DNA from: Actinomycetes bacterium
GTDB taxonomy: Bacteria; Actinomycetota; Actinomycetes; Streptosporangiales; Streptosporangiaceae
Assembly (NCBI GenBank): GCA_021793235.1
Contig: JAJYTD010000027.1
Location: 1 to 55,242, forward strand
Direction: 5' to 3'
Length of the DNA stretch: 55,242 bases
The translations under genes and the position numbers were made by a program. Positions 1-55,242 of the stretch are shown one piece after another; the first letter of the stretch is position 1, and the number at the start of each line of letters is the position of its first letter. Under the pieces are notes generated by a model. That model was not told the origin of the DNA. It saw only the letters and a program-made list of their open reading frames with translations, and searched no databases.

Positions 1-39
1 GGGCACTCTCTGCCCTCGACTTTTCTGGAGTAGCAGACC

Positions 40-1068
40 GTGGATGTTCAACCCTGGGTATGGGCCACCACGATCGCCGTCCTGCTCGGCGTGATCGCCA
101 TCGACTTCCTCATCATCACCCGCCGCCCCCACGAACCCTCCATGCGCGAAGCCGCCATCTGGGTCACCATCTATGTCAGCCTGGCCATCGCCTTCGGCAT
201 CGGCCTGGCCGCCACCACCGACGGCCACGCCATGGACTTCTTCACCGGCTGGATCGTCGAATACTCCATGAGCATGGACAACCTCTTCGTGTTCATCCTC
301 ATCCTCGGCTCCTTCGCCGTCCCACCCCACCACCGCCAACGCGTCCTCCTCGTCGGCATCGCCCTGGCCCTGCTCTTCCGCGGCCTGTTCATCGCCGTCG
401 GCGCCGCCGCCGTCAACGCCTTCGCCGGCGTCTTCTACCTCTTCGGCGCCTTCCTCCTCTACACCGCCTACCAACTCATCGCCAACAGCCACGACAACAC
501 CGAGGAATACCGCGAAAACGCCGCCATCCGCCTCATCCGCCGCATCCTGCCCACCACCGACCACTACCACGACGCCAAACTCACCACCCGCATCGACGGC
601 AAACGCCACGTCACCCCCATGCTGCTGGTCATGGTCGCCGTCGGCCTCACCGACGTCCTCTTCGCCCTGGACTCCATCCCCGCCATCTTCGGCATCACCC
701 AAGAGCCCTACCTCGTCTTCACCGCCAACGCCTTCGCCCTCATGGGCCTCCGCCAGCTCTACTTCCTCATCGGCGGCCTCCTCAACAAACTCGTCTACCT
801 CAGCCACGGACTCGCCGTCATCCTCGGCTTCATCGGCGCCAAACTCATCCTCCACGCCCTCCACGAAACCACCACCCTGCCCATCCCCCAAATCCCCACC
901 ACCCTCTCCCTGGCCGTCATCCTGCTCACCCTCACCACCACCACCATCGCCAGCCTCTACAAAACCCGCACCACCAACAACCACACCGGCACAACCGCCG
1001 GAACGGTCGACACAGCGGTACGCGGCGCCGATGAAGACGGCGACCTCGACGAGCGAGTATCGACGTGA
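40..1068 (+). CDS. TerC family integral membrane protein
   Basis: Membrane protein of the TerC/Alx family, whose members are linked to metal (notably manganese) export and tellurite resistance. The 342-residue protein has about nine hydrophobic segments and the two acidic family signatures, SMDNLFVFILI near residue 80 and ALDSIPAIFG near residue 210, which form the metal-binding core in the family. GTG at 40 is chosen because CTGGAG lies nine bases upstream. The C-terminal 40 residues are hydrophilic and variable. Codon third positions are almost all C rather than the C/G mix of neighbouring genes, giving a strong C skew on this strand; this may reflect transfer or simply composition. A manganese riboswitch often precedes such genes, but only 39 bases are visible upstream. 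The substrate is not determined. Confidence 0.9.
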   Translation: MDVQPWVWATTIAVLLGVIAIDFLIITRRPHEPSMREAAIWVTIYVSLAIAFGIGLAATTDGHAMDFFTGWIVEYSMSMDNLFVFILILGSFAVPPHHRQRVLLVGIALALLFRGLFIAVGAAAVNAFAGVFYLFGAFLLYTAYQLIANSHDNTEEYRENAAIRLIRRILPTTDHYHDAKLTTRIDGKRHVTPMLLVMVAVGLTDVLFALDSIPAIFGITQEPYLVFTANAFALMGLRQLYFLIGGLLNKLVYLSHGLAVILGFIGAKLILHALHETTTLPIPQIPTTLSLAVILLTLTTTTIASLYKTRTTNNHTGTTAGTVDTAVRGADEDGDLDERVST

Positions 1069-1097
1069 GCGCTCAGGCGGGGTGCCGGCCGCGAGTC

Positions 1098-2048
1098 TCA
1101 CCCCCGCAGCAGGGCCTGGTGGGCCAGTTCGCGGCAGACGAGAGCGAAGTCCAGTTCGGCGGAGGCCACCGCCAGCGGCAGGGTCGAGGTCTCGGTCATC
1201 CCCGGGGCGACGTTGACCTCCAGGAAGCGCACCCGCCCCTGGCCGTCGACGATGAGGTCGGTGCGGGAGATGTCGCGCAGGCCCAGCGTCCGGTGGGCCG
1301 TCAGGGCGGTGTCCGCGGCGGCCTGGACGATATCGGCCGGCAGCCGCGCCGGGCTGAAGAACTCGGTGCGGCCGGCGGTGTAGCGCGCGGCGTAGTCATA
1401 GACGCCGCCGTCGGGCACGATCTCCACCGGGGGGAGCGCGAACGGGCCCTCGCCCAGGTCGAGGACGCCCACCGCGATCTCGGTGCCCGCCACCCGTTCC
1501 TCGATGAGCGCCGTGTCGCTGTAGGCGAAGCAGTTCACCAGCGCTGTGGACAGGGCTTCGGCGGAGTCGACCGGGGTGGCGCCGAACGCCGATCCCCCCT
1601 GGTCGGGTTTGACGAACAGCGGAAGGCCCAGGACCGCTACGACGCGTTCCAGCAGCGTCTGCGCTCCCAGGTCGTGGAAGGCCGACTTGGGCAGGGCCAC
1701 CCCGCGCGGCACGGCCACCCCGCGCTCGGCCACCAGCGCTTTGGCCACGGGCTTGGAGAAGGCGACCCGGCAGGCGTCCGGCGGCGCCCCCACGTAGGGA
1801 ACACCGCTGAGCTCCAGGACCTCCCGGATCGCGCCGTCCTCGCCCGAGGCGCCGTGCAGGACGGGGAAGACGACCTGGGTCGGGTCGGCGGCCAGCGTCG
1901 CCAAAAGCGCGGCGTCGGCGTCGGCCACCTGCACTTCGATGTCGAGGCGCCGCAGCGAATCGGCGACGCGTTGTCCAGAGCGCACGCTGACCTCGTGTTC
2001 GGGAGACATTCCGCCCGCGAGTACGAGCACCCGATCGAGATCGGCCAC
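1098..2048 (-). CDS. D-alanine--D-alanine ligase-like ATP-grasp protein
   Basis: Predicted cytoplasmic ATP-grasp ligase joining two D-alanines (or a related pair) for peptidoglycan precursors. Recognisable blocks are VLAGGMSPEHEVSVRSG at the N-terminus, GEDGAIREVLELSGVPYVG, FVKPDQGGSAFGA (ATP grasp) and FLEVNVAPGMTETS near the C-terminus, matching the Ddl metal-binding end with some divergence. About 316 residues, slightly short for Ddl. GTG at 2048 gives a start just before the conserved VLVLAGG strand; an in-frame ATG at 2117 would add 23 Arg/Ala-rich residues that look non-native. It lies downstream of the aminotransferase on the same strand and may be co-transcribed. Actinomycetes usually have another, longer Ddl in the cell-wall cluster, so this may be a paralogue. 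Confidence 0.8.
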   Translation of the reverse strand: MADLDRVLVLAGGMSPEHEVSVRSGQRVADSLRRLDIEVQVADADAALLATLAADPTQVVFPVLHGASGEDGAIREVLELSGVPYVGAPPDACRVAFSKPVAKALVAERGVAVPRGVALPKSAFHDLGAQTLLERVVAVLGLPLFVKPDQGGSAFGATPVDSAEALSTALVNCFAYSDTALIEERVAGTEIAVGVLDLGEGPFALPPVEIVPDGGVYDYAARYTAGRTEFFSPARLPADIVQAAADTALTAHRTLGLRDISRTDLIVDGQGRVRFLEVNVAPGMTETSTLPLAVASAELDFALVCRELAHQALLRG

Positions 2049-2125
2049 GGTCCTGCCTTCTTTCTGTCCTGCTGCTCTCACGGCGGATCGCCCTGCGGAT
2101 CGGGGGTGTGCGGACACCCGTCGGC

Positions 2126-3454
2126 TTAGGGAAGGTCGGGGGTGGGCCCGTTGCCGCCGTCGGCGGATGCGACGGAGACGCCGCCGAACGTATCACGCAG
2201 GGACGTCTCGCTCTTGATTACGCCGACCAGGCGACGGATCCCTTCGCGGATCTGTTCCGGCGCGGGGTAGCAGAAGGACAGCCGCATACTGCGGCGTCCC
2301 TCATCGGATGCGTAGAAACCGGTACCGGGCACGTAGGCGACCCGCTCGTTGACGGCGCGCGGCAGCATGGCCTTGGTGTCGAGCCCTTCGGGCAGGGTGG
2401 CCCAGACGAAGAAGCCGCCCTGGGGGCGGGTCCAGGTACTGCCGGCGGGCATGAGCGAGTCCAGCGCCGTGAGCATGGTGTCGCGGCGCTCGCGGTACAT
2501 CTCGTTGAAGTCCTTGATCTGTTCCCGCCACGGGTGGGTGGACAGGTAGCGCCCCACGACCATCTGGTTGAAGGTGGAGTGGCTGAGCATCGCCGACTCG
2601 GCGGCCAGCACGAGTTTGGCGCGTACCGAGGAGGGGGCCAGGGCCCACCCGATACGGAATCCCGGGGACAGTGTCTTCGAAAAGGAGCCCAGGTAGATGA
2701 CGTTGTCGGGGGCGTCGGCGCGCAGGGCCGGAATGGGCTCGCCCTCGTAGCGCAGCAGGCCGTAGGGGTTGTCCTCCAGCACCAGCAGGCCGTGGCGCGC
2801 GCAGATCTCCTGGACGCGCGAGCGGCGTTCGGCGCTGAGGGTGACACCGGCCGGATTCTGGAAGTTGGGCACGGTGTAGAAGAACTTGACCCGGCGCCCT
2901 TCGGCGGCCAGCCGGACCAGCGTCTCCTCCAGCGCCTCGGGAATGACGCCGTCCTCGTCCATGCCGACGTGGCGGATGTCGGCCTGGAAGGCGGCGAAGG
3001 TGTTGATCGCCGTGACGTAGGTGGGCGCCTCGCACAGGACGACGTCGCCGGGGTCGACGAACACCCGGGTGACCAGGTCCAGCGCCTGCTGGGAGCCGAC
3101 GGTGACGATGACGTCGTCGGCGGCGGCGTCGATCCCCTCCAGGCCCATGACCTCGCAGATCTGCTCGCGCAGCACGGGGTCGCCCTGCGCGGAGCCGTAC
3201 TGCAGCGCGGTGGCGCCCTGCTCGGCCACGACCTGCTGCACGATCTCGCCGATGTGCTCCAGCGGCAGCGCGCTCACATTGGGCATGCCGCCGGCGAGCG
3301 AGACCACCTCGGGGCGGGAGGCGACGGCGAAGAGGGCCCGGACCTCCGAGGCCACCATTCCCTGGGCGCGTGCGGCGTAGGCGCCGACGTAGGGATCGAT
3401 GCGCGAGCCCTGCGACGCGGGCTTTCGGTGGGGTTCTCGGGGATCAACGGACAC
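2126..3454 (-). CDS. PLP-dependent class I/II aminotransferase (2-aminoadipate/LysN-like)
   Basis: Fold-type I pyridoxal-phosphate enzyme of 442 residues. Visible marks are SLAGGMPN at the N-terminus, LQYGSAQGDPVLREQI, the PNFQNPAGVTLS loop, EDNPYGLL and the Schiff-base lysine in GSFSKTLSPGFRIGW near residue 260. The pattern resembles the LysN/kynurenine aminotransferase group, in which a broad-specificity transaminase acts on aminoadipate, branched-chain or aromatic amino acids. No helix-turn-helix domain precedes it, so it is not a MocR regulator. The GTG at 3454 is preceded by GGAGGTG seven bases away, which clearly sets the start; an upstream in-frame extension to 3511 is rejected. The ligase-like gene follows on the same strand. 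The substrate cannot be assigned. Confidence 0.88.
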   Translation of the reverse strand: MSVDPREPHRKPASQGSRIDPYVGAYAARAQGMVASEVRALFAVASRPEVVSLAGGMPNVSALPLEHIGEIVQQVVAEQGATALQYGSAQGDPVLREQICEVMGLEGIDAAADDVIVTVGSQQALDLVTRVFVDPGDVVLCEAPTYVTAINTFAAFQADIRHVGMDEDGVIPEALEETLVRLAAEGRRVKFFYTVPNFQNPAGVTLSAERRSRVQEICARHGLLVLEDNPYGLLRYEGEPIPALRADAPDNVIYLGSFSKTLSPGFRIGWALAPSSVRAKLVLAAESAMLSHSTFNQMVVGRYLSTHPWREQIKDFNEMYRERRDTMLTALDSLMPAGSTWTRPQGGFFVWATLPEGLDTKAMLPRAVNERVAYVPGTGFYASDEGRRSMRLSFCYPAPEQIREGIRRLVGVIKSETSLRDTFGGVSVASADGGNGPTPDLP

Positions 3455-3744
3455 GATCCACCTCCGCTGGATTCGATGGTCGATGCGGATAGGACGCGCG
3501 GCGTCCGTCATCGGTTCACCGGCCCGTGCCCGGTCTGCAGGCCCGTGTGCCGCGCCTCCGGCGCCCCCGCAGTGTCGGCCAGTCTATGCGCTGCCTCCCG
3601 CCACGGTGGCACCGCCCTGCCCACTCGCCCACATACCCCAAAGGGGGCCGCCCATCCACCGTTCTCTTATTTCCGCTCTGGGCGCGGATTCCAGCAGAAA
3701 GTTCACGGTCGATGGGCCCCGCCCCCGCGGTCGCGGTGCGGCGG

Positions 3745-4080
3745 TCAGGATTTGCGGTTCTCCCCCAGCTCCTCCTCGATGGGGTTGACCGGCCGCGTCT
3801 CCTTGGCCTGTTCGGACATGCCCGGCTTGGTGTGCTCCCTGCGCTGCTGGGTCCGGTCGGACTCGGTGCGCGGCTCCGGGGCCAGCCGACCCGTGGGGAC
3901 CGCGCGCAGGATCTCGTTGGGTTCGTTGTAGTCCGCCGCAGGGATGGACTGCAGCGCGCTCAGCAGCTCCTCATCGGCCCCGGCGTCTTGGGCGTATACC
4001 ACGATCCGGTCCTTGTCCACGGGGAAGTCGAGTTCGGACAGGACCTGCTTGAGGCCGTCGATACTGCGCAGAACCGCCAT
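3745..4080 (-). CDS. DUF2795 domain protein
   Basis: Small soluble protein of 111 residues. The N-terminal half (LKQVLSELDFPVDKDRIVVYAQ, with DEELLSALQSIPAADY after it) matches the DUF2795 fold, an acidic helical domain common in actinobacteria and of unknown role. The C-terminal half is hydrophilic, rich in Arg, Glu and Pro, and probably disordered. ATG at 4080 follows AAGGAG by seven bases; the in-frame extension to 4110 lacks a ribosome site. It stands alone between the aminotransferase and the carboxypeptidase, with about 290 bases of promoter-type sequence upstream of the former. Confidence 0.8.
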   Translation of the reverse strand: MAVLRSIDGLKQVLSELDFPVDKDRIVVYAQDAGADEELLSALQSIPAADYNEPNEILRAVPTGRLAPEPRTESDRTQQRREHTKPGMSEQAKETRPVNPIEEELGENRKS

Positions 4081-4193
4081 CGGTCGCTCCTTAGGGTCGT
4101 CCGTCCGCACGTCTGCGGCGCGTGAACAGTGGGCGGCTACCCCGAACCCTGCGGCGTATACCCTGCTCAGCGGGTGAGGGCCGGCCGGCGGCG

Positions 4194-5546
4194 CTATCCG
4201 CCGACGTGGCGTGCGCAGGCGATGACCGCCGCGTACTGCACCCCCACCAGGTCGTTGATGGGGATGGGCATGACCGGCACCGCGTCGGCGTCGGCGGCCC
4301 AGCCCTGGTAGCGCTCGCGCAGCCGCGCGTGCTGGCGGCGGATGCCGGGGGTGCGGTTGCCGATGGCGATCTCCCCGTCGAGTGCGCGCAGCAGCATCCC
4401 CGCGTAGCGCAGCCGGGCCGCCTCCACTGTGGCGATGCCGCTCATGCGTTCGCAGACCACGGCCGGGCGCTGGTTCTCCGGGGCTGCGGCGCGGGTCGCG
4501 TTCTGCGCCGCCAGGCCGCTGAGGTGGGGCGCGAAGGCGCGGGTGGCGCGCAGGAAGGGGGACGCCACGCTGAAATCACCGGACAGCTCGTCCAGGACCT
4601 CCTGGATCAGCTGGGCCACCTCACCGATCTCCGCGCCGCGGGCGCGCAGCAGGTCCGCATAGCTCTGGTCGATCGGGGTGTGGTCGTCGGCGTCGGGGTC
4701 GGCCCAATAGGGGACCTCCGAAGCGAGGTAGAAGGTCCCGTAGCGCTCGGCGTAGGCGGCGCTGGACGCGCCCGAGACGTGGGCCAGCGGATCCATCCCG
4801 TGGCTCTCGGCGAAGTCGTAGGCGTCCTCGGCGCGGATGCAGCCGAAGATCGCCGGGGCGAAGCGCTCGATGAACGGGGCCTCGCCCTCGCCCGTCTCCA
4901 GTGGGAGCCCGAACGCGGCCGGGATCTGGGTGAGCTGTTCGGTGAGCGCGGGCGTGGTGTGGCTGACGTAGTAGAAGACCCCGCCGTACTCGCCGTTGTG
5001 CAGCGAAGCCATGAACGCCGGCGTGACCTTGTCGATCAGGTGCATGAGCGCGCGCGTCTCCGGCATGGCGCGGGTGAACACGGCCTTCTTGTAGGAGAGC
5101 GGGAAGCTCCACTCCACCTGCTCGTCGCCTGCGGGCCGGTAGAAGTTGCGCCCGTAGTGGCTGCGGCTCATCGGGCCGGTGAACCATGCCTCATTCAGCC
5201 GCGTCCCGTCGGGGTCGATGCAGGGGATGATGTGCCAGGTGTAGCCGAGGTCGGCGCGCAGCGCGCCGTCATCGGCCAGGGTCTGGGCCAGGTGCAGGGC
5301 GGTGAGTCCGCCCACGGGTTCGTTGGGGTGCACGCCGCCGAAGACCAGCGCGTGCCGCGGGCCGTTTCCGATGGTCATCGACCACAGGGGGTCGCCCAGT
5401 CGCGACCGGCCGATCTCGCGGACCGCGACGGCATCGGGGTGCGCCGCGGCGATCCGGTGCATCCGGTCGACGAGAGCGTCGACCCCGAGAAAGGTGGTGA
5501 AGTTCGCCGGCTCACCGATGAGTTCGGCCATCGACCGGTTCGACAA
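4194..5546 (-). CDS. M14 family zinc carboxypeptidase
   Basis: Metallopeptidase-fold protein of 450 residues, predicted to remove C-terminal residues from peptides or to hydrolyse a related amide. The zinc site is visible as H73 and E76 in GGVHPNEPVGG and a later histidine in MASLHNGEYGG; LASEVPYW further on may supply the general-base glutamate. No signal peptide is evident, suggesting a cytoplasmic enzyme, unlike secreted carboxypeptidases. The start is TTG at 5546, with GGAGG eight bases upstream; ATG at 5531 is the alternative. It is divergent from the transketolase gene, sharing a control region of about 215 bases. The substrate is unknown. Confidence 0.86.
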   Translation of the reverse strand: MSNRSMAELIGEPANFTTFLGVDALVDRMHRIAAAHPDAVAVREIGRSRLGDPLWSMTIGNGPRHALVFGGVHPNEPVGGLTALHLAQTLADDGALRADLGYTWHIIPCIDPDGTRLNEAWFTGPMSRSHYGRNFYRPAGDEQVEWSFPLSYKKAVFTRAMPETRALMHLIDKVTPAFMASLHNGEYGGVFYYVSHTTPALTEQLTQIPAAFGLPLETGEGEAPFIERFAPAIFGCIRAEDAYDFAESHGMDPLAHVSGASSAAYAERYGTFYLASEVPYWADPDADDHTPIDQSYADLLRARGAEIGEVAQLIQEVLDELSGDFSVASPFLRATRAFAPHLSGLAAQNATRAAAPENQRPAVVCERMSGIATVEAARLRYAGMLLRALDGEIAIGNRTPGIRRQHARLRERYQGWAADADAVPVMPIPINDLVGVQYAAVIACARHVGG

Positions 5547-5762
5547 AGGGGTGTCCTCCGCTGTAAGGCGCCGGCGCCTCCGCCACGGCGCCGTGGTGAA
5601 TTTCCTGGCAAGCCGAGATTAGGCCAGGGCAGAGCCATCGGTCCTGGCCGGGGCCTGTGCCGCTGGGCACCGCCGAGGATCGGGCGGGGTCTGCATGCCG
5701 GGCCCGCCCGCGGGTAGCGGCCCGGGGCCGCCCGGAGAGAGCCGCGCACAAGGAGGCCTGCG

Positions 5763-7628
5763 ATGACGGACCGGAAACGGCTGTATGAACTGGGGCAGCA
5801 ACTGCGCGTGGACGCGGTGCGGGCCGCGGACGCCGCGGGGTCGGGGCATCCGACCTCGTCGATGTCTGCCGCGGATCTGATCGCCGTGCTCGCGGCCGAC
5901 CACCTGCGCTATGACTTCGATGCCCCAGACGCCCCCGGAAACGACCACCTGATCTTCTCCAAGGGCCATGCCTCGCCGCTGCTGTACGGGCTGTACAAGG
6001 CCTGCGGCGCGATCACCGATGCGGAACTGCTCTCCTACCGGAGCCTGGGCAGCCGCTTGGAAGGGCACCCCACGCCGCGCCTGCCCTGGGTGGATGTCGC
6101 CACGGGGTCGCTGGGCCAGGGGTTGCCGGTCGGCGTCGGCGTGGCGCTTGCCGGACGGCGCCTGGACCGGCTGCCCTACCGGGTGTGGGTCCTGTGCGGC
6201 GACGGCGAGTTCGCCGAGGGGTCCTGCTGGGAGGCGCTGGAGTTCGCCGGCGCCGCCGGCCTGGGCAACCTCACGGCGATCCTGGACATCAACCGGCTCG
6301 GCCAGCGGGGGCCGACCCGGCACGGGTGGGACATCGACGCCTACCGGGACCGGGTGGCGGCGTTCGGCTGGCACACCATCGAGGTCGACGGGCACGACGT
6401 CGAGGCGATCAGCCAGGCCTATGCGCAGGCGCAGGAGGAGACCGATCGGCCCACGGCGATCATCGCCCGCACCGTCAAGGGGGCGGGCGTCCCGGCCGTT
6501 GCGGACCAGGAGGGCGCCCACGGCAAGCCCGTGGCCGACACCGACGAGGCCATCGCCGCCCTGGGCGGCGTCCGCGATCTGCGCATCGAGGTGGCCCGCC
6601 CCGATCCCGGGCTGACTCCGCACCGCTTCCCCGAAGGCCCGATGGAGCACCGAACCTACGAGAAGGGCGAGGAGGTCGCCACTCGCACGGCGTTCGGCGA
6701 GGCCGTCACCGCCTTGGGCGGCGCCCGCGGCGATGTTGTCGTGCTGGACGGCGAGGTCGCCGATTCCACGCGCGCCCAGGGGTTCGCCGATGCCCATCCG
6801 GAGCGGTTCGTGGAGTGCTACATCGCCGAGCAGCAGATGGTCGCCGCCGCGGTCGGGCTGCAGGTGCGCGGCTGGGTTCCCTACGCGGCGACCTTCGCCG
6901 CCTTCCTCAGCCGCGCCTACGACTTCATCCGCATGGCGGCGATCAGCCGGGCCGACCTCAACCTCGTCGGCTCCCACGCGGGTGTGGCGATCGGAGCGGA
7001 CGGCCCTTCGCAGATGGGGCTGGAGGACATCGCCTCGCTGCGGGCCGTGTACGGCAGCACCGTCCTGCACCCGTGCGACGCCACCTCCACCGCCGCCCTC
7101 ACCGCCGCGATGGCCGACCGGCGCGGCGTGAGCTACCTGCGCACGATGCGCGGGAAGACACCGGTGCTCTACGGCCCCGACGAGCAGTTCGAGATCGGCG
7201 GCAGCACGGTGCTGCGCTCCTCCGACTCCGACCGGGTGACGGTCGTGGCGGCGGGCGTCACCGTGCACGAGGCGCTGCGGGCCGCCGACACGCTGGCCGA
7301 GGAGGGCATCGCGGTGCGGGTCATCGACGCCTACTCCATCAAACCGGTGGACGCGCCCGCCCTGCGCGCGGCCGCGGCCGATACCGGGCATCTGCTGACC
7401 GTGGAGGACCACTGGCCCGAGGGCGGTCTGGGCGATGCCGTACTCGACGTGTTCGCCGACTCCCGGCCGTCGCCGCGGATGATGAAGCTCGCGGTCTGGG
7501 CCATGCCCGGCTCGGCGACGCCGGAGGAGCAGCTGAGGGAGGCGGGCATCGACGCGGAAGCCATCGCGGCCGCCGCGCGCGGCCTGCTGGCCCACGAGCA
7601 GGTGCCGCGCGCCCGCGCGCACGTGTGA
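5763..7628 (+). CDS. tkt: Transketolase, short (animal-like) type
   Basis: Thiamine-diphosphate enzyme of the non-oxidative pentose phosphate pathway, moving two-carbon units between sugar phosphates. The whole protein is 621 residues and includes all three domains: GSGHPTS near residue 27, the ThDP/metal motif GDGEFAEGS at about 146 ending in DINRLG, and the catalytic glutamate at about 356 in ECYIAEQQMV. Length and wording (DINRLGQ, IRMAAIS, IGADGPSQM) resemble the animal enzyme more than the roughly 660-700-residue bacterial TktA type. AGGAGG sits six bases before ATG 5763. The gene is monocistronic, divergent from the peptidase and followed by a strong two-way hairpin. A housekeeping tkt may exist elsewhere. 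Confidence 0.92.
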   Translation: MTDRKRLYELGQQLRVDAVRAADAAGSGHPTSSMSAADLIAVLAADHLRYDFDAPDAPGNDHLIFSKGHASPLLYGLYKACGAITDAELLSYRSLGSRLEGHPTPRLPWVDVATGSLGQGLPVGVGVALAGRRLDRLPYRVWVLCGDGEFAEGSCWEALEFAGAAGLGNLTAILDINRLGQRGPTRHGWDIDAYRDRVAAFGWHTIEVDGHDVEAISQAYAQAQEETDRPTAIIARTVKGAGVPAVADQEGAHGKPVADTDEAIAALGGVRDLRIEVARPDPGLTPHRFPEGPMEHRTYEKGEEVATRTAFGEAVTALGGARGDVVVLDGEVADSTRAQGFADAHPERFVECYIAEQQMVAAAVGLQVRGWVPYAATFAAFLSRAYDFIRMAAISRADLNLVGSHAGVAIGADGPSQMGLEDIASLRAVYGSTVLHPCDATSTAALTAAMADRRGVSYLRTMRGKTPVLYGPDEQFEIGGSTVLRSSDSDRVTVVAAGVTVHEALRAADTLAEEGIAVRVIDAYSIKPVDAPALRAAAADTGHLLTVEDHWPEGGLGDAVLDVFADSRPSPRMMKLAVWAMPGSATPEEQLREAGIDAEAIAAAARGLLAHEQVPRARAHV

Positions 7629-7637
7629 CGCTGCTTT

Positions 7638-7684
7638 CAGCGGCCGGCGCCCGGCTGCCGCAGGACAGCGGGCGCCGGCCGCTG
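7638..7684. terminator. Bidirectional hairpin terminator
   Basis: Perfect 16-bp inverted repeat (arms 7638-7653 and 7669-7684) with a 15-base loop, between the converging stop codons of transketolase and the sugar permease. No U-tract follows, as is common in actinobacteria. Confidence 0.8.
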
Positions 7685-7698
7685 AGCCGCCGGTCGGC

Positions 7699-8568
7699 TC
7701 AGCCCTTCAGCGCGCCGGCCATGAGCCCTCGCATGAAGTAGCGCCCCAGGACGAGGTAGATGACCAGGGTCGGCAGCGACGCCAGGAGCGCGCCGGCCAT
7801 CTGCTCGTTGTAGGGCACGGCGGCCGACCCCGAACCGGCGATGTTGTTGAGTTGGACCGTGACCGGCCAGCTGTCGGGCCCGGTGAGGAAGACGGCGAAC
7901 AGGAAGTCGTTCCAGGCCGAGGTGATCTGCCAGATCAGCGTCACCGCGAACGCCGGGGCCGACACCGGCAGGATGATGGAGACGTAGGTGCGCAGGATGC
8001 CCGCCCCGTCGACGCGGGAGGCCTCGACGATGCCGTCGGGGATGGCGGCGTAGAAGTTGCGGAAGATCAGCGTGCAGATCGGGATGCCGTAGACGATGTG
8101 CGCGAGGACCAGCGGGAACAGCCCGCCCATGAGGTCGGCCGATACCAGCATCTGCTGGAGCGGGATCATCACGGCCTGGTAGGGGATGAACATCCCGAAC
8201 AGGAACAGCGTGAACACGAGGTCGGCGTAGGGGAAACGCCACTTCGCCAGCACGTAGCCGTTGAGGGAGCCCAGCACGGCGGCGATGATCGAACTCGGCA
8301 CCACCAGTCGCACGCTGTTCCACAGCGCGGGCGAGAGCCTGTCCCACACCGAGACCCAGTTGTCCAGCGTCCAGGTCCGGGGCAGCAGCCACGCCTGGTC
8401 GGCCGTTGCCTCGGAGAACGGCTTGAAGCTGGTCACCAACAGCATGTACATCGGCATCAGGAAGACCACCGCGATGACGAGCAGCACGGTGAACTTGGCC
8501 GCCGAGGCATAACGGCCGGGTGCGGCCGTGCGCGGCGCCGGGACGGGACTGGTCGTCGTGGCCGCCAT
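7699..8568 (-). CDS. Carbohydrate ABC transporter permease (MalG/CUT1 type)
   Basis: Inner-membrane permease of 289 residues with six predicted membrane helices. The cytoplasmic EAA loop that contacts the ATPase reads IVEASRVDGAGILRTY near residue 190, as in CUT1 sugar importers. ATG at 8568 shares one base with the stop of the upstream permease gene (TAATG), so translation is coupled. Last gene of a three-gene operon (binding protein, permease, permease). No ATPase gene is present, so the complex probably uses a shared MsiK-type ATPase encoded elsewhere. A longer reading frame to 8856 overlaps the neighbour and is not real. Confidence 0.92.
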   Translation of the reverse strand: MAATTTSPVPAPRTAAPGRYASAAKFTVLLVIAVVFLMPMYMLLVTSFKPFSEATADQAWLLPRTWTLDNWVSVWDRLSPALWNSVRLVVPSSIIAAVLGSLNGYVLAKWRFPYADLVFTLFLFGMFIPYQAVMIPLQQMLVSADLMGGLFPLVLAHIVYGIPICTLIFRNFYAAIPDGIVEASRVDGAGILRTYVSIILPVSAPAFAVTLIWQITSAWNDFLFAVFLTGPDSWPVTVQLNNIAGSGSAAVPYNEQMAGALLASLPTLVIYLVLGRYFMRGLMAGALKG

Positions 8569-9485
8569 TACCTGCCCTCGCTCCGTTCCTTGCGGATCGT
8601 CCAGATCAGATACGGGATGACGACCGCGGCGACGGCCATCAGCATGTAGGCGGCGATCGTGGCGCCCTTGGCGGGGTCGCGCACCTCGAACACCATGTCG
8701 AACATGAAGATCGCCGGGACATCGGTGATGATCTGCTTGCCGGCGACCGCGATGATGAGGTCGAAGACCTTCAGCGACATGTGGCCGAGAATGATCACGG
8801 CTGACAGGACCACCGGCCGCAGCTGCGGGATGACGACTTTGGTATAGACCTGCCATTCCGAGCAGCCGTCGACCCGGGCGGCTTCCCGCAGGTCGTCAGA
8901 GATCCCGCGGAACCCGGCCAGAAACAGCGCCATGATGTAGCCCGACAGCTGCCAGACGGCCGGCAGGGCCATCGCCACCATGCCGAAGTCGGGGCTGGTC
9001 CACCAGTCGTTGACCAGGAAGTCCAGTCCCAGGTTGGCGAACAGCGCGTTCAGTCCGGTGGCGCGTTCGATGGGCGCGGGGTTCATCAGCCAGCGCCAGA
9101 CCAGGCCGGTGGCGATGAAGGAGATCGCCATGGGGGCGAGGTAGATGGTCCGCAGCGCCGCCTCGCCCCGGACGCCCTTGTCCAGCAGCAGGCCGAGCAG
9201 CCACCCCATGACCAGGGCCCCGCCCACGAAAACCGCGGTGAAGATGACCGCGTTGCCGACCGCGTTGAGCCACCGGGCTTCGCTCCACAGTGCGACGAAA
9301 TTGGCGAATCCCACGAATTCGCCGTCGTGGATGGGTTTGTGCTTGTCGCTCATCGCGAGCTGGAAGTTCCAGCCGATCATCCCGTAGACGAACACCGCGA
9401 TCAGCACGATCGACGGTGACACCAGCAGCAGCCCGGGCAGCCACGTGCGTACGCGCCGCACGGCCACCTCCTTCTTCGTCGACAT
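8568..9485 (-). CDS. Carbohydrate ABC transporter permease (MalF/CUT1 type)
   Basis: Second permease of the sugar importer, 305 residues with six predicted helices. The EAA loop LREAARVDGCSEWQVY lies near residue 205. The N-terminus is short and basic, lacking the extra periplasmic domain of enterobacterial MalF, as usual in Gram-positive CUT1 systems. It pairs with the following permease, with which it overlaps by one base, and lies 75 bases downstream of the binding protein gene. A strong hairpin in that gap probably lowers permease expression relative to the binding protein. Confidence 0.92.
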   Translation of the reverse strand: MSTKKEVAVRRVRTWLPGLLLVSPSIVLIAVFVYGMIGWNFQLAMSDKHKPIHDGEFVGFANFVALWSEARWLNAVGNAVIFTAVFVGGALVMGWLLGLLLDKGVRGEAALRTIYLAPMAISFIATGLVWRWLMNPAPIERATGLNALFANLGLDFLVNDWWTSPDFGMVAMALPAVWQLSGYIMALFLAGFRGISDDLREAARVDGCSEWQVYTKVVIPQLRPVVLSAVIILGHMSLKVFDLIIAVAGKQIITDVPAIFMFDMVFEVRDPAKGATIAAYMLMAVAAVVIPYLIWTIRKERSEGR

Positions 9486-9507
9486 CCGTGGCCGCCTCGC
9501 CGCTCCT

Positions 9508-9544
9508 CCTCGGGGCCGGCCGGGTGTACCCGGCGGCCCCGAGG
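9508..9544 (-). terminator. Intra-operon attenuating hairpin
   Basis: Nested inverted repeat: outer arms CCTCGGGGCC and GGCCCCGAGG, inner arms GCCGGGT and ACCCGGC. It lies between the binding-protein and permease genes. Such hairpins typically stabilise or partly terminate the message so that more binding protein than permease is made. Confidence 0.7.
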
Positions 9545-9560
9545 AAAGCCGGCCGGTCCG

Positions 9561-10820
9561 CTACTCCTGCGCCGCGGTGGTGAGCGCGTCCTGCAGGGCG
9601 GCGAGGTCGTCGTCCTGCAGGTACAGGCCGACCGCGGTGTCGATGTCGGTCTTCCAGGCGTTGTTCACGGTGACGCCGTGCCAGAAGGAGCCGGCGAGGT
9701 CATCGCTCTTCCACTGCTCCATGGCCTCGGTCAGGTACGCGCTGTCGGCGTACTTTTCGGGGTCGCCGTCGGTGCGCGCCGGGATGGAGCCCTTGAGCGG
9801 GTTGAAGATGTCCTGGCCCTCCTGGCTGGAGACCAGCTCCAGCCATTTCTGTGCCGCCTCCTGGTTGGGGGCCCCCTCCGGCAGGGTGAAGCTGTCGGAC
9901 AGCCACATGTAGACGCCGTCGGTGCCCGGCGACGGCGCCCAGCCGAAGTCCTCGCCCTCGGTCATCTCCAGGTCGTTGACGAAGTAGCCGGCGGCCCAGT
10001 CGCCCATGATGTTGAACGCGGCCTCGCCGTCGACCACGCGCTTGGCCGCCTCCTGCCAGTCCTCCGAAGCCGACTCCTCCTGGGAGTGCGCAAGGATCGC
10101 GTCGAACTTCTCCAGCGCGGTCTCGACCTCGGGTGTGGACCAGTCGGCGCCCGGCTCCCACAGGGCGTTGTAGGCGTCCACGCCGAGTTCCCCGAGCAGG
10201 ACGCTCTCCAGCAGGTGGTCGACGGTCCACTGCGCACCGATCGACAGCGGGATGGCGTCGGTCTCCTCCTCGATGGCCTTCAGGTCGTCGATGAAGTCGT
10301 CGACCGTCTCCGGCGGCTCGTCGATGCCGGCCTCCTCCAGTACCGCGGGGTTGAACCACAAGACGTTGGACCGGTGGACGTTGACCGGCACCGAGTACAC
10401 GCTGCCCTCGTAGCTGATCTGGTCGACCAGCTCCTCGGGGTAGGCCTCGCCGAGGCCGTTCTCCGCGTAGAAGTCGTCCAGCGGCTGGAGGTAGCCCGCT
10501 TCGATGTAGTCCTGGAGTTCGGCGCCGGCGTGCCCCTGGAAGGAGTCCGGCGGGTCCTGGCTTTGCAGCCGCCCCTCCAGAACCGCCTGGGCGTTGGTCC
10601 CCGAGCCGCCGGCCACGGCGGCGTTGACGAATTCGATCCCGGAGTTGTCCTCCTCGAACTTCTCGATCAGCGCGTTGAGACCGGCCTCTTCCCCTCCCCC
10701 GGTCCACCACGAGAAGACTTCGACCTCGCTGTTGTCGCCCGCACCGCCGCCTCCGCAGCCTGTGGCAGCAAGGACGCCGACCAGAGCGGCCGCCGTGGCC
10801 GCCTTCACGCCTGCCCGCAT
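9561..10820 (-). CDS. Sugar ABC transporter substrate-binding lipoprotein (GtsA-like)
   Basis: Extracellular solute-binding lipoprotein of 419 residues. A signal peptide ends in a lipobox, LAATGC, near residue 21, followed by Gly- and Asp-rich linker. The mature start VEVFSWWTGGGEEAGL and FQGHAGAEL resemble glucose/mannose-binding proteins of the GtsA/Thermus group, so glucose or a glucoside is the likely ligand, though this is inference. ATG at 10820 has GGGAGGG seven bases upstream, preferred over an in-frame start at 10889. First gene of the three-gene importer operon. Abundant Glu/Asp is consistent with a secreted actinobacterial protein. Confidence 0.9.
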   Translation of the reverse strand: MRAGVKAATAAALVGVLAATGCGGGGAGDNSEVEVFSWWTGGGEEAGLNALIEKFEEDNSGIEFVNAAVAGGSGTNAQAVLEGRLQSQDPPDSFQGHAGAELQDYIEAGYLQPLDDFYAENGLGEAYPEELVDQISYEGSVYSVPVNVHRSNVLWFNPAVLEEAGIDEPPETVDDFIDDLKAIEEETDAIPLSIGAQWTVDHLLESVLLGELGVDAYNALWEPGADWSTPEVETALEKFDAILAHSQEESASEDWQEAAKRVVDGEAAFNIMGDWAAGYFVNDLEMTEGEDFGWAPSPGTDGVYMWLSDSFTLPEGAPNQEAAQKWLELVSSQEGQDIFNPLKGSIPARTDGDPEKYADSAYLTEAMEQWKSDDLAGSFWHGVTVNNAWKTDIDTAVGLYLQDDDLAALQDALTTAAQE

Positions 10821-11271
10821 AGCAGTTCCCTCCCACATCGACGCCGCATGTGACATAGACAACGCTGCCCCGGACACCAATCCGGTCATTTTCGATCAAT
10901 TGTGTCAAGATCGGTCAGCATAACGTCTCGGCATAGGCGTCCGGCGCCGCTGCGGCGCTACGTGGAAGCGGGCGCCTGCCCGCAGGCGGTCACCGAGAGC
11001 CTCGCGGGCTGCTCCACCGCCGGGCGGCCAGCGCGGATAGGCGGCCTGCCATCCTGCCCGCCGCAACGGACGGTTGGGCCCGGGCAGAGGTCTGCCCCGG
11101 CTCCGCGGGGAGCGGGTGGGCGCCCATGGTGGGCACCACCCGCCAGATGACGGCCGGGCGCAGCGCGGCCGAGGTCTGTCCCGAGGCGGCCGCCCATGTC
11201 CAGGCCGCCTTCGGCATGGGCGGAGAACAGCCGGGCGGACCGCTTTCGCGCCGCCTCAAGGCCGTGCCGGG
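10821..11271. other. Intergenic region upstream of the sugar importer
   Basis: No convincing gene in these 451 bases. On the minus strand a TTGACA box lies at 10908-10913 and is flanked by the short inverted repeat CGATC/GATCG, a possible promoter element and operator for the importer, but no good -10 sequence follows at normal spacing. The rest (10930-11271) is GC-rich with only arginine/proline-rich shadow frames. Confidence 0.4.
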
Positions 11272-11400
11272 TCAGGAGTCCGGTTCCGCGTCCTCGCCAG
11301 GGCGGTCCGGGTGGCGGCGCAGCAGGGCGACCGCCCCCGCCAGGCCGCCCCACACGATGACCATGGCGATGACCATCATCGCGATGGCGCCGACCGACAT
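11272..11400 (-). CDS. metS: MetS-type small subunit of a sodium:amino-acid symporter
   Basis: Very short membrane protein of 42 residues: one hydrophobic helix (VGAIAMMVIAMVIVWGGLAG) followed by a charged tail. This matches the MetS small subunits that accompany MetP-type transporters of the neurotransmitter:sodium symporter family and are needed for methionine/alanine uptake in Corynebacterium. Its ATG at 11400 overlaps the stop of the transporter gene by one base (TGATG), showing coupled translation. It is easily missed because of its size. Family assignment rests on position, size and helix-plus-charged-tail layout. Confidence 0.8.
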   Translation of the reverse strand: MSVGAIAMMVIAMVIVWGGLAGAVALLRRHPDRPGEDAEPDS

Positions 11401-12947
11401 CACCGGCCTCCTTTCCCGGGAACGCCCGGTTCGGAGCCGGCGGCCGCGTCGGTGCCGGTGTCCATGCCGCGCTTCCACGGAATCAGTGAGATGAGGGCGC
11501 TGATCACGATCGCTCCCAGGGCGAGGCCCCATCCGGCGATCACCAGGAACCGCGTCGGGTAATCCCCGTAGTTCTCGCCGAGTTCGGTCGCGAGGCTGTC
11601 CCACATCATCCACCCGAGGACCACCGGCGTGATCAGGCCGAGAGCGATCCGCCACCACCGGCCGAGCACGACCGCCGAAGTCGCGTCGGCGTGGGCCTGC
11701 AGCGCCGGCAGGCGGCGCAGCACCCAGGCGACGACGACCACGGCCACCAGTCCGGCGAGTGCGACACCGTACTGGTTGATGAAGTGATCAGCGACGTCGA
11801 GCAGGTAGAGCCCTTCTCTGGTCGGAAACAGCGCCACCGACACGAGCGCCGTGGCACCGCCGACGGTGAGCACGGCGGGGACCCGCCGCAGTCCCGTCCG
11901 GTCCTGCACCGCCGCCACGATGACCTGCACGATACTCACCAGCGACGAGAATCCAGCGACCACCAGCGAACCGAAGAACAGCACGCCGAACAGGGCGGCA
12001 CCGGCCGGAATCGCCGAGATGATCTGCGGGAACGCGACAAAGGCCAGCCCGATGCCCGACTCGACGACCTCGTCGAGCGCGATTCCGCTGGACGCCGCCA
12101 TGAACCCCAGCGCCGCGAACACGCCGATCCCGGCCAGCAGCTCAAAGGAGCTGTTGGCGAACCCGGCCACGAGGGCGGATCCGGTGAGGTCGGCGCGGCG
12201 GCGCAGGTAGGAGGCGTAGGTGATCATGATACCGAAGCCGATGGACAGCGAGAAGAAGATCTGCCCGTAGGCCGCGACCCACACGCTGCCGTCCAGGACG
12301 GCCGACCAGTCGGGGGTGAAGAACGCGTCGAGCCCGGCCGCGGCGCCCGGCAGGAACAGCGCGCGGACGACCAGGAGCACGAACAGCGCCGCCAGCAGCG
12401 GAATGAAGACCTTGTTCGCCCGCTCGATGCCGCGCTGGACGCCGAAGGCGAGGACGAGCAGCGTGCACGCCCAGACGCCGACCAGCGGCCAGGCGACACC
12501 CGCCACGTAGGACGAGACCATCCCCGGCCCTTCGGCGACCTGCAGGAACTCCTCGTTCAAGAAGGCCTCGGGATCATCGCCCCACTGCCGTCCGATGGAG
12601 AACCCGACGAACCGCACCGCCCAGGCGATGATGACCGCGTAGTAGGTGGCGATCACGAAGCAGATCGCCACCTGCCACCACCCGATCGCCTCGGTCGGAC
12701 CGGACATCCGGCGAAACGCCCGCGGCGGCGATCCGCGGAAGCGGTGGCCGATCGTGTACTCGAGGATGAGCAGCGGAATCCCGGCGGTGAGCAGGGCGAT
12801 CAGGTAGGGCAGCAGGAACGCCCCGCCGCCGTTGTCGTAGGCGATGTAGGGGAACCGCCAGATGTTGCCCAGGCCGATGGCCGATCCGATGGCCGCCATC
12901 AGAAAGCCCGCGCGGGTGGCCCACTGTTCCCGAGGCTGCTGCGGCAT
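11400..12947 (-). CDS. metP: Sodium-dependent amino-acid transporter, NSS/SLC6 family (MetP-like)
   Basis: Membrane transporter of 515 residues with about 12 helices and the LeuT fold. The N-terminus has the sodium and substrate site signature AIGSAIGLGNIWRFPY. Members with a linked small MetS subunit import methionine and alanine with sodium; the other NSS substrates (tyrosine, tryptophan, leucine) cannot be excluded. ATG at 12947 is preceded by AAGGAG eight bases away. It forms a two-gene operon with the small subunit gene. The upstream 250 bases to the methyltransferase hold no gene. Confidence 0.92.
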   Translation of the reverse strand: MPQQPREQWATRAGFLMAAIGSAIGLGNIWRFPYIAYDNGGGAFLLPYLIALLTAGIPLLILEYTIGHRFRGSPPRAFRRMSGPTEAIGWWQVAICFVIATYYAVIIAWAVRFVGFSIGRQWGDDPEAFLNEEFLQVAEGPGMVSSYVAGVAWPLVGVWACTLLVLAFGVQRGIERANKVFIPLLAALFVLLVVRALFLPGAAAGLDAFFTPDWSAVLDGSVWVAAYGQIFFSLSIGFGIMITYASYLRRRADLTGSALVAGFANSSFELLAGIGVFAALGFMAASSGIALDEVVESGIGLAFVAFPQIISAIPAGAALFGVLFFGSLVVAGFSSLVSIVQVIVAAVQDRTGLRRVPAVLTVGGATALVSVALFPTREGLYLLDVADHFINQYGVALAGLVAVVVVAWVLRRLPALQAHADATSAVVLGRWWRIALGLITPVVLGWMMWDSLATELGENYGDYPTRFLVIAGWGLALGAIVISALISLIPWKRGMDTGTDAAAGSEPGVPGKGGR

Positions 12948-13199
12948 TGTCCGGGCTCCTTGGTCGCACGGTCCGTCGCCGACCGACGCTAGCAGCCCCT
13001 ATTACCCGCAGTTGCACATGCACACCGGAGAGTCACACACCGGTGGCCTGATCGGACGCCCGGATGCCTTACGGATTCCCTCCTCTCCGGGCGCCGCTTC
13101 GGGCGGTCAGCGCCTTTGCCTACCGTGTGCCCTGGAAGCGGGCAGAAGGGCCGATGGCGCTTTGCTGATGGGTCGAAACCGGGACCGGCCTGGCCGGGC

Positions 13200-13997
13200 T
13201 CAGGGTTTGCGGCCGACGGCGACCAGGTGCGGGACTTCGCGGCCGACGTAGAGGGTCTCGGCGTCGGGCCGCCACGCGGGGGCCGAGACCACACCGGGCT
13301 CCACCATTTCCAGACCGGTGAAGAACCGGGCCACCTCGGAGCGGCTGCGGGCCGTCATCGGGTTCGGATTCGCCTGATTCCACACGCGCAGCAGCTCGGC
13401 CATCCCCTCAGGGTCGACATCGGATGCGGGGTGACCTACGGCCAGGTAGCTGCCGGAGGGAACGGCCGCCAGCAGCGTGTCCACTACCTGCTGCGCCTCG
13501 TCGTCGTCGACGATGTAGTTCAGAATGCTCGAGAGGATGATCGCGACCGGGCGGTCGAAGTCCAGCGTCGCCTCGGCGGCGTGCAGGATCGCTTCGGGGT
13601 TGCGGGCGTCCTCGTGGATGTAGTCGGTGGCGCCCTCCGGGGCGCCGACGAGGAGCGCGCGGGCGTGCACCAGCACGAGCGGGTCATTGTCGACGTAGAC
13701 GATGCGGCACTCCGGCGCGACCCTCTGGGCGACCTCGTGGGTGTTGTTGGCGGTGGGCAGCCCGGTACCCACGTCGAGGAACTGGCGGATGCCCTGCTCG
13801 GCGACGAGAAAGCGCACGGAGCGCGCCAGGAACTCCCGGTCGGCGCGCGCGCTGACGATCCCGTCCGGCAGAATGGCGCGCAACTGCTCACCGACCTCGC
13901 GGTCGACGGCGTAATTGTCCTTTCCGCCCAACCAGTAGTTCCAGACCCGTGCCGAGTGCGGCACACCCGTGTCGAGCTGCGGCGAATTATCACTCAT
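13200..13997 (-). CDS. SAM-dependent methyltransferase, DUF574 family
   Basis: Soluble protein of 265 residues from the S-adenosyl methyltransferase group (DUF574) found in many copies in actinomycetes. Visible features are the start SARVWNYWLGGKDNYAVDRE, the glycine-rich SAM motif FLDVGTGLPTANN near residue 75, VYVDNDPLVLVHA and ILSSILNYIVDDDEA. The physiological substrate of the family is unknown. ATG at 13997 follows AGGA by eight bases; the frame is open to 14288 but that part is arginine-rich and has no ribosome site. Stands alone. Confidence 0.88.
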   Translation of the reverse strand: MSDNSPQLDTGVPHSARVWNYWLGGKDNYAVDREVGEQLRAILPDGIVSARADREFLARSVRFLVAEQGIRQFLDVGTGLPTANNTHEVAQRVAPECRIVYVDNDPLVLVHARALLVGAPEGATDYIHEDARNPEAILHAAEATLDFDRPVAIILSSILNYIVDDDEAQQVVDTLLAAVPSGSYLAVGHPASDVDPEGMAELLRVWNQANPNPMTARSRSEVARFFTGLEMVEPGVVSAPAWRPDAETLYVGREVPHLVAVGRKP

Positions 13998-14292
13998 ATG
14001 AATTGTCCTGAAAAATGGGGATGATCCAGCGATGTTGGGATCATAGAGCCTCTGTGGACCGCGGGCCCACGCCAGAGGCGGCCACGGCGCGAAGCCCCGA
14101 ATTCCGGCCACGCTCGGACAGCGGCGCGCCGGGAACCGCATGCCGCGGTGCCGCCTGGAGGGGCCGCCGAGCACCGCACCACGACTGTGCCCAGGAACGC
14201 GCGCGCAGCGCCGCGCGGCCCCTCTGGGCGGCCGAGCCGACGCACGTGCCCGGCCGCTTTGCAGCGGTCCGGCAGCGGTGCCGCGCACGGGC

Positions 14293-15057
14293 TCAGCCGG
14301 CGAGGAACTCGGTGATCGCCTTGGCGAAGTCCGGGTCTCTCACCGCCCCGAGGTGGTCTCCCGAAACGACACGGAGGCTTCCGCCCGGGATCGCCCCGGC
14401 CAGCACTTCCGGGCGGGTGGCCAGTTCGTCGCCGTCCCCGGCCAGGACGAGCGCGGGCGCGGTGATCGCCTCCAGCGCGATCGGGGCGCGGTGCATCGAT
14501 GCCGCCTGGGCCGCGAGGGCGAAGCGGTCACCGCCGACCGCGTCCGCGAACACGCGGAACGCGGCGGCGCCCTGGTCGGTGATGTCCGCCGGATCGTCCG
14601 CGGTGAGCGCTTCGAGCACACTGGGCCCGTTCAGGACTCGGCGGTCGACGCCGCCGATTTCGACCGCGGCGGCGCCGACCCCGCCGACCACCAGTCGGCG
14701 GATCCGCGTGTCCTTTGCGGCCAGGATCAGCGAGACGACCGCACCCATCGAGTAGCCGACGAGGTCGACCTGCGGCTCCCCCAGGATGTCCAGCAGCATG
14801 GACAGATCCTGCGCCATCCGCGCCTCGCCGTACTTCGCGCGGTCGTGCGGTTTGCCCGAGGCGCCGTGCCCGCGCGCGTCGACGGCGGCCACCCGCCGCC
14901 CGGCGGCCAGGAGCGCGTCGACGATGCCGGGAGCCACCCAGTTCGCGTCCGCGTTGGCGATGAACCCGTGGTGCAGCACCACCAGCGGACGATCGGAACC
15001 GTGGCCCCACTGGTAGTAGGCGATCTCGACGCCGTCCGAAGCGGTGAAAGTGTCCAT
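14293..15057 (-). CDS. Alpha/beta-hydrolase
   Basis: Cytoplasmic alpha/beta-hydrolase of 254 residues. The oxyanion-hole region is LHHGFIANADANW, the nucleophile elbow is GYSMGA (serine near residue 100), an acidic residue follows in LVLAGDGDEL, and the catalytic histidine is in SGDHLGAV near the C-terminus. This is a complete Ser-Asp-His triad. ATG at 15057 has AAGGGACAGGG just upstream; in-frame extension to 15144 is rejected. The substrate is unknown. It is separate from the membrane protein gene upstream by 90 bases and may share its transcript. Confidence 0.87.
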   Translation of the reverse strand: MDTFTASDGVEIAYYQWGHGSDRPLVVLHHGFIANADANWVAPGIVDALLAAGRRVAAVDARGHGASGKPHDRAKYGEARMAQDLSMLLDILGEPQVDLVGYSMGAVVSLILAAKDTRIRRLVVGGVGAAAVEIGGVDRRVLNGPSVLEALTADDPADITDQGAAAFRVFADAVGGDRFALAAQAASMHRAPIALEAITAPALVLAGDGDELATRPEVLAGAIPGGSLRVVSGDHLGAVRDPDFAKAITEFLAG

Positions 15058-15147
15058 GCCCTGTCCCTTCTCGCCCCCACACCAGGTGGCTCTGCTCTCC
15101 TCCATTGCATCCGATCCAGAGCCCGATGGCATCGGTGTTATCACCGG

Positions 15148-15654
15148 TCAGCGCATCTGGTGGGGGTCGGTGCCGTGGCCGGTGGGACCGGCGGCAGCCG
15201 AGCCGTAGGGGGCGCGGCCGTAGGGGGCGGCGCTCGGCCGGGCGGGCGCCGCCGTCCGCCACCGGGACGGCCAGACGGAAGCGGTGACGAGTACGGCCCC
15301 GAGGAGCACGTAGATGTGCTGGCCCATGGACATCGAGAGCGGGTCGCTGCGCAAGACGGCGGCGGCCATATCGGTATACACCAGGGGAGAGGACACCACC
15401 AGTCCGTACACCAGGAAGAGCACACCGGGGATCAGTGAGGCCAGCGGAGACAGCCAGGGCGACAGCGCCGCCCCCAGGACTACGCCCGCCAGCGCGATCA
15501 GCACGGTTCCGACCACCACCTCCGGTGCGCCGAAGTCGAACTTGATGAACGCCACCCTCGTGAACTCCATGCCTTTGCTCAGGAGCAGCACAATGGCGGG
15601 GATGGTGAGGACCCCGGCCCCCGCACCGATCAGATGGCGAATGGTGGCGGTCAT
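15148..15654 (-). CDS. Small polytopic membrane protein, unknown function
   Basis: Protein of 168 residues with about four hydrophobic segments (for example GVLTIPAIVLLLS, VLIALAGVVLGAAL and IYVLLGAVLVTASVW) and a Pro/Ala/Gly-rich hydrophilic C-terminal tail of about 40 residues. Similar proteins occur in streptomycetes and relatives, but I do not recognise a function. ATG at 15654 follows AAAGGA by eight bases. The gene may be co-transcribed with the hydrolase downstream. Confidence 0.75.
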   Translation of the reverse strand: MTATIRHLIGAGAGVLTIPAIVLLLSKGMEFTRVAFIKFDFGAPEVVVGTVLIALAGVVLGAALSPWLSPLASLIPGVLFLVYGLVVSSPLVYTDMAAAVLRSDPLSMSMGQHIYVLLGAVLVTASVWPSRWRTAAPARPSAAPYGRAPYGSAAAGPTGHGTDPHQMR

Positions 15655-15801
15655 GGGTACCGTCCTTTCTCGGCTCGCTCGTCCCGAGTCTGCCAGAATG
15701 CCCGGTCCAGGCGCGGAGGCGAAAACGGGGTACGGACGGGACGGCCTCGCGACCCGCCCCGGGAGGTGCCGCCCGAAGGCTGCGGCGCTGGGAGCCCCGT
15801 T

Positions 15802-15815
15802 CGGGAGCGCTCCCA
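15802..15815. promoter_or_regulatory. CebR/CelR-like LacI-family operator
   Basis: CGGGAGCGCTCCCA differs in one end base from the palindrome TGGGAGCGCTCCCA bound by the cellobiose/cellulose regulators CebR (Streptomyces) and CelR (Thermobifida). It lies about 90 bases upstream of the Gfo/Idh oxidoreductase gene. A possible -10, CATAAT, sits at 15847-15852. Confidence 0.6.
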
Positions 15816-15902
15816 CCCCAGTCCGGACCCCGCGCCCGGGGACCGGCATAATGCTGTGGTCGATGCCTGCCGCCCGGGCGGCCGACAGGAACGGAGCAGC
15901 AC

Positions 15903-16901
15903 ATGCCGGACACACCGACCCGTTGGGGAATCATCGGCACCGGGGGGATCGCCCGGATGTTCGCTGAGGATCTGCAGCGACTGCCCGGCCACGAGGTGCT
16001 CGCGGTCGGCTCCCGCTCGCCGGGCACGGCCGAAGCCTTCGCCCGGCGCCACGGGATCGGGCGCGCCTACGGTTCCTACGCCGAACTCGCCGCGGACGCC
16101 GACCTCGACGTCGTCTACATCGCCACGGTCCACAGCGCCCACCTCTCGGCCGCGCGGACGTGCCTGCTGGCCGGTCGGCCGGTCCTGGTGGAGAAGCCGT
16201 TCACCGTCAACGCCACCGAAGCCGCGGAGCTCGCCGATCTGGCCGCCGCACGCGGCCTGTTCGCGATGGAGGCGATGTGGACCCGCTTCAACCCGATCAT
16301 CAAACGGCTGCGCCGGCTGGTGGCCGACAAAGCGATCGGTGAGATCACCGCGCTCTACGCCGACTTCGGCTTCGCCCACGAATTCGACCCCGACCACCGC
16401 CTCTGGGCGCCGGACCTGGCCGGCGGCGCACTGCTCGACCTGGGCGTCTACCCGGTGTCGCTGGCCTCGATGCTGCTGGGGCAGCCGGACCGCGTCCACG
16501 CGACCTCCAGCACCGCGCCCAGCGGCGTCGACGCCCAGACCGCGATGGTGCTGCGCTACCCCGCGGGTGCGGTGGCCCTGCTGCACTGCGGGCTTGTGGC
16601 CGGGTCGCCGCAGACCGCGACCGTGATCGGCACCCGTGGCCGGATCGAGCTGGCCGCGCCCTTCTTCCGCCCCGCCGAGCTGAGACTGCTGCGCGAAGGG
16701 GGCCAGACCGAGCGGTTCGGCATCGAGATCCCCGGCCACGGCTACACCTACCAGGCCCAGGAAGTGGCCCGGTGCCTGTCCGAAGGGCTGCTGGAGTCGC
16801 CCCTGATGCCGCTTGAGGAGTCGGTCGCCGTTCTGCGCCTGCTCGACACCGTGCGCGAGCAGCTCCGCGAGGCGCACTCCCCCGTGGCCCAGACGACCTG
16901 A
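15903..16901 (+). CDS. Gfo/Idh/MocA family sugar oxidoreductase
   Basis: NAD(P)-dependent dehydrogenase of 332 residues. The N-terminal Rossmann fold has WGIIGTGGIARMFAEDL, and the family lysine motif is VEKPFTVN near residue 95. The C-terminal half is the usual alpha/beta domain with HEFDPDHRLW and GGALLDLGVYPV. Members oxidise or reduce sugars, inositols or dihydrodiols, and the exact substrate is unknown. GGAG lies six bases before ATG 15903. The palindrome upstream suggests control by a CebR-like repressor and thus a role in glucan or disaccharide use; this is inference. Confidence 0.88.
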   Translation: MPDTPTRWGIIGTGGIARMFAEDLQRLPGHEVLAVGSRSPGTAEAFARRHGIGRAYGSYAELAADADLDVVYIATVHSAHLSAARTCLLAGRPVLVEKPFTVNATEAAELADLAAARGLFAMEAMWTRFNPIIKRLRRLVADKAIGEITALYADFGFAHEFDPDHRLWAPDLAGGALLDLGVYPVSLASMLLGQPDRVHATSSTAPSGVDAQTAMVLRYPAGAVALLHCGLVAGSPQTATVIGTRGRIELAAPFFRPAELRLLREGGQTERFGIEIPGHGYTYQAQEVARCLSEGLLESPLMPLEESVAVLRLLDTVREQLREAHSPVAQTT

Positions 16902-17013
16902 GGGTTCAGCCGCCGCCCCTCGGGCAGCAGCGACACGTGAACCCCCGATCACGACGCGATACGGTCGAGGGCGGACTCCGTACCCGTGGGGGATGGACGG
17001 GAGGCGGCCGGGG

Positions 17014-18249
17014 ATGCGGCGGAGTGTCGTAGTGACCATCATCAAGCGCGTGCTGCTGGGTGCGCTCGCCGCCCAGATCGCGGTGATCATCGGCCTCATC
17101 GGCATCGACAGCTGGCGCAAGCGGGTCCGGTCCCACCGCGTGTCCTTTCCCACGACCGCGCCGACCGACATTCCGGTGGACGGCACGGTCGCCACGGTCT
17201 ACACCTACGGTGAAGACCTCTACGCCGCGATGCTCGCCGCGATCCGATCCGCCCGGCACCAGATCCTGCTGGAGTCGTTCATCTTCAAGGGCGACGCAGT
17301 GGGCCAGGAGTTCAAGCGCGCCCTGATCGAAGCCGCTGAGCGGGGCGTCGAGGTCTTCGTGATCTATGACGGCTTCGCCAACCTTGTCGTACCGCGGCGC
17401 TTCTTCCGCTTCCCGCCGTCGGTGCACGTGCTGCGCTACCCGGTCTTTCGGCCCGGCGTCCTGCTGCTGAACGTGCGCAAGTCCGGGCGGGACCACCGCA
17501 AGCTCCTCGTCGTCGACGGCGAGACCGGATTCGTGGGCGGCTACAACATCGGATCCCTGTACGCCACCGACTGGCGGGACACCCATCTGCGCCTGACCGG
17601 CCCGGACGTGTGGGACCTGCAGAACGCGTTCTGCGACTTCTGGAACAGCAACCGCAGAGACGACCAGCCGCGGCTCGACGACAGCGGGACCACACGCTGG
17701 AACCCGCGCATCCGCGCCCACCGCAACGTTCCTGAGCAGCTCGTCTACCCCGTCCGCGGGATGTACCTCGAAGCCATCGACCGCGCCAAGCACCGCATCT
17801 ACATCACCCAGGCCTACTTCATCCCCGACCACGAGATCCTCAGCGGACTGATCGCCGCGGCCCGGCGCGGGGTGGACGTCCGTCTCCTGCTCCCCGAGAC
17901 CTCCAACCACGTCATCGCCGACTGGCTCTCCCGCGGGTTCTATACTGCGCTGCTGCGCGGCGGAGTGGAGCTGTGGCTGGCCAAAGACGCCATGGTGCAC
18001 GCCAAGACCGCGACCATCGACGGCCACTGGAGCACGATCGGCACCGCCAACGTGGACCGGATGAGCCTGACCGGCAACTACGAGATCAACGTCGAGATCT
18101 TCGATGACGGTGTCGCGGCCCACATGGAAAGCGTGTTCGCCAATGACCGCACCAACGCGCGGCGCCTGACCGAGGGCGAGTGGCTCAGGCGCCCGCTCGT
18201 GGCCAAGCTCAGCGAGCTGGTCCTGGCCCCGCTGCGCCCTCTGCTGTGA
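17014..18249 (+). CDS. Phospholipase D-domain protein (cardiolipin synthase-like)
   Basis: Membrane-anchored phosphatidyltransferase-like protein of 411 residues. One N-terminal helix (VLLGALAAQIAVIIGLIGI) is followed by two HKD domains: DHRKLLVVDG near residue 160 and VHAKTATIDG near residue 330, each with the catalytic His and Lys. This arrangement fits cardiolipin synthase, which condenses phosphatidylglycerol, although other PLD-type enzymes share it. It has one membrane helix, where typical bacterial ClsA has two. ATG at 17014 is used because GGGAGG lies nine bases upstream; ATG at 16993 is possible. Likely monocistronic, with hairpins after the stop. Confidence 0.87.
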   Translation: MRRSVVVTIIKRVLLGALAAQIAVIIGLIGIDSWRKRVRSHRVSFPTTAPTDIPVDGTVATVYTYGEDLYAAMLAAIRSARHQILLESFIFKGDAVGQEFKRALIEAAERGVEVFVIYDGFANLVVPRRFFRFPPSVHVLRYPVFRPGVLLLNVRKSGRDHRKLLVVDGETGFVGGYNIGSLYATDWRDTHLRLTGPDVWDLQNAFCDFWNSNRRDDQPRLDDSGTTRWNPRIRAHRNVPEQLVYPVRGMYLEAIDRAKHRIYITQAYFIPDHEILSGLIAAARRGVDVRLLLPETSNHVIADWLSRGFYTALLRGGVELWLAKDAMVHAKTATIDGHWSTIGTANVDRMSLTGNYEINVEIFDDGVAAHMESVFANDRTNARRLTEGEWLRRPLVAKLSELVLAPLRPLL

Positions 18250-18254
18250 CGTGT

Positions 18255-18299
18255 CCCCGTGCCGGAGCACGGGGATTCCCGCCCCCGCGGGCGGGGGCG
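18255..18299 (+). terminator. Double hairpin terminator after the PLD gene
   Basis: Two adjacent hairpins follow the stop: CCCCGTGC/GCACGGGG with a four-base loop (18255-18274), and a GC-only stem CGCCCCC/GGGGGCG (18280-18299) followed by CTGTTT. Confidence 0.75.
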
Positions 18300-18401
18300 C
18301 TGTTTCACCGCGACAGCCGCCCGAGCGGGATGGGCGGGCCCGCCGGATGTTTGGCCGGACCCGGCGCTGGTAGCCGCCCCGGAGTAGACCGAAACCGCGG
18401 C

Positions 18402-19067
18402 ATGGGGGCGAGCACCGTGAGCGTATTCCGCGACCGGCGGCAGGCAGGGGAGCAACTGGCCGAGAAGCTGCGCGGCCGCGGACTGGACGACCCCGTGGTG
18501 CTGGCGCTGCCCCGCGGAGGGGTCCCCGTGGCCTCCTGCATCGCGGCGAAGCTCAACGCTCCCCTGGACATCGCGGTGGTGCGCAAGATCGGCGCCCCCC
18601 ATAATCCGGAGGCGGCGATCGGTGCCGTCACAGCGGAGGGCGATCCCTTGTTCGACCGCGGTGTGCTGGCATGGCTGCGGCTGGAGGAGTCGGACCTGGC
18701 CCACATGGTCGCGACGGAGCGCGCCGAGGCCCGAAGACGCGTGGCCGCCTACCGCGGCGACCGCCCGGCCACGCGGATCGAGGGGCGCGACGCCGTGGTC
18801 GTCGACGACGGGCTGGCGACCGGCATGAGCGCCCGAGCGGCCCTGACCGACCTGCGTGACCGGCGTCCGGCTTCGCTCACGCTGGCCGTCCCCGCCTGCT
18901 CGGCCGACGCGGTCCGCTCCCTCGCCGGCCTGTGCGATGCGATCGTCTGCCTGCACACGCCCGGCGAATTCCGCGCGGTAAGCCTGTGGTACGAGCACTT
19001 CCCCCAGGTCAGCGACGACGAAGTCCAGCACTTCCTCCACCAGGCCGCGGCCGGCCGCCCCGCCTGA
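18402..19067 (+). CDS. Phosphoribosyltransferase-family protein
   Basis: Protein of about 221 residues with the type I phosphoribosyltransferase fold. The PRPP-binding loop is DAVVVDDGLATGMSA near residue 130, and LALPRGGVPVA near residue 35 is a second family mark. Such proteins are often annotated only as predicted phosphoribosyltransferases of actinobacterial stress or dormancy regions, with no known base acceptor. ATG at 18402 has no close ribosome site; GTG at 18417, with GGGGGCGAG upstream, may be the true start (216 residues). Nothing obvious links it with its neighbours. Confidence 0.8.
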   Translation: MGASTVSVFRDRRQAGEQLAEKLRGRGLDDPVVLALPRGGVPVASCIAAKLNAPLDIAVVRKIGAPHNPEAAIGAVTAEGDPLFDRGVLAWLRLEESDLAHMVATERAEARRRVAAYRGDRPATRIEGRDAVVVDDGLATGMSARAALTDLRDRRPASLTLAVPACSADAVRSLAGLCDAIVCLHTPGEFRAVSLWYEHFPQVSDDEVQHFLHQAAAGRPA

Positions 19068-19164
19068 TCCCGCAGGCCGCCCGGGGCGACCGCCCCGCAC
19101 AACGCGGCGCGGGACACCTCCCGGGACCACCGCCCAGAGGACGGCCTCCGACACGGGCAAAGCC

Positions 19165-20358
19165 CTATGCGCGGTCCGGGCCGGCCGCCGGGACCGGCGC
19201 CCTGCCCCGCAGAGCCGAATGCAGGAGGCCGCGCACTCCCTCGGCGGTCACCTCGCGCGGGTTGGCGTAAGGGGTGCGCAGGGCGAGTTCGGCGACGCGG
19301 TCGATGTCGGCGGCGGCCAGACCGAGTTCCGCCAGGGACCGGGGAGCCCCGAGCCGCGCGGCCAGGGCCTGGATCGCGCGCGCGGGCTCCGCCGTGTCCA
19401 GGGCACGCCCGAGGGCGGCCATCGCCTCCGGTGCACCGGGGGCGTTGTAGGCGAGGACGTGGGGCAGCACCACCGCGTGCGTCTCGGCGTGCGGCAGGCC
19501 GAGGCCCCCGAGGACGTGGCAGAGCTTGTGGTGCAGGGACATGGTGGTCGCGCCGAGGCAGGCACCGCACAGCCAGGCGCCGTACAGGGCCGCGCTTCGC
19601 GCTTCGGTCTCGGCGGGAGAAACGGCGATGCGGGGCAGCGCGCCGGCGATCGCGCGCACGCCCTCCTCGGCCATGAGCGCGACGACCGGTGAGGCATCCG
19701 GCGCGTACAGCGCCTCGACCGCGTGGGCGAGCGCGTTCATCCCGCTGCTCACCGAGGCGCCGACCGGAAGCTCCAGGGTGAGTTCGGGGTCATAGACCAC
19801 GGTCCGGGGACGTACGCGTTCGTCCCTTCCGGTGCGCTTCTCCCCGTTCTCGCTCATCCCCCACACCGAGGTCATCTCCGAACCGGAATAGGTGGTGGGG
19901 ACCGCGAGGAGGGCGCATCCCCGGTCTCGCGCCACGGCCTTGCCCAGGCCGATCGCCGATCCCCCGCCGACCGCCACGCAGCCGTCCGCGTCGGCGTCGG
20001 CAGCCGCGCCGCACGCCCGCCGGGCCGTCTCGACGGGAACGTGCATCCGCGCCTCGGCGTGCACGCCGACAGCACGGGCGCCGAGCCGGTCGGCGATCCG
20101 TTCCGCCAGCGCGCGCCGCCCCGGGGTGGACAGCACCAGCACCCGGCCGAGTCCGAGCCGGGCCGCCTCGTCGTGCAGCGCGGCCAGGCTCCCCGCCCCG
20201 AACACGACCCGGGGAGACCGCGTGTCGTGGGTGAACACCGGCAGATAGGCTGTGCACCGCTGTGGGCCGCGGCCGCCCGGTGCGGGAGCCGCGCGGGCCG
20301 ACCCGTGGCCACCGCGCTCCTGTGGGTCGGTTCCATCGGTGCTTCGGCCCTCTCGCAC
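19165..20358 (-). CDS. Iron-containing alcohol dehydrogenase / maleylacetate reductase-like
   Basis: Group III metal-dependent dehydrogenase of 397 residues. After a variable 45-residue N-terminus the family body begins at RVVFGAGSLAAL. The NAD-binding motif is CVAVGGGSAIGLGKAVA, followed by VPTTYSGSEMTSVWG. Metal-site histidines appear in GMNALAHAVEALY, TMSLHHKLCHVLGG and LPHAETHAVVLPH. The wording is closest to maleylacetate reductase, the last step of resorcinol/hydroxyquinol ring cleavage, but no ring-cleavage dioxygenase gene is adjacent. GTG at 20358 is supported by GGAGG six bases upstream; it gives a longer N-terminus than the usual 350 residues. GTG 20238 is the shorter alternative. 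Confidence 0.85.
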   Translation of the reverse strand: MREGRSTDGTDPQERGGHGSARAAPAPGGRGPQRCTAYLPVFTHDTRSPRVVFGAGSLAALHDEAARLGLGRVLVLSTPGRRALAERIADRLGARAVGVHAEARMHVPVETARRACGAAADADADGCVAVGGGSAIGLGKAVARDRGCALLAVPTTYSGSEMTSVWGMSENGEKRTGRDERVRPRTVVYDPELTLELPVGASVSSGMNALAHAVEALYAPDASPVVALMAEEGVRAIAGALPRIAVSPAETEARSAALYGAWLCGACLGATTMSLHHKLCHVLGGLGLPHAETHAVVLPHVLAYNAPGAPEAMAALGRALDTAEPARAIQALAARLGAPRSLAELGLAAADIDRVAELALRTPYANPREVTAEGVRGLLHSALRGRAPVPAAGPDRA

Positions 20359-20584
20359 GGCAGTCCTCCCGGCTGGTTCGGCGTCCTTCCTGCCAGTGTG
20401 CCGCCTGCACGGCGCGCAGACCTCCGTGTCGGCGGCGGCCGGGCCCGGGGGAAGGGCGGTCTTTCGCCCCGGCCGGGTGCGGGCCCCGTCAACGTGGTAG
20501 GTTCACGCGGTCACGGTGATCGTGCCGGTGGCGGACGCCACGGCGCCGCAGGGCGGCCCGCCGACCGGGTGGGAAAGGGAAGTC

Positions 20585-21358
20585 ATGGGAATCAAACGGC
20601 TGCTGACGCGGCTCGGCTGGGGCGGAGCATCGGTGGAGACGGTGCTGCAGGACTCCCCCGTTCTCCCGGGCGGCTCGATCCGCGGACAGGTGCAGATCGA
20701 GGGGGGCGAGGTCGACCAGCGCGTCGACCGCCTCACCGTGGGCGTCGTGGTCCGCCTGGAGGACTACAGCAACGCCGAACTGCTGCGGATGGACGTCGGT
20801 GAAGGCGTCCTGGTGGGCAGCGGCCAGTCCATCACCCGGGATTTCGAGATCGGCCTGCCATGGGACATGCCCGTCACCACCCACCGGGGCCAGCCCCTCA
20901 AAGGGATGGACGTGGGCGTCAACACCCAGCTGCACATCGCCGCGGCCGTCGACCCCGGGGACTTCGACCCGGTCGCCGTCGCTTTGTTGCCCGCCCAGGA
21001 GGCGGTCCTCGACGCCTTGGCGGCGCTGGGGTTCCAGTTCTACGCCGCCGCGGTCAAGGACGGCCGGATCAGCTCCGAGCACGCGGGCATCGCCACAACC
21101 CGCCAGGGTTCACCGCTGTTCCAGGAGCTCAGGTACTACCCGCCGAGCGGTTCAACGGCGCTGGACAAGCTCGATGTGACCTTCGCGGTCGACGATACGG
21201 CGATCGACGTGGTCCTGCAGGCGGAGAAGCTCGAAGACATGATGAACGACGCGGTGCGGACCTCGCGCCTGTTCACCGTCGAGCACGCCGATGCCCGCGG
21301 CACCGACTGGCAGGCCCGGATCCGGCAGTGGACGGAGTCGCTGCCCACACGGCGCTGA
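20585..21358 (+). CDS. spo0M: Sporulation-control protein Spo0M family
   Basis: Soluble arrestin-like protein of 257 residues. The start GIKRLLTRLGWGGASVETVL and PGGSIRGQVQIEGG, with DQRVDRLTVGVVVRLED, match the Spo0M family, which has an arrestin-like beta-sandwich and influences sporulation or the cell surface in Bacillus; its role in actinomycetes is poorly known. ATG at 20585 follows GGGAAAGGGA closely. The frame is open upstream to 20516 but those residues are unlike the family. It converges on a small membrane protein gene, with a long hairpin between. Confidence 0.88.
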   Translation: MGIKRLLTRLGWGGASVETVLQDSPVLPGGSIRGQVQIEGGEVDQRVDRLTVGVVVRLEDYSNAELLRMDVGEGVLVGSGQSITRDFEIGLPWDMPVTTHRGQPLKGMDVGVNTQLHIAAAVDPGDFDPVAVALLPAQEAVLDALAALGFQFYAAAVKDGRISSEHAGIATTRQGSPLFQELRYYPPSGSTALDKLDVTFAVDDTAIDVVLQAEKLEDMMNDAVRTSRLFTVEHADARGTDWQARIRQWTESLPTRR

Positions 21359-21373
21359 CCGGGCGCGGCAGGG

Positions 21374-21414
21374 CCGTACGAGGGCCGGTTCCGGCGGAAC
21401 CGGCCCTCGTACGG
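21374..21414. terminator. Long bidirectional hairpin terminator
   Basis: Perfect 19-bp inverted repeat, arms 21374-21392 and 21396-21414, loop GGC. It lies between the converging spo0M gene and the small membrane protein gene. Confidence 0.88.
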
Positions 21415-21429
21415 CGTTCGCCCCCGGGG

Positions 21430-21657
21430 CTAGGCCTTTTTCGCCTTCTTCTCCTCTGCTTGCAGAGCGAGGCCGATGGCGAAGAAGGTGGGAGCCCATT
21501 CGCCGGTGAACAGCCCCCAGCGGTCCGCGCGGTCGATTCCGGCCCGTTCCAGCTTCTTCGACATCGTCCAGGTCGCCAGCGTCAGTGCGATGGAGGCGAA
21601 ACCGGCCGTGTAGGCCATCTCCGGCGTGGCGCCCTTCTCGTGCAGCATCTTGATCAT
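21430..21657 (-). CDS. Small conserved membrane protein, unknown function
   Basis: Protein of 75 residues with one clear hydrophobic segment, MAYTAGFASIALTLATW near residue 14, and a second weaker one, TFFAIGLAL, before a lysine-rich tail. Short proteins of this look occur in actinomycetes without known function. ATG at 21657 follows AAGGGG by seven bases. It is monocistronic and ends 16 bases from the shared terminator. Confidence 0.72.
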   Translation of the reverse strand: MIKMLHEKGATPEMAYTAGFASIALTLATWTMSKKLERAGIDRADRWGLFTGEWAPTFFAIGLALQAEEKKAKKA

Positions 21658-21877
21658 CGGGTGTCCCCTTCCATGGGTGTGTTGGGCCGCCCGGGTCGAT
21701 GCGTCCCGGGACGCTCAAGGGAGGGGGTGCCGGACGCGCTACCCCAAGACAGGCCGATCATGCGGTGGCCGCCGCCGATCCGCCCAGGCTGCCCGGGAGC
21801 GCCGGGCGCGGGGGTGCGCGAAGGCGCGCGTCAGCGGCTTAGCCCGCGCCTCTGGCCCCCGTCACCACCGACGCGCG

Positions 21878-22924
21878 TCAGCGCGGGTCACCGCTGTGGC
21901 CGGCGGCTTCCCGCGAGCTCTGCCGCGGCACCGATCGCGCCTCGTCGTCGCTGAACTTCCGGGTGCTGCGGGGCTGTACGTAGGGCTCCTGATCGGCGCT
22001 CCCGCCGGCCGCGATGGCCCGTCCCCGCTGCAGCTCGGCGTCGAGCTCCACACCGAGCAGTACGGCGATGTTGGTGAGCCACAGCCAGATGAGGAAGATG
22101 ATCACCCCGGCGAACGTCCCGTAGGTCTTGTTGTAGGAGCCGAAGTTGGCCACATAGAAGGCGAATCCCGCAGAGACCACCAGCCACAGCAGTACCGCCA
22201 GCGCGCCGCCGGGGGTGAGCCAGCGGAAACCGGGGTGCTTGACGTTGGGCGCGGCCCAGTAGAGCAGCGCGAGGACCGTGATCACGAGCAGCAGGATCAC
22301 CGGCCACTTGGCGATGTCCCAGATTCGCACCACGGTCTCGCCCAGGCCGAGGAGCTGCGCCGCCCCTGCGGCAAGGCCGCCGGTGAACACGATGCCGACC
22401 GCGCTGACGGCCAGCAGGATCACCACCGCGATCGTGGTTCCCAGCCGTACCGGCAGGGTGACCCAGATCGGCCGTCCTTCGGGCATGTCGTAGACGGCGT
22501 TGGCGGCGCGCATGAAGGCGGCCACATAGCCGGAAGCCGACCACAGGGCCGCCACGAGCCCCACGACGAAGGCGATGCCGGCACCTTGGGCGTTCTGCAG
22601 GTTGGTCAGCGCCGTGGTCAGGATCTCCCGCACGGCCCCGGGCGCGAGCCGGCCGATGCTGTCGATCAGCGGCTGGATCGCCGTGCTGCCGAACAGGCCG
22701 AGCAGCGACACCATGGCGAGCAGCGCCGGGAAGATGGAGAGCACCGCGTAGTAGGTCAGTGCCGCCGCCCAGTCGGTGAGGTTGTCGTTCTTGAACTCCT
22801 TCGCCGTGCGCTTGAACGCCTCGCCCCACGACCGCCTGTCCAGGCCGGTCAGGTGCTCGGGAGCGCCGCCATCGGAACTGCTCCCGAGGCGGCCGTGGTC
22901 TCGCTGGTCATCGTGGCGTGTCAC
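21878..22924 (-). CDS. YihY/BrkB family inner-membrane protein
   Basis: Polytopic membrane protein of 348 residues with six predicted helices in the YihY/UPF0761 pattern, including LTDWAAALTYYAVLSIFPAL and, near the C-terminus, YGTFAGVIIFLIWLWLTN. Once called RNase BN in error, the family is now regarded as membrane proteins of uncertain function. Hydrophilic tails at both ends face the cytoplasm. GTG at 22924 has GGAGG eight bases upstream and is preferred to ATG 22981. The next 380 bases upstream carry no gene. Confidence 0.88.
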   Translation of the reverse strand: MTRHDDQRDHGRLGSSSDGGAPEHLTGLDRRSWGEAFKRTAKEFKNDNLTDWAAALTYYAVLSIFPALLAMVSLLGLFGSTAIQPLIDSIGRLAPGAVREILTTALTNLQNAQGAGIAFVVGLVAALWSASGYVAAFMRAANAVYDMPEGRPIWVTLPVRLGTTIAVVILLAVSAVGIVFTGGLAAGAAQLLGLGETVVRIWDIAKWPVILLLVITVLALLYWAAPNVKHPGFRWLTPGGALAVLLWLVVSAGFAFYVANFGSYNKTYGTFAGVIIFLIWLWLTNIAVLLGVELDAELQRGRAIAAGGSADQEPYVQPRSTRKFSDDEARSVPRQSSREAAGHSGDPR

Positions 22925-23306
22925 CGTTTCCCCCTCCGCCGTGAGGACAGGGGGCCGCCCGGCCGTCAGGGCCTTTGCCACGGCGGTGGCCGCTGCGCGT
23001 CCCCGCTTTCGGCCACCCGCTTCGGCTCCGCGGCCGCGGTCTCTGCCCCCGTCGTCGGAACCTCATCGCAGGCTCCGACCTCTCCGGATGCCCTCCGACT
23101 ACCCAGCGCCGCCGGGTCAACCCGTACTGAGCGCCGCCGAACGTCCTCGCCCGTGGGGTCGTCGTATCCGGCACCGGGCACGGCCACGGCACAGGTCCGC
23201 CCGGTGGATACGCCCCGGCCGACTCGCCGGTGGCCGGGCGGGAGCACCGCTTTGGCCGTACGGAGTCGGCCCCTACGCCTGCGCCCCGCTCCCCGGCTCC
23301 CTCGGC
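22925..23306. other. Gene-free stretch between two minus-strand genes
   Basis: I see only arginine/proline-rich shadow frames here. The region should hold the promoter of the YihY gene and the 3' end of the thiol oxidoreductase transcript, but no clear box or hairpin stands out. Confidence 0.4.
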
Positions 23307-23999
23307 TCAGCCGTGTTCGGGGATCGCGCAGGCGCCGTCGGCGCAGGACGGGTCCTCCTCGGCCGCCGCCGGCTCCTCCGCCGCCGCGGCCTGTTCCAAC
23401 ACCTGCAGGAAGGTGGAGACGGGCTGGGCGCCCTGCACGGCGTAGCGGCCGTTGAAGACGAACGTCGGCACCGCCTGAACGCCGATGCCCCGCGCCTGGT
23501 CGATCTCCGCACGCACCTCGGCCGTGCCTTCGCCGCCGACGAGGTATGCGACGGCGCGCTCGCGGCTGATGCCGACCTGCTCGGCGATGCCGGCCAGGGT
23601 TTCGGTAGCGCCGACGTCGGCACCACCGGTGAAGTAGGCGTCCAGCAGCGCGGCCTTCAGCCGGGCCTGTACTTCGGCGCCGTGTTCGGTGCGGGCGAGG
23701 TGCAGGAGCCGGTGGGCGGCCAGCGTGTTCACGGCCTGGGCCTGCTCCAGTCGGAAGTCGATGCCTTCTTCACGGCCGACCTCCTTCAGGCGCGCGTGGA
23801 TCTGGTCGACCTGGCCGCCGAACTTGCCCTGAAGGTACTCGGAGAGGGGGCGGGGGGTCAGGGGCGCCGCTGGGTCGAGCTGGAACGGCCGGTAGACGAC
23901 GTCTGCTTCCCGGCCGAATGCGGTGAGCGCGCGTTCGAAGCGGCGCTTGCCGACATAGCACCAGGGGCAGGCCACATCAGAGTAGATCTCGACCTTCAA
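23307..23999 (-). CDS. frnE: DsbA-family thiol oxidoreductase, FrnE type
   Basis: Cytoplasmic thioredoxin-fold oxidoreductase of 230 residues. The active site is CPWC (C11 and C14) in YSDVACPWCYVGKRRFE, and the cis-proline strand is QAVPTFVFNGRYAVQGAQ. The C-terminal tail holds a second pair, C219 and C224, as CADGAC, a CX4C motif like that described for FrnE of Deinococcus radiodurans, where it contributes to redox activity and oxidative stress tolerance. There is no signal peptide. The start is TTG at 23999, with AGGGAGAG just upstream; the frame is open much further but that stretch overlaps other genes. Divergent from the DUF368 gene. Confidence 0.88.
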   Translation of the reverse strand: MKVEIYSDVACPWCYVGKRRFERALTAFGREADVVYRPFQLDPAAPLTPRPLSEYLQGKFGGQVDQIHARLKEVGREEGIDFRLEQAQAVNTLAAHRLLHLARTEHGAEVQARLKAALLDAYFTGGADVGATETLAGIAEQVGISRERAVAYLVGGEGTAEVRAEIDQARGIGVQAVPTFVFNGRYAVQGAQPVSTFLQVLEQAAAAEEPAAAEEDPSCADGACAIPEHG

Positions 24000-24347
24000 C
24001 GTCTCTCCCTCCACACCCGGCACGGGGTGCACATCGATCCGGCACAAAGCGGCAACCCCCGGAAGGGGGCGCCTATTCCCTCCTGCTCCTGCCGCGCGGG
24101 ACCCGCCCCCGCCCCGGCGATCCGGTCCGGCCCGATCCGCACGGCACCCGTTCGCCGGCGCATTGGGGTCTCCCGCACCGCGGGACTGCGGCCATGCCCA
24201 CCCTGCCGGGTGGTAAGCCGCGTACAACCGGCGGGCATCAGGGCCTAGTGTCGTGCGAGTACCCGGGTGCGCGGCTCTGCCCTGCCCCCTTTCCCGACAC
24301 CGAAAAACTTTCTCAGGCACCGAGAACACGACGGAGGTCCCTCCAGC
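24000..24347. other. Divergent control region between frnE and the DUF368 gene
   Basis: No gene is evident in these 348 bases, which must carry the divergent promoters. The part nearest the DUF368 gene is relatively A-rich (GAAAAACTTTCTCA at 24302-24315). No confident -35/-10 pair was found. Confidence 0.4.
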
Positions 24348-25367
24348 ATGGCCATGGTCACCCATCTCCTCAATGGGGTGCGCGGCGCCCTCATCGGCAT
24401 AGCCGAGGTCATCCCCGGCATCAGCGGCGGTACTGTCGCGCTGATCACGGGGGTCTACGAACGCCTCATCACCTCCGCGGGCCATGTCCTCAGCGGCCTC
24501 CGCCTGGCAGCAAGCGACCTGCCCCGCCGCAGGGGGTGGAGCAGGGCCGCCGCGGAGTTCCAGCGCGCCCACTGGGGCCTTGTCATCGCCGTGCTGGTCG
24601 GCATGTTCGCGGCTCTCATCGTCGGCGCACGCTTCATCGGCCCGCTGGTGGAGGAGTACCGGCAGCAGACATTCGCGGTCTTCTTCGGTCTGGTCCTGGC
24701 CTCCTTGTGGGTGCCCTACACCCACTCCGGCCGCGGGTGGCGCCCCGCGCATTGGCTGCTGGCCGCAGTGGCGGCGGTGGGCGCCTTCCTCCTCACCGGG
24801 CTCCCGAGCACCCAGGTGGAGGCGGGGCCGATCGTGGTCGGCGCAGCCGCCGCCGTGGCCGTCTGCGCGCTGGTGCTGCCCGGGCTGTCCGGCTCCTTCC
24901 TGCTGCAGACGATGGGCCTCTACGAGCCCACGCTGGCCGCGGTGAACGAGCGCGACCTCGCCTACATCGGTGTCTTCGCGCTCGGCGCGGTCGTGGGCCT
25001 GGCGTTCTTCACGAAGCTGCTGCAGTGGCTGCTGGAGCGGCACGGCAGGATCACCCTGGTGGTGATCACCGGTCTGATGGCCGGTGCGCTGCGCGCCCTG
25101 TGGCCGTGGCAGGACCTGCACGAGGGGGCCGACCCCTCCGAGGCGATCGCGCCCGCCGCCGCCCTGCCCCCCACCCTCGCCCTCATCGCGGCGGGCTTTC
25201 TGCTGGTGGTGGTGATCCTGGCGGTGGAGCGGCGGCTGCAGCCCAGCGGGGGCCAAGACGAGGCGGCATCCCGGGCCCAGCACCAAGCGCCGGAGCACTT
25301 CGCGCGCTTTGACGGTGAAGCAGTCGACCCCCGCGAGGGCCGCGCCCCCCGCGACGGCCGCGTCTGA
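24348..25367 (+). CDS. popT: DUF368 family polyprenyl-phosphate transporter (PopT-like)
   Basis: Polytopic membrane protein of 339 residues. The N-terminal RGALIGIAEVIPGISGGTVA and the similar central ALVLPGLSGSFLLQTMGLYE are the repeated DUF368 signatures. Proteins of this family were recently shown to recycle undecaprenyl phosphate across the membrane, supplying the lipid carrier for peptidoglycan and polymer synthesis. About nine to ten helices are visible, with a hydrophilic C-terminal tail. ATG at 24348 has GGAGG ten bases upstream; ATG 24354 is an alternative. The role here is transferred from the family. Confidence 0.87.
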   Translation: MAMVTHLLNGVRGALIGIAEVIPGISGGTVALITGVYERLITSAGHVLSGLRLAASDLPRRRGWSRAAAEFQRAHWGLVIAVLVGMFAALIVGARFIGPLVEEYRQQTFAVFFGLVLASLWVPYTHSGRGWRPAHWLLAAVAAVGAFLLTGLPSTQVEAGPIVVGAAAAVAVCALVLPGLSGSFLLQTMGLYEPTLAAVNERDLAYIGVFALGAVVGLAFFTKLLQWLLERHGRITLVVITGLMAGALRALWPWQDLHEGADPSEAIAPAAALPPTLALIAAGFLLVVVILAVERRLQPSGGQDEAASRAQHQAPEHFARFDGEAVDPREGRAPRDGRV

Positions 25368-25455
25368 GGCCCATCGGCGTTCGGCGATGCGGCCGCTCCG
25401 TGCCGGGACCGGTGGATTCGGCCTCGGCCGCGGCGCGGCCCGGCCGGAGAAGAGT

Positions 25456-25902
25456 TCAGTCCCCCGTACCGCCGTGCGGGTTGTCCAGGGCGCGGCGGAG
25501 GAGCCGGCCGAGGGTCTGCCGCTCGTCGTCGCCGAGCCGGCCCAGCGCTTGGGCCTGGGCCTCATGGACGAGGGGGGCGAGGTCGTGGTAGAGGTCGCGC
25601 CCGCGTCGCGCGGCCCGTAGCATGACGCGGCGCCGGTCAACGGGATCCACGCTGCGGTAGACGAGTGCCGTGGTGACGAGCCGGTCTGCGATTCGGGTGG
25701 CGGTGGGGCTGCTCAGCCCGAGGCGGGAGGCCAACTGGGCCATGGTGCCTTCTCCCTTGGCGGCCAGCGTCTCCAGCATGCGCCACTGGTCCAGGGTCAG
25801 CCCGCGATGGCCGACGACGTCTGCTACGTGGCTGTCGACCTGGGCTGCGACATGCCGGAGCAGCAGGGGATCGAGCAGCTCTTCCGGCGCGGTGTCGGCC
25901 AT
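25456..25902 (-). CDS. MarR-family transcriptional regulator
   Basis: Winged helix-turn-helix regulator of 148 residues. The core LTLDQWRMLETLAAKGEGTM, then LASRLGLSSPTATRIADRL and the wing DPVDRRRVML are standard MarR features. ATG at 25902 follows GAGGGG. It is divergent from the AmiC-like sensor gene of the formamidase locus, with about 155 bases between, which contain a short inverted repeat that may be its operator. Regulation of the amide genes is therefore plausible but not proven. The ligand is unknown. Confidence 0.88.
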   Translation of the reverse strand: MADTAPEELLDPLLLRHVAAQVDSHVADVVGHRGLTLDQWRMLETLAAKGEGTMAQLASRLGLSSPTATRIADRLVTTALVYRSVDPVDRRRVMLRAARRGRDLYHDLAPLVHEAQAQALGRLGDDERQTLGRLLRRALDNPHGGTGD

Positions 25903-25935
25903 TCGTTCCCCTCGCGGCTGAGGCTTGCCTTAAAT

Positions 25936-25952
25936 GTTTCCATGCGAGAAAC
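25936..25952. promoter_or_regulatory. Inverted repeat in the marR/amide-sensor divergent region
   Basis: GTTTC (25936-25940) and GAAAC (25948-25952) are separated by seven bases within an AT-rich patch; TTTCAAAC follows. A related stretch, TTTCATTTGAAA, lies at 27388-27399 just upstream of fmdB, so both may be sites of the MarR protein. Confidence 0.45.
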
Positions 25953-26057
25953 TTTCAAACGGAGATAAAAATAGCATGCTCGGCTCTGCCTCCCCTCCTC
26001 GGGGGCCTCCTGGCCGAAGCGCGCTTCCCTGATCTGTCAGCGCGGATCGAGGTGCCC

Positions 26058-27143
26058 ATGGCGTGCCGATGTCCTACGCACAGCAGCCGCGTGGCCGAGA
26101 GCGACTTTCCCGTGGGGGTGGTGATCCCGCTCCAAGGACCCGCCGGGATCTTCGGACCCTCGTGCGAGGCGGTCACCGAGGTGGCCATCGACATGATCAA
26201 CCGGTCCGGCGGGATCCTGGGCCGGTACGTCCGTCCGGTCGTCATCGACGGCGGCGCACCCCCGCAGGACATCGCGAGCGAAGTCGGCTCACTGATCACT
26301 TCGGGACGGATCCACGCGGTCACCGGATGGCACATATCGCGGGTCCGCCAGCACCTCGTACCCGTGGTCTCCGAGCACGTCCCCTATGTCTACACCTCAC
26401 TCTATGAGGGCGGGGAAAGCACCGCAGGCGTCTTCTGCTCGGGTGAGACGCCCCCTGACCAGATCGCGCCGGCGATGCGCTGGATGCGCGACGAACTGGG
26501 GATGCGGCGGTGCTTCGTGGTGGGGGACGACTACGTCTGGCCGTTGGGCACCGCGCAATTCGTGCGCGAGTACGCCCACGATCTGGGGATCGACCTCGTC
26601 GGCGAGTCCTTCGTGGCACTGGGCACCCAGGATTTCGACCGCACTGTGGCCCAGGTGGCGCGAAGCGGCGCGGACACCGTGATCATGCTGTTGGTCGGCC
26701 AGGACGCCGTGTGCTTCAACCGCGCCTTCTCCGCCCGCGGGCTCCACGAGCGGATCCGCCGTCTCACTCCGCTGATGGAGGAGAACATGCTGCTGGGCAG
26801 TGGCGCCGAGGCCGGCGAAGAACTCTACGTCGCCGCGGCCTACTTCCGCTCCCTGGTCACACAATCGGCGCTGGACCTGGCCGGCGCCTACGCCCGGATG
26901 CACGGCCCTGATGCCCCGACGCTGAACAACATGGCCGAGTCCTGTTTCGAAGGCCTGATGGCTCTGGCCGCGCTGACGGGCCGCGCCCGGACGGCACAGC
27001 CCAGAAGGGTGGCCGCTGTGAGCGATGAGGTGGGCTACGACGGCCCGCGGGGGGCGATGCAGATCAGCGAGGGGCACGTGCGTCAGCGCGTCTACCTGGC
27101 GCAGACGGACGGGACCGAGTTCGACATCGTGACCCGGCTCTGA
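26058..27143 (+). CDS. AmiC-like cytoplasmic amide-sensor / type 1 binding-fold protein
   Basis: Protein of 361 residues with the periplasmic-binding-protein type 1 fold of the AmiC/UrtA/FmdD group: FPVGVVIPLQGPAGIFGPS, then AIDMINRSGGILGRYV, and WMRDELGMRRCFVVGDDYVWP near residue 150. No signal peptide or lipobox is present and no urea-type ABC transporter genes follow, so it is probably a cytoplasmic amide sensor like Pseudomonas AmiC rather than a transporter subunit. No AmiR antiterminator gene is seen. ATG 26058, with GAGG five bases upstream, is chosen over GTG 26052. It lies 269 bases upstream of fmdB in the same direction. Confidence 0.82.
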   Translation: MACRCPTHSSRVAESDFPVGVVIPLQGPAGIFGPSCEAVTEVAIDMINRSGGILGRYVRPVVIDGGAPPQDIASEVGSLITSGRIHAVTGWHISRVRQHLVPVVSEHVPYVYTSLYEGGESTAGVFCSGETPPDQIAPAMRWMRDELGMRRCFVVGDDYVWPLGTAQFVREYAHDLGIDLVGESFVALGTQDFDRTVAQVARSGADTVIMLLVGQDAVCFNRAFSARGLHERIRRLTPLMEENMLLGSGAEAGEELYVAAAYFRSLVTQSALDLAGAYARMHGPDAPTLNNMAESCFEGLMALAALTGRARTAQPRRVAAVSDEVGYDGPRGAMQISEGHVRQRVYLAQTDGTEFDIVTRL

Positions 27144-27412
27144 ATCCTTTGCCGGCCGCTGCGGCGGGTCGGCCTTTCGCGGCGGCCGCTCCTGCCGGGT
27201 GCGGCTCACGCACGCCCTGTCCCGCCCGGCCGCGTCCATCGAGGACCGCACCAGAATCCTGCGGGCCCGGCGGTGCCGCGGCCGGCGCCGGGCCCCGCAG
27301 GCAGCCCTCCGGCCCCCGTCGGCCACCCGCCTTCCCCATCGACGTCGGTCGGCACCACCCTTGACTTTTCTTTTCACGTGAGACATTTTCATTTGAAAGA
27401 AAAGGAGGATGC

Positions 27413-27691
27413 ATGGTCAGCTACCTCTACCGATGCCCTGAGCGACACGAGACCACGGCCGATGCCCCCATGGGCAAAGCCGCTCCGCACGTGGAATGCG
27501 CCTGCGGAGAACAGGCGCGCCGGGCGTTCACCGCCCCGATGCTTTCGAGCCTGCCCCGCGCCGGACAGCGCGCAGTGGAGGGCGCCATGGCCACCGCTGA
27601 AGCGCCCGCCGTCGTCACCGAAGTACCGCCGGCATACTCCGCTCCGGGTCCGGCCTCGGACCCGCGGCATTCGCTGCTTCCCCGACCGTGA
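27413..27691 (+). CDS. fmdB: FmdB-family zinc-ribbon protein
   Basis: Small protein of 92 residues. The N-terminus, YLYRCPERHETT with a later ECACGEQARRAF, is the FmdB-type zinc ribbon; one canonical cysteine of the first knuckle is replaced by histidine (CPERH). FmdB was first described in the formamidase gene cluster of Methylophilus as a putative regulator, and its exact function is unknown. The C-terminal half is Pro/Ala-rich. A perfect AAGGAGG lies four bases before ATG 27413. Immediately followed by the channel and formamidase genes. Confidence 0.86.
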   Translation: MVSYLYRCPERHETTADAPMGKAAPHVECACGEQARRAFTAPMLSSLPRAGQRAVEGAMATAEAPAVVTEVPPAYSAPGPASDPRHSLLPRP

Positions 27692-27698
27692 GCCCGCC

Positions 27699-28325
27699 AT
27701 GAGCGCAGTCGGACTCTTCTACGTGGGATCGGTCCTGATCATCAACGGGCTGGTGCTGCTGAAGGTGATCAGCGCTGAGGCGGCCACTCCGCTCAACCTC
27801 TTCGTCGGGGCGCTGCAGGTCACCGTCCCCACCGCACTACTGCTGCACGACCCCGGGCCCATGACCGCCGCGGACGCCGGGCCGCTCTACCTCTTCGGCT
27901 TCACCTACCTGTGGGTGGGCATCAACGCGATCACCGGCTGGGACCCCCGCGGATTCGGTTGGTTCTCCCTGTTCGTGGCGATCACGGCGGTGGCCGTCTC
28001 CGGATACACCGGTCTGGCCCGCGGCGATGGGCCGTTCGCCGTGATCTGGCTGTACTGGGCGGTCCTCTGGTTCCTCTTCTTCTGCGTACTGGGCCTTGGC
28101 CTCTCCCGGCTCACCCGGACCACCGGCTGGTTCGCGATCGTCACCGGGGTGGCCACGGCGGCCGTACCCGGATTCCTCCTGATGACCGGCTACTGGCCGA
28201 CCACCCCCATGGTGACCATCGGCCTGGTCGCCGTAGCACTCCTCACCCTCATCTGGCTGGGAGCGGCCGCCATGCGCCCCGCTGCCGATCCGACCCGCCA
28301 CACAGCCGCGGAGCCCGCACCGTAG
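27699..28325 (+). CDS. amiS: AmiS/UreI-family amide or urea channel
   Basis: Membrane protein of 208 residues with six to seven helices. The start VGLFYVGSVLIINGLVLL and the central LFGFTYLWVGINAITGWDPRGFGW are signatures of the AmiS/UreI family, proton-gated or facilitated channels for urea and short amides. In this setting formamide is the likely substrate. ATG at 27699 is only seven bases after the fmdB stop and has no strong ribosome site, suggesting coupling. The protein tail is Pro/Thr-rich. Confidence 0.9.
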   Translation: MSAVGLFYVGSVLIINGLVLLKVISAEAATPLNLFVGALQVTVPTALLLHDPGPMTAADAGPLYLFGFTYLWVGINAITGWDPRGFGWFSLFVAITAVAVSGYTGLARGDGPFAVIWLYWAVLWFLFFCVLGLGLSRLTRTTGWFAIVTGVATAAVPGFLLMTGYWPTTPMVTIGLVAVALLTLIWLGAAAMRPAADPTRHTAAEPAP

Positions 28326-28395
28326 CGCCCGCGCCCCGCACCGATCCCCATCCGCACAACAGATAACCGACCACCGCAGAAAGACGGGTACCACC

Positions 28396-29643
28396 ATGCC
28401 TGAGGTCATCTTCAGCCACGACCCGGCCAAGCCCATGGCCGAGCAGAACGTCCCCGGCCACAACCGCTGGCACCCCGACATCCCACCGGCCGCCTCCGTC
28501 CGCTCCGGGCAAGAGTTCCGGGTGGAGTGCCGGGAATGGACCGATGGCCAGATCGGCAACAACGACTCGGCCAACGACGTCCGAGACGTCAACATCAACA
28601 ATTCCCACATGCTCAGCGGCCCCATCGCGGTCGAAGGGGCCGAACCGGGGGACCTGGTCGCCATCGACATCATGGACCTGGGGCCCATCCCCCAGCAGAA
28701 CGGGCCGGTATGCGGCCAAGGCTGGGGATACAGCGGCATCTTCGCCAAGGTCAACGGCGGCGGCTTCCTCACCGACTACTACCCCGAAGCCTACAAGGCC
28801 ATCTGGGACTTCCACGGCCAAGAGACGACGTCCCGGCACATCCCCGGGGTCCGCTTCACCGGGATCTCCCACCCCGGCCTGTTCGGTGTCGCCCCCTCAC
28901 ATGAGCTCCTGGGCAAATGGAACGAGCGCGAGCGCGCACTGATCGCCACCGATCCCGACCGGGTGCCTCCGCTGGCGCTGCCGCCACTGGTGGACAGCAC
29001 CCTGGCGGGGCGGGCCGACGAGGCGACGGCCGCGAGAGTGGCCGCCGAGGGGGCACGGACCGTTCCACCTCGGGAGAACGGCGGCAACCACGACATCAAG
29101 AACTTCACCCGGGGCTCGCGGGTGTTCTACCCCGTCCATGTGCCCGGAGCCCTGCTCTCGGTGGGCGACCTCCACTTCAGCCAGGGCGACGGGGAGATCA
29201 ACTTCTGCGGCGCCATCGAAATGGGGGGCTTCATCGACCTGCGCGTCGAAGTCATCAAGGGCGGAATGGAGACCTACGGTGTGCACAACAACCCGGTCCT
29301 CATCCCGGGACGGGTGCAGCCGCAGTACTCCGAGTGGCTGACGTTCATCGGCGTCTCGGTGGACCACCGCGACAACACCAACTACTACATGGACGCCACG
29401 CTGGCCTACCGCAACGCCTGCCTCAACGCGATCGAATACCTCAAGAAGTGGGGCTACACCGGGGAGCAGGCCTACCTCATCCTCGGCACGGCCCCCATCG
29501 AAGGACGTATCAGCGGGGTGGTCGACCTGCCCAATGCGTGCTGCTCTGTGTACCTGCCCACCGAGATCTTCGACTTCGACATCCGCCCCGGCAATGGCGG
29601 ACCGGTGAAGACCGACCGCGGCCAGGTGTGCGTCGCCTCGTAG
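28396..29643 (+). CDS. fmdA: Formamidase (acetamidase/formamidase family)
   Basis: Cytoplasmic amidase of 415 residues, predicted to hydrolyse formamide to formate and ammonia. Strongly conserved stretches are PGHNRWHPDIPP, TDGQIGNNDSANDV, LSGPIAVEGAEPGDLV, NGGNHDIKNFTRGS and FYPVHVPGALLSVGDLHFSQ, as in FmdA of methylotrophs and other bacteria. The conserved C-terminal ISGVVDLPNACCSVYLPTEIF is complete, and the length is normal for the family. It is the last gene of the locus and is followed by a terminator. With the channel and sensor it forms a nitrogen-scavenging unit. Confidence 0.95.
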   Translation: MPEVIFSHDPAKPMAEQNVPGHNRWHPDIPPAASVRSGQEFRVECREWTDGQIGNNDSANDVRDVNINNSHMLSGPIAVEGAEPGDLVAIDIMDLGPIPQQNGPVCGQGWGYSGIFAKVNGGGFLTDYYPEAYKAIWDFHGQETTSRHIPGVRFTGISHPGLFGVAPSHELLGKWNERERALIATDPDRVPPLALPPLVDSTLAGRADEATAARVAAEGARTVPPRENGGNHDIKNFTRGSRVFYPVHVPGALLSVGDLHFSQGDGEINFCGAIEMGGFIDLRVEVIKGGMETYGVHNNPVLIPGRVQPQYSEWLTFIGVSVDHRDNTNYYMDATLAYRNACLNAIEYLKKWGYTGEQAYLILGTAPIEGRISGVVDLPNACCSVYLPTEIFDFDIRPGNGGPVKTDRGQVCVAS

Positions 29644-29658
29644 CCGCCCATGGGCAAA

Positions 29659-29696
29659 GCCGCGGGGGCGGGCGGGCAGCCGCCCGGCCCCGCGGC
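29659..29696 (+). terminator. Hairpin terminator after fmdA
   Basis: Long GC stem 15 bases after the stop: outer arms GCCGCGGGG (29659-29667) and CCCCGCGGC (29688-29696), inner arms CGGGCGG and CCGCCCG with a four-base loop. Confidence 0.78.
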
Positions 29697-29874
29697 CTTG
29701 TCGCCGCTTCTCTGCGGCGCGCGCACCGCAGAACGGCCCGGCACGGCCCCGATTCCTCGCGGTGCCACGGACACGGAGAACCGCAGAAGCGGTGCGCACA
29801 CCGGCGCTTACGGCCACGGGAGGGCCGAAGCGGCGTGGTGCTCTGCGCTGTCGGCGTCCCGGCACCGCTGCGGT

Positions 29875-30174
29875 TCAGGGGCGCGGAAGCGTCCTGCTCC
29901 AGCGGCGGCGGGAGTGCCCCTTTCCCGTGGTGGCGGCACGGCATTTCGGGCACACCCGCCGTACCGCATCGGCCGCGCCACCGGATTCGGGGAATGCGTC
30001 GGTCCAGGGGATGTGCTGGAAACGCTGCAGCCGCGACCTGCTCAGCGCCAGGCCGCACAGTGTCTGGTTCTGGCCCGGCCACCAGGCGTGTGCCTCGCCC
30101 GCGGGCATCCGCACACCATCGGGGTCTCGCCATTGGCTCGAAGCCGCCACGGAAGGCTCAGCGCGTGCCGCCAT
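29875..30174 (-). CDS. Small conserved actinobacterial protein with a CPKC motif
   Basis: Protein of 99 residues. Its middle part (WRDPDGVRMPAGEAHAWWPG, a cysteine in QTLCGLAL, a histidine in QHIPW, and VCPKCRAAT) looks like a conserved small zinc-binding or restriction-alleviation-like protein seen in actinomycetes. The function is unknown. ATG at 30174 follows GAGGGGGAAG, a good ribosome site, and codon use is ordinary for the region, both supporting a real gene although several other frames are open here. It lies between the formamidase and the LacI gene, on the strand of the latter but 160 bases downstream. Confidence 0.62.
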   Translation of the reverse strand: MAARAEPSVAASSQWRDPDGVRMPAGEAHAWWPGQNQTLCGLALSRSRLQRFQHIPWTDAFPESGGAADAVRRVCPKCRAATTGKGHSRRRWSRTLPRP

Positions 30175-30334
30175 CGTCTTCCCCCTCTGCCGACCCCGCC
30201 TTCCGGTTTCACCGGCGTCGGTACCGGTCCCCTGCCCGCATTCCGCGGTCTCCATGCCCCAGGAGCGGTTCCGGCTCCCGGGCACCCCCACAAGCCTGCA
30301 TGCCGCCGACGGTATCGGCACCGACCAGCACCGA

Positions 30335-31366
30335 TCAGCACGGTGCGGCCGCGGCGATACCGCGGTCGACGAGGTAGGTGGCGACGATCGTGCTGCTGAA
30401 GGAGATCTCCGGTTCGCGAATACGGCGGAAGAGCAGTTCGGCGGCGAACCGGCCCAGTGAGGCGGTGTCGTAGCCGACCACCGTGACCGGGTAGGGCAGC
30501 AGGTGGGCGAATTCGAAGTCGTCGAACCCCGCCAGGCGCACCCGCGCCCCGCGCCGGACCACCTCGCCTACGGCGCCCGAGAGGATCCGGTTGTTGCCGC
30601 AGAGGATCGCCGTGGGCGGGGAGGCTTCGCCGAGCATGCGCGCCACGGCATCGCCGGCCACGCCCGGGGCGTCGGAGGGGGTCTCCACGAACCGCGCCCG
30701 GTCGGCCACGCCCGCGGCCTCCAGCTCCTCGCGGGCGCCGGCCAGGCGCTCGCTCATCGTCCAGGAGTTCAGCGAGTCGGTGACGATGCCGATGCGGTCA
30801 TGGCCCTCGGTGAGCAGCCGCTGCACGGCCGTGCGCGCGCCTCCCCGGTTGTCGATGAGCACGGCATCGCCCTCGATTCCGGTCGGCGGCCGGTCGACGA
30901 ACACCACGGGGGTGCCCTGGTCGGTCTCGGCCCGCAGGTAGGACTGGTCCTCGCCGGTGGGGACGATGATCAGGCCGTCGACTCGCCGCTGGCACAGGTC
31001 CATCGCGAGCTCGGTCTCCCGTTGGGCGTCCCAGCCGGAACTGGCCGTGAAGAGCTGGGTGTCGAAGCGCTGGGCGACCCGGGCCGCGGCGGCGGCGATG
31101 GTGGAGTAGAACGGGTTGGCCAGGTCCAGGATGATCAGCCCGATCGTGGCGGTGCTGCGGCCGCTGCGCAGGTTCGCCGCGACGCTGTTGCGCCGGAACC
31201 CCAGTTCGCGCATTGCCAGCCCGACCCGTTCCCGCAGTGCCGGGTCGACCGTGGACACTCCGTTGACGACGCGGGATACGGTTTTGACGCTCACGCCCGC
31301 GGATCGCGCGACGTCGACCATGGTGGGTCGGCGTGTCCGCTTCGGCGCGGCGTCCCGGTCGTTCAT
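30335..31366 (-). CDS. LacI-family transcriptional repressor
   Basis: DNA-binding sugar sensor of 343 residues. The N-terminal helix-turn-helix and hinge read TMVDVARSAGVSVKTVSRVV and VAANLRSGRSTATIGLII; the rest is the periplasmic-binding-like effector domain with DLANPFYSTIAAAA and VDGLIIVPTGED. ATG at 31366 follows GGGGAG by seven bases. It is divergent from the isomerase/ABC importer operon, and two ACAACGTTGT-type palindromes lie in the shared region, one before each gene, so it most likely represses both itself and the operon until its sugar is present. Confidence 0.92.
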   Translation of the reverse strand: MNDRDAAPKRTRRPTMVDVARSAGVSVKTVSRVVNGVSTVDPALRERVGLAMRELGFRRNSVAANLRSGRSTATIGLIILDLANPFYSTIAAAAARVAQRFDTQLFTASSGWDAQRETELAMDLCQRRVDGLIIVPTGEDQSYLRAETDQGTPVVFVDRPPTGIEGDAVLIDNRGGARTAVQRLLTEGHDRIGIVTDSLNSWTMSERLAGAREELEAAGVADRARFVETPSDAPGVAGDAVARMLGEASPPTAILCGNNRILSGAVGEVVRRGARVRLAGFDDFEFAHLLPYPVTVVGYDTASLGRFAAELLFRRIREPEISFSSTIVATYLVDRGIAAAAPC

Positions 31367-31445
31367 GGTGAGGCTCCCCTTAGTCCCTGGAGTGGTGCGC
31401 GTCGCCGGGGCCGCCTCCGCCCGCTCGACGCCGAGTTCGTCGCCC

Positions 31446-31467
31446 CTGAGAAACAACGTTGTCTCAG
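31446..31467. promoter_or_regulatory. LacI-type operator 1
   Basis: ACAACGTTGT (31453-31462) is a perfect palindrome with the central CG usual for LacI-family sites, flanked by CTGAG and CTCAG. It lies about 85 bases before the repressor start codon. Confidence 0.72.
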
Positions 31468-31582
31468 ATTACCCCGAGGATCGCGCCGGCAAGGGGCAAA
31501 GGAAACGCGCCCTTCTGGCCAGGTTTCTCGTTTTCACAGCTAGATATTGACTTTTCCGCGTGATAGGGATCACTCTTACTAA

Positions 31583-31595
31583 GGCAACGTTGTCC
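31583..31595. promoter_or_regulatory. LacI-type operator 2
   Basis: GGCAACGTTGTCC shares the CAACGTTGT core of operator 1 and lies 20 bases before the isomerase start codon, downstream of a TTGACT -35-like box at 31547-31552. A repressor here would sit over the transcription start. Confidence 0.7.
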
Positions 31596-31614
31596 CACAG
31601 CGTGGAGGTCGGGC

Positions 31615-32661
31615 ATGCGCCCAGTTCCTATGCCGATCAGCGTGATGGAGCACTTCTACCGCGGTGGAGCCGCTCTCGAAGAGTTCCGGGGTGGCCCGTC
31701 ACGATGTGAGCGTTCACCTGAGGAGTGGCTCGGCTCGGTGACCACCCGCTTCGGCTCCTCCACCGAGGGGCTGAGCCGCCTCCCGGACGGCACGCTGCTG
31801 CGTGCGGCCGTGGCAGCCGATCCGCAGGCGTGGCTGGGCCCCGACCACCGTGAACGGCTGGGCGACCAGCCCGCGCTCCTGGTCAAGCTGATCGACGCCG
31901 GCGAGCGCCTGCCGGTCCACTTCCACCCCGATCGGGGCTTCGCGCGGCAGCACCTGGCATGCTGCCACGGCAAGACCGAGGCGTGGGCCGTCCTCGACGC
32001 GAAACCGGGGACAACCGCCCACGTGGGCTTCTCCCGCCCTGTCGGCCGCGATGAGCTCGCCGACCTGGTGGCGCGCCAAGACACCGACGGCCTGCTCGCC
32101 CGGATGCACGAGTTCGCCCTGCGCCCCGGCGACACGCTCTTCGTCCCCGCTGGCCTGCCGCACGCCCTGGGAGCCGGCGCCCTGGTGGCCGAGGTGCAGG
32201 AGCCCACCGACTTCTCCATCCTGCTGGAGTGGCAGGGCTTCGCCCTGGACGGCCCCGCCGAGGGGCACCTGGGCCTGGGCTTCGATGTCGCCCTGGAGGC
32301 CGTCCGCCGCGACGCGCTGCCCCGCGCCGAGGCACAGGCACTGGTGCGCCGAGGAGTCCTGGACTCCCCCGCCGCGGACCGGCCCCAGGCCCTCCTCCCG
32401 CCGGATTCAGCCCCCTACTTCCGCGCCGAGCTGCTGCGGCCCGCCCAGGGCGTCGCCGTCCCCGAGGGGTTCGCCGTCCTCCTCGCCACCGACGGCAGCG
32501 GGCGGCTGCGCCCGCGCACCGGCGCGGACACGCCGATCCGGCGCGGCGACGCCCTGGTCCTGCCGCACGCCGCAGGCCCCCACACGCTCAGCGGGGACGT
32601 CCGTGCCCTGCTCTTCCGTCCTCCCGGCCCCGAGGCCGGATCCCCATCCCCCACTCCGTGA
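31615..32661 (+). CDS. manA: Class I mannose-6-phosphate isomerase-like protein
   Basis: Cupin-fold sugar-phosphate isomerase of 348 residues. The metal site is seen in LPVHFHPDRGFARQHL and CCHGKTEAWAVLD, with later LFVPAGLPHALGAGALVAEV, as in type I phosphomannose isomerases. The enzyme would interconvert mannose- and fructose-6-phosphate or a related pair, feeding sugar from the transporter encoded downstream into glycolysis. It is divergent from the other family copies and may act on another hexose. GGAGG lies six bases before ATG 31615. First gene of the LacI-controlled operon. Confidence 0.85.
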   Translation: MRPVPMPISVMEHFYRGGAALEEFRGGPSRCERSPEEWLGSVTTRFGSSTEGLSRLPDGTLLRAAVAADPQAWLGPDHRERLGDQPALLVKLIDAGERLPVHFHPDRGFARQHLACCHGKTEAWAVLDAKPGTTAHVGFSRPVGRDELADLVARQDTDGLLARMHEFALRPGDTLFVPAGLPHALGAGALVAEVQEPTDFSILLEWQGFALDGPAEGHLGLGFDVALEAVRRDALPRAEAQALVRRGVLDSPAADRPQALLPPDSAPYFRAELLRPAQGVAVPEGFAVLLATDGSGRLRPRTGADTPIRRGDALVLPHAAGPHTLSGDVRALLFRPPGPEAGSPSPTP

Positions 32662-32708
32662 TCCGCTTCAGCGCACGCGGAGAGCATTCACCCGAAAGGA
32701 ACACGGCC

Positions 32709-33677
32709 ATGCCGAACCAGCACAGCCCTCTGAAGGCGATCGCTCTACTGTCCATCGGCGCCCTGACTCTGGCCGGCTGCAGCGAGGAGCCCCTGGGTTC
32801 CGGAGGCGACGACAGCGGTTCCGGCGGCGAGGTGGAAACCGTGGGGCTGATGGTCCAAGACCTCAGCAACCCGTTCTTCACCGCCATGCAGGAAGGGGTC
32901 GAGAAGGCCGCCGAGGAGATGGGCGCCACCGTCGTCACCGAGGACGGCCGCCAGGACCTCGACGCGCAGAACGAGCACATCGACTCCTTCATCCAGCAGC
33001 AGATCGACGTCCTGCTGATCAACCCGGTCGACTCCGAGGGGATCGCCCCGGCGGTGCAGCGGGCCCTCGACGCCGACATCACCGTGGTCGCGGTGGACGT
33101 CACCGCCGAAGGCGCCCAGGCCACCATCACCTCCGACAACGTCCAGGCCGGCGAGCAGGTCTGCGAGCACCTGTTCGAGGAGATGGGCGGCGAGGGCGAC
33201 ATCCTCATCATCGACGGCACCCCGATCTCCTCCATCCAGGACCGGGTGGAGGGCTGCGAGAAGGTGCTGGAGGAGTACCCCGACATCGAGGTGGTCGGCC
33301 ACCAGAACGGAGACAACAACCGCAGCGAGGCACTGGACATCGCCACCGACATGCTCACCGCCAACCCCGACGTCGACGGGATCTTCGCGGTCAACGACCC
33401 CACGGCGCTGGGCGCGACGCTGGCCGCCGAGCAGGCCGGAGCCGACGATGTGATGATCGTGGGCGTCGACGGCGCGCCGGAGGCCGAGGAGGAGCTGGCC
33501 AAGGAGGGCTCGGTGTTCGTCGCCAGCGCCGCCCAGGACCCCAAGATGCTGGGCGTGCGCGGCCTGGAGATGGCCGTGGACCTGCGCGCCGGTGAGGAGC
33601 TGGAGGAGGACACCATCCTCGTCGAGACCTCCCTGGTCACCCCGGACAACCTCGACGACTATGAGGGCTGGCAGTGA
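32709..33677 (+). CDS. Sugar-binding lipoprotein (RbsB/CUT2 type)
   Basis: Extracellular binding protein of 322 residues. The signal peptide ends in the lipobox LTLAGC near residue 21, followed by a Gly/Ser/Asp linker. The mature fold is the ribose/galactose type: TVGLMVQDLSNPFFTAMQEG, VLLINPVDSEGIAPAV and FAVNDPTALGA. Such proteins bind ribose, xylose, fructose, allose or similar monosaccharides; the isomerase in the operon favours a hexose. AAGGA lies eight bases before ATG 32709. The stop overlaps the ATPase start. Confidence 0.92.
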   Translation: MPNQHSPLKAIALLSIGALTLAGCSEEPLGSGGDDSGSGGEVETVGLMVQDLSNPFFTAMQEGVEKAAEEMGATVVTEDGRQDLDAQNEHIDSFIQQQIDVLLINPVDSEGIAPAVQRALDADITVVAVDVTAEGAQATITSDNVQAGEQVCEHLFEEMGGEGDILIIDGTPISSIQDRVEGCEKVLEEYPDIEVVGHQNGDNNRSEALDIATDMLTANPDVDGIFAVNDPTALGATLAAEQAGADDVMIVGVDGAPEAEEELAKEGSVFVASAAQDPKMLGVRGLEMAVDLRAGEELEEDTILVETSLVTPDNLDDYEGWQ

Positions 33678-35212
33678 GCGAGGCGCCCCCTCCGCTGCTG
33701 CGGATGAGCGGTATCAGCAAGGGCTTCCCCGGAGTCCAGGCGCTGTCCGAGGCCCGGTTCGACCTCTACCCCGGTGAAGTGCACGCCCTCATGGGCGAGA
33801 ACGGGGCGGGCAAGTCCACGCTGATCAAGATGCTCGCCGGGGTGCACTCGCCCGACTCCGGCACCGTCGAGATCGACGGGCGGGCGGTGTCGATCGGGGG
33901 CCCGCAGCAGGCGGCCGACCTGGGAATCGCAGTGATCCACCAGGAGCTCAACCTGGCGCCGAACCTGACCGTGGCCCAGAACCTCGCGCTGGGCCGGGAG
34001 CCCCGCACCCGCTGGGGGCTGCTGGACCGCTCCCGGATCCGGCGCGAGGCCCGCGCCAGGCTCGCCCGTGTCGGGGTCGACCTCGACCCCGACACCCCGG
34101 TCGCCTCGCTCAGCGTGGGCATGCAGCAGGTGGTGGAGATCGCCCGGGCCATAGCGCAGAACGCCCGCGTCCTGGTGCTGGACGAGCCCACGGCGGCGCT
34201 GTCGGAGGCCGAGGCCCAGCGGCTGTTCGAGCTCGTGTCCGAGATGCGCGCCGGCGGCATGGGCCTGGTCTACATCAGCCACCGGATGGAGGAGGTGTTC
34301 CGGCTGGCCGACCGGGTCACCGTCTTCCGCGACGGCCGCTGGGTCGATACCTCCCCGCGGGCCGACCTCACCCCCGAGGACATCGTGGCGCGCATGATCG
34401 GCCGCGGGCTCAGCGACCTGTACTCCCGGCGGCGCCAGCCGCCGGGAGCGGTGGTCCTGGAAGCGCACGGGCTCACCGACGGCGCCGGGGTCGGCCCGCT
34501 CGACCTGGAGTTGCGGGCCGGCGAGGTCGTGGGGATGGCGGGGCTCATCGGCGCCGGGCGCACCGAGACCGCCCGGCTGCTGTTCGGCGCCGAGCGCCCC
34601 CGGGGCGGGCGGATCCTCCTCGACGGACGCCCGATCACCCTGCGCAGCCCCCGCGACGCGATGCGGCACCGCATCGGTCTGGTGCCCGAGAGCCGCAAGG
34701 AGCAGGCGTTGTTCCCGCAGATGGCGATCCGCGACAACATCGCCGTCACCGGGCTCGGGCGGCTCAGCGAATTCGGAGTGCTGCGGCGCGGCCGGATCGA
34801 CCGCAGCATCGAGCACCACGTGTCGGCGCTGCGGGTGCGCTGCTCGTCGATGGACCAGCGCGTGGGCGAGCTGTCGGGCGGCAACCAGCAGAAGGTGGTG
34901 CTGGCGCGGTGGTTGGAGATCGCACCGCGCGTGCTGCTGCTCGACGAGCCCACCCGCGGTGTGGACGTCGGCGCCAAGCAGGAGATCTACGGGATCATCG
35001 ACCGCCTCGCCGCCGACGGGGTGGCCGTGCTCGTCGTCTCCTCCGACCTGCCCGAGGTGATCGGCATCAGCGACCGCGTCCTGGTCATGCGCAACGGGGA
35101 GATCGCGGCCGAACTGCCCCACGAACAGGCCACCGAAGAAGCCGTGATGCTGCATGCCACCGGCGTGGCGGCCACCGCCGCACCCCCATCCACGAACGGA
35201 GGACCCCGATGA
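33674..35212 (+). CDS. Sugar ABC transporter ATP-binding protein (RbsA/CUT2 type)
   Basis: Double ATPase of 512 residues. Domain 1 has a complete Walker A (GENGAGKSTLIKML, near residue 38), the signature SVGMQQVVEIA and Walker B LVLDEPTAAL. Domain 2 has the degenerate Walker A GLIGAGRTETARLL, the signature LSGGNQQKVVLARW and LLLDEPTRGVDVG, as usual in CUT2 importers. GTG at 33674 overlaps the upstream stop by four bases (GTGA), and its own stop overlaps the permease start, so the three transporter genes are tightly coupled. Confidence 0.94.
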   Translation: MSEAPPPLLRMSGISKGFPGVQALSEARFDLYPGEVHALMGENGAGKSTLIKMLAGVHSPDSGTVEIDGRAVSIGGPQQAADLGIAVIHQELNLAPNLTVAQNLALGREPRTRWGLLDRSRIRREARARLARVGVDLDPDTPVASLSVGMQQVVEIARAIAQNARVLVLDEPTAALSEAEAQRLFELVSEMRAGGMGLVYISHRMEEVFRLADRVTVFRDGRWVDTSPRADLTPEDIVARMIGRGLSDLYSRRRQPPGAVVLEAHGLTDGAGVGPLDLELRAGEVVGMAGLIGAGRTETARLLFGAERPRGGRILLDGRPITLRSPRDAMRHRIGLVPESRKEQALFPQMAIRDNIAVTGLGRLSEFGVLRRGRIDRSIEHHVSALRVRCSSMDQRVGELSGGNQQKVVLARWLEIAPRVLLLDEPTRGVDVGAKQEIYGIIDRLAADGVAVLVVSSDLPEVIGISDRVLVMRNGEIAAELPHEQATEEAVMLHATGVAATAAPPSTNGGPR

Positions 35213-36216
35213 TCGGGACGAGTGATTCCGCGCCGGCCCCGGCCTCCTCCGCCGACGGCCCGGCCAAGTCCCAGCCGGGGCGGTCCCGCCCGGCGGTGCT
35301 GTGGGACCGCTACGGCATCCTCGGCGTGCTGGTGCTGCTGACCGCGTTCATGGCATTCACCGCGCCGAACTTCTTCACCCTCGACAACGCCTTCAACATC
35401 GCCCGGGCGGCGTCGATCAACGCCATCCTGGCCGCGGGGATGACCCTGGTGATCCTCACGCGCGGCATCGACCTGTCGGTGGGCTCCAACCTCGCGGTCA
35501 GCGGTGTCGTCGCGGTGCTGCTGTGGACCTGGGGGATGCCCGCGCCGGTGTGCGTGCTGGGCGGCATCCTCACCGGGGCGGCGTTCGGCATGCTCAACGG
35601 GGCCTTGGTGGCCTACCTGGCCCTGCCGGCCTTCATCGTCACCCTCGGCGGGCTGACCTACCTGCGCGGCACCGCCTACCTGCTGACCGACGGCCGTCCG
35701 CTCATCGCCGACGACCTCGGGTTCAGCCTCATGGGGGACGGGTTCATCGCGGTGCTCCCGGTGCCCGTGGTGATCATGCTCGGGGTCTTCCTGGTGCTGT
35801 GGTTCCTGATGCGCTTCACCCGGTTCGGCACCGAGGTCTATGCCATCGGCGGCAACCCCGAGGCGGCGCGCCTGGCCGGGATCAAGGTCAAGCAGACCCT
35901 GTTGAAGGTCTATGTCATCGCCGGTGCCTGCGCCGGCCTTGCGGGGGTGCTGTTCTCGGCGCGGGTGATGTCGGGCCAGCCCACCGCCGGCGAGACCTAT
36001 GAGCTCGACGCGATCGCCGCGGTGGTCCTCGGCGGCACCAGCCTGCTGGGCGGGGTCGGCACGGTGCAGCGGACCCTGATCGGCGTGATGATCATGGGTG
36101 TGCTCAGCAACGGCCTGCTGCTGCTGAACGTGCCGTTCTTCTACCAGTTGATCATCAAGGGCGGGGTGATCGTCCTGGCCGTGGCGATCGACGGCCTGAA
36201 GAACTGGCGGCGCTGA
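35209..36216 (+). CDS. Sugar ABC transporter permease (RbsC/CUT2 type)
   Basis: Membrane permease of 335 residues with 8-10 helices. Family marks are MTLVILTRGIDLSVGSNLAV near residue 80, GLTYLRGTAYLLTDGRP, and GGNPEAARLAGIKV near residue 220 (the contact with the ATPase). ATG at 35209 overlaps the upstream stop by four bases and has GGAGG six bases before it. Last gene of the operon; a hairpin follows about 100 bases later. Confidence 0.94.
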   Translation: MIGTSDSAPAPASSADGPAKSQPGRSRPAVLWDRYGILGVLVLLTAFMAFTAPNFFTLDNAFNIARAASINAILAAGMTLVILTRGIDLSVGSNLAVSGVVAVLLWTWGMPAPVCVLGGILTGAAFGMLNGALVAYLALPAFIVTLGGLTYLRGTAYLLTDGRPLIADDLGFSLMGDGFIAVLPVPVVIMLGVFLVLWFLMRFTRFGTEVYAIGGNPEAARLAGIKVKQTLLKVYVIAGACAGLAGVLFSARVMSGQPTAGETYELDAIAAVVLGGTSLLGGVGTVQRTLIGVMIMGVLSNGLLLLNVPFFYQLIIKGGVIVLAVAIDGLKNWRR

Positions 36217-36314
36217 CCAAGGCGGGGAGCCCGGCCGGTGCGAGGGTGTATCGGCGCGGGCGGGCACACCGCGGCCAGGGCCGCCCTGGACCACGCTCGG
36301 ACCGAGGCTGCCGG

Positions 36315-36335
36315 ACACGGCGCCCGGCGCCGTGT
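36315..36335 (+). terminator. Hairpin terminator after the sugar operon
   Basis: Perfect 9-bp inverted repeat ACACGGCGC/GCGCCGTGT with a three-base loop, followed by a pyrimidine-rich tract (CTCCCGTGTCTTCCCTCTC). Confidence 0.75.
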
Positions 36336-36477
36336 CTCCCGTGTCTTCCCTCTCTCACGCCGCACCTCCGGGTGCGGTACGAGTTGTGGCGGCAGTGGAG
36401 ATGGGAGCACCCCGCTCAGGAGCGGGACGAACGCAACACCGAATGTGTCGGAACGGAAAAGGTTACGGACTGGATAC

Positions 36478-36513
36478 AGCTCCTGGTGTGGCGCTCGCGC
36501 CGCACCAGGAGCT
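36478..36513. terminator. Strong 17-bp hairpin of unknown role
   Basis: Arms 36478-36494 and 36497-36513 pair over 17 positions with a single G-T pair; TTTG follows on the plus strand. It is far from any gene end (260 bases after the permease), so it could be a terminator of an unseen small RNA or part of a structured RNA. Confidence 0.5.
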
Positions 36514-36986
36514 TTGCGTTGACCGGCGCAGAAAATCAAAAATTTCGACACAGAAAATCCGGGGCTTTTGCCCCGAAGATCGGAGTTGACACGGCCCGTT
36601 GAGCCCGAGTAACGCTCGGTCCGCACCGTCCCGCGCGCCCGCCAAAGGCCCGGCCATCGGTGCGATCCGCACCGGACGGAAACCTCCACACCCTGCCGCA
36701 CAGCTCGTTGCGAATAGCGCACCGGGGAGCGCATTGACAAACAGTTCCAATGAAAAGTTCACACCAAGGACCGTGATATGCATCACTTATCATCGGTAGG
36801 ATCTCGTGTGGACGGTATGCCGGGCCGGCCTGAGAGCGGCGTGCACGGCGCCAATCCCTGAGCGGCATTGGCGCATGTCAGCGCGGACATTCTGAGTGGA
36901 TTCCCGATCCGCGAGAAGTGGCCGGAGACCGAATCGAAGCACCGAACATCGGAACCGGCCATCCCCTGTGCTTCCGGCCGCGGACC

Positions 36987-37014
36987 TGGAAAACTCCGCC
37001 TCCCCACCTATAGT
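36987..37014 (+). promoter_or_regulatory. Probable promoter of the membrane-protein cassette
   Basis: TATAGT at 37009-37014, a near-consensus -10, is preceded at 16 bases by the weak -35 TGGAAA. Seven bases after the -10 is ATG 37022, the spacing typical of a leaderless transcript. Confidence 0.55.
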
Positions 37015-37021
37015 TGTCCTC

Positions 37022-37126
37022 ATGAGAATGACCCCCTTCCCCTGCAACAGGAATGCCCTGACTGTTCCGCCCCTGCATTCACATACCCATTCGGCACTGC
37101 GGACAAGCGTTCTGCGGAACTTGTAG
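37022..37126 (+). other. Leaderless 34-codon reading frame ending in TAG, in frame with the next gene
   Basis: ATG 37022 is correctly spaced from a TATAGT -10 box. The frame runs 34 codons to TAG at 37124-37126 and then continues open, without another start, through a hydrophobic stretch (FGVVIGTIISLLASIG) into the gene annotated from 37208. It may be the true N-terminus of that gene, broken by a nonsense codon, or a separate small peptide. Confidence 0.45.
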
Positions 37127-37207
37127 GAAACAGAAAATCCGGAAGCTCATTCCAGGATCTTTGGGGTTGTCATTGGGACTATAATATCTCTTCTGGCTAG
37201 CATCGGG

Positions 37208-37687
37208 ATGCACATCGCATCTCTGACGCAGAAGATATCTCCGTTCGTCTTCGGGTCGGTCACGATCCTCAAAAGCCCGTTGGACCTCATTAACGGAAAT
37301 TTCGAAGCCAGAAGAAATAGTATCCGCCTGGATACCGCGGATCTGAGATACCAGCGCGAGCGGGTCGTAATGGAAGGAAAGCGGGCGGCCATACAGGCGG
37401 ACAACCTGTACGGGCGTGAGGTGCTCGTCAGGATGCACGCGCGTGAAGGAGATTCCACGGTCAGGACTCTTGCTAGTGTCGGGGAACGCATGGACAGCCT
37501 GGACCATAAAACCCGTGTCCTGCTAGAATATTCGAAAAGAACATCGGGAGTACGCAGGATCCTAGGGGGAATCGGTATCAAGGACGCCTTTCGTGACCGG
37601 GATAGCCTGAGGGATGCCATGAAACCACCCAGATCAGAGTTCAGGGATTTCTATGAAAGGTCCCTGCGCAACCCGTCGCTGAAATAA
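37208..37687 (+). CDS. Unknown protein, first gene of a low-GC cassette; N-terminus uncertain
   Basis: I do not recognise this 159-residue protein. It is rich in Arg, Asp, Glu and Leu and probably mostly helical (RLDTADLRYQRERVVMEGKR; SVGERMDSLDHKTRVLLEYS), suggesting a coiled coil. ATG 37208 has only ATCGGG before it, a poor ribosome site. The same frame is open back to a TAG at 37124 and the intervening codons encode a good transmembrane segment, so the real protein probably begins upstream, perhaps at 37022 beyond the TAG. Codon use is clearly less GC-rich than in flanking genes. Three further small genes follow in the same direction. Confidence 0.55.
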   Translation: MHIASLTQKISPFVFGSVTILKSPLDLINGNFEARRNSIRLDTADLRYQRERVVMEGKRAAIQADNLYGREVLVRMHAREGDSTVRTLASVGERMDSLDHKTRVLLEYSKRTSGVRRILGGIGIKDAFRDRDSLRDAMKPPRSEFRDFYERSLRNPSLK

Positions 37688-37734
37688 AGGGCTCGGCCAC
37701 CTTCCGGGACAGCTCGGACAGAGGAACCTGCGGA

Positions 37735-38097
37735 ATGGAAATTGTTTTTTCGGCATCGGCCGCAGCTGCCGTAGCGCTTCTGGCGGCCAGAATCACCTTC
37801 GATGTTCTTTTCCGGAGGAAGGGTGTCTACCACTCGCGCGCGGAACGCTCTTTGATAATCACAGCGACCATGGACTCCCAGACCGCGCTGAATCTGGCGA
37901 CACTCAGATTGAACGCGGCCGCCGGCAAGAACGAACTTGTGGACAACCTTGAAATCGCTCTGCGGCTGCGGGGGCGGCGAGCGCTCTCTCCGCCCCCGGC
38001 GGATCAGGCCGCACAAGGGGATACAGAGGAAGCGATAGCCGAAATCGAACGCCGGATCTCCGAGGCCGAGCACGAGATGCGGGCAACAACCCTCTGA
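37735..38097 (+). CDS. Unknown small membrane-anchored protein, cassette gene 2
   Basis: Protein of 120 residues not recognised as any family. A single N-terminal membrane helix (IVFSASAAAAVALLAARITF) is followed by a basic stretch and a helical region rich in Ala, Leu and Glu, ending in the coiled-coil-like IAEIERRISEAEHEM. GAGGA lies about nine bases before ATG 37735. It begins 47 bases after the first cassette gene and is followed by the third, so one transcript is likely. Less GC-rich than surrounding chromosome genes. Confidence 0.62.
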   Translation: MEIVFSASAAAAVALLAARITFDVLFRRKGVYHSRAERSLIITATMDSQTALNLATLRLNAAAGKNELVDNLEIALRLRGRRALSPPPADQAAQGDTEEAIAEIERRISEAEHEMRATTL

Positions 38098-38157
38098 GAA
38101 CCTCAGATAAGGACCTGTTTACCGTACTCGTACCGAAGACGTGAGGAAAGGACCGCC

Positions 38158-38916
38158 ATGCTGGCCAGCATCATAACTGCTGCCTCGGGGATCGTGCTGA
38201 CCGTGGCGGTCGTCACCGTATTCTCCTACTATGCCCAGAAGTGGTCCCTGAAGGCAGCGGAGAGGGAGCGCGACACCGAGGCGGAAAAGCTTAAATACGC
38301 TCTCGAAGAGCTCGGATCCACGGCAGGACTGGCATATAAGCCCGAACATCGGATGCTCGACCTGAAGGAGGCGCTGAAAACCCTCGCGCTGGTGAATTCC
38401 TGGATCCGCGATCTTGTCGGAAAGATCAATCCTCGACGGAATGAGCCTGAAAGAAATATCAAAAAGCTCATCAAAGACGGACTGGTAGAAGGAAGAACCG
38501 CCGACCCCGACAGCCTCCGCCCTTCGGCGAGAGTTCTCGCCAGCGGAGATCCTGCACTCATAGAGGGGGTCGAGGAGGTTCTGCGTGAACACCAGGGGCT
38601 GGTCAATGACATGAACGATCCCCTCTTGGGTGTGGCTGCGGAGCTGAGCGAAAAAGGCCAGCAGGAGCGCAATGAGGTGCAGCAGAATCTGGCGCAGGAA
38701 GTGATGAGCCCGCAGGATTTCATAGATTCCTCTCTACAGGAAAGGAATCCGAAGCTTCCCGCTATGCTGGCAGCAGCACGAAGAGGTGACTGGGACCGGA
38801 CGGTCTCCATCGGAGACAGCATCTTCGGGCCGCCACCGGCCGAGCGCTCTCGCAGGCCCCGCAGGTCCAGCCACCCAGAGCATGCGGGGCAGGGCACAAA
38901 GCAGGGGAGGTCATGA
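38158..38916 (+). CDS. Unknown membrane-anchored helical protein, cassette gene 3
   Basis: Protein of 252 residues, not recognised. One N-terminal membrane helix (IITAASGIVLTVAVVTVFSY) precedes a long charged cytoplasmic part predicted to be mostly helical (KWSLKAAERERDTEAEKLKY; VEEVLREHQGLVNDMND; ELSEKGQQERNEVQQNLAQE). The C-terminal 30 residues are basic and probably disordered. AAAGGA lies before ATG 38158. Its stop overlaps the next gene by four bases (ATGA), so translation is coupled. Anchor-plus-coil layout resembles scaffold or chemosensory-like membrane proteins, but no signalling motif is seen. Confidence 0.7.
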   Translation: MLASIITAASGIVLTVAVVTVFSYYAQKWSLKAAERERDTEAEKLKYALEELGSTAGLAYKPEHRMLDLKEALKTLALVNSWIRDLVGKINPRRNEPERNIKKLIKDGLVEGRTADPDSLRPSARVLASGDPALIEGVEEVLREHQGLVNDMNDPLLGVAAELSEKGQQERNEVQQNLAQEVMSPQDFIDSSLQERNPKLPAMLAAARRGDWDRTVSIGDSIFGPPPAERSRRPRRSSHPEHAGQGTKQGRS

Positions 38917-39386
38917 TGCTCCTGATCGCCGTTTCGGGTGCCGTGGCCGCCCTTGTGGTGGCCCTGTTCTCGGCCCGTCGGCTTAACTTCTCCGCGGTGG
39001 ACTTCCCTCGCCGTCAAGTGGAGAACGAGCAGCGGTCGACGGAGATTACGGCCGCCGAGACCATCCTCCGGAAGAAGATCGCCCTACTCCGCCGCAAGGA
39101 GCAGATCGCGCGCCAGACGCGCACGGACTCCGCGAACCCGGGCCCCCTCCCGGCCCTCTTGGAGCGCCCGGCCGAGATGGACGACATCGACGCGCAACTT
39201 GAGCTGACCGACCAGGAGTGGGAGCGCGAGCAGGCCGCCGCCGCGGCCGCCGCCGCGGAACGGATCGCCCAGTACGACACGATGCGCAGGACAGCGCGCC
39301 GTATCGACATCGGGCTGCTGGCCGTGTCGCTCCTGTTGCTGCTCATCCTCGGGTCGGCAATCGTCTGGACGTGGGTGGCGGGCTGA
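38913..39386 (+). CDS. Unknown protein with membrane helices at both ends, cassette gene 4
   Basis: Protein of 157 residues with a hydrophobic helix at each end (LLIAVSGAVAALVVALFSA and LLAVSLLLLLILGSAIVWTW) and a charged, probably coiled-coil middle (AETILRKKIALLRRKEQIAR; LELTDQEWEREQAAAAAA). Both ends would lie in the membrane with the middle on one face. The start overlaps gene 3 by four bases. Its GC content rises back toward the chromosome level, unlike genes 1-3. No family recognised. Confidence 0.7.
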   Translation: MMLLIAVSGAVAALVVALFSARRLNFSAVDFPRRQVENEQRSTEITAAETILRKKIALLRRKEQIARQTRTDSANPGPLPALLERPAEMDDIDAQLELTDQEWEREQAAAAAAAAERIAQYDTMRRTARRIDIGLLAVSLLLLLILGSAIVWTWVAG

Positions 39387-39536
39387 CCGCTCCGGCCACC
39401 GGCGGGGCGATCAGTCCGCCGGTTTCCCCTCGCCCGTTCTCAGAGCGCGGTTCCCGCACCAGCTTTGAACCGTGGTTCCACGGGCGGTCTTTCAGCGTGC
39501 GCGGCGCAGCCACCGGCCGTGGGGGCGCTCGCGGCG

Positions 39537-39573
39537 ACCCCCGGAATCTATCCAGTGACTAGATTCCGGGGGT
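39537..39573. promoter_or_regulatory. 14-bp perfect palindrome before the TetR gene
   Basis: Arms 39537-39550 (ACCCCCGGAATCTA) and 39560-39573 (TAGATTCCGGGGGT) are perfect inverted repeats nine bases apart. The right arm touches a TAGGCT -10-like box at 39573-39578, and GTG 39586 starts eight bases later, so the palindrome lies over the core promoter. It is probably the autoregulatory operator of the TetR protein. Confidence 0.65.
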
Positions 39574-39585
39574 AGGCTGGGTGCC

Positions 39586-40152
39586 GTGTCACGTTCTTAC
39601 CACCACGGGGATCTGCGCCGGGCGGTGCTGCGGGCCGCCGTCGAGGTGATCGCCGAGACCGGTCCCGGCTCGGTCAGCCTGCGCGGCCTCGCGCGGCGGG
39701 CCGGTGTCTCCCATGCCGCGCCCGCTTACCACTTCGGGGACAAGGCGGGGTTGCTGACCGCTGTGGCGGCCGAGGGGTTCGGCCTGCTCGGCGCGGAGCT
39801 GAGCGCGGCACGGGAGCGCACCGGAAGCTTCCTCGAAGTGGGGGTCGCCTATGTGCGGTTCGCTCTCACGCACCGCGGGTACTTCGAGGTGATGTTCCGC
39901 CCCGACCTCTATCGCGCCGACGACCCGGAGCTGAGCGCGGCGCGCGCGGCGACAGCAGAGGTGCTGTACAGCGGCCTGGCGTCGCTTTCCGACGCCCGTG
40001 CGGGGGCGGATCCGCGGGTCGCCGGGGTGGCCGCGTGGTCACTGGTGCACGGGTTCTCGACGCTGTGGTTGAACGGCAACCTGCCCCGGTTCGAAGACGA
40101 CGCCGAGGAGGCGGCCCGCTGCGTGGCCCGCCTCCTGTTCCAGGACGGCTAA
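39586..40152 (+). CDS. TetR-family regulator with WHG-type C-terminus
   Basis: Regulator of 188 residues. The N-terminal helix-turn-helix is AVEVIAETGPGSVSLRGLAR with AGVSHAAPAYHFGDKAGLL after it, and the C-terminal half has the TetR/WHG pattern GYFEVMFRPDLY and WSLVHGFSTLWLNG. The GTG at 39586 begins almost at the expected transcript start, so the mRNA is probably leaderless. It converges on the DoxX-like gene, with only nine bases between stops. The target is probably itself plus an unidentified gene. Confidence 0.88.
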   Translation: MSRSYHHGDLRRAVLRAAVEVIAETGPGSVSLRGLARRAGVSHAAPAYHFGDKAGLLTAVAAEGFGLLGAELSAARERTGSFLEVGVAYVRFALTHRGYFEVMFRPDLYRADDPELSAARAATAEVLYSGLASLSDARAGADPRVAGVAAWSLVHGFSTLWLNGNLPRFEDDAEEAARCVARLLFQDG

Positions 40153-40161
40153 CCGGTCGGA

Positions 40162-40671
40162 CTAACCGGTCCGGCCGGGGTGCGCCTCGGTGCCGGCCAG
40201 GTGGCCGGCGCGCCGGTCGGCGGCTGCGGTCCGCGGCCACAGCACAGCGACCGTGGCGGCGAGGAACACCAGTTGCATCAGGGTGCGGGGCAGGAGCGGT
40301 GTCGCCGCGGAGCCGCCGAGCGCGGCCCCTTCCACCGCCGCGTAGACGTTGGCCGGGAACATCGCGACGAGCAGCAGGGCCAGCCCGGCCGCCGCCCAGC
40401 GCGCGGTCCGCGGATGCAGCAGGGCCGCGGCTCCCGCGAGTTCCAGGATTCCGGTGAGGGTGACCAGCAGGTCCGGCCGCGGCAGGGCGGGCGGGACCAT
40501 CGCGATCAGGTCGGCCCGCAAGACGGCGAAGTGCGTGATCCCGGTGACGGTGAACATCGCCGCCAGGCCGCCGCGCAGCGCGGGCCGCCACGCGTTGAGG
40601 GGGGCGGCGGCGACCGTCCCGATCACGCGCAGCAGCAGGGTCACGGTCGTCAGCACGATCAGGGGAGCCAT
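40162..40671 (-). CDS. DoxX-like four-helix membrane protein
   Basis: Membrane protein of 169 residues with about four helices: LIVLTTVTLLLRVIG, then GLAAMFTVTGITHFAVLR, LVTLTGILELAGAAALL and LMQLVFLAATVAVLW. The glutamate in TGILELAGA is typical of DoxX-like proteins, a family of unclear function sometimes linked to redox or quinone chemistry. ATG at 40671 follows GAGGA by eight bases, and a good promoter lies just upstream. The extension to 40737 overlaps that promoter and is rejected. Confidence 0.8.
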   Translation of the reverse strand: MAPLIVLTTVTLLLRVIGTVAAAPLNAWRPALRGGLAAMFTVTGITHFAVLRADLIAMVPPALPRPDLLVTLTGILELAGAAALLHPRTARWAAAGLALLLVAMFPANVYAAVEGAALGGSAATPLLPRTLMQLVFLAATVAVLWPRTAAADRRAGHLAGTEAHPGRTG

Positions 40672-40707
40672 GGGGCCGTCCTCGCAATCCTTAATCTTGA
40701 CATTGGA

Positions 40708-40737
40708 AAGATATGGGGTGGCACGGGATCTTGTCAA
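40708..40737 (-). promoter_or_regulatory. Promoter of the DoxX-like gene
   Basis: On the minus strand TTGACA (40737-40732) and TATCTT (40713-40708) are separated by 18 bases, a near-consensus housekeeping promoter about 35 bases before ATG 40671. Confidence 0.72.
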
Positions 40738-40836
40738 TGACTAAATTGGTCGCGGGTGAGCCTCGGCGCACCCGGGACCACCGGGCGCGGCGGACGGCGG
40801 GGCCCGGGCGGCCCGCCTGGGATAGGCTGTCCGCCG

Positions 40837-41151
40837 ATGGAACGGAAGTGGTGGAGAGCCCCCCTGCTGCTGACATTGGCGGCCCTGGTCGGCTTCGTGC
40901 TCTTCCTGCCGGTACTGGGGATCTCCGCGATGGCCTTCGACCCCTGCGAGCCGGGTGGGTGCCCGCAGGCTCGGCAGCAGCTGACGCTGGCGACGGCCGT
41001 ATGGGGGCTCTCCTTCCTCACCGTCCCCGCGGCCTGGCTCCTGCCGCGGCACACCGGCTTCGACACCGCACGGCGGCTGTTGATCCCCACCTACGTACTG
41101 CTCTTCGTGGCCGCCGTGCTGATCGCGCTGACGGTGCCCGTAGGCGAGTAA
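40837..41151 (+). CDS. Small membrane protein, unknown function
   Basis: Protein of 104 residues with three hydrophobic segments (LLLTLAALVGFVLFLPVLGI, LATAVWGLSFLTVPAAWLL, PTYVLLFVAAVLIALTV) and a short loop with paired cysteines (DPCEPGGCPQ). Not recognised as a named family. ATG 40837 has no ribosome site but lies eight bases after a TAGGCT -10-like box (40823-40828), suggesting a leaderless mRNA; the frame upstream to 40756 is Gly/Pro/Arg-rich and unlikely. A hairpin follows the stop. Confidence 0.7.
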   Translation: MERKWWRAPLLLTLAALVGFVLFLPVLGISAMAFDPCEPGGCPQARQQLTLATAVWGLSFLTVPAAWLLPRHTGFDTARRLLIPTYVLLFVAAVLIALTVPVGE

Positions 41152-41165
41152 CGAGCGCCCCGCCG

Positions 41166-41201
41166 GGCCGTCCGGGGGCGCGGCTCCGTCCCCGGACGGC
41201 C
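41166..41201 (+). terminator. Hairpin terminator
   Basis: Perfect 12-bp inverted repeat GGCCGTCCGGGG/CCCCGGACGGCC with a 12-base loop, just after the small membrane protein gene. Confidence 0.75.
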
Positions 41202-41224
41202 GAGGCGCTGAACCACAGTAGTTT

Positions 41225-41254
41225 TTGACCGAACGTTCTTTATATGTGTACGGT
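41225..41254 (+). promoter_or_regulatory. Promoter with palindrome for the second TetR gene
   Basis: TTGACC (41225-41230), 18 bases, TACGGT (41249-41254). The spacer starts with the palindrome GAACGTTC (41231-41238), a likely operator for the TetR protein encoded eight bases downstream. Confidence 0.68.
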
Positions 41255-41261
41255 GGCGACC

Positions 41262-41843
41262 ATGGCACGGACAAAAGAGTTCGCCCCCGACTCCGCCCTC
41301 GACGCCGCACTGGAGCTGTTCTGGGAGCGCGGCTATGCGGCGACCTCCATAGCCGACCTCGTCGAGCACCTGGGCATCGCGCGGGCCAGCCTCTACTCGA
41401 CGTTCGGCGACAAACACGCGCTCTATCTGCGGGCGCTGGAGAAGTACTGCGAACGCAGGGCGCCCGAACTGCTCGACCAGATGTCGCGGCCGGGCCCCGT
41501 CCTACCCGCCGTCCGCGCGCTCATCGAGCGCTACGCCGGCGAATCAGCCTCCGAGCAGGGGCGGCGCGGCTGCTTCGTGGCCAACACGGCGGTAGAGCTC
41601 GCCCCCCACGATCGCGAGGCCGCCCACCGGGTGCAGAAGGACTGGCTCTTCCTTGAGACGGTGATCGGCTCGGCGCTCGCACGCGCCCAGGCCCAGGGCG
41701 AACTGGCCGCGGACAAGGACCCGCAGGCGCTGGCCCGCTTCCTGGTCACCCTGATGCAGGGCATGCGGGTCACCGGCAAGGCCGACCCCGACCCGGCGCG
41801 GCTGCGCGCGGCCGCCCAACAGGCCCTGCTCCTGCTGGACTGA
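41262..41843 (+). CDS. TetR-family transcriptional regulator
   Basis: Regulator of 193 residues. The helix-turn-helix region is ALDAALELFWERGYAATSIA, then DLVEHLGIARASLYSTFGDK, the common TetR pattern with tyrosine and phenylalanine after the recognition helix. The C-terminal half (GRRGCFVANTAVELAPHD) is the TetR_C type found with efflux and dehydrogenase genes. ATG 41262 falls at the expected transcript start (leaderless); the earlier ATG 41244 lies upstream of the predicted transcript start. Probably controls itself and perhaps the MFS/SDR genes just downstream, though their palindrome differs. Confidence 0.9.
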   Translation: MARTKEFAPDSALDAALELFWERGYAATSIADLVEHLGIARASLYSTFGDKHALYLRALEKYCERRAPELLDQMSRPGPVLPAVRALIERYAGESASEQGRRGCFVANTAVELAPHDREAAHRVQKDWLFLETVIGSALARAQAQGELAADKDPQALARFLVTLMQGMRVTGKADPDPARLRAAAQQALLLLD

Positions 41844-41937
41844 CATCCGACATCCCCGCCTTCCCGCCTCTGCGGCGGCAGGCCGCCCTGCCCATACCCG
41901 CACGGCAGCGCCTCATCGCGGGCTCCCGCATGCCCAA

Positions 41938-41961
41938 ATTCAAGAATGGTCAGTCTTGAAT
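41938..41961. promoter_or_regulatory. Operator-like palindrome before the MFS gene
   Basis: ATTCAAGA and TCTTGAAT are perfect 8-bp arms separated by eight bases, followed by a possible -10, TATCAT, at 41965-41970. Position and symmetry fit a TetR-type operator controlling the exporter gene. Confidence 0.65.
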
Positions 41962-41991
41962 AAGTATCATCGACTCCAAGGAACAGCGACC

Positions 41992-43476
41992 GTGACCACC
42001 GACCGCCCCACCCAGGCCGCGGACCAGTCAGGGCCTCCCCCCGAAACCGCCGCACCGGCACCGGGCACCTGCCCGCCGCCTTCGGCACCGGCTTCCCGCC
42101 GGGCGTTCGCCCTCCTGGGCAGCGTGCAGATCACCCTGATATTCACGCTCTCCCTAGTGGCGGTCCCGCTCCCGTTGATCGGCCGCGAGCTCGCCATCGG
42201 CCAGTCGGGGCTGATCCTGATCGGCGCCGCCTACGGGCTGGCGTTCAGCGGACTGCTGCTGTTCGGCGGCCGCCTGGCCGACCGGTACGGCGGACGGCCG
42301 GTGTTCACGACGGGCCTGGCCCTCTTCCTCACGGCCTCACTCCTCGCCGCGGCCGCCCCAGGGTTCACCTCGCTCATCGGCGCGCGCGCCCTCCAGGGAG
42401 CAGGGGCGGCGCTGACCGCGCCGGCGGCCATGGCGATGCTGCGCACGCTCTTCCCCCAACCGGAGCGGCATGCCGCGGCGATGGCGACATGGGGCGGGCT
42501 GTCGGTAGTGGGGGCGATGAGCGGCAACCTCGTCTCCGGATTCGTCGCCGCCTGGCTGTCCTGGCGGTGGATGTTCGCGGTACCGGTGGCCGTGGCCGGG
42601 CTCGCTCTGCTGCTGGCCCGCCGCCTGCCGCCGCACGCGCCCGCTCGCACCGCTCCCCCGGCCCTCGACCTGCCGGGCGCGGTCCTGGCCACAGCCGGGA
42701 TCACCCTCGTCAGCTACGCGCTCGTGGTCAGCGGCGACCACGGGTGGCGCTCGGCTGCGGTAGTCGGCCCGCTGCTGGCCGGGGGCGGGTTGCTCGGCGC
42801 CTTCGTCGCCGTGGAACTGCGGGCACGCGATCCGCTGCTGCCGCCCCGCTTCCTCGCCGACGCGCGCCGGTCCACCGCGCTGCTGGCGATCCTGCTGGCC
42901 GCCGCCGGGACCGGAACCGCCGCCATCCTGCTCACCCTCTATCTGCAGCAGGTCCGCGGGTGGTCGGCGCCCTCCGCCTCGCTCACCTTCGTCCCCTTCA
43001 CCCTCATGCTCATCGCCGCCAACCTGGCCGCCGGGCGGCTCATCCGCGGATTCGGCGCCCGCGCGGTCGCCGTCGCCGGGCTCGCCGCTTGCGGCGCCGC
43101 CCTGTTCCTCCTCGCCGGGATCGACACGGACACCGGCTACGTCACCGGCCTGCTACCGGGCATGCTGCTGCTGGCCGCGGGCTCCACCCTGGTGTTCTCC
43201 GCGGCGGCCGTACTCGCTGTGGCGGGTGTGCCGCCCCACCAGAGCGGACTGGCGGGCGGGGCGATGAACACGGCTATGGAGGTCGGCCCTACAGCGGGCC
43301 TCGCGCTGCTGGTGGCGGTGGCCGCCGCCCGGACCGCACATATGACCGGCGCGTCCGCTGCCGCCGCCACCGCCAGCGGCTACGGCTGGGCCTTCGGCAC
43401 CGCCGGAGCGGCCTTTCTACTCCTGGCCGCGGTGCTGGCCGGACTCGGCCGGGCGGACTGCGCCCGGCCGCGCTGA
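41992..43476 (+). CDS. MFS drug-efflux transporter (DHA2-like)
   Basis: Major facilitator protein of 494 residues with about 14 predicted helices. Marks include the loop motif GGRLADRYGGRPVF between helices 2 and 3 and GARALQGAGAALTAPAAMAM (the antiporter motif C type region). Such proteins export drugs or toxic metabolites with proton exchange. GTG 41992 has AAGGAA eight bases upstream and is preferred to TTG 41956. The gene lies between a TetR gene and a dehydrogenase gene, a common regulator-exporter-enzyme group. Confidence 0.9.
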   Translation: MTTDRPTQAADQSGPPPETAAPAPGTCPPPSAPASRRAFALLGSVQITLIFTLSLVAVPLPLIGRELAIGQSGLILIGAAYGLAFSGLLLFGGRLADRYGGRPVFTTGLALFLTASLLAAAAPGFTSLIGARALQGAGAALTAPAAMAMLRTLFPQPERHAAAMATWGGLSVVGAMSGNLVSGFVAAWLSWRWMFAVPVAVAGLALLLARRLPPHAPARTAPPALDLPGAVLATAGITLVSYALVVSGDHGWRSAAVVGPLLAGGGLLGAFVAVELRARDPLLPPRFLADARRSTALLAILLAAAGTGTAAILLTLYLQQVRGWSAPSASLTFVPFTLMLIAANLAAGRLIRGFGARAVAVAGLAACGAALFLLAGIDTDTGYVTGLLPGMLLLAAGSTLVFSAAAVLAVAGVPPHQSGLAGGAMNTAMEVGPTAGLALLVAVAAARTAHMTGASAAAATASGYGWAFGTAGAAFLLLAAVLAGLGRADCARPR

Positions 43477-43529
43477 CCGCCCCATACCTTCCTCCCTCCG
43501 TTTTCCCTGCCAACCGATAAGGAGTCGAC

Positions 43530-44288
43530 ATGACCGAACGCTTCACCAAATCCACCGCGCTGATCACCGGCGGCGGCAGCGGGATCGGGCGGGCGATCGC
43601 GCTCGCCTTCGCCCGCGAGGGCTCCTCCGTGGTCGTCGCGGGCCGCCGGGCCGAACCGCTTGAGGCCACCGTCAAGCTCATCCGCGACACCGGCGGCACC
43701 GCCTCGGCCGTCACCGCCGACATCACCGACACCGCTGACGCGGAGCGGCTGGTGGCACAAACGGAGCAGCGGTACGGCCCCCTGGACATCGCCGTGAACA
43801 ACGCAGGCATGCTGACCGCCCTGGGGCCCGTCGGTGAGATCGACGTGGAGGAGTGGCGCACCCTACTGGAGGTGAACGTCACCGGTCTGCTGCTGGCGAT
43901 GAAGCACCAGGTCCGCCACATGAAGGGCCGGGGCGGCGCCATCGTGAACGTCTCCTCCAACATCGGCGCGCACATCCGCCTGCCCGGCACGGGGGCCTAC
44001 GCGGCCACAAAGGCAGCGGTCAGCGCGCTGACGCGGACCGCTGCCCTGGAGTACATCGGCGCCGGGGTCCGGATCAACGCGGTCAGTCCGGGCGCCGCGG
44101 ACACGCCCATGTCGCTGCTCCCCGGCGAGACCGAGGAGGAGCGTGCCGCGCGGGTGCGCGAACAGCTCCCCCTCGGCCGGGTCGGCACCGTCGACGAGAT
44201 CGCCGCCGCAGTCCTCTACCTGGCCTCCCCTGAGTCGGGCTATGCGGTCGGCACCGAACTTGTGCTGGACGGCGGCGCCTCGGCTTAG
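43530..44288 (+). CDS. Short-chain dehydrogenase/reductase
   Basis: Classical SDR of 252 residues. The cofactor motif is TGGGSGIG near residue 13, followed by NNAG near residue 90, the catalytic serine in VNVSSNIG, and YAATK with catalytic Tyr and Lys near residue 155. GRR after the second strand suggests NADP(H) use. AAGGAG lies six bases before ATG 43530. It is 53 bases after the MFS gene and probably in the same operon; its substrate is unknown. Confidence 0.92.
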   Translation: MTERFTKSTALITGGGSGIGRAIALAFAREGSSVVVAGRRAEPLEATVKLIRDTGGTASAVTADITDTADAERLVAQTEQRYGPLDIAVNNAGMLTALGPVGEIDVEEWRTLLEVNVTGLLLAMKHQVRHMKGRGGAIVNVSSNIGAHIRLPGTGAYAATKAAVSALTRTAALEYIGAGVRINAVSPGAADTPMSLLPGETEEERAARVREQLPLGRVGTVDEIAAAVLYLASPESGYAVGTELVLDGGASA

Positions 44289-44323
44289 CGCGGAGGGGCC
44301 GACTCCGGTATGGCATCATGAGT

Positions 44324-44472
44324 GCGGCGCCCGGTGCGCAGGTGACGGATACTTCTCCTTCTTAAGCCCGAAGGTCGGGGCCAACTCGGCCTCCCCTGCT
44401 TTGGGGGTATAGCTGGACAAGATGTCGAGCGCTGGGCTGGTCTCCGCCACCGACCACGGTCTCGGGCGCCGC
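44324..44472 (+). ncRNA. yrlA1: Y RNA-like RNA 1 (YrlA type)
   Basis: Structured RNA of about 149 bases. The ends pair perfectly over 10 bp (44324-44333 GCGGCGCCCG with 44463-44472). A second helix pairs GGTGACGGA (44341-44349) with TCCGCCACC (44443-44451), leaving one A-C mismatch. Inside, AGCCC (44365-44369) pairs with GGGCT (44434-44438), CCCC (44393-44396) with GGGG in a capped stem, and TATAGCTGG resembles the 5' side of a tRNA D-arm. The layout matches RNA 3, with different bases in the same pairs. A possible -10, TATGGC, lies at 44309-44314. Assignment as a Y RNA rests on structure, repeats and the adjacent Ro60 gene. Confidence 0.75.
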
Positions 44473-44492
44473 TTTCCCGCCGCGAAAACCGG

Positions 44493-44521
44493 TTGGCCCC
44501 GATTCCCGATTCCGGTACTTT
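44493..44521 (+). promoter_or_regulatory. Promoter of Y RNA-like RNA 2
   Basis: TTGGCC (44493-44498), 17 bases, TACTTT (44516-44521). The predicted start, about 44528, falls a few bases before the closing stem of RNA 2 at 44532. Confidence 0.6.
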
Positions 44522-44531
44522 ACTCGCGACG

Positions 44532-44642
44532 CACCTCCCGGTGCGCAGGTGACGGGTACTTCTGGTGAACTCACGGGGGTTTCGACGCCCCTAACCCGCC
44601 TCTGGGCGGGGAAGCCGCCACCGCCTCGACCTCGGGAGGGTG
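44532..44642 (+). ncRNA. yrlA2: Y RNA-like RNA 2 (short form)
   Basis: Structured RNA of about 111 bases. Ends: CACCTCCCG (44532-44540) pairs with CGGGAGGGTG (44633-44642) with one bulged G. Second helix: GGTGACGG (44548-44555) with CCGCCACC (44615-44622), again with one A-C mismatch. Inside are a T-arm-like hairpin with TTTCGAC in the loop (GGGG at 44575-44578 and CCCC at 44588-44591) and a capped stem CCCGCC/GGCGGG (44595-44610). The D-arm part seen in RNA 3 is missing. It has its own good promoter at 44493-44521. The box CCCGGTGCGCAGG is shared by all three RNAs. Confidence 0.72.
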
Positions 44643-44660
44643 TTGTGGCAACGTGGTTGC

Positions 44661-44803
44661 GGGCGCCCGGTGCGCAGGCAGCGGATACTTCACCTGTTAA
44701 GTGAGTGGTCGCGGGTTCGAATCCCGTCACCCGCCCTCATGGCGGGTGTAGCTCAGCCTGGCAGAGCACTTCTGTTCCGCCGCCGCTCCGGTCTCGGGCG
44801 CCC
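44661..44803 (+). ncRNA. yrlA3: Y RNA-like RNA 3 with permuted tRNA-like domain
   Basis: Structured RNA of about 143 bases. The ends pair over 9 bp (GGGCGCCCG 44661-44669 with CGGGCGCCC 44795-44803); the second helix pairs GGCAGCGGA (44677-44685) with TCCGCCGCC (44776-44784). The inner domain reads like a tRNA in swapped order: anticodon-stem remnant and variable loop, T-arm with TTCGAAT (44711-44727), acceptor strand CACCCGCC (44728-44735), loop CTCAT, acceptor strand GGCGGGTG (44741-44748), TA, then a D-arm GCTC/GAGC with AGCCTGGCA (44751-44767). The acceptor stem is therefore capped instead of ending in CCA. It ends 60 bases before the Ro60 gene and may be processed from its message. Confidence 0.8.
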
Positions 44804-44863
44804 ATCCGCGTCGGCCGCGCGCTCCTCTCGGTGCCCACCCCCAGATCAGCACAGAGGTGCGCT

Positions 44864-46411
44864 ATGGCCAAGTTCAACCGTGCCGCCCCGGCCCCCCGGG
44901 GCCGCACCTACGAGGGCGCGCCCGGCTACCAGCGCGACGCCCGCACGGAGCTGTTCCTGCTCGCCGTGTCCACCATGGTCGGCGAGCACACCTTCTACGA
45001 GTCCGCCGACGAGCGCGACCAGCGGTTCCGATCGCTGGTGGCACGGCTCGCGGTGGACGACACCGACTGGCTGGCCAACCTGCTGGCCTGGCTGCGCCGG
45101 GAGGCCAACCTGCGCTCGGCGCCGCTGGTGGGCGCGCTGGAGGCGGCCAAGGCACGGCTGGACGCCGGCGCGCACGGCCGCAGCCGGCAGCTCGTCGCCT
45201 CGGTGCTGCGGCGCGCCGACGAGCCCGGGGAGGCGCTGGCCTACTGGATGGGCCGCTATGGCCGGTCCGTGCCCAAGCCCGTCAAGCGAGGCATCGCCGA
45301 TGCGGTGACGCGGCTGTACTCGGAGCGTTCGCTGCTGAAGTACGACACCGACAGCCACGCCTTCCGGTTCGGCGACGTGTGCGACCTGACCCACCCGGTG
45401 GCGCGGGACGCGCGCCAGGGGGCGCTGTTCGCCCACGCCCTGGACCGGCGGCACAAGCGGGGCAACGCGATCCCCGCGGAACTGGCCGTGCTGCGGGCCC
45501 GCGAGGAGCTGATGGCGCTGCCGGTGGCCGAGCGCCGCGCGGTGGTGGAGCGCCCGGACGCGGCCGAGGTGCTTGCCCGCGCCGGTATGACCTGGGAAGC
45601 GCTGGCCGGGTGGCTGCAGGGGCCGATGGACGCGGCCGCGTGGGAGACCGTGCTGCCGTCGATGGGCTACATGGCCCGGCTGCGCAACCTGCGCAACTTC
45701 GACCAGGCCGGGGTCAGTGACGAGACCGCCGAGCGGGTGGCCGCGGAGCTGGCCGACCCCGAGCAGGTGGCGCGCTCCCGGCAGCTGCCGATGCGGTTCC
45801 TGGCCGCCTACCGGGCCGCACCGAGCCTGCGCTGGGGCGCGGCCCTGGAGCGGGCGCTGGGCCACGCGCTGGCGAACGTGCCGGAGTTGGCGGGCCGCAC
45901 CCTGATCCTGGTGGACCAGTCGGGCTCGATGCGCAGTCCGATGTCGCGGCACTCGGAGCTGACCAGCGCCGAGGCCGCCCAGATCTTCGGCGCGGCCCTG
46001 GCGCTGCGCTGCGAGGGCGCCGACCTGGTGCAGTTCGACACCGTCAGCGAACGGGTGCCCGTCCGCCGCGGCGACGCCCTGCTGCGGGTCATCGAGCGCT
46101 TCTGGGGCGGGCGCGGCGGTACGAACACCGCGGCGGCGGTGCGCGAGCACTACCGCGGCCACGACCGCGTGGTCCTGGTCACCGACGAGCAGGCCTGGGC
46201 GGGCCGGCGCGGCGAGGAGCCGACCCGTGCCGTGCCGGCCCGGGTCCCGGTCTACACCTGGAACCTGGTCGGTTACCGCTACGGGCACGGGCCCGCCGGC
46301 AGCGGCAACCGGCACGTCTTCGGCGGGCTGTCCGACGCCGCCTTCCGCATGATCCCGCTGATCGAGAACGGCGAGCAGGGCCGGTGGCCGTGGGAGGCGC
46401 CGCACGGGTAG
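44864..46411 (+). CDS. rsr: TROVE-domain Ro60/Rsr RNA-binding protein
   Basis: Bacterial orthologue of Ro60, a ring-shaped protein that binds Y RNAs and misfolded RNAs and, with polynucleotide phosphorylase, takes part in RNA degradation and stress responses. The 515 residues comprise N-terminal HEAT-like TROVE repeats (RTELFLLAVSTMVGEHTFYE; DTDWLANLLAWLRREANLRS; YWMGRYGRSVPKPVKRGIAD) and a C-terminal von Willebrand A domain with an intact metal site: DQSGSM near residue 350, the threonine in RGGTNTAAA and VTDEQAW. Length is near the usual 520-540. AGAGGT lies eight bases before ATG 44864. Three Y RNA-like genes lie directly upstream in the same direction. Confidence 0.95.
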   Translation: MAKFNRAAPAPRGRTYEGAPGYQRDARTELFLLAVSTMVGEHTFYESADERDQRFRSLVARLAVDDTDWLANLLAWLRREANLRSAPLVGALEAAKARLDAGAHGRSRQLVASVLRRADEPGEALAYWMGRYGRSVPKPVKRGIADAVTRLYSERSLLKYDTDSHAFRFGDVCDLTHPVARDARQGALFAHALDRRHKRGNAIPAELAVLRAREELMALPVAERRAVVERPDAAEVLARAGMTWEALAGWLQGPMDAAAWETVLPSMGYMARLRNLRNFDQAGVSDETAERVAAELADPEQVARSRQLPMRFLAAYRAAPSLRWGAALERALGHALANVPELAGRTLILVDQSGSMRSPMSRHSELTSAEAAQIFGAALALRCEGADLVQFDTVSERVPVRRGDALLRVIERFWGGRGGTNTAAAVREHYRGHDRVVLVTDEQAWAGRRGEEPTRAVPARVPVYTWNLVGYRYGHGPAGSGNRHVFGGLSDAAFRMIPLIENGEQGRWPWEAPHG

Positions 46412-46466
46412 GGGTGGGCGGGGTGGTGGCCCGGCCACCGACACCACGTCGGCAGCGAGCGCCTCT

Positions 46467-46503
46467 GTCGGGTGGGAGCGTCCCGACGACGCTCCCACCC
46501 GAC
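46467..46503 (+). terminator. 16-bp hairpin terminator after the Ro60 gene
   Basis: Perfect 16-bp inverted repeat (arms 46467-46482 and 46488-46503) with a five-base loop, 56 bases after the stop codon. Confidence 0.82.
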
Positions 46504-46654
46504 GGGCTGAATGCCGTGAAAGCCTTCGACCTGCGGCCATTGCGGTTCTTGCACGCGTTCTCCGCCGGTGATACCGCACGTGAGAACCCGGAGATCTCGG
46601 CACCGCCACAGCGACGGCCTTCTCATTGTCACTGGCAACCCTCATGATGGGCAC

Positions 46655-46978
46655 ATGCGACGTTGTGACCACTGCGATCTGCCTGTCAACGCCGGATGCG
46701 GCTGCTCCCTACCTCAGAAGACCTCGCCGAACCCAGCGAAGGAGGCGGCCGACAGCGGTTTCCCCGCCGGCGCGATCCTGATCTCCCGACGCAGAGTCGC
46801 GCACCGGCCGGGCTGCACGCACCAGTCCGACTCGGAGATCGCGGCACCCGTGTGGGGCTGGATCCTTGACCCCGACCCCCAACTGTGGCGGCGTATCAGC
46901 GAGGGCACCCCCGCACACGCCACGCACGGCAACACCCAGCGCTACGCCGTGAAGCGCTGCCAGAGCTGCGACACGTGA
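46655..46978 (+). CDS. Small Cys-rich, probably zinc-binding protein
   Basis: Unrecognised protein of 107 residues. The N-terminus RRCDHCDLPVNAGCGC and C-terminus KRCQSCDT carry paired cysteines that could form zinc ribbons, with another Cys/His pair in HRPGCTH. The middle (GAILISRRRVAH, WGWILDPDPQLWRRISEGT) looks like a compact beta-rich fold. ATG 46655 has only a weak ribosome-site (GATGGG), so the start is uncertain; the frame is open to 46568. It follows the Ro60 gene by 240 bases beyond a terminator, so it is a separate unit. Confidence 0.6.
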   Translation: MRRCDHCDLPVNAGCGCSLPQKTSPNPAKEAADSGFPAGAILISRRRVAHRPGCTHQSDSEIAAPVWGWILDPDPQLWRRISEGTPAHATHGNTQRYAVKRCQSCDT

Positions 46979-47030
46979 GCAGACCGGGGAAGTGCGGCAC
47001 AATGGACATGTCGGCAGTCCTTTTCTCGCC

Positions 47031-47078
47031 GATCTTGACTTTGTGCACGTAAGCGAACACGTGCACAAAGTCAAGATC
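47031..47078. repeat. Palindrome A: 20-bp perfect inverted repeat
   Basis: Arms 47031-47050 and 47059-47078 (GATCTTGACTTTGTGCACGT) with loop AAGCGAAC. A near copy lies at 48159-48224. It starts at the stop codon of the CYTH gene and may end its transcript. Confidence 0.85.
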
Positions 47079-47649
47079 AGCACTGGAGCACAAGGTCCCG
47101 GTACGGAAGCGACACCACCGGGCAGGAGTCCAGGCCCAGTCGGCATTCGATCTCATCAAGCCGACGGATGACCTCTTCCCGGGGCCATGCCGAGACGATT
47201 TCGGTTTCGACGAACGTTCCCACGCCCGTCACCGTGTCCAGAACCACCGTGAGTTCCGGCTGCCGGGGATTCCGGTAGTGGGTTCGCGACTTCTCCACAC
47301 GGGCCAGGAAGACCATGCCGAGAACCTCCAGGAGCCGGTTGGCATGAGCGGCCTGGTCAGCGTCTGCCAACTCCACGTTCGTCTCTTCCTTGGCGATGAC
47401 GCCGGCAACGCTGTGGGTGGAAGGGTTCGAGGCCGGTTTGTAGGTGACTTCGCATCGGCCGTCCCGTTGGCGGACCCGCAGGCACTCGACCGTTTCCCGA
47501 AAGTCGATATCCGGCCTGCTGTAATAGGTGTCCACCTCCGCCATCGAACCCGTGGTGGCGAATCCGAGTTCGCCTAGCCGTGCCCTGAGAGCACCTTGGC
47601 TGCTCAGCGCACGCTTGCGTTCGATCTCGACCAAGGACACCGGGGTCAC
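47077..47649 (-). CDS. CYTH-domain protein (class IV adenylate cyclase/ThTPase-like)
   Basis: Protein of 190 residues with the triphosphate-tunnel fold. The signature ExExK appears at the N-terminus as VEIERKR, followed by VDTYYSRPDIDFRETVECLR and CEVTYKP, and later VVLDTVTGVGTFVETEI. CYTH proteins hydrolyse organic or inorganic triphosphates or, rarely, make cAMP; the substrate here is unknown. GTG 47649 has AGGAG four bases upstream and overlaps the stop of a truncated upstream frame by four bases (GTGA). The arginine-rich extension to 47823 is rejected. Palindrome A lies at its 3' end. Confidence 0.87.
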   Translation of the reverse strand: MTPVSLVEIERKRALSSQGALRARLGELGFATTGSMAEVDTYYSRPDIDFRETVECLRVRQRDGRCEVTYKPASNPSTHSVAGVIAKEETNVELADADQAAHANRLLEVLGMVFLARVEKSRTHYRNPRQPELTVVLDTVTGVGTFVETEIVSAWPREEVIRRLDEIECRLGLDSCPVVSLPYRDLVLQC

Positions 47650-47846
47650 CCTTCTCCTAGGTTGATGGCCGCATACACGCGGGCGAGGTTGTGTTTGCTG
47701 AACGACTCCCGTATGCCGGTTAGCGCCTCTTTCAGCATCTCGGAATCCGACACTGGGATGTTGCGGAACAACACCAACTGCTTGGCGCCCCACAACGGGT
47801 TGGCGAGCCGCTTCGACGGGCAACGGCTGGCGGCCATGGACCGCAA
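47646..47846 (-). pseudogene. 5'-truncated gene remnant coupled to the CYTH gene
   Basis: About 66 codons that read like the C-terminal end of a protein (KRLANPLWGAKQLVLFRN, then VSDSEMLKEALTGIRESF and NLARVYAAINLGEG). The frame is closed by TAG about 30 bases upstream of TTG 47846, leaving no credible start with a ribosome site. Its stop overlaps the CYTH start by four bases, as in an operon pair. I do not recognise the family. It is best explained as a gene that lost its 5' part, keeping the translational coupling; a short functional peptide is possible. Confidence 0.5.
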
Positions 47847-48158
47847 GATCTCTGCTGCCCTGCTGGAGTACTCCTACGTTGTCGGTGCCGACCAGTGGGG
47901 ACAGTGGTTCCAGCGGGTTATTCGCCTACCGACCCGCGCGGCCGTGGTGTATGGCGGGCGGCTGGTGTCAGATCAGAACCGCGACCATGTGGTGGGCGAG
48001 GGCGCCTGTGGCGGTGGCCAGGGCGTAGCCGGTGCGGCGCCGGGGTTTGCGGTGGCTGCGCAGGCGGAGCGGATGTGCTCTGCGGTGTTGGCAAAGGCCT
48101 TGCTGGCGCAGAGGACAGCCGTCTCGGCCAGGTCCTCGGCGAGGCCAGATGCTGCTTC
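47847..48158. other. Decayed stretch between palindrome B and the CYTH unit
   Basis: No intact gene. On the minus strand two frames carry protein-like pieces (LAEDLAETAVLCASKAFANT in one, TGYALATATGALAHHMVAVL in another) that could be one gene split by a frameshift, but no start or family is recognisable. Confidence 0.4.
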
Positions 48159-48224
48159 GCGCCGATCTTGACTCTGTGCACGTAAGCGAACGCATTCACA
48201 CGTGCACAGAGTCAAGATCGGCGC
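48159..48224. repeat. Palindrome B: 25-bp perfect inverted repeat
   Basis: Arms 48159-48183 and 48200-48224, loop of 16 bases beginning AAGCGAAC. The inner 20 bases equal palindrome A except for one T-to-C change that is matched by the complementary change in the other arm, keeping full pairing. It lies 24 bases beyond the stop of the frameshifted regulator gene. Confidence 0.85.
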
Positions 48225-48247
48225 AAAGGGGCGGGTGTGGGCGGGTG

Positions 48248-49181
48248 TCAGTCGGTGGCGGTGCGGGCCGGGGCGGTATGGCCGAGGGCAGACGGGTCGG
48301 CGGTGCCGGTGGTTCCGGTGGTGATGGCCCGGCGCGGGCGGGCCTGATCGGCGGCCTCGGCGAGCAGGGCCAGGGAGGCGCCGGCGGGCAGGGCGGCACC
48401 CTGGAGGGTGGCGAACAGGTCGGCGTAACCCTTGATGTGGACGGCGTCGGTGACCAGGTGGCCGGGGCCGCGCGGGCAGGGGATGTAGGCCAGGGTGTGG
48501 CGGGGGGGAGAACGCCAGGGTCCAGAACGCGCCGCGCAGTCCGGGGTGGTGCGGGGTGCCGCTCGGGATGATGTGCACGGTGACGTGGGCGGCCTGGGCG
48601 AGCCGGTGCAGGTGGGCCATCTGGTCGCGCATGATGTCGGGGGTGCCGACGCTGCGGTGCAGGGCGGACTCGTCCAGGACCAGGCAGTGGAACGGCGGGC
48701 CCGAACCGGTGGCCATCAGCCGGGGCAGCCGAGGCCGGTCGGCCACGTGGTAATGGGGTTCCATGGGGCGTTCGGCGGTGTCCAGGGCGTGGGTGTAGTC
48801 CGTGGTCTGGACGTGGTCGGGGATCATCAGCGGAGCGAAGGCCCGAACCTGGGCGGCTTCCCGGCAGATCTCGTTGATGGGCGACCCGGTGCGCACATGG
48901 TGGCTGATATAGACCTGCGCCCAGGCGTCGACGAGCACGCCCTCGGCACCGAACTCGGCATCGAGGATCTCCACCACCCGCCGCCCCGGATCGGCGGCCC
49001 CGGCCTCGACCTGGCCCATGGTGTAGTCCCCGACCACCGCCCGCTCAGCGACCTCGGCAAGAGAAAGGCCCAGCCCCTCCCGCGCCGCCCGTATCCGTGA
49101 CCCGAGCCGAGGCCAGTCCGAGTGGGCAGAGTCCGGGGGTTCATTGCCCGCCCTTACCTGTGCCTGACGACGTGCAGCCAT
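48248..49181 (-). pseudogene. Frameshifted helix-turn-helix regulator (XRE/DUF5753)
   Basis: XRE-type regulator of the actinomycete group with a DUF5753 effector domain. The N-terminal helix-turn-helix is RIRAAREGLGLSLAEVAERA, then VVGDYTMGQVEAG, and the DUF5753 part includes LMIPDHVQTTDYTHALDTAE and PFHCLVLDESALHRSVGTPD, up to LRGAFWTLAF. There a run of seven G (48492-48498) shifts the frame; the other frame continues with TLAYIPCPRGPGHLV and HIKGYADLFATLQG to a stop at 48248. Removing one base would give a normal 310-residue protein. ATG 49181 follows GGGAGG. Either a recent pseudogene, a sequencing slip or a phase-variable tract. Divergent from a second such regulator. Confidence 0.82.
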
Positions 49182-49261
49182 GGAACCTCCCAGCGCTGAA
49201 CAAGGGGCGACCTAAGCGGATCACTCTCACCTAAGGTCAACTTCCGACTACAGTGAACCCC

Positions 49262-49296
49262 ATGAGACTCTTAAATACAAGTCTCATTTACAAGTC
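49262..49296. promoter_or_regulatory. Operator-like repeats between two divergent XRE regulators
   Basis: ATGAGACT (49262-49269) and AGTCTCAT (49280-49287) form an inverted repeat; TACAAGTC also occurs twice as a direct repeat 12 bases apart (49277-49284 and 49289-49296). The patch is AT-rich and lies about 45 bases before the intact regulator gene. Confidence 0.58.
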
Positions 49297-49339
49297 GCCC
49301 GAGTTGTACTCACCTACGAAGAACAGGCAGGATTCAGGG

Positions 49340-50194
49340 ATGGAGCGCAACCCCACGCTGGCCCAATGGCAACTCGCTCAGGAGCTCAAACGGCTCCGGG
49401 GCGATCGCAAGTTCAACGAGGTCGTGCAGGCCGCGCGAACCACCGGCGGCAGCCTGGCCAGATGGGAGACACCGGGCGACCGTGGTGCGGTCCCGGGACC
49501 GGCAGCCTTGGAGCGCCTTCTCCAGATCTACGAAGCAGAGGACCAGTGGGAACGCCTGCTCGCCCTGCGGAAGGAAGCACGACAGCCAGACCGTTGGCAG
49601 CCCTTCGATCTGGAACGCAGTTACCGGACCTACGCCAACATCGAATCCCAGGCGAATTCGATCGAGTCCTACCAGTCCCAGATCATCCCGGGGATCGCGC
49701 AGACCGAAGCGTATGCACGTGCGGTGATCGAAGCGACGCTGCACCCCAGTGGGGACGCCGAGAAGGAACTACAAGTGCGTATGGAACGTCAGCGCATCTT
49801 GCGAGAGGGAGAACGCCCTGCCTTCTGGATGATCGTGACCGAAGGAGCACTCCACCAGGAAGTCGGCACACCGGATGTCATGGCTGAGCAGGTGGACCAC
49901 TTGCTCGACCTGGCTCGGGAACCAGGCGTCACGCTCCAGGTGCTGCCTTTCTCCGCAGGAGCCCACGTTGCAATGCGGATACCCGCATTTGTCATACTGC
50001 ACGTAAATCACCACGGACTGACAGCGGTCTATACAGAAAGCCAGACCGCGAGCCTCTTCCTAACAGATCAACCGGATTTGGACGAGTATGCGGCCATCTT
50101 CAACAGGCTCCGAGCCGCTGCCCTCGATGAAGGCCGGCCGACTCGCAAGCTCTTGGAACGCATAGCCGTGGACCACAGAAGCAGGAAGGGTTGA
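49340..50194 (+). CDS. Helix-turn-helix regulator with DUF5753 domain
   Basis: Regulator of 284 residues. The N-terminal XRE helix-turn-helix (QWQLAQELKRLRGDRKFNEV; TTGGSLARWETPGDRG) is followed by the DUF5753 domain (QANSIESYQSQIIPGIAQTE; MIVTEGALHQEVGTPDVMAE; VLPFSAGAHVAM). Such proteins are encoded beside a DUF397 partner and affect development or antibiotic production in streptomycetes (WhiJ/AbaA type). ATG 49340 follows AGGA by about seven bases. The DUF397 gene begins five bases after the stop. Operator-like repeats lie upstream. Slightly lower GC than the metabolic genes. Confidence 0.9.
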   Translation: MERNPTLAQWQLAQELKRLRGDRKFNEVVQAARTTGGSLARWETPGDRGAVPGPAALERLLQIYEAEDQWERLLALRKEARQPDRWQPFDLERSYRTYANIESQANSIESYQSQIIPGIAQTEAYARAVIEATLHPSGDAEKELQVRMERQRILREGERPAFWMIVTEGALHQEVGTPDVMAEQVDHLLDLAREPGVTLQVLPFSAGAHVAMRIPAFVILHVNHHGLTAVYTESQTASLFLTDQPDLDEYAAIFNRLRAAALDEGRPTRKLLERIAVDHRSRKG

Positions 50195-50199
50195 CCAAC

Positions 50200-50460
50200 A
50201 TGCTCAACAAAGACCTACCGGTCACCTGGTTCAAGTCCAGCTACAGTGCCGCACACGGCGACTGCGTCGAAATAGCCCACCTCCCGGCTTCGTTCCGTAC
50301 CTCTAGCTGCTCAACAGCCGCTGACAACTGCGTAGAGGTGGCGGACTGGGAGACCGGCGCCGCGATCCGCGACACCAAGCACCGGGACCTGGGCGCGCTG
50401 GCCTTCCCCGCCGCTGAGTGGCGCGCCTTCATCGACGCCGTAAAGAGACGCGACCTCTGA
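50200..50460 (+). CDS. DUF397 protein with internal duplication
   Basis: Protein of 86 residues, the usual partner of the regulator just upstream. DUF397 marks are TWFKSSYSAAHGDCVEIAHL near the start and AIRDTKHRDLGALAFPAAEW with WRAFIDAVKRRDL at the end. The N-terminal motif is partly repeated: SSYSAAHGDCVEIAH is followed by SSCSTAADNCVEVAD, making the protein longer than typical (60-70 residues). ATG 50200 is preferred to TTG 50191, which lies too close to the ribosome site. DUF397 proteins are thought to bind and modulate their helix-turn-helix partner. Confidence 0.86.
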   Translation: MLNKDLPVTWFKSSYSAAHGDCVEIAHLPASFRTSSCSTAADNCVEVADWETGAAIRDTKHRDLGALAFPAAEWRAFIDAVKRRDL

Positions 50461-50486
50461 CCCGTCGAGCCCCCCCGCACGGGGCC

Positions 50487-50541
50487 GACACCAAGCACCG
50501 GGACCTGGACACGCTGGCCTTCCCCAACCCCGCCGAGCGCT
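50487..50541 (+). pseudogene. Fragment of a second DUF397 gene
   Basis: GACACCAAGCACCGGGACCT starts a 39-base stretch that repeats 50371-50409 with two differences; translated it gives DTKHRDLDTLAFPNPAER, the C-terminal DUF397 motif. No N-terminal part is present, so this is a leftover of a tandem duplication. Confidence 0.7.
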
Positions 50542-50566
50542 CGCCGAACATCCCGACTCACGGAAT

Positions 50567-52954
50567 TTACGCTTCACGGAGTGCGGCACTGATCCGGTCT
50601 CGCGCAGCCGTGGCGCGCGGGTCGGGGAACCGGTCCAGCAGGGCGCTCGCCTCCTCCCAGTGCCGCCGGGCGTCCTCTGGCCTGCCCTCCTCTGTAAGGG
50701 CGGACGCCAGGTTGTTAAGCGCGGCGGCAAGGTGCCACAGGTCGCCCAGTTCGCGGTGGGCCTTCGCGGCTTGCCGGTGGAACTTGACCGCCTCGTCCGG
50801 TTGGCCCAGTTCCCGATACGTCTCGCCGGTGCAGTCGAGCGCCATCGCCGCACGGCTCTGGTCGCCCAACCTCCGTTGGATCACCGCGGCTCGGTGGAGC
50901 GGATCTAAGGCTTCGTCCGGTCGACCGGTGGCGCGCAGCACTCGCGCGTACTCCACGGACCAGTGGGCGAGCCAGACCGAGTTCTGCGCACCATGGGCGA
51001 TGTCCAGGGCGGATTCGATCGAACGGAGCGCCTCAGCGGTCTGCTCGAGTTCCCGCTGCGCCATGCTCAAGAAGAACAGCGAGTTTCCTTCCTGTGCCTG
51101 GTCGCCGATTTCGCGCTGGATGGCGAGCGCTTGCTCGAGGTAGTCCACCGCTTCGTGGAGGTGCCCGAGTTCGTACAGCGTCTCGCCGAGATTGCTCGAC
51201 AGCAGCGCTTCCCACCGGGGGTTGTCGAGTTCGTGAAAGATCGCCAGGCTCTGCCTGAAGTAGGCAACCGAATCGTCGAGACGCCGACGCCGCAGTCCTA
51301 GCAGACCGAGGGCGTTCGTCGACACGGCCGTACCGAACCGGTTGCCGATCTCGCGCCGTATCTCCAGCGCTGCACGGTGGTGCTCCTCCGCTTCGGCCAG
51401 GCGGCGCGCCTGGAAGTAGGCTTTGCCGAGGCTCTCCAGAATCTCCGATTCGCCGTACCGGTTCCGCGCCGCGCGGGCCGCCGCCAGGCCGACGTGTCCG
51501 GTGGCGAGCCAATCCTCGAACGCGTTCTGGTGCATGAAGACGCTACGGAGCACGGCCGCGAGTTGCCAGGCGATCTGGTGCAGGCCGTTCTCGCCCGCGG
51601 CTCTGGTGGCCGCGACCAGGTTCTCGCGTTCGGTTTCGAACCACGTGCTCGCGGCCGCCTCTGTGGGAAACCGCAGCGGCGCGGACTCGACCGGTTCGGT
51701 GACGGAAACCGTCCGGTTGAACGGCATGAACACCGCCAGCGCGGAGTCGGCCGTGTGCAGGTACCAGTTGAGGACGCGGCGCAGTGCCGCGTGCCGTTGG
51801 GTCTCGGTTTCGAGGTGGCGAACCTGGTCGGTCGCGTAGGCGCGCAGCAGGTCGTGCAGTTGGTAGCGGTCGGGACCGGTCTGTTCGAGGAGGTGGGCGC
51901 CGACCAGAGCATCGAGCAGGTGCCGGATACGGTCGGCCCTGCCCATGAGCGCAGCGGCGGCGGAAGAGCCGAAGTCGGAGCCGGGGTGCAGCCCAAGGAG
52001 CCGGAACAGCCGAGCGGCGTCGTCGGCCAGCGCACGGTAGGACCAGGCGAATACGGTACGCACCGCATCCGCTTCCTCGTCGTCCCCGACGGTCAGCGCG
52101 TCCCAGAGCGCCGACTCATCGCGGAGGTCCTGGATGAGTTCGGTCAACGGCATGAACGGCCGGCTCGCGGCACGCTCGGCGGCGATGCGCAACGCGAGCG
52201 GGAGGCGGGCGCACAGCGACGCCAGTTCCCGCAACTGCTCAGGGGTGTCACCGTCCCGGTAGTTGTCTGTGACGCTCTTCAGCAGCGCCACCGCGTCCGC
52301 TTCGGGCAGGATGTCGAGTGTGAGTCGTCGGCCCCCGTCCCTGGCGACGAGGCCGGAGAGCCTGTTGCGGCTCGTGACGATCGCGAGGCAGCTCGCCGTC
52401 CCCGGGAGGAGCGGCCGCACCTGGCTACCTGTCGCCGCGTTGTCGAGGACGAGCAGTATCCGTCGATCGGCAAGGTAGGAGCGGAACAATGCCGCTCGTT
52501 CCTCGGTATCGGAGGGGATCGCGGAGGGCCGGACGCCGATCGCTCGCAAGAATCGGTCGAGGGCCTGCTCGGGCGCCATCGGCGTACCGGGGTCATAGCC
52601 CTTGAGGTTGACGTACAACTGGCCGTCGGGAAAACGCTGTCGGACCCGATGCGCCCAGCGCAGCGCGAGCGAGGTCTTGCCGACCCCGGCCGTACCCGTG
52701 ATCACGACAAGGGACTCGCGCGTATCGCCGGACAGCAGGGCGTCGAGACCGTCCAGCTCAGCCCGGCGATCGATGAAATGCCGAACGTCACCGGGCAACT
52801 GGTGCAGCGGCGGCTCACCGGACGGGCGCGCGCCGTGGAAGTGCACGCCTCCGTGCACGTCCCTGGCCTGCACGAGGTCGGCCGCGCCGGTCGGTTCGGA
52901 GCGGTTGACATGCTCAGGCCGGTCGTCGCGCTCGCCTTGCTCTCCTTGCTCCAT
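50567..52954 (-). CDS. NB-ARC/STAND ATPase with TPR repeats (AfsR-like)
   Basis: Signal-transduction ATPase of 795 residues. After the N-terminal LVQARDVHGGVHFHG, often seen in actinobacterial STAND proteins, comes an NB-ARC module: Walker A GTAGVGKTSLALRWAH near residue 90, Walker B RILLVLDNA, IVTSRNRLSGL and LCARLPLALRIAA, then a winged helix (YQLHDLLRAYATDQV). The C-terminal half has about seven TPR-like repeats (ESLGKAYFQARRLAEAEEHH; SNLGETLYELGHLHEAVDYL; DCTGETYRELGQPDEAVKFH). No SARP DNA-binding domain or obvious toxic effector is present. ATG 52954 lies 13 bases after the DUF6879 gene stop. Role may be regulatory or in phage defence; unproven. Confidence 0.9.
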   Translation of the reverse strand: MEQGEQGERDDRPEHVNRSEPTGAADLVQARDVHGGVHFHGARPSGEPPLHQLPGDVRHFIDRRAELDGLDALLSGDTRESLVVITGTAGVGKTSLALRWAHRVRQRFPDGQLYVNLKGYDPGTPMAPEQALDRFLRAIGVRPSAIPSDTEERAALFRSYLADRRILLVLDNAATGSQVRPLLPGTASCLAIVTSRNRLSGLVARDGGRRLTLDILPEADAVALLKSVTDNYRDGDTPEQLRELASLCARLPLALRIAAERAASRPFMPLTELIQDLRDESALWDALTVGDDEEADAVRTVFAWSYRALADDAARLFRLLGLHPGSDFGSSAAAALMGRADRIRHLLDALVGAHLLEQTGPDRYQLHDLLRAYATDQVRHLETETQRHAALRRVLNWYLHTADSALAVFMPFNRTVSVTEPVESAPLRFPTEAAASTWFETERENLVAATRAAGENGLHQIAWQLAAVLRSVFMHQNAFEDWLATGHVGLAAARAARNRYGESEILESLGKAYFQARRLAEAEEHHRAALEIRREIGNRFGTAVSTNALGLLGLRRRRLDDSVAYFRQSLAIFHELDNPRWEALLSSNLGETLYELGHLHEAVDYLEQALAIQREIGDQAQEGNSLFFLSMAQRELEQTAEALRSIESALDIAHGAQNSVWLAHWSVEYARVLRATGRPDEALDPLHRAAVIQRRLGDQSRAAMALDCTGETYRELGQPDEAVKFHRQAAKAHRELGDLWHLAAALNNLASALTEEGRPEDARRHWEEASALLDRFPDPRATAARDRISAALREA

Positions 52955-52967
52955 GGCCGGTTGAGCC

Positions 52968-53579
52968 TCACTGCCCGGCCGGGGACTCCAGGGGTGCGAC
53001 CTCACGGGCGAAGAACGCATCCAGCGGCTCACCGGTGGTGTAGAGGCGCTCGATGAACCGCTGGCACTCGGCGATCAACGCCCGATCCGTGAAGCGGTTG
53101 GCTGCTTCCAGCACCCCATGCTGGTCGTAGACCGCTTCGTACATCACGTCGGTACCCAGCGTGTAGATCTCCGGAAGGGGGCCCTGCTCCTCGAAAGCAG
53201 TGACCTGCGCGGTGTCGACGACGCTGGTCAGGCCACCGTACTCGTGCCGCAGCGCCAGAACGTGCAGCTCCCATTGGAGGTAGGGGGTGATCGGTTTCTC
53301 GACGACGCGGACCCGGCGGTTGATGAAGCCCGAATCGGTGATGCGCTGGTAGTACGTACTGAAGTCGCTCCGGTTCTGCTGGATCAGGCGAACGGCTTCT
53401 ACCCAGTCTCCCGCGGCGAAGGCGCGCCAACTGGGCTCGTTGGGCTCCTTGAAGGTCTGCTGGCGCTCCAGTTTCCAAAAGCCCGGCGCTCTGGTCTCCC
53501 AGAATCGTTTCTCGAAGTCGGCCCAGTAATCGGCGAGCTCCAGCCGTTCTCCCGTGCTGTTGTGCAGCGCCTCAAGCAT
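52968..53579 (-). CDS. DUF6879 family protein
   Basis: Soluble protein of 203 residues with the pattern of DUF6879, an actinomycete family of unknown function: FEKRFWETRAPGFWKLERQQ, then YYQRITDSGFINRRVRVVEK and YLQWELHVLALRHEYGG, ending in IERLYTTGEPLDAFFA. Family members usually sit next to helix-turn-helix/DUF397 pairs or small acidic proteins. ATG 53579 overlaps the stop of the preceding small gene by eight bases, and its own stop is 13 bases from the STAND ATPase, so the three form an operon. Possible sensor or adaptor of the ATPase (inference). Confidence 0.85.
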   Translation of the reverse strand: MLEALHNSTGERLELADYWADFEKRFWETRAPGFWKLERQQTFKEPNEPSWRAFAAGDWVEAVRLIQQNRSDFSTYYQRITDSGFINRRVRVVEKPITPYLQWELHVLALRHEYGGLTSVVDTAQVTAFEEQGPLPEIYTLGTDVMYEAVYDQHGVLEAANRFTDRALIAECQRFIERLYTTGEPLDAFFAREVAPLESPAGQ

Positions 53580-53844
53580 CAGGTATATCCGCCTTTGCCG
53601 CGAGAATCGCCGATCGTGGAACTATGACCATGCTTTCGCCCGGGTCGATGGATACGCCCCGGGGAAGGCGGGATCGATAGCTCGCCGTGAGATCCTGCCC
53701 AATCACGGCTATATCGCCGTTGTCGAGTTCCCAGATATCCGGGCAACTGCCGTCCCCGGACGTGTCTCCCCGATCATGGGGAGATTTTCCCCAACGGCGC
53801 AGGAGTTCCGCCGCAGGGTCCGCTTCCCATTTCCCGCCGGCCAT
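53572..53844 (-). CDS. Small conserved protein, partner of DUF6879
   Basis: Protein of 90 residues without a named family. The core SCPDIWELDNGDIAVIGQDL, then GVSIDPGESMVIVPRSAILA, resembles short actinomycete proteins encoded directly before DUF6879 genes; a beta-rich fold is likely. GGAGG lies six bases before ATG 53844. First gene of the three-gene operon with DUF6879 and the STAND ATPase. Function unknown. Confidence 0.75.
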   Translation of the reverse strand: MAGGKWEADPAAELLRRWGKSPHDRGDTSGDGSCPDIWELDNGDIAVIGQDLTASYRSRLPRGVSIDPGESMVIVPRSAILAAKADIPDA

Positions 53845-54278
53845 CGGGATCCTCCTGCCCTGGTCGGAATCGGCAATCGGAGAGTAACATCAGAGCATCC
53901 ACGCGTCCACGCCCAAACCTCATCACCGGATACCTCCGGCGGAGGGGGCACACGCGGAAACCCGACCATGGAAGTCCTCACACAAGACCTCGGAAAGATG
54001 CCATGGTGTCCGAATCCGTTCGTGTGTGGTTCTGAGCAGAGCGAGCGATCTGGTGGTGGTGTGGGCATTGTGCCTGAGGGCGACTGCGGTATTTCGGCAG
54101 CCACCACGATTTCCCCGAAACCCCAGTAACCCGACCGCTTTCCAGGTGACCGGCCCCTTCAGCGGCAAGCCGGCATCCCTCGCTGCGCTCGGGGAGCCCC
54201 ATTGCCGCACCCCCCGCACGGGGCCACCCGGAAAGCCAGACCGCCGGAAACAGGAAAAGGAAAAAGGGGCGGGTTCCC
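53845..54278. other. Gene-free region upstream of the STAND operon
   Basis: No convincing gene in about 430 bases, only shadow frames. The promoter of the operon should lie near 53850-53950. The rest is moderately GC-rich without clear repeats; A-rich GGAAACAGGAAAAGG at 54247-54261 follows the stop of the secreted protein gene. Confidence 0.4.
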
Positions 54279-54821
54279 TCAGCCGTCGGCTTCGATCGAC
54301 GCCTGGGGCTGGCCGTCGGCGCACGTCAGACTGTATTCGTACTCCTGCTCCCCGCCCTCGAACTCCACCTCGGCGTACTCCGCCGGCCCCTGGGCGACAT
54401 CACCGGTCTGATAGCCCTGTTCGGGCGCCCACCACACGAGTTCGACCAGGCCATCGGCACAGCGGGCCAGGACCGTACCGCCGTCGCTGGGAAAGACGGT
54501 TTCGCTCTCCCCGCTGGAATCCGCCTTCCCGCCCGCATCCGCGTCCTCGGGCACCGCATCGAGATGCCCGGTGGGCTGCTCCGCCGGGGCCGAGGGCTCG
54601 GCCGAGGGTTCGGTCGAGCCCTCGACCCCGGCGCTAGGCGCCGCCGACTCCCCCGACGCAGCGGGCGCTTTGGCGAGCTCCTTGCTCACATCCTCTTCCG
54701 ACATCGGCTGCGCGGGATGCGACAGCAGGCCGCCCTGGGCCACACCTACCGCGGCGACGCTGGCGGTGACGGCCACCGCCGCGGCCGCCACCCACCCGGC
54801 CACGATGTACTTCGTCTGCAT
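54279..54821 (-). CDS. Exported or membrane-anchored protein, unknown function
   Basis: Protein of 180 residues. The N-terminal helix IVAGWVAAAAVAVTASVAAV is a signal anchor or signal peptide. A Glu/Ser/Pro/Ala-rich linker of about 65 residues follows, then a globular domain (TVLARCADGLVELVWWAPEQ; EQEYEYSLTCADGQPQ) with two cysteines that could form a disulfide. It looks like a secreted or surface domain of actinomycetes; no family recognised. ATG 54821 with AGAGG upstream. It is divergent from the response regulator gene and could be related to that two-component system. Confidence 0.78.
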   Translation of the reverse strand: MQTKYIVAGWVAAAAVAVTASVAAVGVAQGGLLSHPAQPMSEEDVSKELAKAPAASGESAAPSAGVEGSTEPSAEPSAPAEQPTGHLDAVPEDADAGGKADSSGESETVFPSDGGTVLARCADGLVELVWWAPEQGYQTGDVAQGPAEYAEVEFEGGEQEYEYSLTCADGQPQASIEADG

Positions 54822-54994
54822 ACTCGACAGCCTCTCGGGCTTTGGGCTAAGGGCGCGCTAAGACGCCCTCGCGTATCCGATGGTCATCGTCCGGAAGCGG
54901 CGCGTGTCCCCGCCGGGCATGCGAACAGGTGCGCCCGCCCGCACCAGGATCCTGCCGCCGAGGGCCGCGACACAGTGCCCTAATCTTGGTTCCC

Positions 54995-55242
54995 GTGGCG
55001 CACCTACTGCTGATCGAGGACGACGACCAGGTGAGAACGGCGTTGACGCGGTCGTTGACCGAGCTGGGTCACGCGGTCGTGTCCGTTCCGGGCGCCATGG
55101 CGGGCCTGCGCTCGGCCGTCGACGGCGCTCCGGACCTGATCATATTGGACCTGGGCCTGCCCGACCTGGACGGCGTCGAGATGCTGCGGATGCTGCGCGG
55201 AGTCAGCGACGTCCCGGTGATCGTCGCCACCGCGCGCGATGA
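54995..55242 (+). CDS. Response regulator, partial (runs off the window)
   Basis: The first 82 codons of a two-component response regulator. The receiver domain is clear: acidic pocket IEDDDQ (E8-D10) and the phosphorylated aspartate D52 in LIILDLGLPDLDG, then the VPVIVATARD strand with the conserved threonine. The output domain lies beyond the window; an OmpR-type winged helix is most common for this style but cannot be checked. GTG 54995 lies eight bases after TAATCT (54981-54986), so the mRNA is probably leaderless. Confidence 0.85.
   Translation, partial: MAHLLLIEDDDQVRTALTRSLTELGHAVVSVPGAMAGLRSAVDGAPDLIILDLGLPDLDGVEMLRMLRGVSDVPVIVATARD

Follow-up and report, generated by a model that had tools for sequence, protein, structure and literature searches.

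Three predicted Y RNAs upstream of a Ro60 gene in a Streptosporangiaceae bacterium, one of them a tRNA-like unit with a closed anticodon arm

The Ro60 locus and its three Y RNA-like units

Three Y RNA-like units (44324-44472, 44534-44639 and 44661-44803, referred to as RNA1, RNA2 and RNA3 hereafter) lie on the forward strand upstream of a TROVE/Ro60 gene, rsr (44864-46411, same strand), in the window, i.e., the whole stretch of 55,242 nucleotides analysed here. The open reading frame of rsr encodes a Ro60 orthologue with a TROVE domain (Pfam, E 2.3e-14) and a vWA part containing DQSGSM, and its product matches the solved TROVE proteins 9l5y/9kop (E 1.5e-31). That three Y RNA genes adjoin a Ro60 gene had been proposed from the letters alone (the sequence-only reading), and this was confirmed. 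The covariance model R1, built on 60 units from relatives with the window excluded, matches RNA3 with 135.5 bits (E 3.8e-28), RNA1 with 66.7 bits (E 4.9e-13) and RNA2 with 44.7 bits (E 3.4e-8), and the next-best place in the window reaches 10.5 bits (E 1.1). Because all three match a model made without the window, they represent more than chance; this is the decisive evidence. The fold z-scores are -2.38, -1.52 and -2.31 for RNA1, RNA2 and RNA3, respectively, RNA2 being weak in this respect, as 14 of 200 shuffles fold equally well.

Only RNA3 was matched by the Rfam YrlA model (RF02553); its 42.6 bits (E 6.5e-7) fall short of the curated cut-off, 69, and RNA1 and RNA2 went unmatched. This cut-off is a convention and not a biological feature. 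The 29 YrlA rows, from 22 loci with the window's own included, all score less than 69 bits, those on Rhizobium plasmids with RtcR-rsr-RtcB among them.

Ahead of the TROVE gene there are three occurrences of the common box CCCGGTGCGCAGG, as the sequence-only reading had it. Complementary ends are likewise present in all three units, but their lengths, earlier given as 10 bp, 9 bp plus a bulge and 9 bp, were found by script to be 11 bp in RNA1 (44324-44334/44462-44472), 8 bp in RNA2 (44534-44541/44632-44639) and 10 bp in RNA3 (44661-44670/44794-44803), with a G-U pair at the inner end of each helix. The second helix with a single A-C mismatch was verified in all three, as GGTGACGG/CCGCCACC in RNA1 and RNA2 and as GGCAGCGG/CCGCCGCC in RNA3. 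The inner stem AGCCC/GGGCT claimed for RNA1 is present (44365-44369/44434-44438), while AAGT/ACTT, claimed for RNA3, can form four pairs but is weaker than a local anticodon stem, UUCAC/GUGAG, of five pairs. Pairing kept while the bases change was borne out among the relatives, where, in the tRNA-like class, 22 of 36 consensus pairs show both-side changes, and the idea of one common Ro-binding module with a different inner module in each RNA was also supported. With a probability of roughly 85%, we regard the region as a Ro60 locus whose three Y RNAs have one Ro60-binding stem in common and different heads, RNA3 being closed and of the YrlA type, RNA1 a worn open YrlA and RNA2 short.

RNA1 has the geometry of a T arm (GGGGC-CAACUCG-GCCUC, 44377-44393; 5 bp and 7 nt), and AGCCC with GGGCU, the inner stem given above, takes the place of an anticodon stem. 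A YrlA-type head with a UUCRA T-loop and a D arm was not found in it, the loop being CAACUCG and the D-like hairpin lacking GG. At 66.7 bits to R1, RNA1 is filed only as a putative worn relative of open YrlA with a degenerate tRNA-like domain. Its middle (unit bases 44-91), when searched against 250 genomes of the family, matches its own genome only. An old, conserved type of head was considered for RNA1 and rejected, as other genomes match the Ro-binding ends only. The inner module of RNA1 has no relatives here, and its helices are hence proposed from one sequence.

RNA2 consists of the Ro-binding stem and three hairpins (44565-44574, 44575-44592 and 44595-44610) closed by CUUC/GAAG. A tRNA-like head was not found in RNA2: there is neither a D arm nor a tRNA-type acceptor, and its match to R1 runs through the Ro-binding module and skips the head. 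The layout is the same in six aligned relatives, with both-side changes in 5 of 33 predicted pairs, and covariation in the inner hairpins is weak. RNA2 is accordingly filed as a predicted short Y RNA. By eye, a TTGGCC-17-TACTTT promoter can be placed ahead of RNA2, which the promoter scan did not return.

The tRNA-like head of RNA3

The head of RNA3 follows the order of a permuted tRNA. It begins with an anticodon arm (44689-44705), whose 5-bp stem UUCAC/GUGAG encloses the 7-nt loop CUGUUAA (44694-44700) with the anticodon GUU (44696-44698). This arm is followed by the 5-nt variable region UGGUC (44706-44710), the T arm GCGGG UUCGAAU CCCGU (44711-44727; Rfam YrlA, fold and R1), an acceptor-like stem that is closed by a 5-nt loop and has no free CCA end (44728-44748; fold and R1), and the D arm GCUC AGCCUGGCA GAGC (44751-44767; fold and R1). 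Between its D and anticodon arms, the head is joined by the Ro-binding stem, which is made of both ends of the unit, i.e., the 10-bp closing stem, the box CGGUGCGCAG and the 3′ CUCGG, and these helices covary in 60 relatives. RNA3 ends about 60-61 nt ahead of the rsr start codon. The form with all four tRNA arms, including a closed anticodon arm, is referred to as "closed" hereafter. In the unconstrained minimum-energy fold, the three inner pairs of the anticodon hairpin, its 7-nt loop and the T, acceptor and D arms are drawn; a 4-bp open pairing is also possible.

The T arm, closed acceptor and D arm are present in the YrlA order. The open anticodon stem that is continuous with the Ro-binding stem in the Rfam consensus was not found in RNA3, and because the closed stem of five pairs outscores the open alternative of four, RNA3 appears to be a YrlA variant and not the Rfam form. 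In comparable units, the Rfam model aligns the closed arm as an insertion, and a form with all four tRNA arms, anticodon loop included, is absent from the description in the public YrlA model. No description of an anticodon arm in Y RNAs was found in the literature searched, outside which the main primary papers lie, and we claim no priority. The sequence-only reading had overlooked the tRNA mimicry of RNA3, to which both the Rfam YrlA model and ARAGORN respond, and its complete anticodon arm.

The genome encodes PNPase and RtcB. A second YrlA match in it (C12) was rejected as a Y RNA, being a pair of tandem tRNA-Gly genes, and the miRNA-like Rfam matches at 47022-47091 and 48154-48229 were discarded as chance matches of perfect palindromes.

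Arrays and anticodon loops in related genomes

At E ≤ 0.01, 187 units were found in 67 Ro60 loci, the window's included. At least two units occur in 60 of these loci and at least three in 33, so that the triple array, earlier called unusual, is not so. Loci of Nocardia carry up to six units, and the number and order of units differ among relatives. A search of 250 family genomes found Ro60 in 87 of them. R1 matches 169 of 250 family genomes (E ≤ 0.01), 14 of 396 phylum genomes and 245 of 297 genomes of a further family, f3 (both E ≤ 1e-6), but these tallies were rejected as counts of Y RNA carriers, since the matches of E about 1e-7, mostly to model positions 31-113, resemble tandem tRNA genes. 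The low phylum figure (14 of 396) also indicates that the arrays are common only beside Ro60 genes and not across the phylum.

Among 138 units delimited by script, three from the window, the alignment A1 comprises 60 units of relatives with T and D arms and a length of at least 125; the closed/open test excluded 35 short and 40 other units, and the duplicate loci L005, L014 and L017 were dropped. A later set, compared with the first across 60 nt from the T stem, has no unit identical to any in it. Seven units of the later set without a known box were set aside: those of L136, L137, L138 and L148 are taken for probable tandem tRNAs, and the two of L134 and the one of L135 are uncertain. L114 has one unit that was grouped with box A by its pattern though it lies beside a second Ro60 clade. 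One closed and one open unit were found together in 19 of the 25 loci having two classed tRNA-like units (5 of 8 in the first set, 9 of 11 with a known box in the later set and 5 of 6 in family f3). Such pairs also occur in some phages and beside the second, distant Ro60 clade (about 25-28% identity), for which TROVE and vWA_Ro60 were confirmed in five of five. The array of the window is composed of an open unit whose T-loop is lost (RNA1), a short one (RNA2) and a closed one (RNA3).

Two features of the anticodon arm were found among the relatives. One is the loop motif YUNNNRA, which 77 of 131 tRNA-like units (one tandem tRNA gene, L151, having been removed from 132) have at the tRNA register, as do 8 more with a 4-nt variable loop; at each of 16 other offsets it occurs in 0-3 of the 131. 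Counted over distinct 24-mers, it is found at the tRNA register in 65 of 113. Another is the stem, which co-occurs with the motif (Fisher p 3e-14). Closed stems with 5/5 pairs number 22 (shuffled mean 4.1, highest 10 in 2000 shuffles) and open stems with 5/5 pairs 13 (mean 2.0, highest 7). Among 43 distinct arms, 92.6% of the cells of the stem are paired and four of the five pairs show both-side changes, figures that lean towards structure because the rows of this alignment (A4) were picked for pairing. In the first set, classed without the loop sequence, 36 of 40 closed units have loops fitting YUNNNRA; the later set gives 14 of 18 closed and 4 of 4 tied units, and the family-f3 set 12 of 13. 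The closed arm is not universal, because 14 of 61 units of the first set are open and 4 are neither. The canonical loop is seldom seen in nine actinophage loci (2 of 19 units), which counts against the reading given here.

Within the loop, bases 34-36 are variable, while of 48 distinct arms 46 keep U33 and 45 keep A38. Base 37 goes with base 36 as it does in decoding tRNAs (p 7.5e-6 over distinct arms, and modestly, p 0.011, over distinct loops). The family-f3 set, which holds no G36, does not bear on this rule. Anticodons differ between related species, and the frame is constant. The sequences show an array, a common module, two tRNA-like topologies and a conserved loop frame with a changing anticodon.

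It is possible, though doubtful, that the anticodon-like arm is a useless relic of repeated derivation from tRNA genes, such as tandem pairs, which offer a 3′ half and a 5′ half in matching order. Tandem tRNA genes do match the YrlA and R1 models, the loops resemble those of real isoacceptors, and some units have D arms that we take to be like those of tRNA-Glu or tRNA-Gln. However, the 5′ strand of the stem belongs to the conserved Y RNA sequence UACUUC and not to a tRNA, the pairing is kept through both-side changes, and, in two Ro60 clades, close relatives that share the stem differ at bases 34-36 but keep the frame. Alternatively, the arm may merely steady the fold or space the head from Ro60, with a generally stable 7-nt loop; open units in the same arrays manage without the arm, but a mere spacer needs neither U33, nor A38, nor a base 37 tied to base 36, and we consider this unlikely. 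Whether the three units form one long structured leader (an attenuator or riboswitch) controlling rsr was also considered, in view of their close spacing, the short distance from RNA3 to the start codon, and the scan of the array, which found no promoter or terminator between the units. This is very improbable, given that each unit has its own closing helix and that relatives differ in how many units they carry and in what order. In other bacteria, moreover, the known Y RNAs are separate RNAs. Finally, an ordinary or decayed tRNA-Asn gene lying here by chance is hardly credible, for although ARAGORN calls tRNA-Asn(gtt) at 44660-44736 and such units are given as tRNAs in GenBank phage records, the tRNA model RF00005, with 59 calls in this genome, gives none at RNA3, a normal tRNA-Asn(gtt) exists elsewhere in the genome, the acceptor is closed by a loop without a free end and precedes the D arm, the entire unit fits R1, and the anticodons vary among related species within a constant frame.

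Proposed role and known systems

Each RNA would bind the Ro60 ring by its stem and tether a different partner by its head. A closed head would expose the surface of an anticodon loop, and its partner is therefore likely to be a factor that reads such loops; candidates are a loop-modifying enzyme or an anticodon nuclease for which the closed RNA would be a decoy. We infer that closed units may tether Ro60 to such factors. In the open form of the RNA1 type, the two strands of the anticodon stem would pair across the head and continue into the Ro-binding stem, as they do in the Rfam consensus, leaving no anticodon loop, and an open head may act as known YrlA does, on the model of the Y RNA tethering PNPase in D. 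radiodurans. More tentatively still, Ro60 arrays might display interchangeable anticodon loops, in which the frame (U33, R37 matched to base 36, and A38) is held and the anticodon changes fast between species, as for decoys or sensors against anticodon nucleases or loop-modifying enzymes. The paired, loopless open YrlA would then be the other arm of the RNP, and phages carrying Ro60 together with such RNAs would be part of the contest.

If about two-thirds of the tRNA-like units (85 of 131) do carry a real anticodon loop, the search for partners narrows to anticodon-loop readers, with the closed/open pair within one array as a built-in control. The finding bears on why bacterial Y RNAs mimic tRNA, and the closed arm would explain why tRNA finders and phage annotations label some of these RNAs as tRNAs. 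R1 offers a model that finds arrays missed under Rfam's cut-off.

Among known systems, YrlA shares with this locus the neighbouring Ro60 gene, the stem built from both ends and, in RNA3 and by geometry in RNA1, the permuted T arm, closed acceptor and D arm, but its consensus has an open anticodon stem running into the Ro-binding stem where RNA3 has a 7-nt loop on a closed arm. Likewise, permuted tRNA genes and tmRNA hold tRNA halves in reversed order or a partial tRNA fold; RNA3, in contrast, is by its sequence not excised to a CCA-ended tRNA, and its stem probably binds Ro60. The rsr-yrlBA-rtcBA operon of Salmonella places YrlA and YrlB, two differently built Y RNAs, next to a single Ro60 gene (PMC7790460). 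Several differently built Y RNAs stand beside one Ro60 gene here as well, whereas the present locus has no rtcBA neighbour, its arrays lie upstream of rsr, and two YrlA topologies occur with short forms. RYPER of Deinococcus radiodurans is composed of Rsr, Y RNA and PNPase, the exoribonuclease that the Y RNA tethers. PNPase is encoded in the present genome as well, and the Ro60 ring with a Y RNA tether provides the working model for such RNAs (PMC8394870, PMC8058203).

The array beside the Ro60 gene

In this actinobacterial genome of 4.8 Mb, three units, RNA1 (44324-44472), RNA2 (44534-44639) and RNA3 (44661-44803), lie between a short-chain dehydrogenase gene (43530-44288) and a TROVE-domain ORF (44864-46411, plus strand). 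Each of them carries the box CGGTGCGCAG and has its own closing helix. The nearest solved structures to the window's Ro60 are the TROVE proteins 9l5y and 9kop (E 1.5e-31); of the named genomes scanned, that of Nocardiopsaceae bacterium YIM 96095 has the closest Ro60 (85%). Two long, nearly identical palindromes (GCCGATCTTGACTYTGTGCACGTAAGCG...) are also found in the window at 47019-47095 and 48154-48230, and may represent a small repeat or mobile element; the microRNA matches in the window were chance matches caused by them. An HTH_31/DUF5753 gene (47973-49178, minus strand) seems to be interrupted near its end by the second palindrome.

Among the three units, RNA3 alone was matched by the Rfam model of YrlA, the tRNA-mimicking bacterial Y RNA, and this match (42.6 bits) was under the cut-off of 69; the Ro60 loci of relatives were therefore gathered. 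Ro60 was matched in 87 of the 250 genomes of the window's family. The best 30 of these matches were taken as loci, 40 further loci came from the scan of named genomes, and after orientation and the removal of three duplicates the set contained 67 loci, the window's included. Upstream of Ro60, most of them again have the box and a 3′ CUCGG, together with closing stems that vary strongly. The consensus of 60 aligned tRNA-like units of relatives, to which the window contributed nothing, has 36 pairs, with both-side changes in 22. The covariance model built from this alignment (R1) gave 135.5 bits for RNA3, 66.7 for RNA1 and 44.7 for RNA2, and 10.5 for the next place in the window. Over the 67 loci it gave 187 matches at E ≤ 0.01, a figure to be read as a census rather than as a test, because most of the model-building units are among the matches. 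Since every locus has at least one unit, 60 have at least two and 33 have at least three (up to six in Nocardia), Y RNA arrays are the rule next to this Ro60.

Closed and open units

In RNA3, the stretch that links the conserved UACUUC to the T arm is UUCAC-CUGUUAA-GUGAG-UGGUC, which has the layout of a tRNA-Asn: a stem of 5 bp, then a loop of 7 nt and a variable region of 5 nt. Units with their own anticodon stem-loop are referred to as closed, and those in which the anticodon stem is formed across, running into the Ro-binding stem without an anticodon loop, as open. When 61 units that had both a T and a D arm were classed on pairing alone, the loop sequence being ignored, 40 were closed and 14 open, with 3 ties and 4 neither. 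Full five-pair stems numbered 22 for the closed form and 13 for the open form, as compared with 4.1 and 2.0 for shuffled partners. The anticodon-loop motif YUNNNRA fitted 36 of the 40 closed loops and none of the seven open units having a 7-mer at that place. A further 38 loci were examined later, and no unit in them was the same as one in the first set. Here, YUNNNRA fitted closed or tied units in 14 of 18 and 4 of 4 cases; for units classed as open or neither, the counts were 3 of 11 and 0 of 4. In a second family, f3, which we take to be Streptomycetaceae, the fit was 12 of 13 for closed and 2 of 19 for open units; the two fitting open units have the loop CUGUCAA and were called open over closed by tie-break only.

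In a test that did not depend on pairing, every tRNA-like unit carrying a Ro box was scanned for YUNNNRA at 18 offsets upstream of the T stem. It occurred at the tRNA offset in 77 of 131 units (65 of 113 distinct 24-mers), at the offset for a 4-nt variable loop in 8, and at each of the remaining 16 offsets in 0-3. Loop motif and stem were associated (Fisher p 3e-14). In 43 distinct arms, whose rows were picked for pairing, 92.6% of the anticodon-stem cells were paired, four of the five pairs had both-side changes, and the covariation score of the two helices together was 0.454, as compared with 0.189 when shuffled.

Loci with two classed units had one closed and one open unit in 5 of 8 cases in the first set, 9 of 11 in the later set (known box) and 5 of 6 in f3. 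The window's own array has an open, worn RNA1, a short RNA2 and a closed RNA3. The RNA2 layout is shared by relatives in six loci, and the middle of RNA1 had no relatives among the 250 genomes searched.

A second Ro60 clade (loci L113, L114, L115, L122 and L123) has about 25-28% identity to the window's Ro60. All five proteins have TROVE and vWA_Ro60 domains, and their arrays have two or three units with a distinct Ro-binding box, GGGUCGAAG; L113, L122 and L123 each pair a closed with an open unit, and L114 pairs a tie with an open one. In some units of seven loci (L009, L011, L015, L020, L039, L043 and L045), the D arm is of a different kind (GUCUAGCGGCCCAGGAC and similar), presumably tRNA-Glu-like, as though different tRNAs had been copied. 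At a Virgisporangium locus, the Y RNA array is immediately preceded by a cluster of five tRNA genes (L064:3104-3635), and the closed unit of the array was called tRNA-Met by ARAGORN.

Phages, plasmids and other phyla

Ro60 protein matches were found in 96 phage records, and nine actinophages and one Rhodococcus plasmid were inspected. The canonical loop was a rare feature of the actinophages, seen in 2 of 19 units; the two plasmid units both had it. GenBank genes for tRNA-Arg(tct), tRNA-Ser(gct), tRNA-Arg(cct) and tRNA-Pro(tgg) in VanLee, Alone3, GiJojo and Frankenweenie lie within or across R1 matches. The annotated tRNA genes inside Y RNA units adjoining the Ro gene in VanLee (L219:2138-2209), Alone3 (L216:2274-2347), GiJojo (L214:2269-2343) and Kikimora (L230:1269-1343) are probably misnamed.

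Among eight loci inspected outside the phylum, clear closed arms were found in Caulobacter phage CcrPW, Xanthomonas phage Usaquen and Brevundimonas phage Kikimora, whose closed unit is annotated as tRNA-Ser; in Usaquen and Kikimora, an open unit stands beside the closed one. Thus, the closed form occurs in more than one phylum. The Rfam YrlA consensus handles the closed arm as an insertion. The Rhizobium and Methylosinus plasmids had a hairpin at that place only as 3-pair versions, and a script scan of the Thermus and Pseudomonas loci yielded no unit. On these Rhizobium/Methylosinus plasmids (L225, L226, L231), rtcR, rsr and rtcB adjoin, and YrlA, under the Rfam cut-off, lies 3′ of rsr.

The frame of the loop and its triplet

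Among 48 distinct arms, U33 was kept in 46 and A38 in 45, and the entropy of bases 34-36 was 1.7 to 1.9 bits. Within f3, one stem, UUCCA/UGGGG, carries loops with GUC, GCU, GAU, CAU, CUU and GUU. The anticodon triplet therefore drifts while the loop frame holds. As the acceptor is loop-closed, these RNAs cannot be charged like a tRNA. In the RYPER complex of Deinococcus radiodurans, a Y RNA joins the exoribonuclease PNPase to the Ro60 protein Rsr (PMC8394870, PMC8058203). The window's own genome encodes PNPase and RtcB. Given the closed anticodon loop, the simplest guess is that the partner of the closed Y RNA would be a factor reading such loops. Where base 36 was U, base 37 was A in 19 of 21 arms, and where it was G, base 37 was G in 14 of 17 (p 7.5e-6); on distinct loops alone, the corresponding counts were 8 of 10 and 11 of 14 (p 0.011). 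Base 37 is thus tied to base 36 in the Y RNA arms, as it is in decoding tRNAs.
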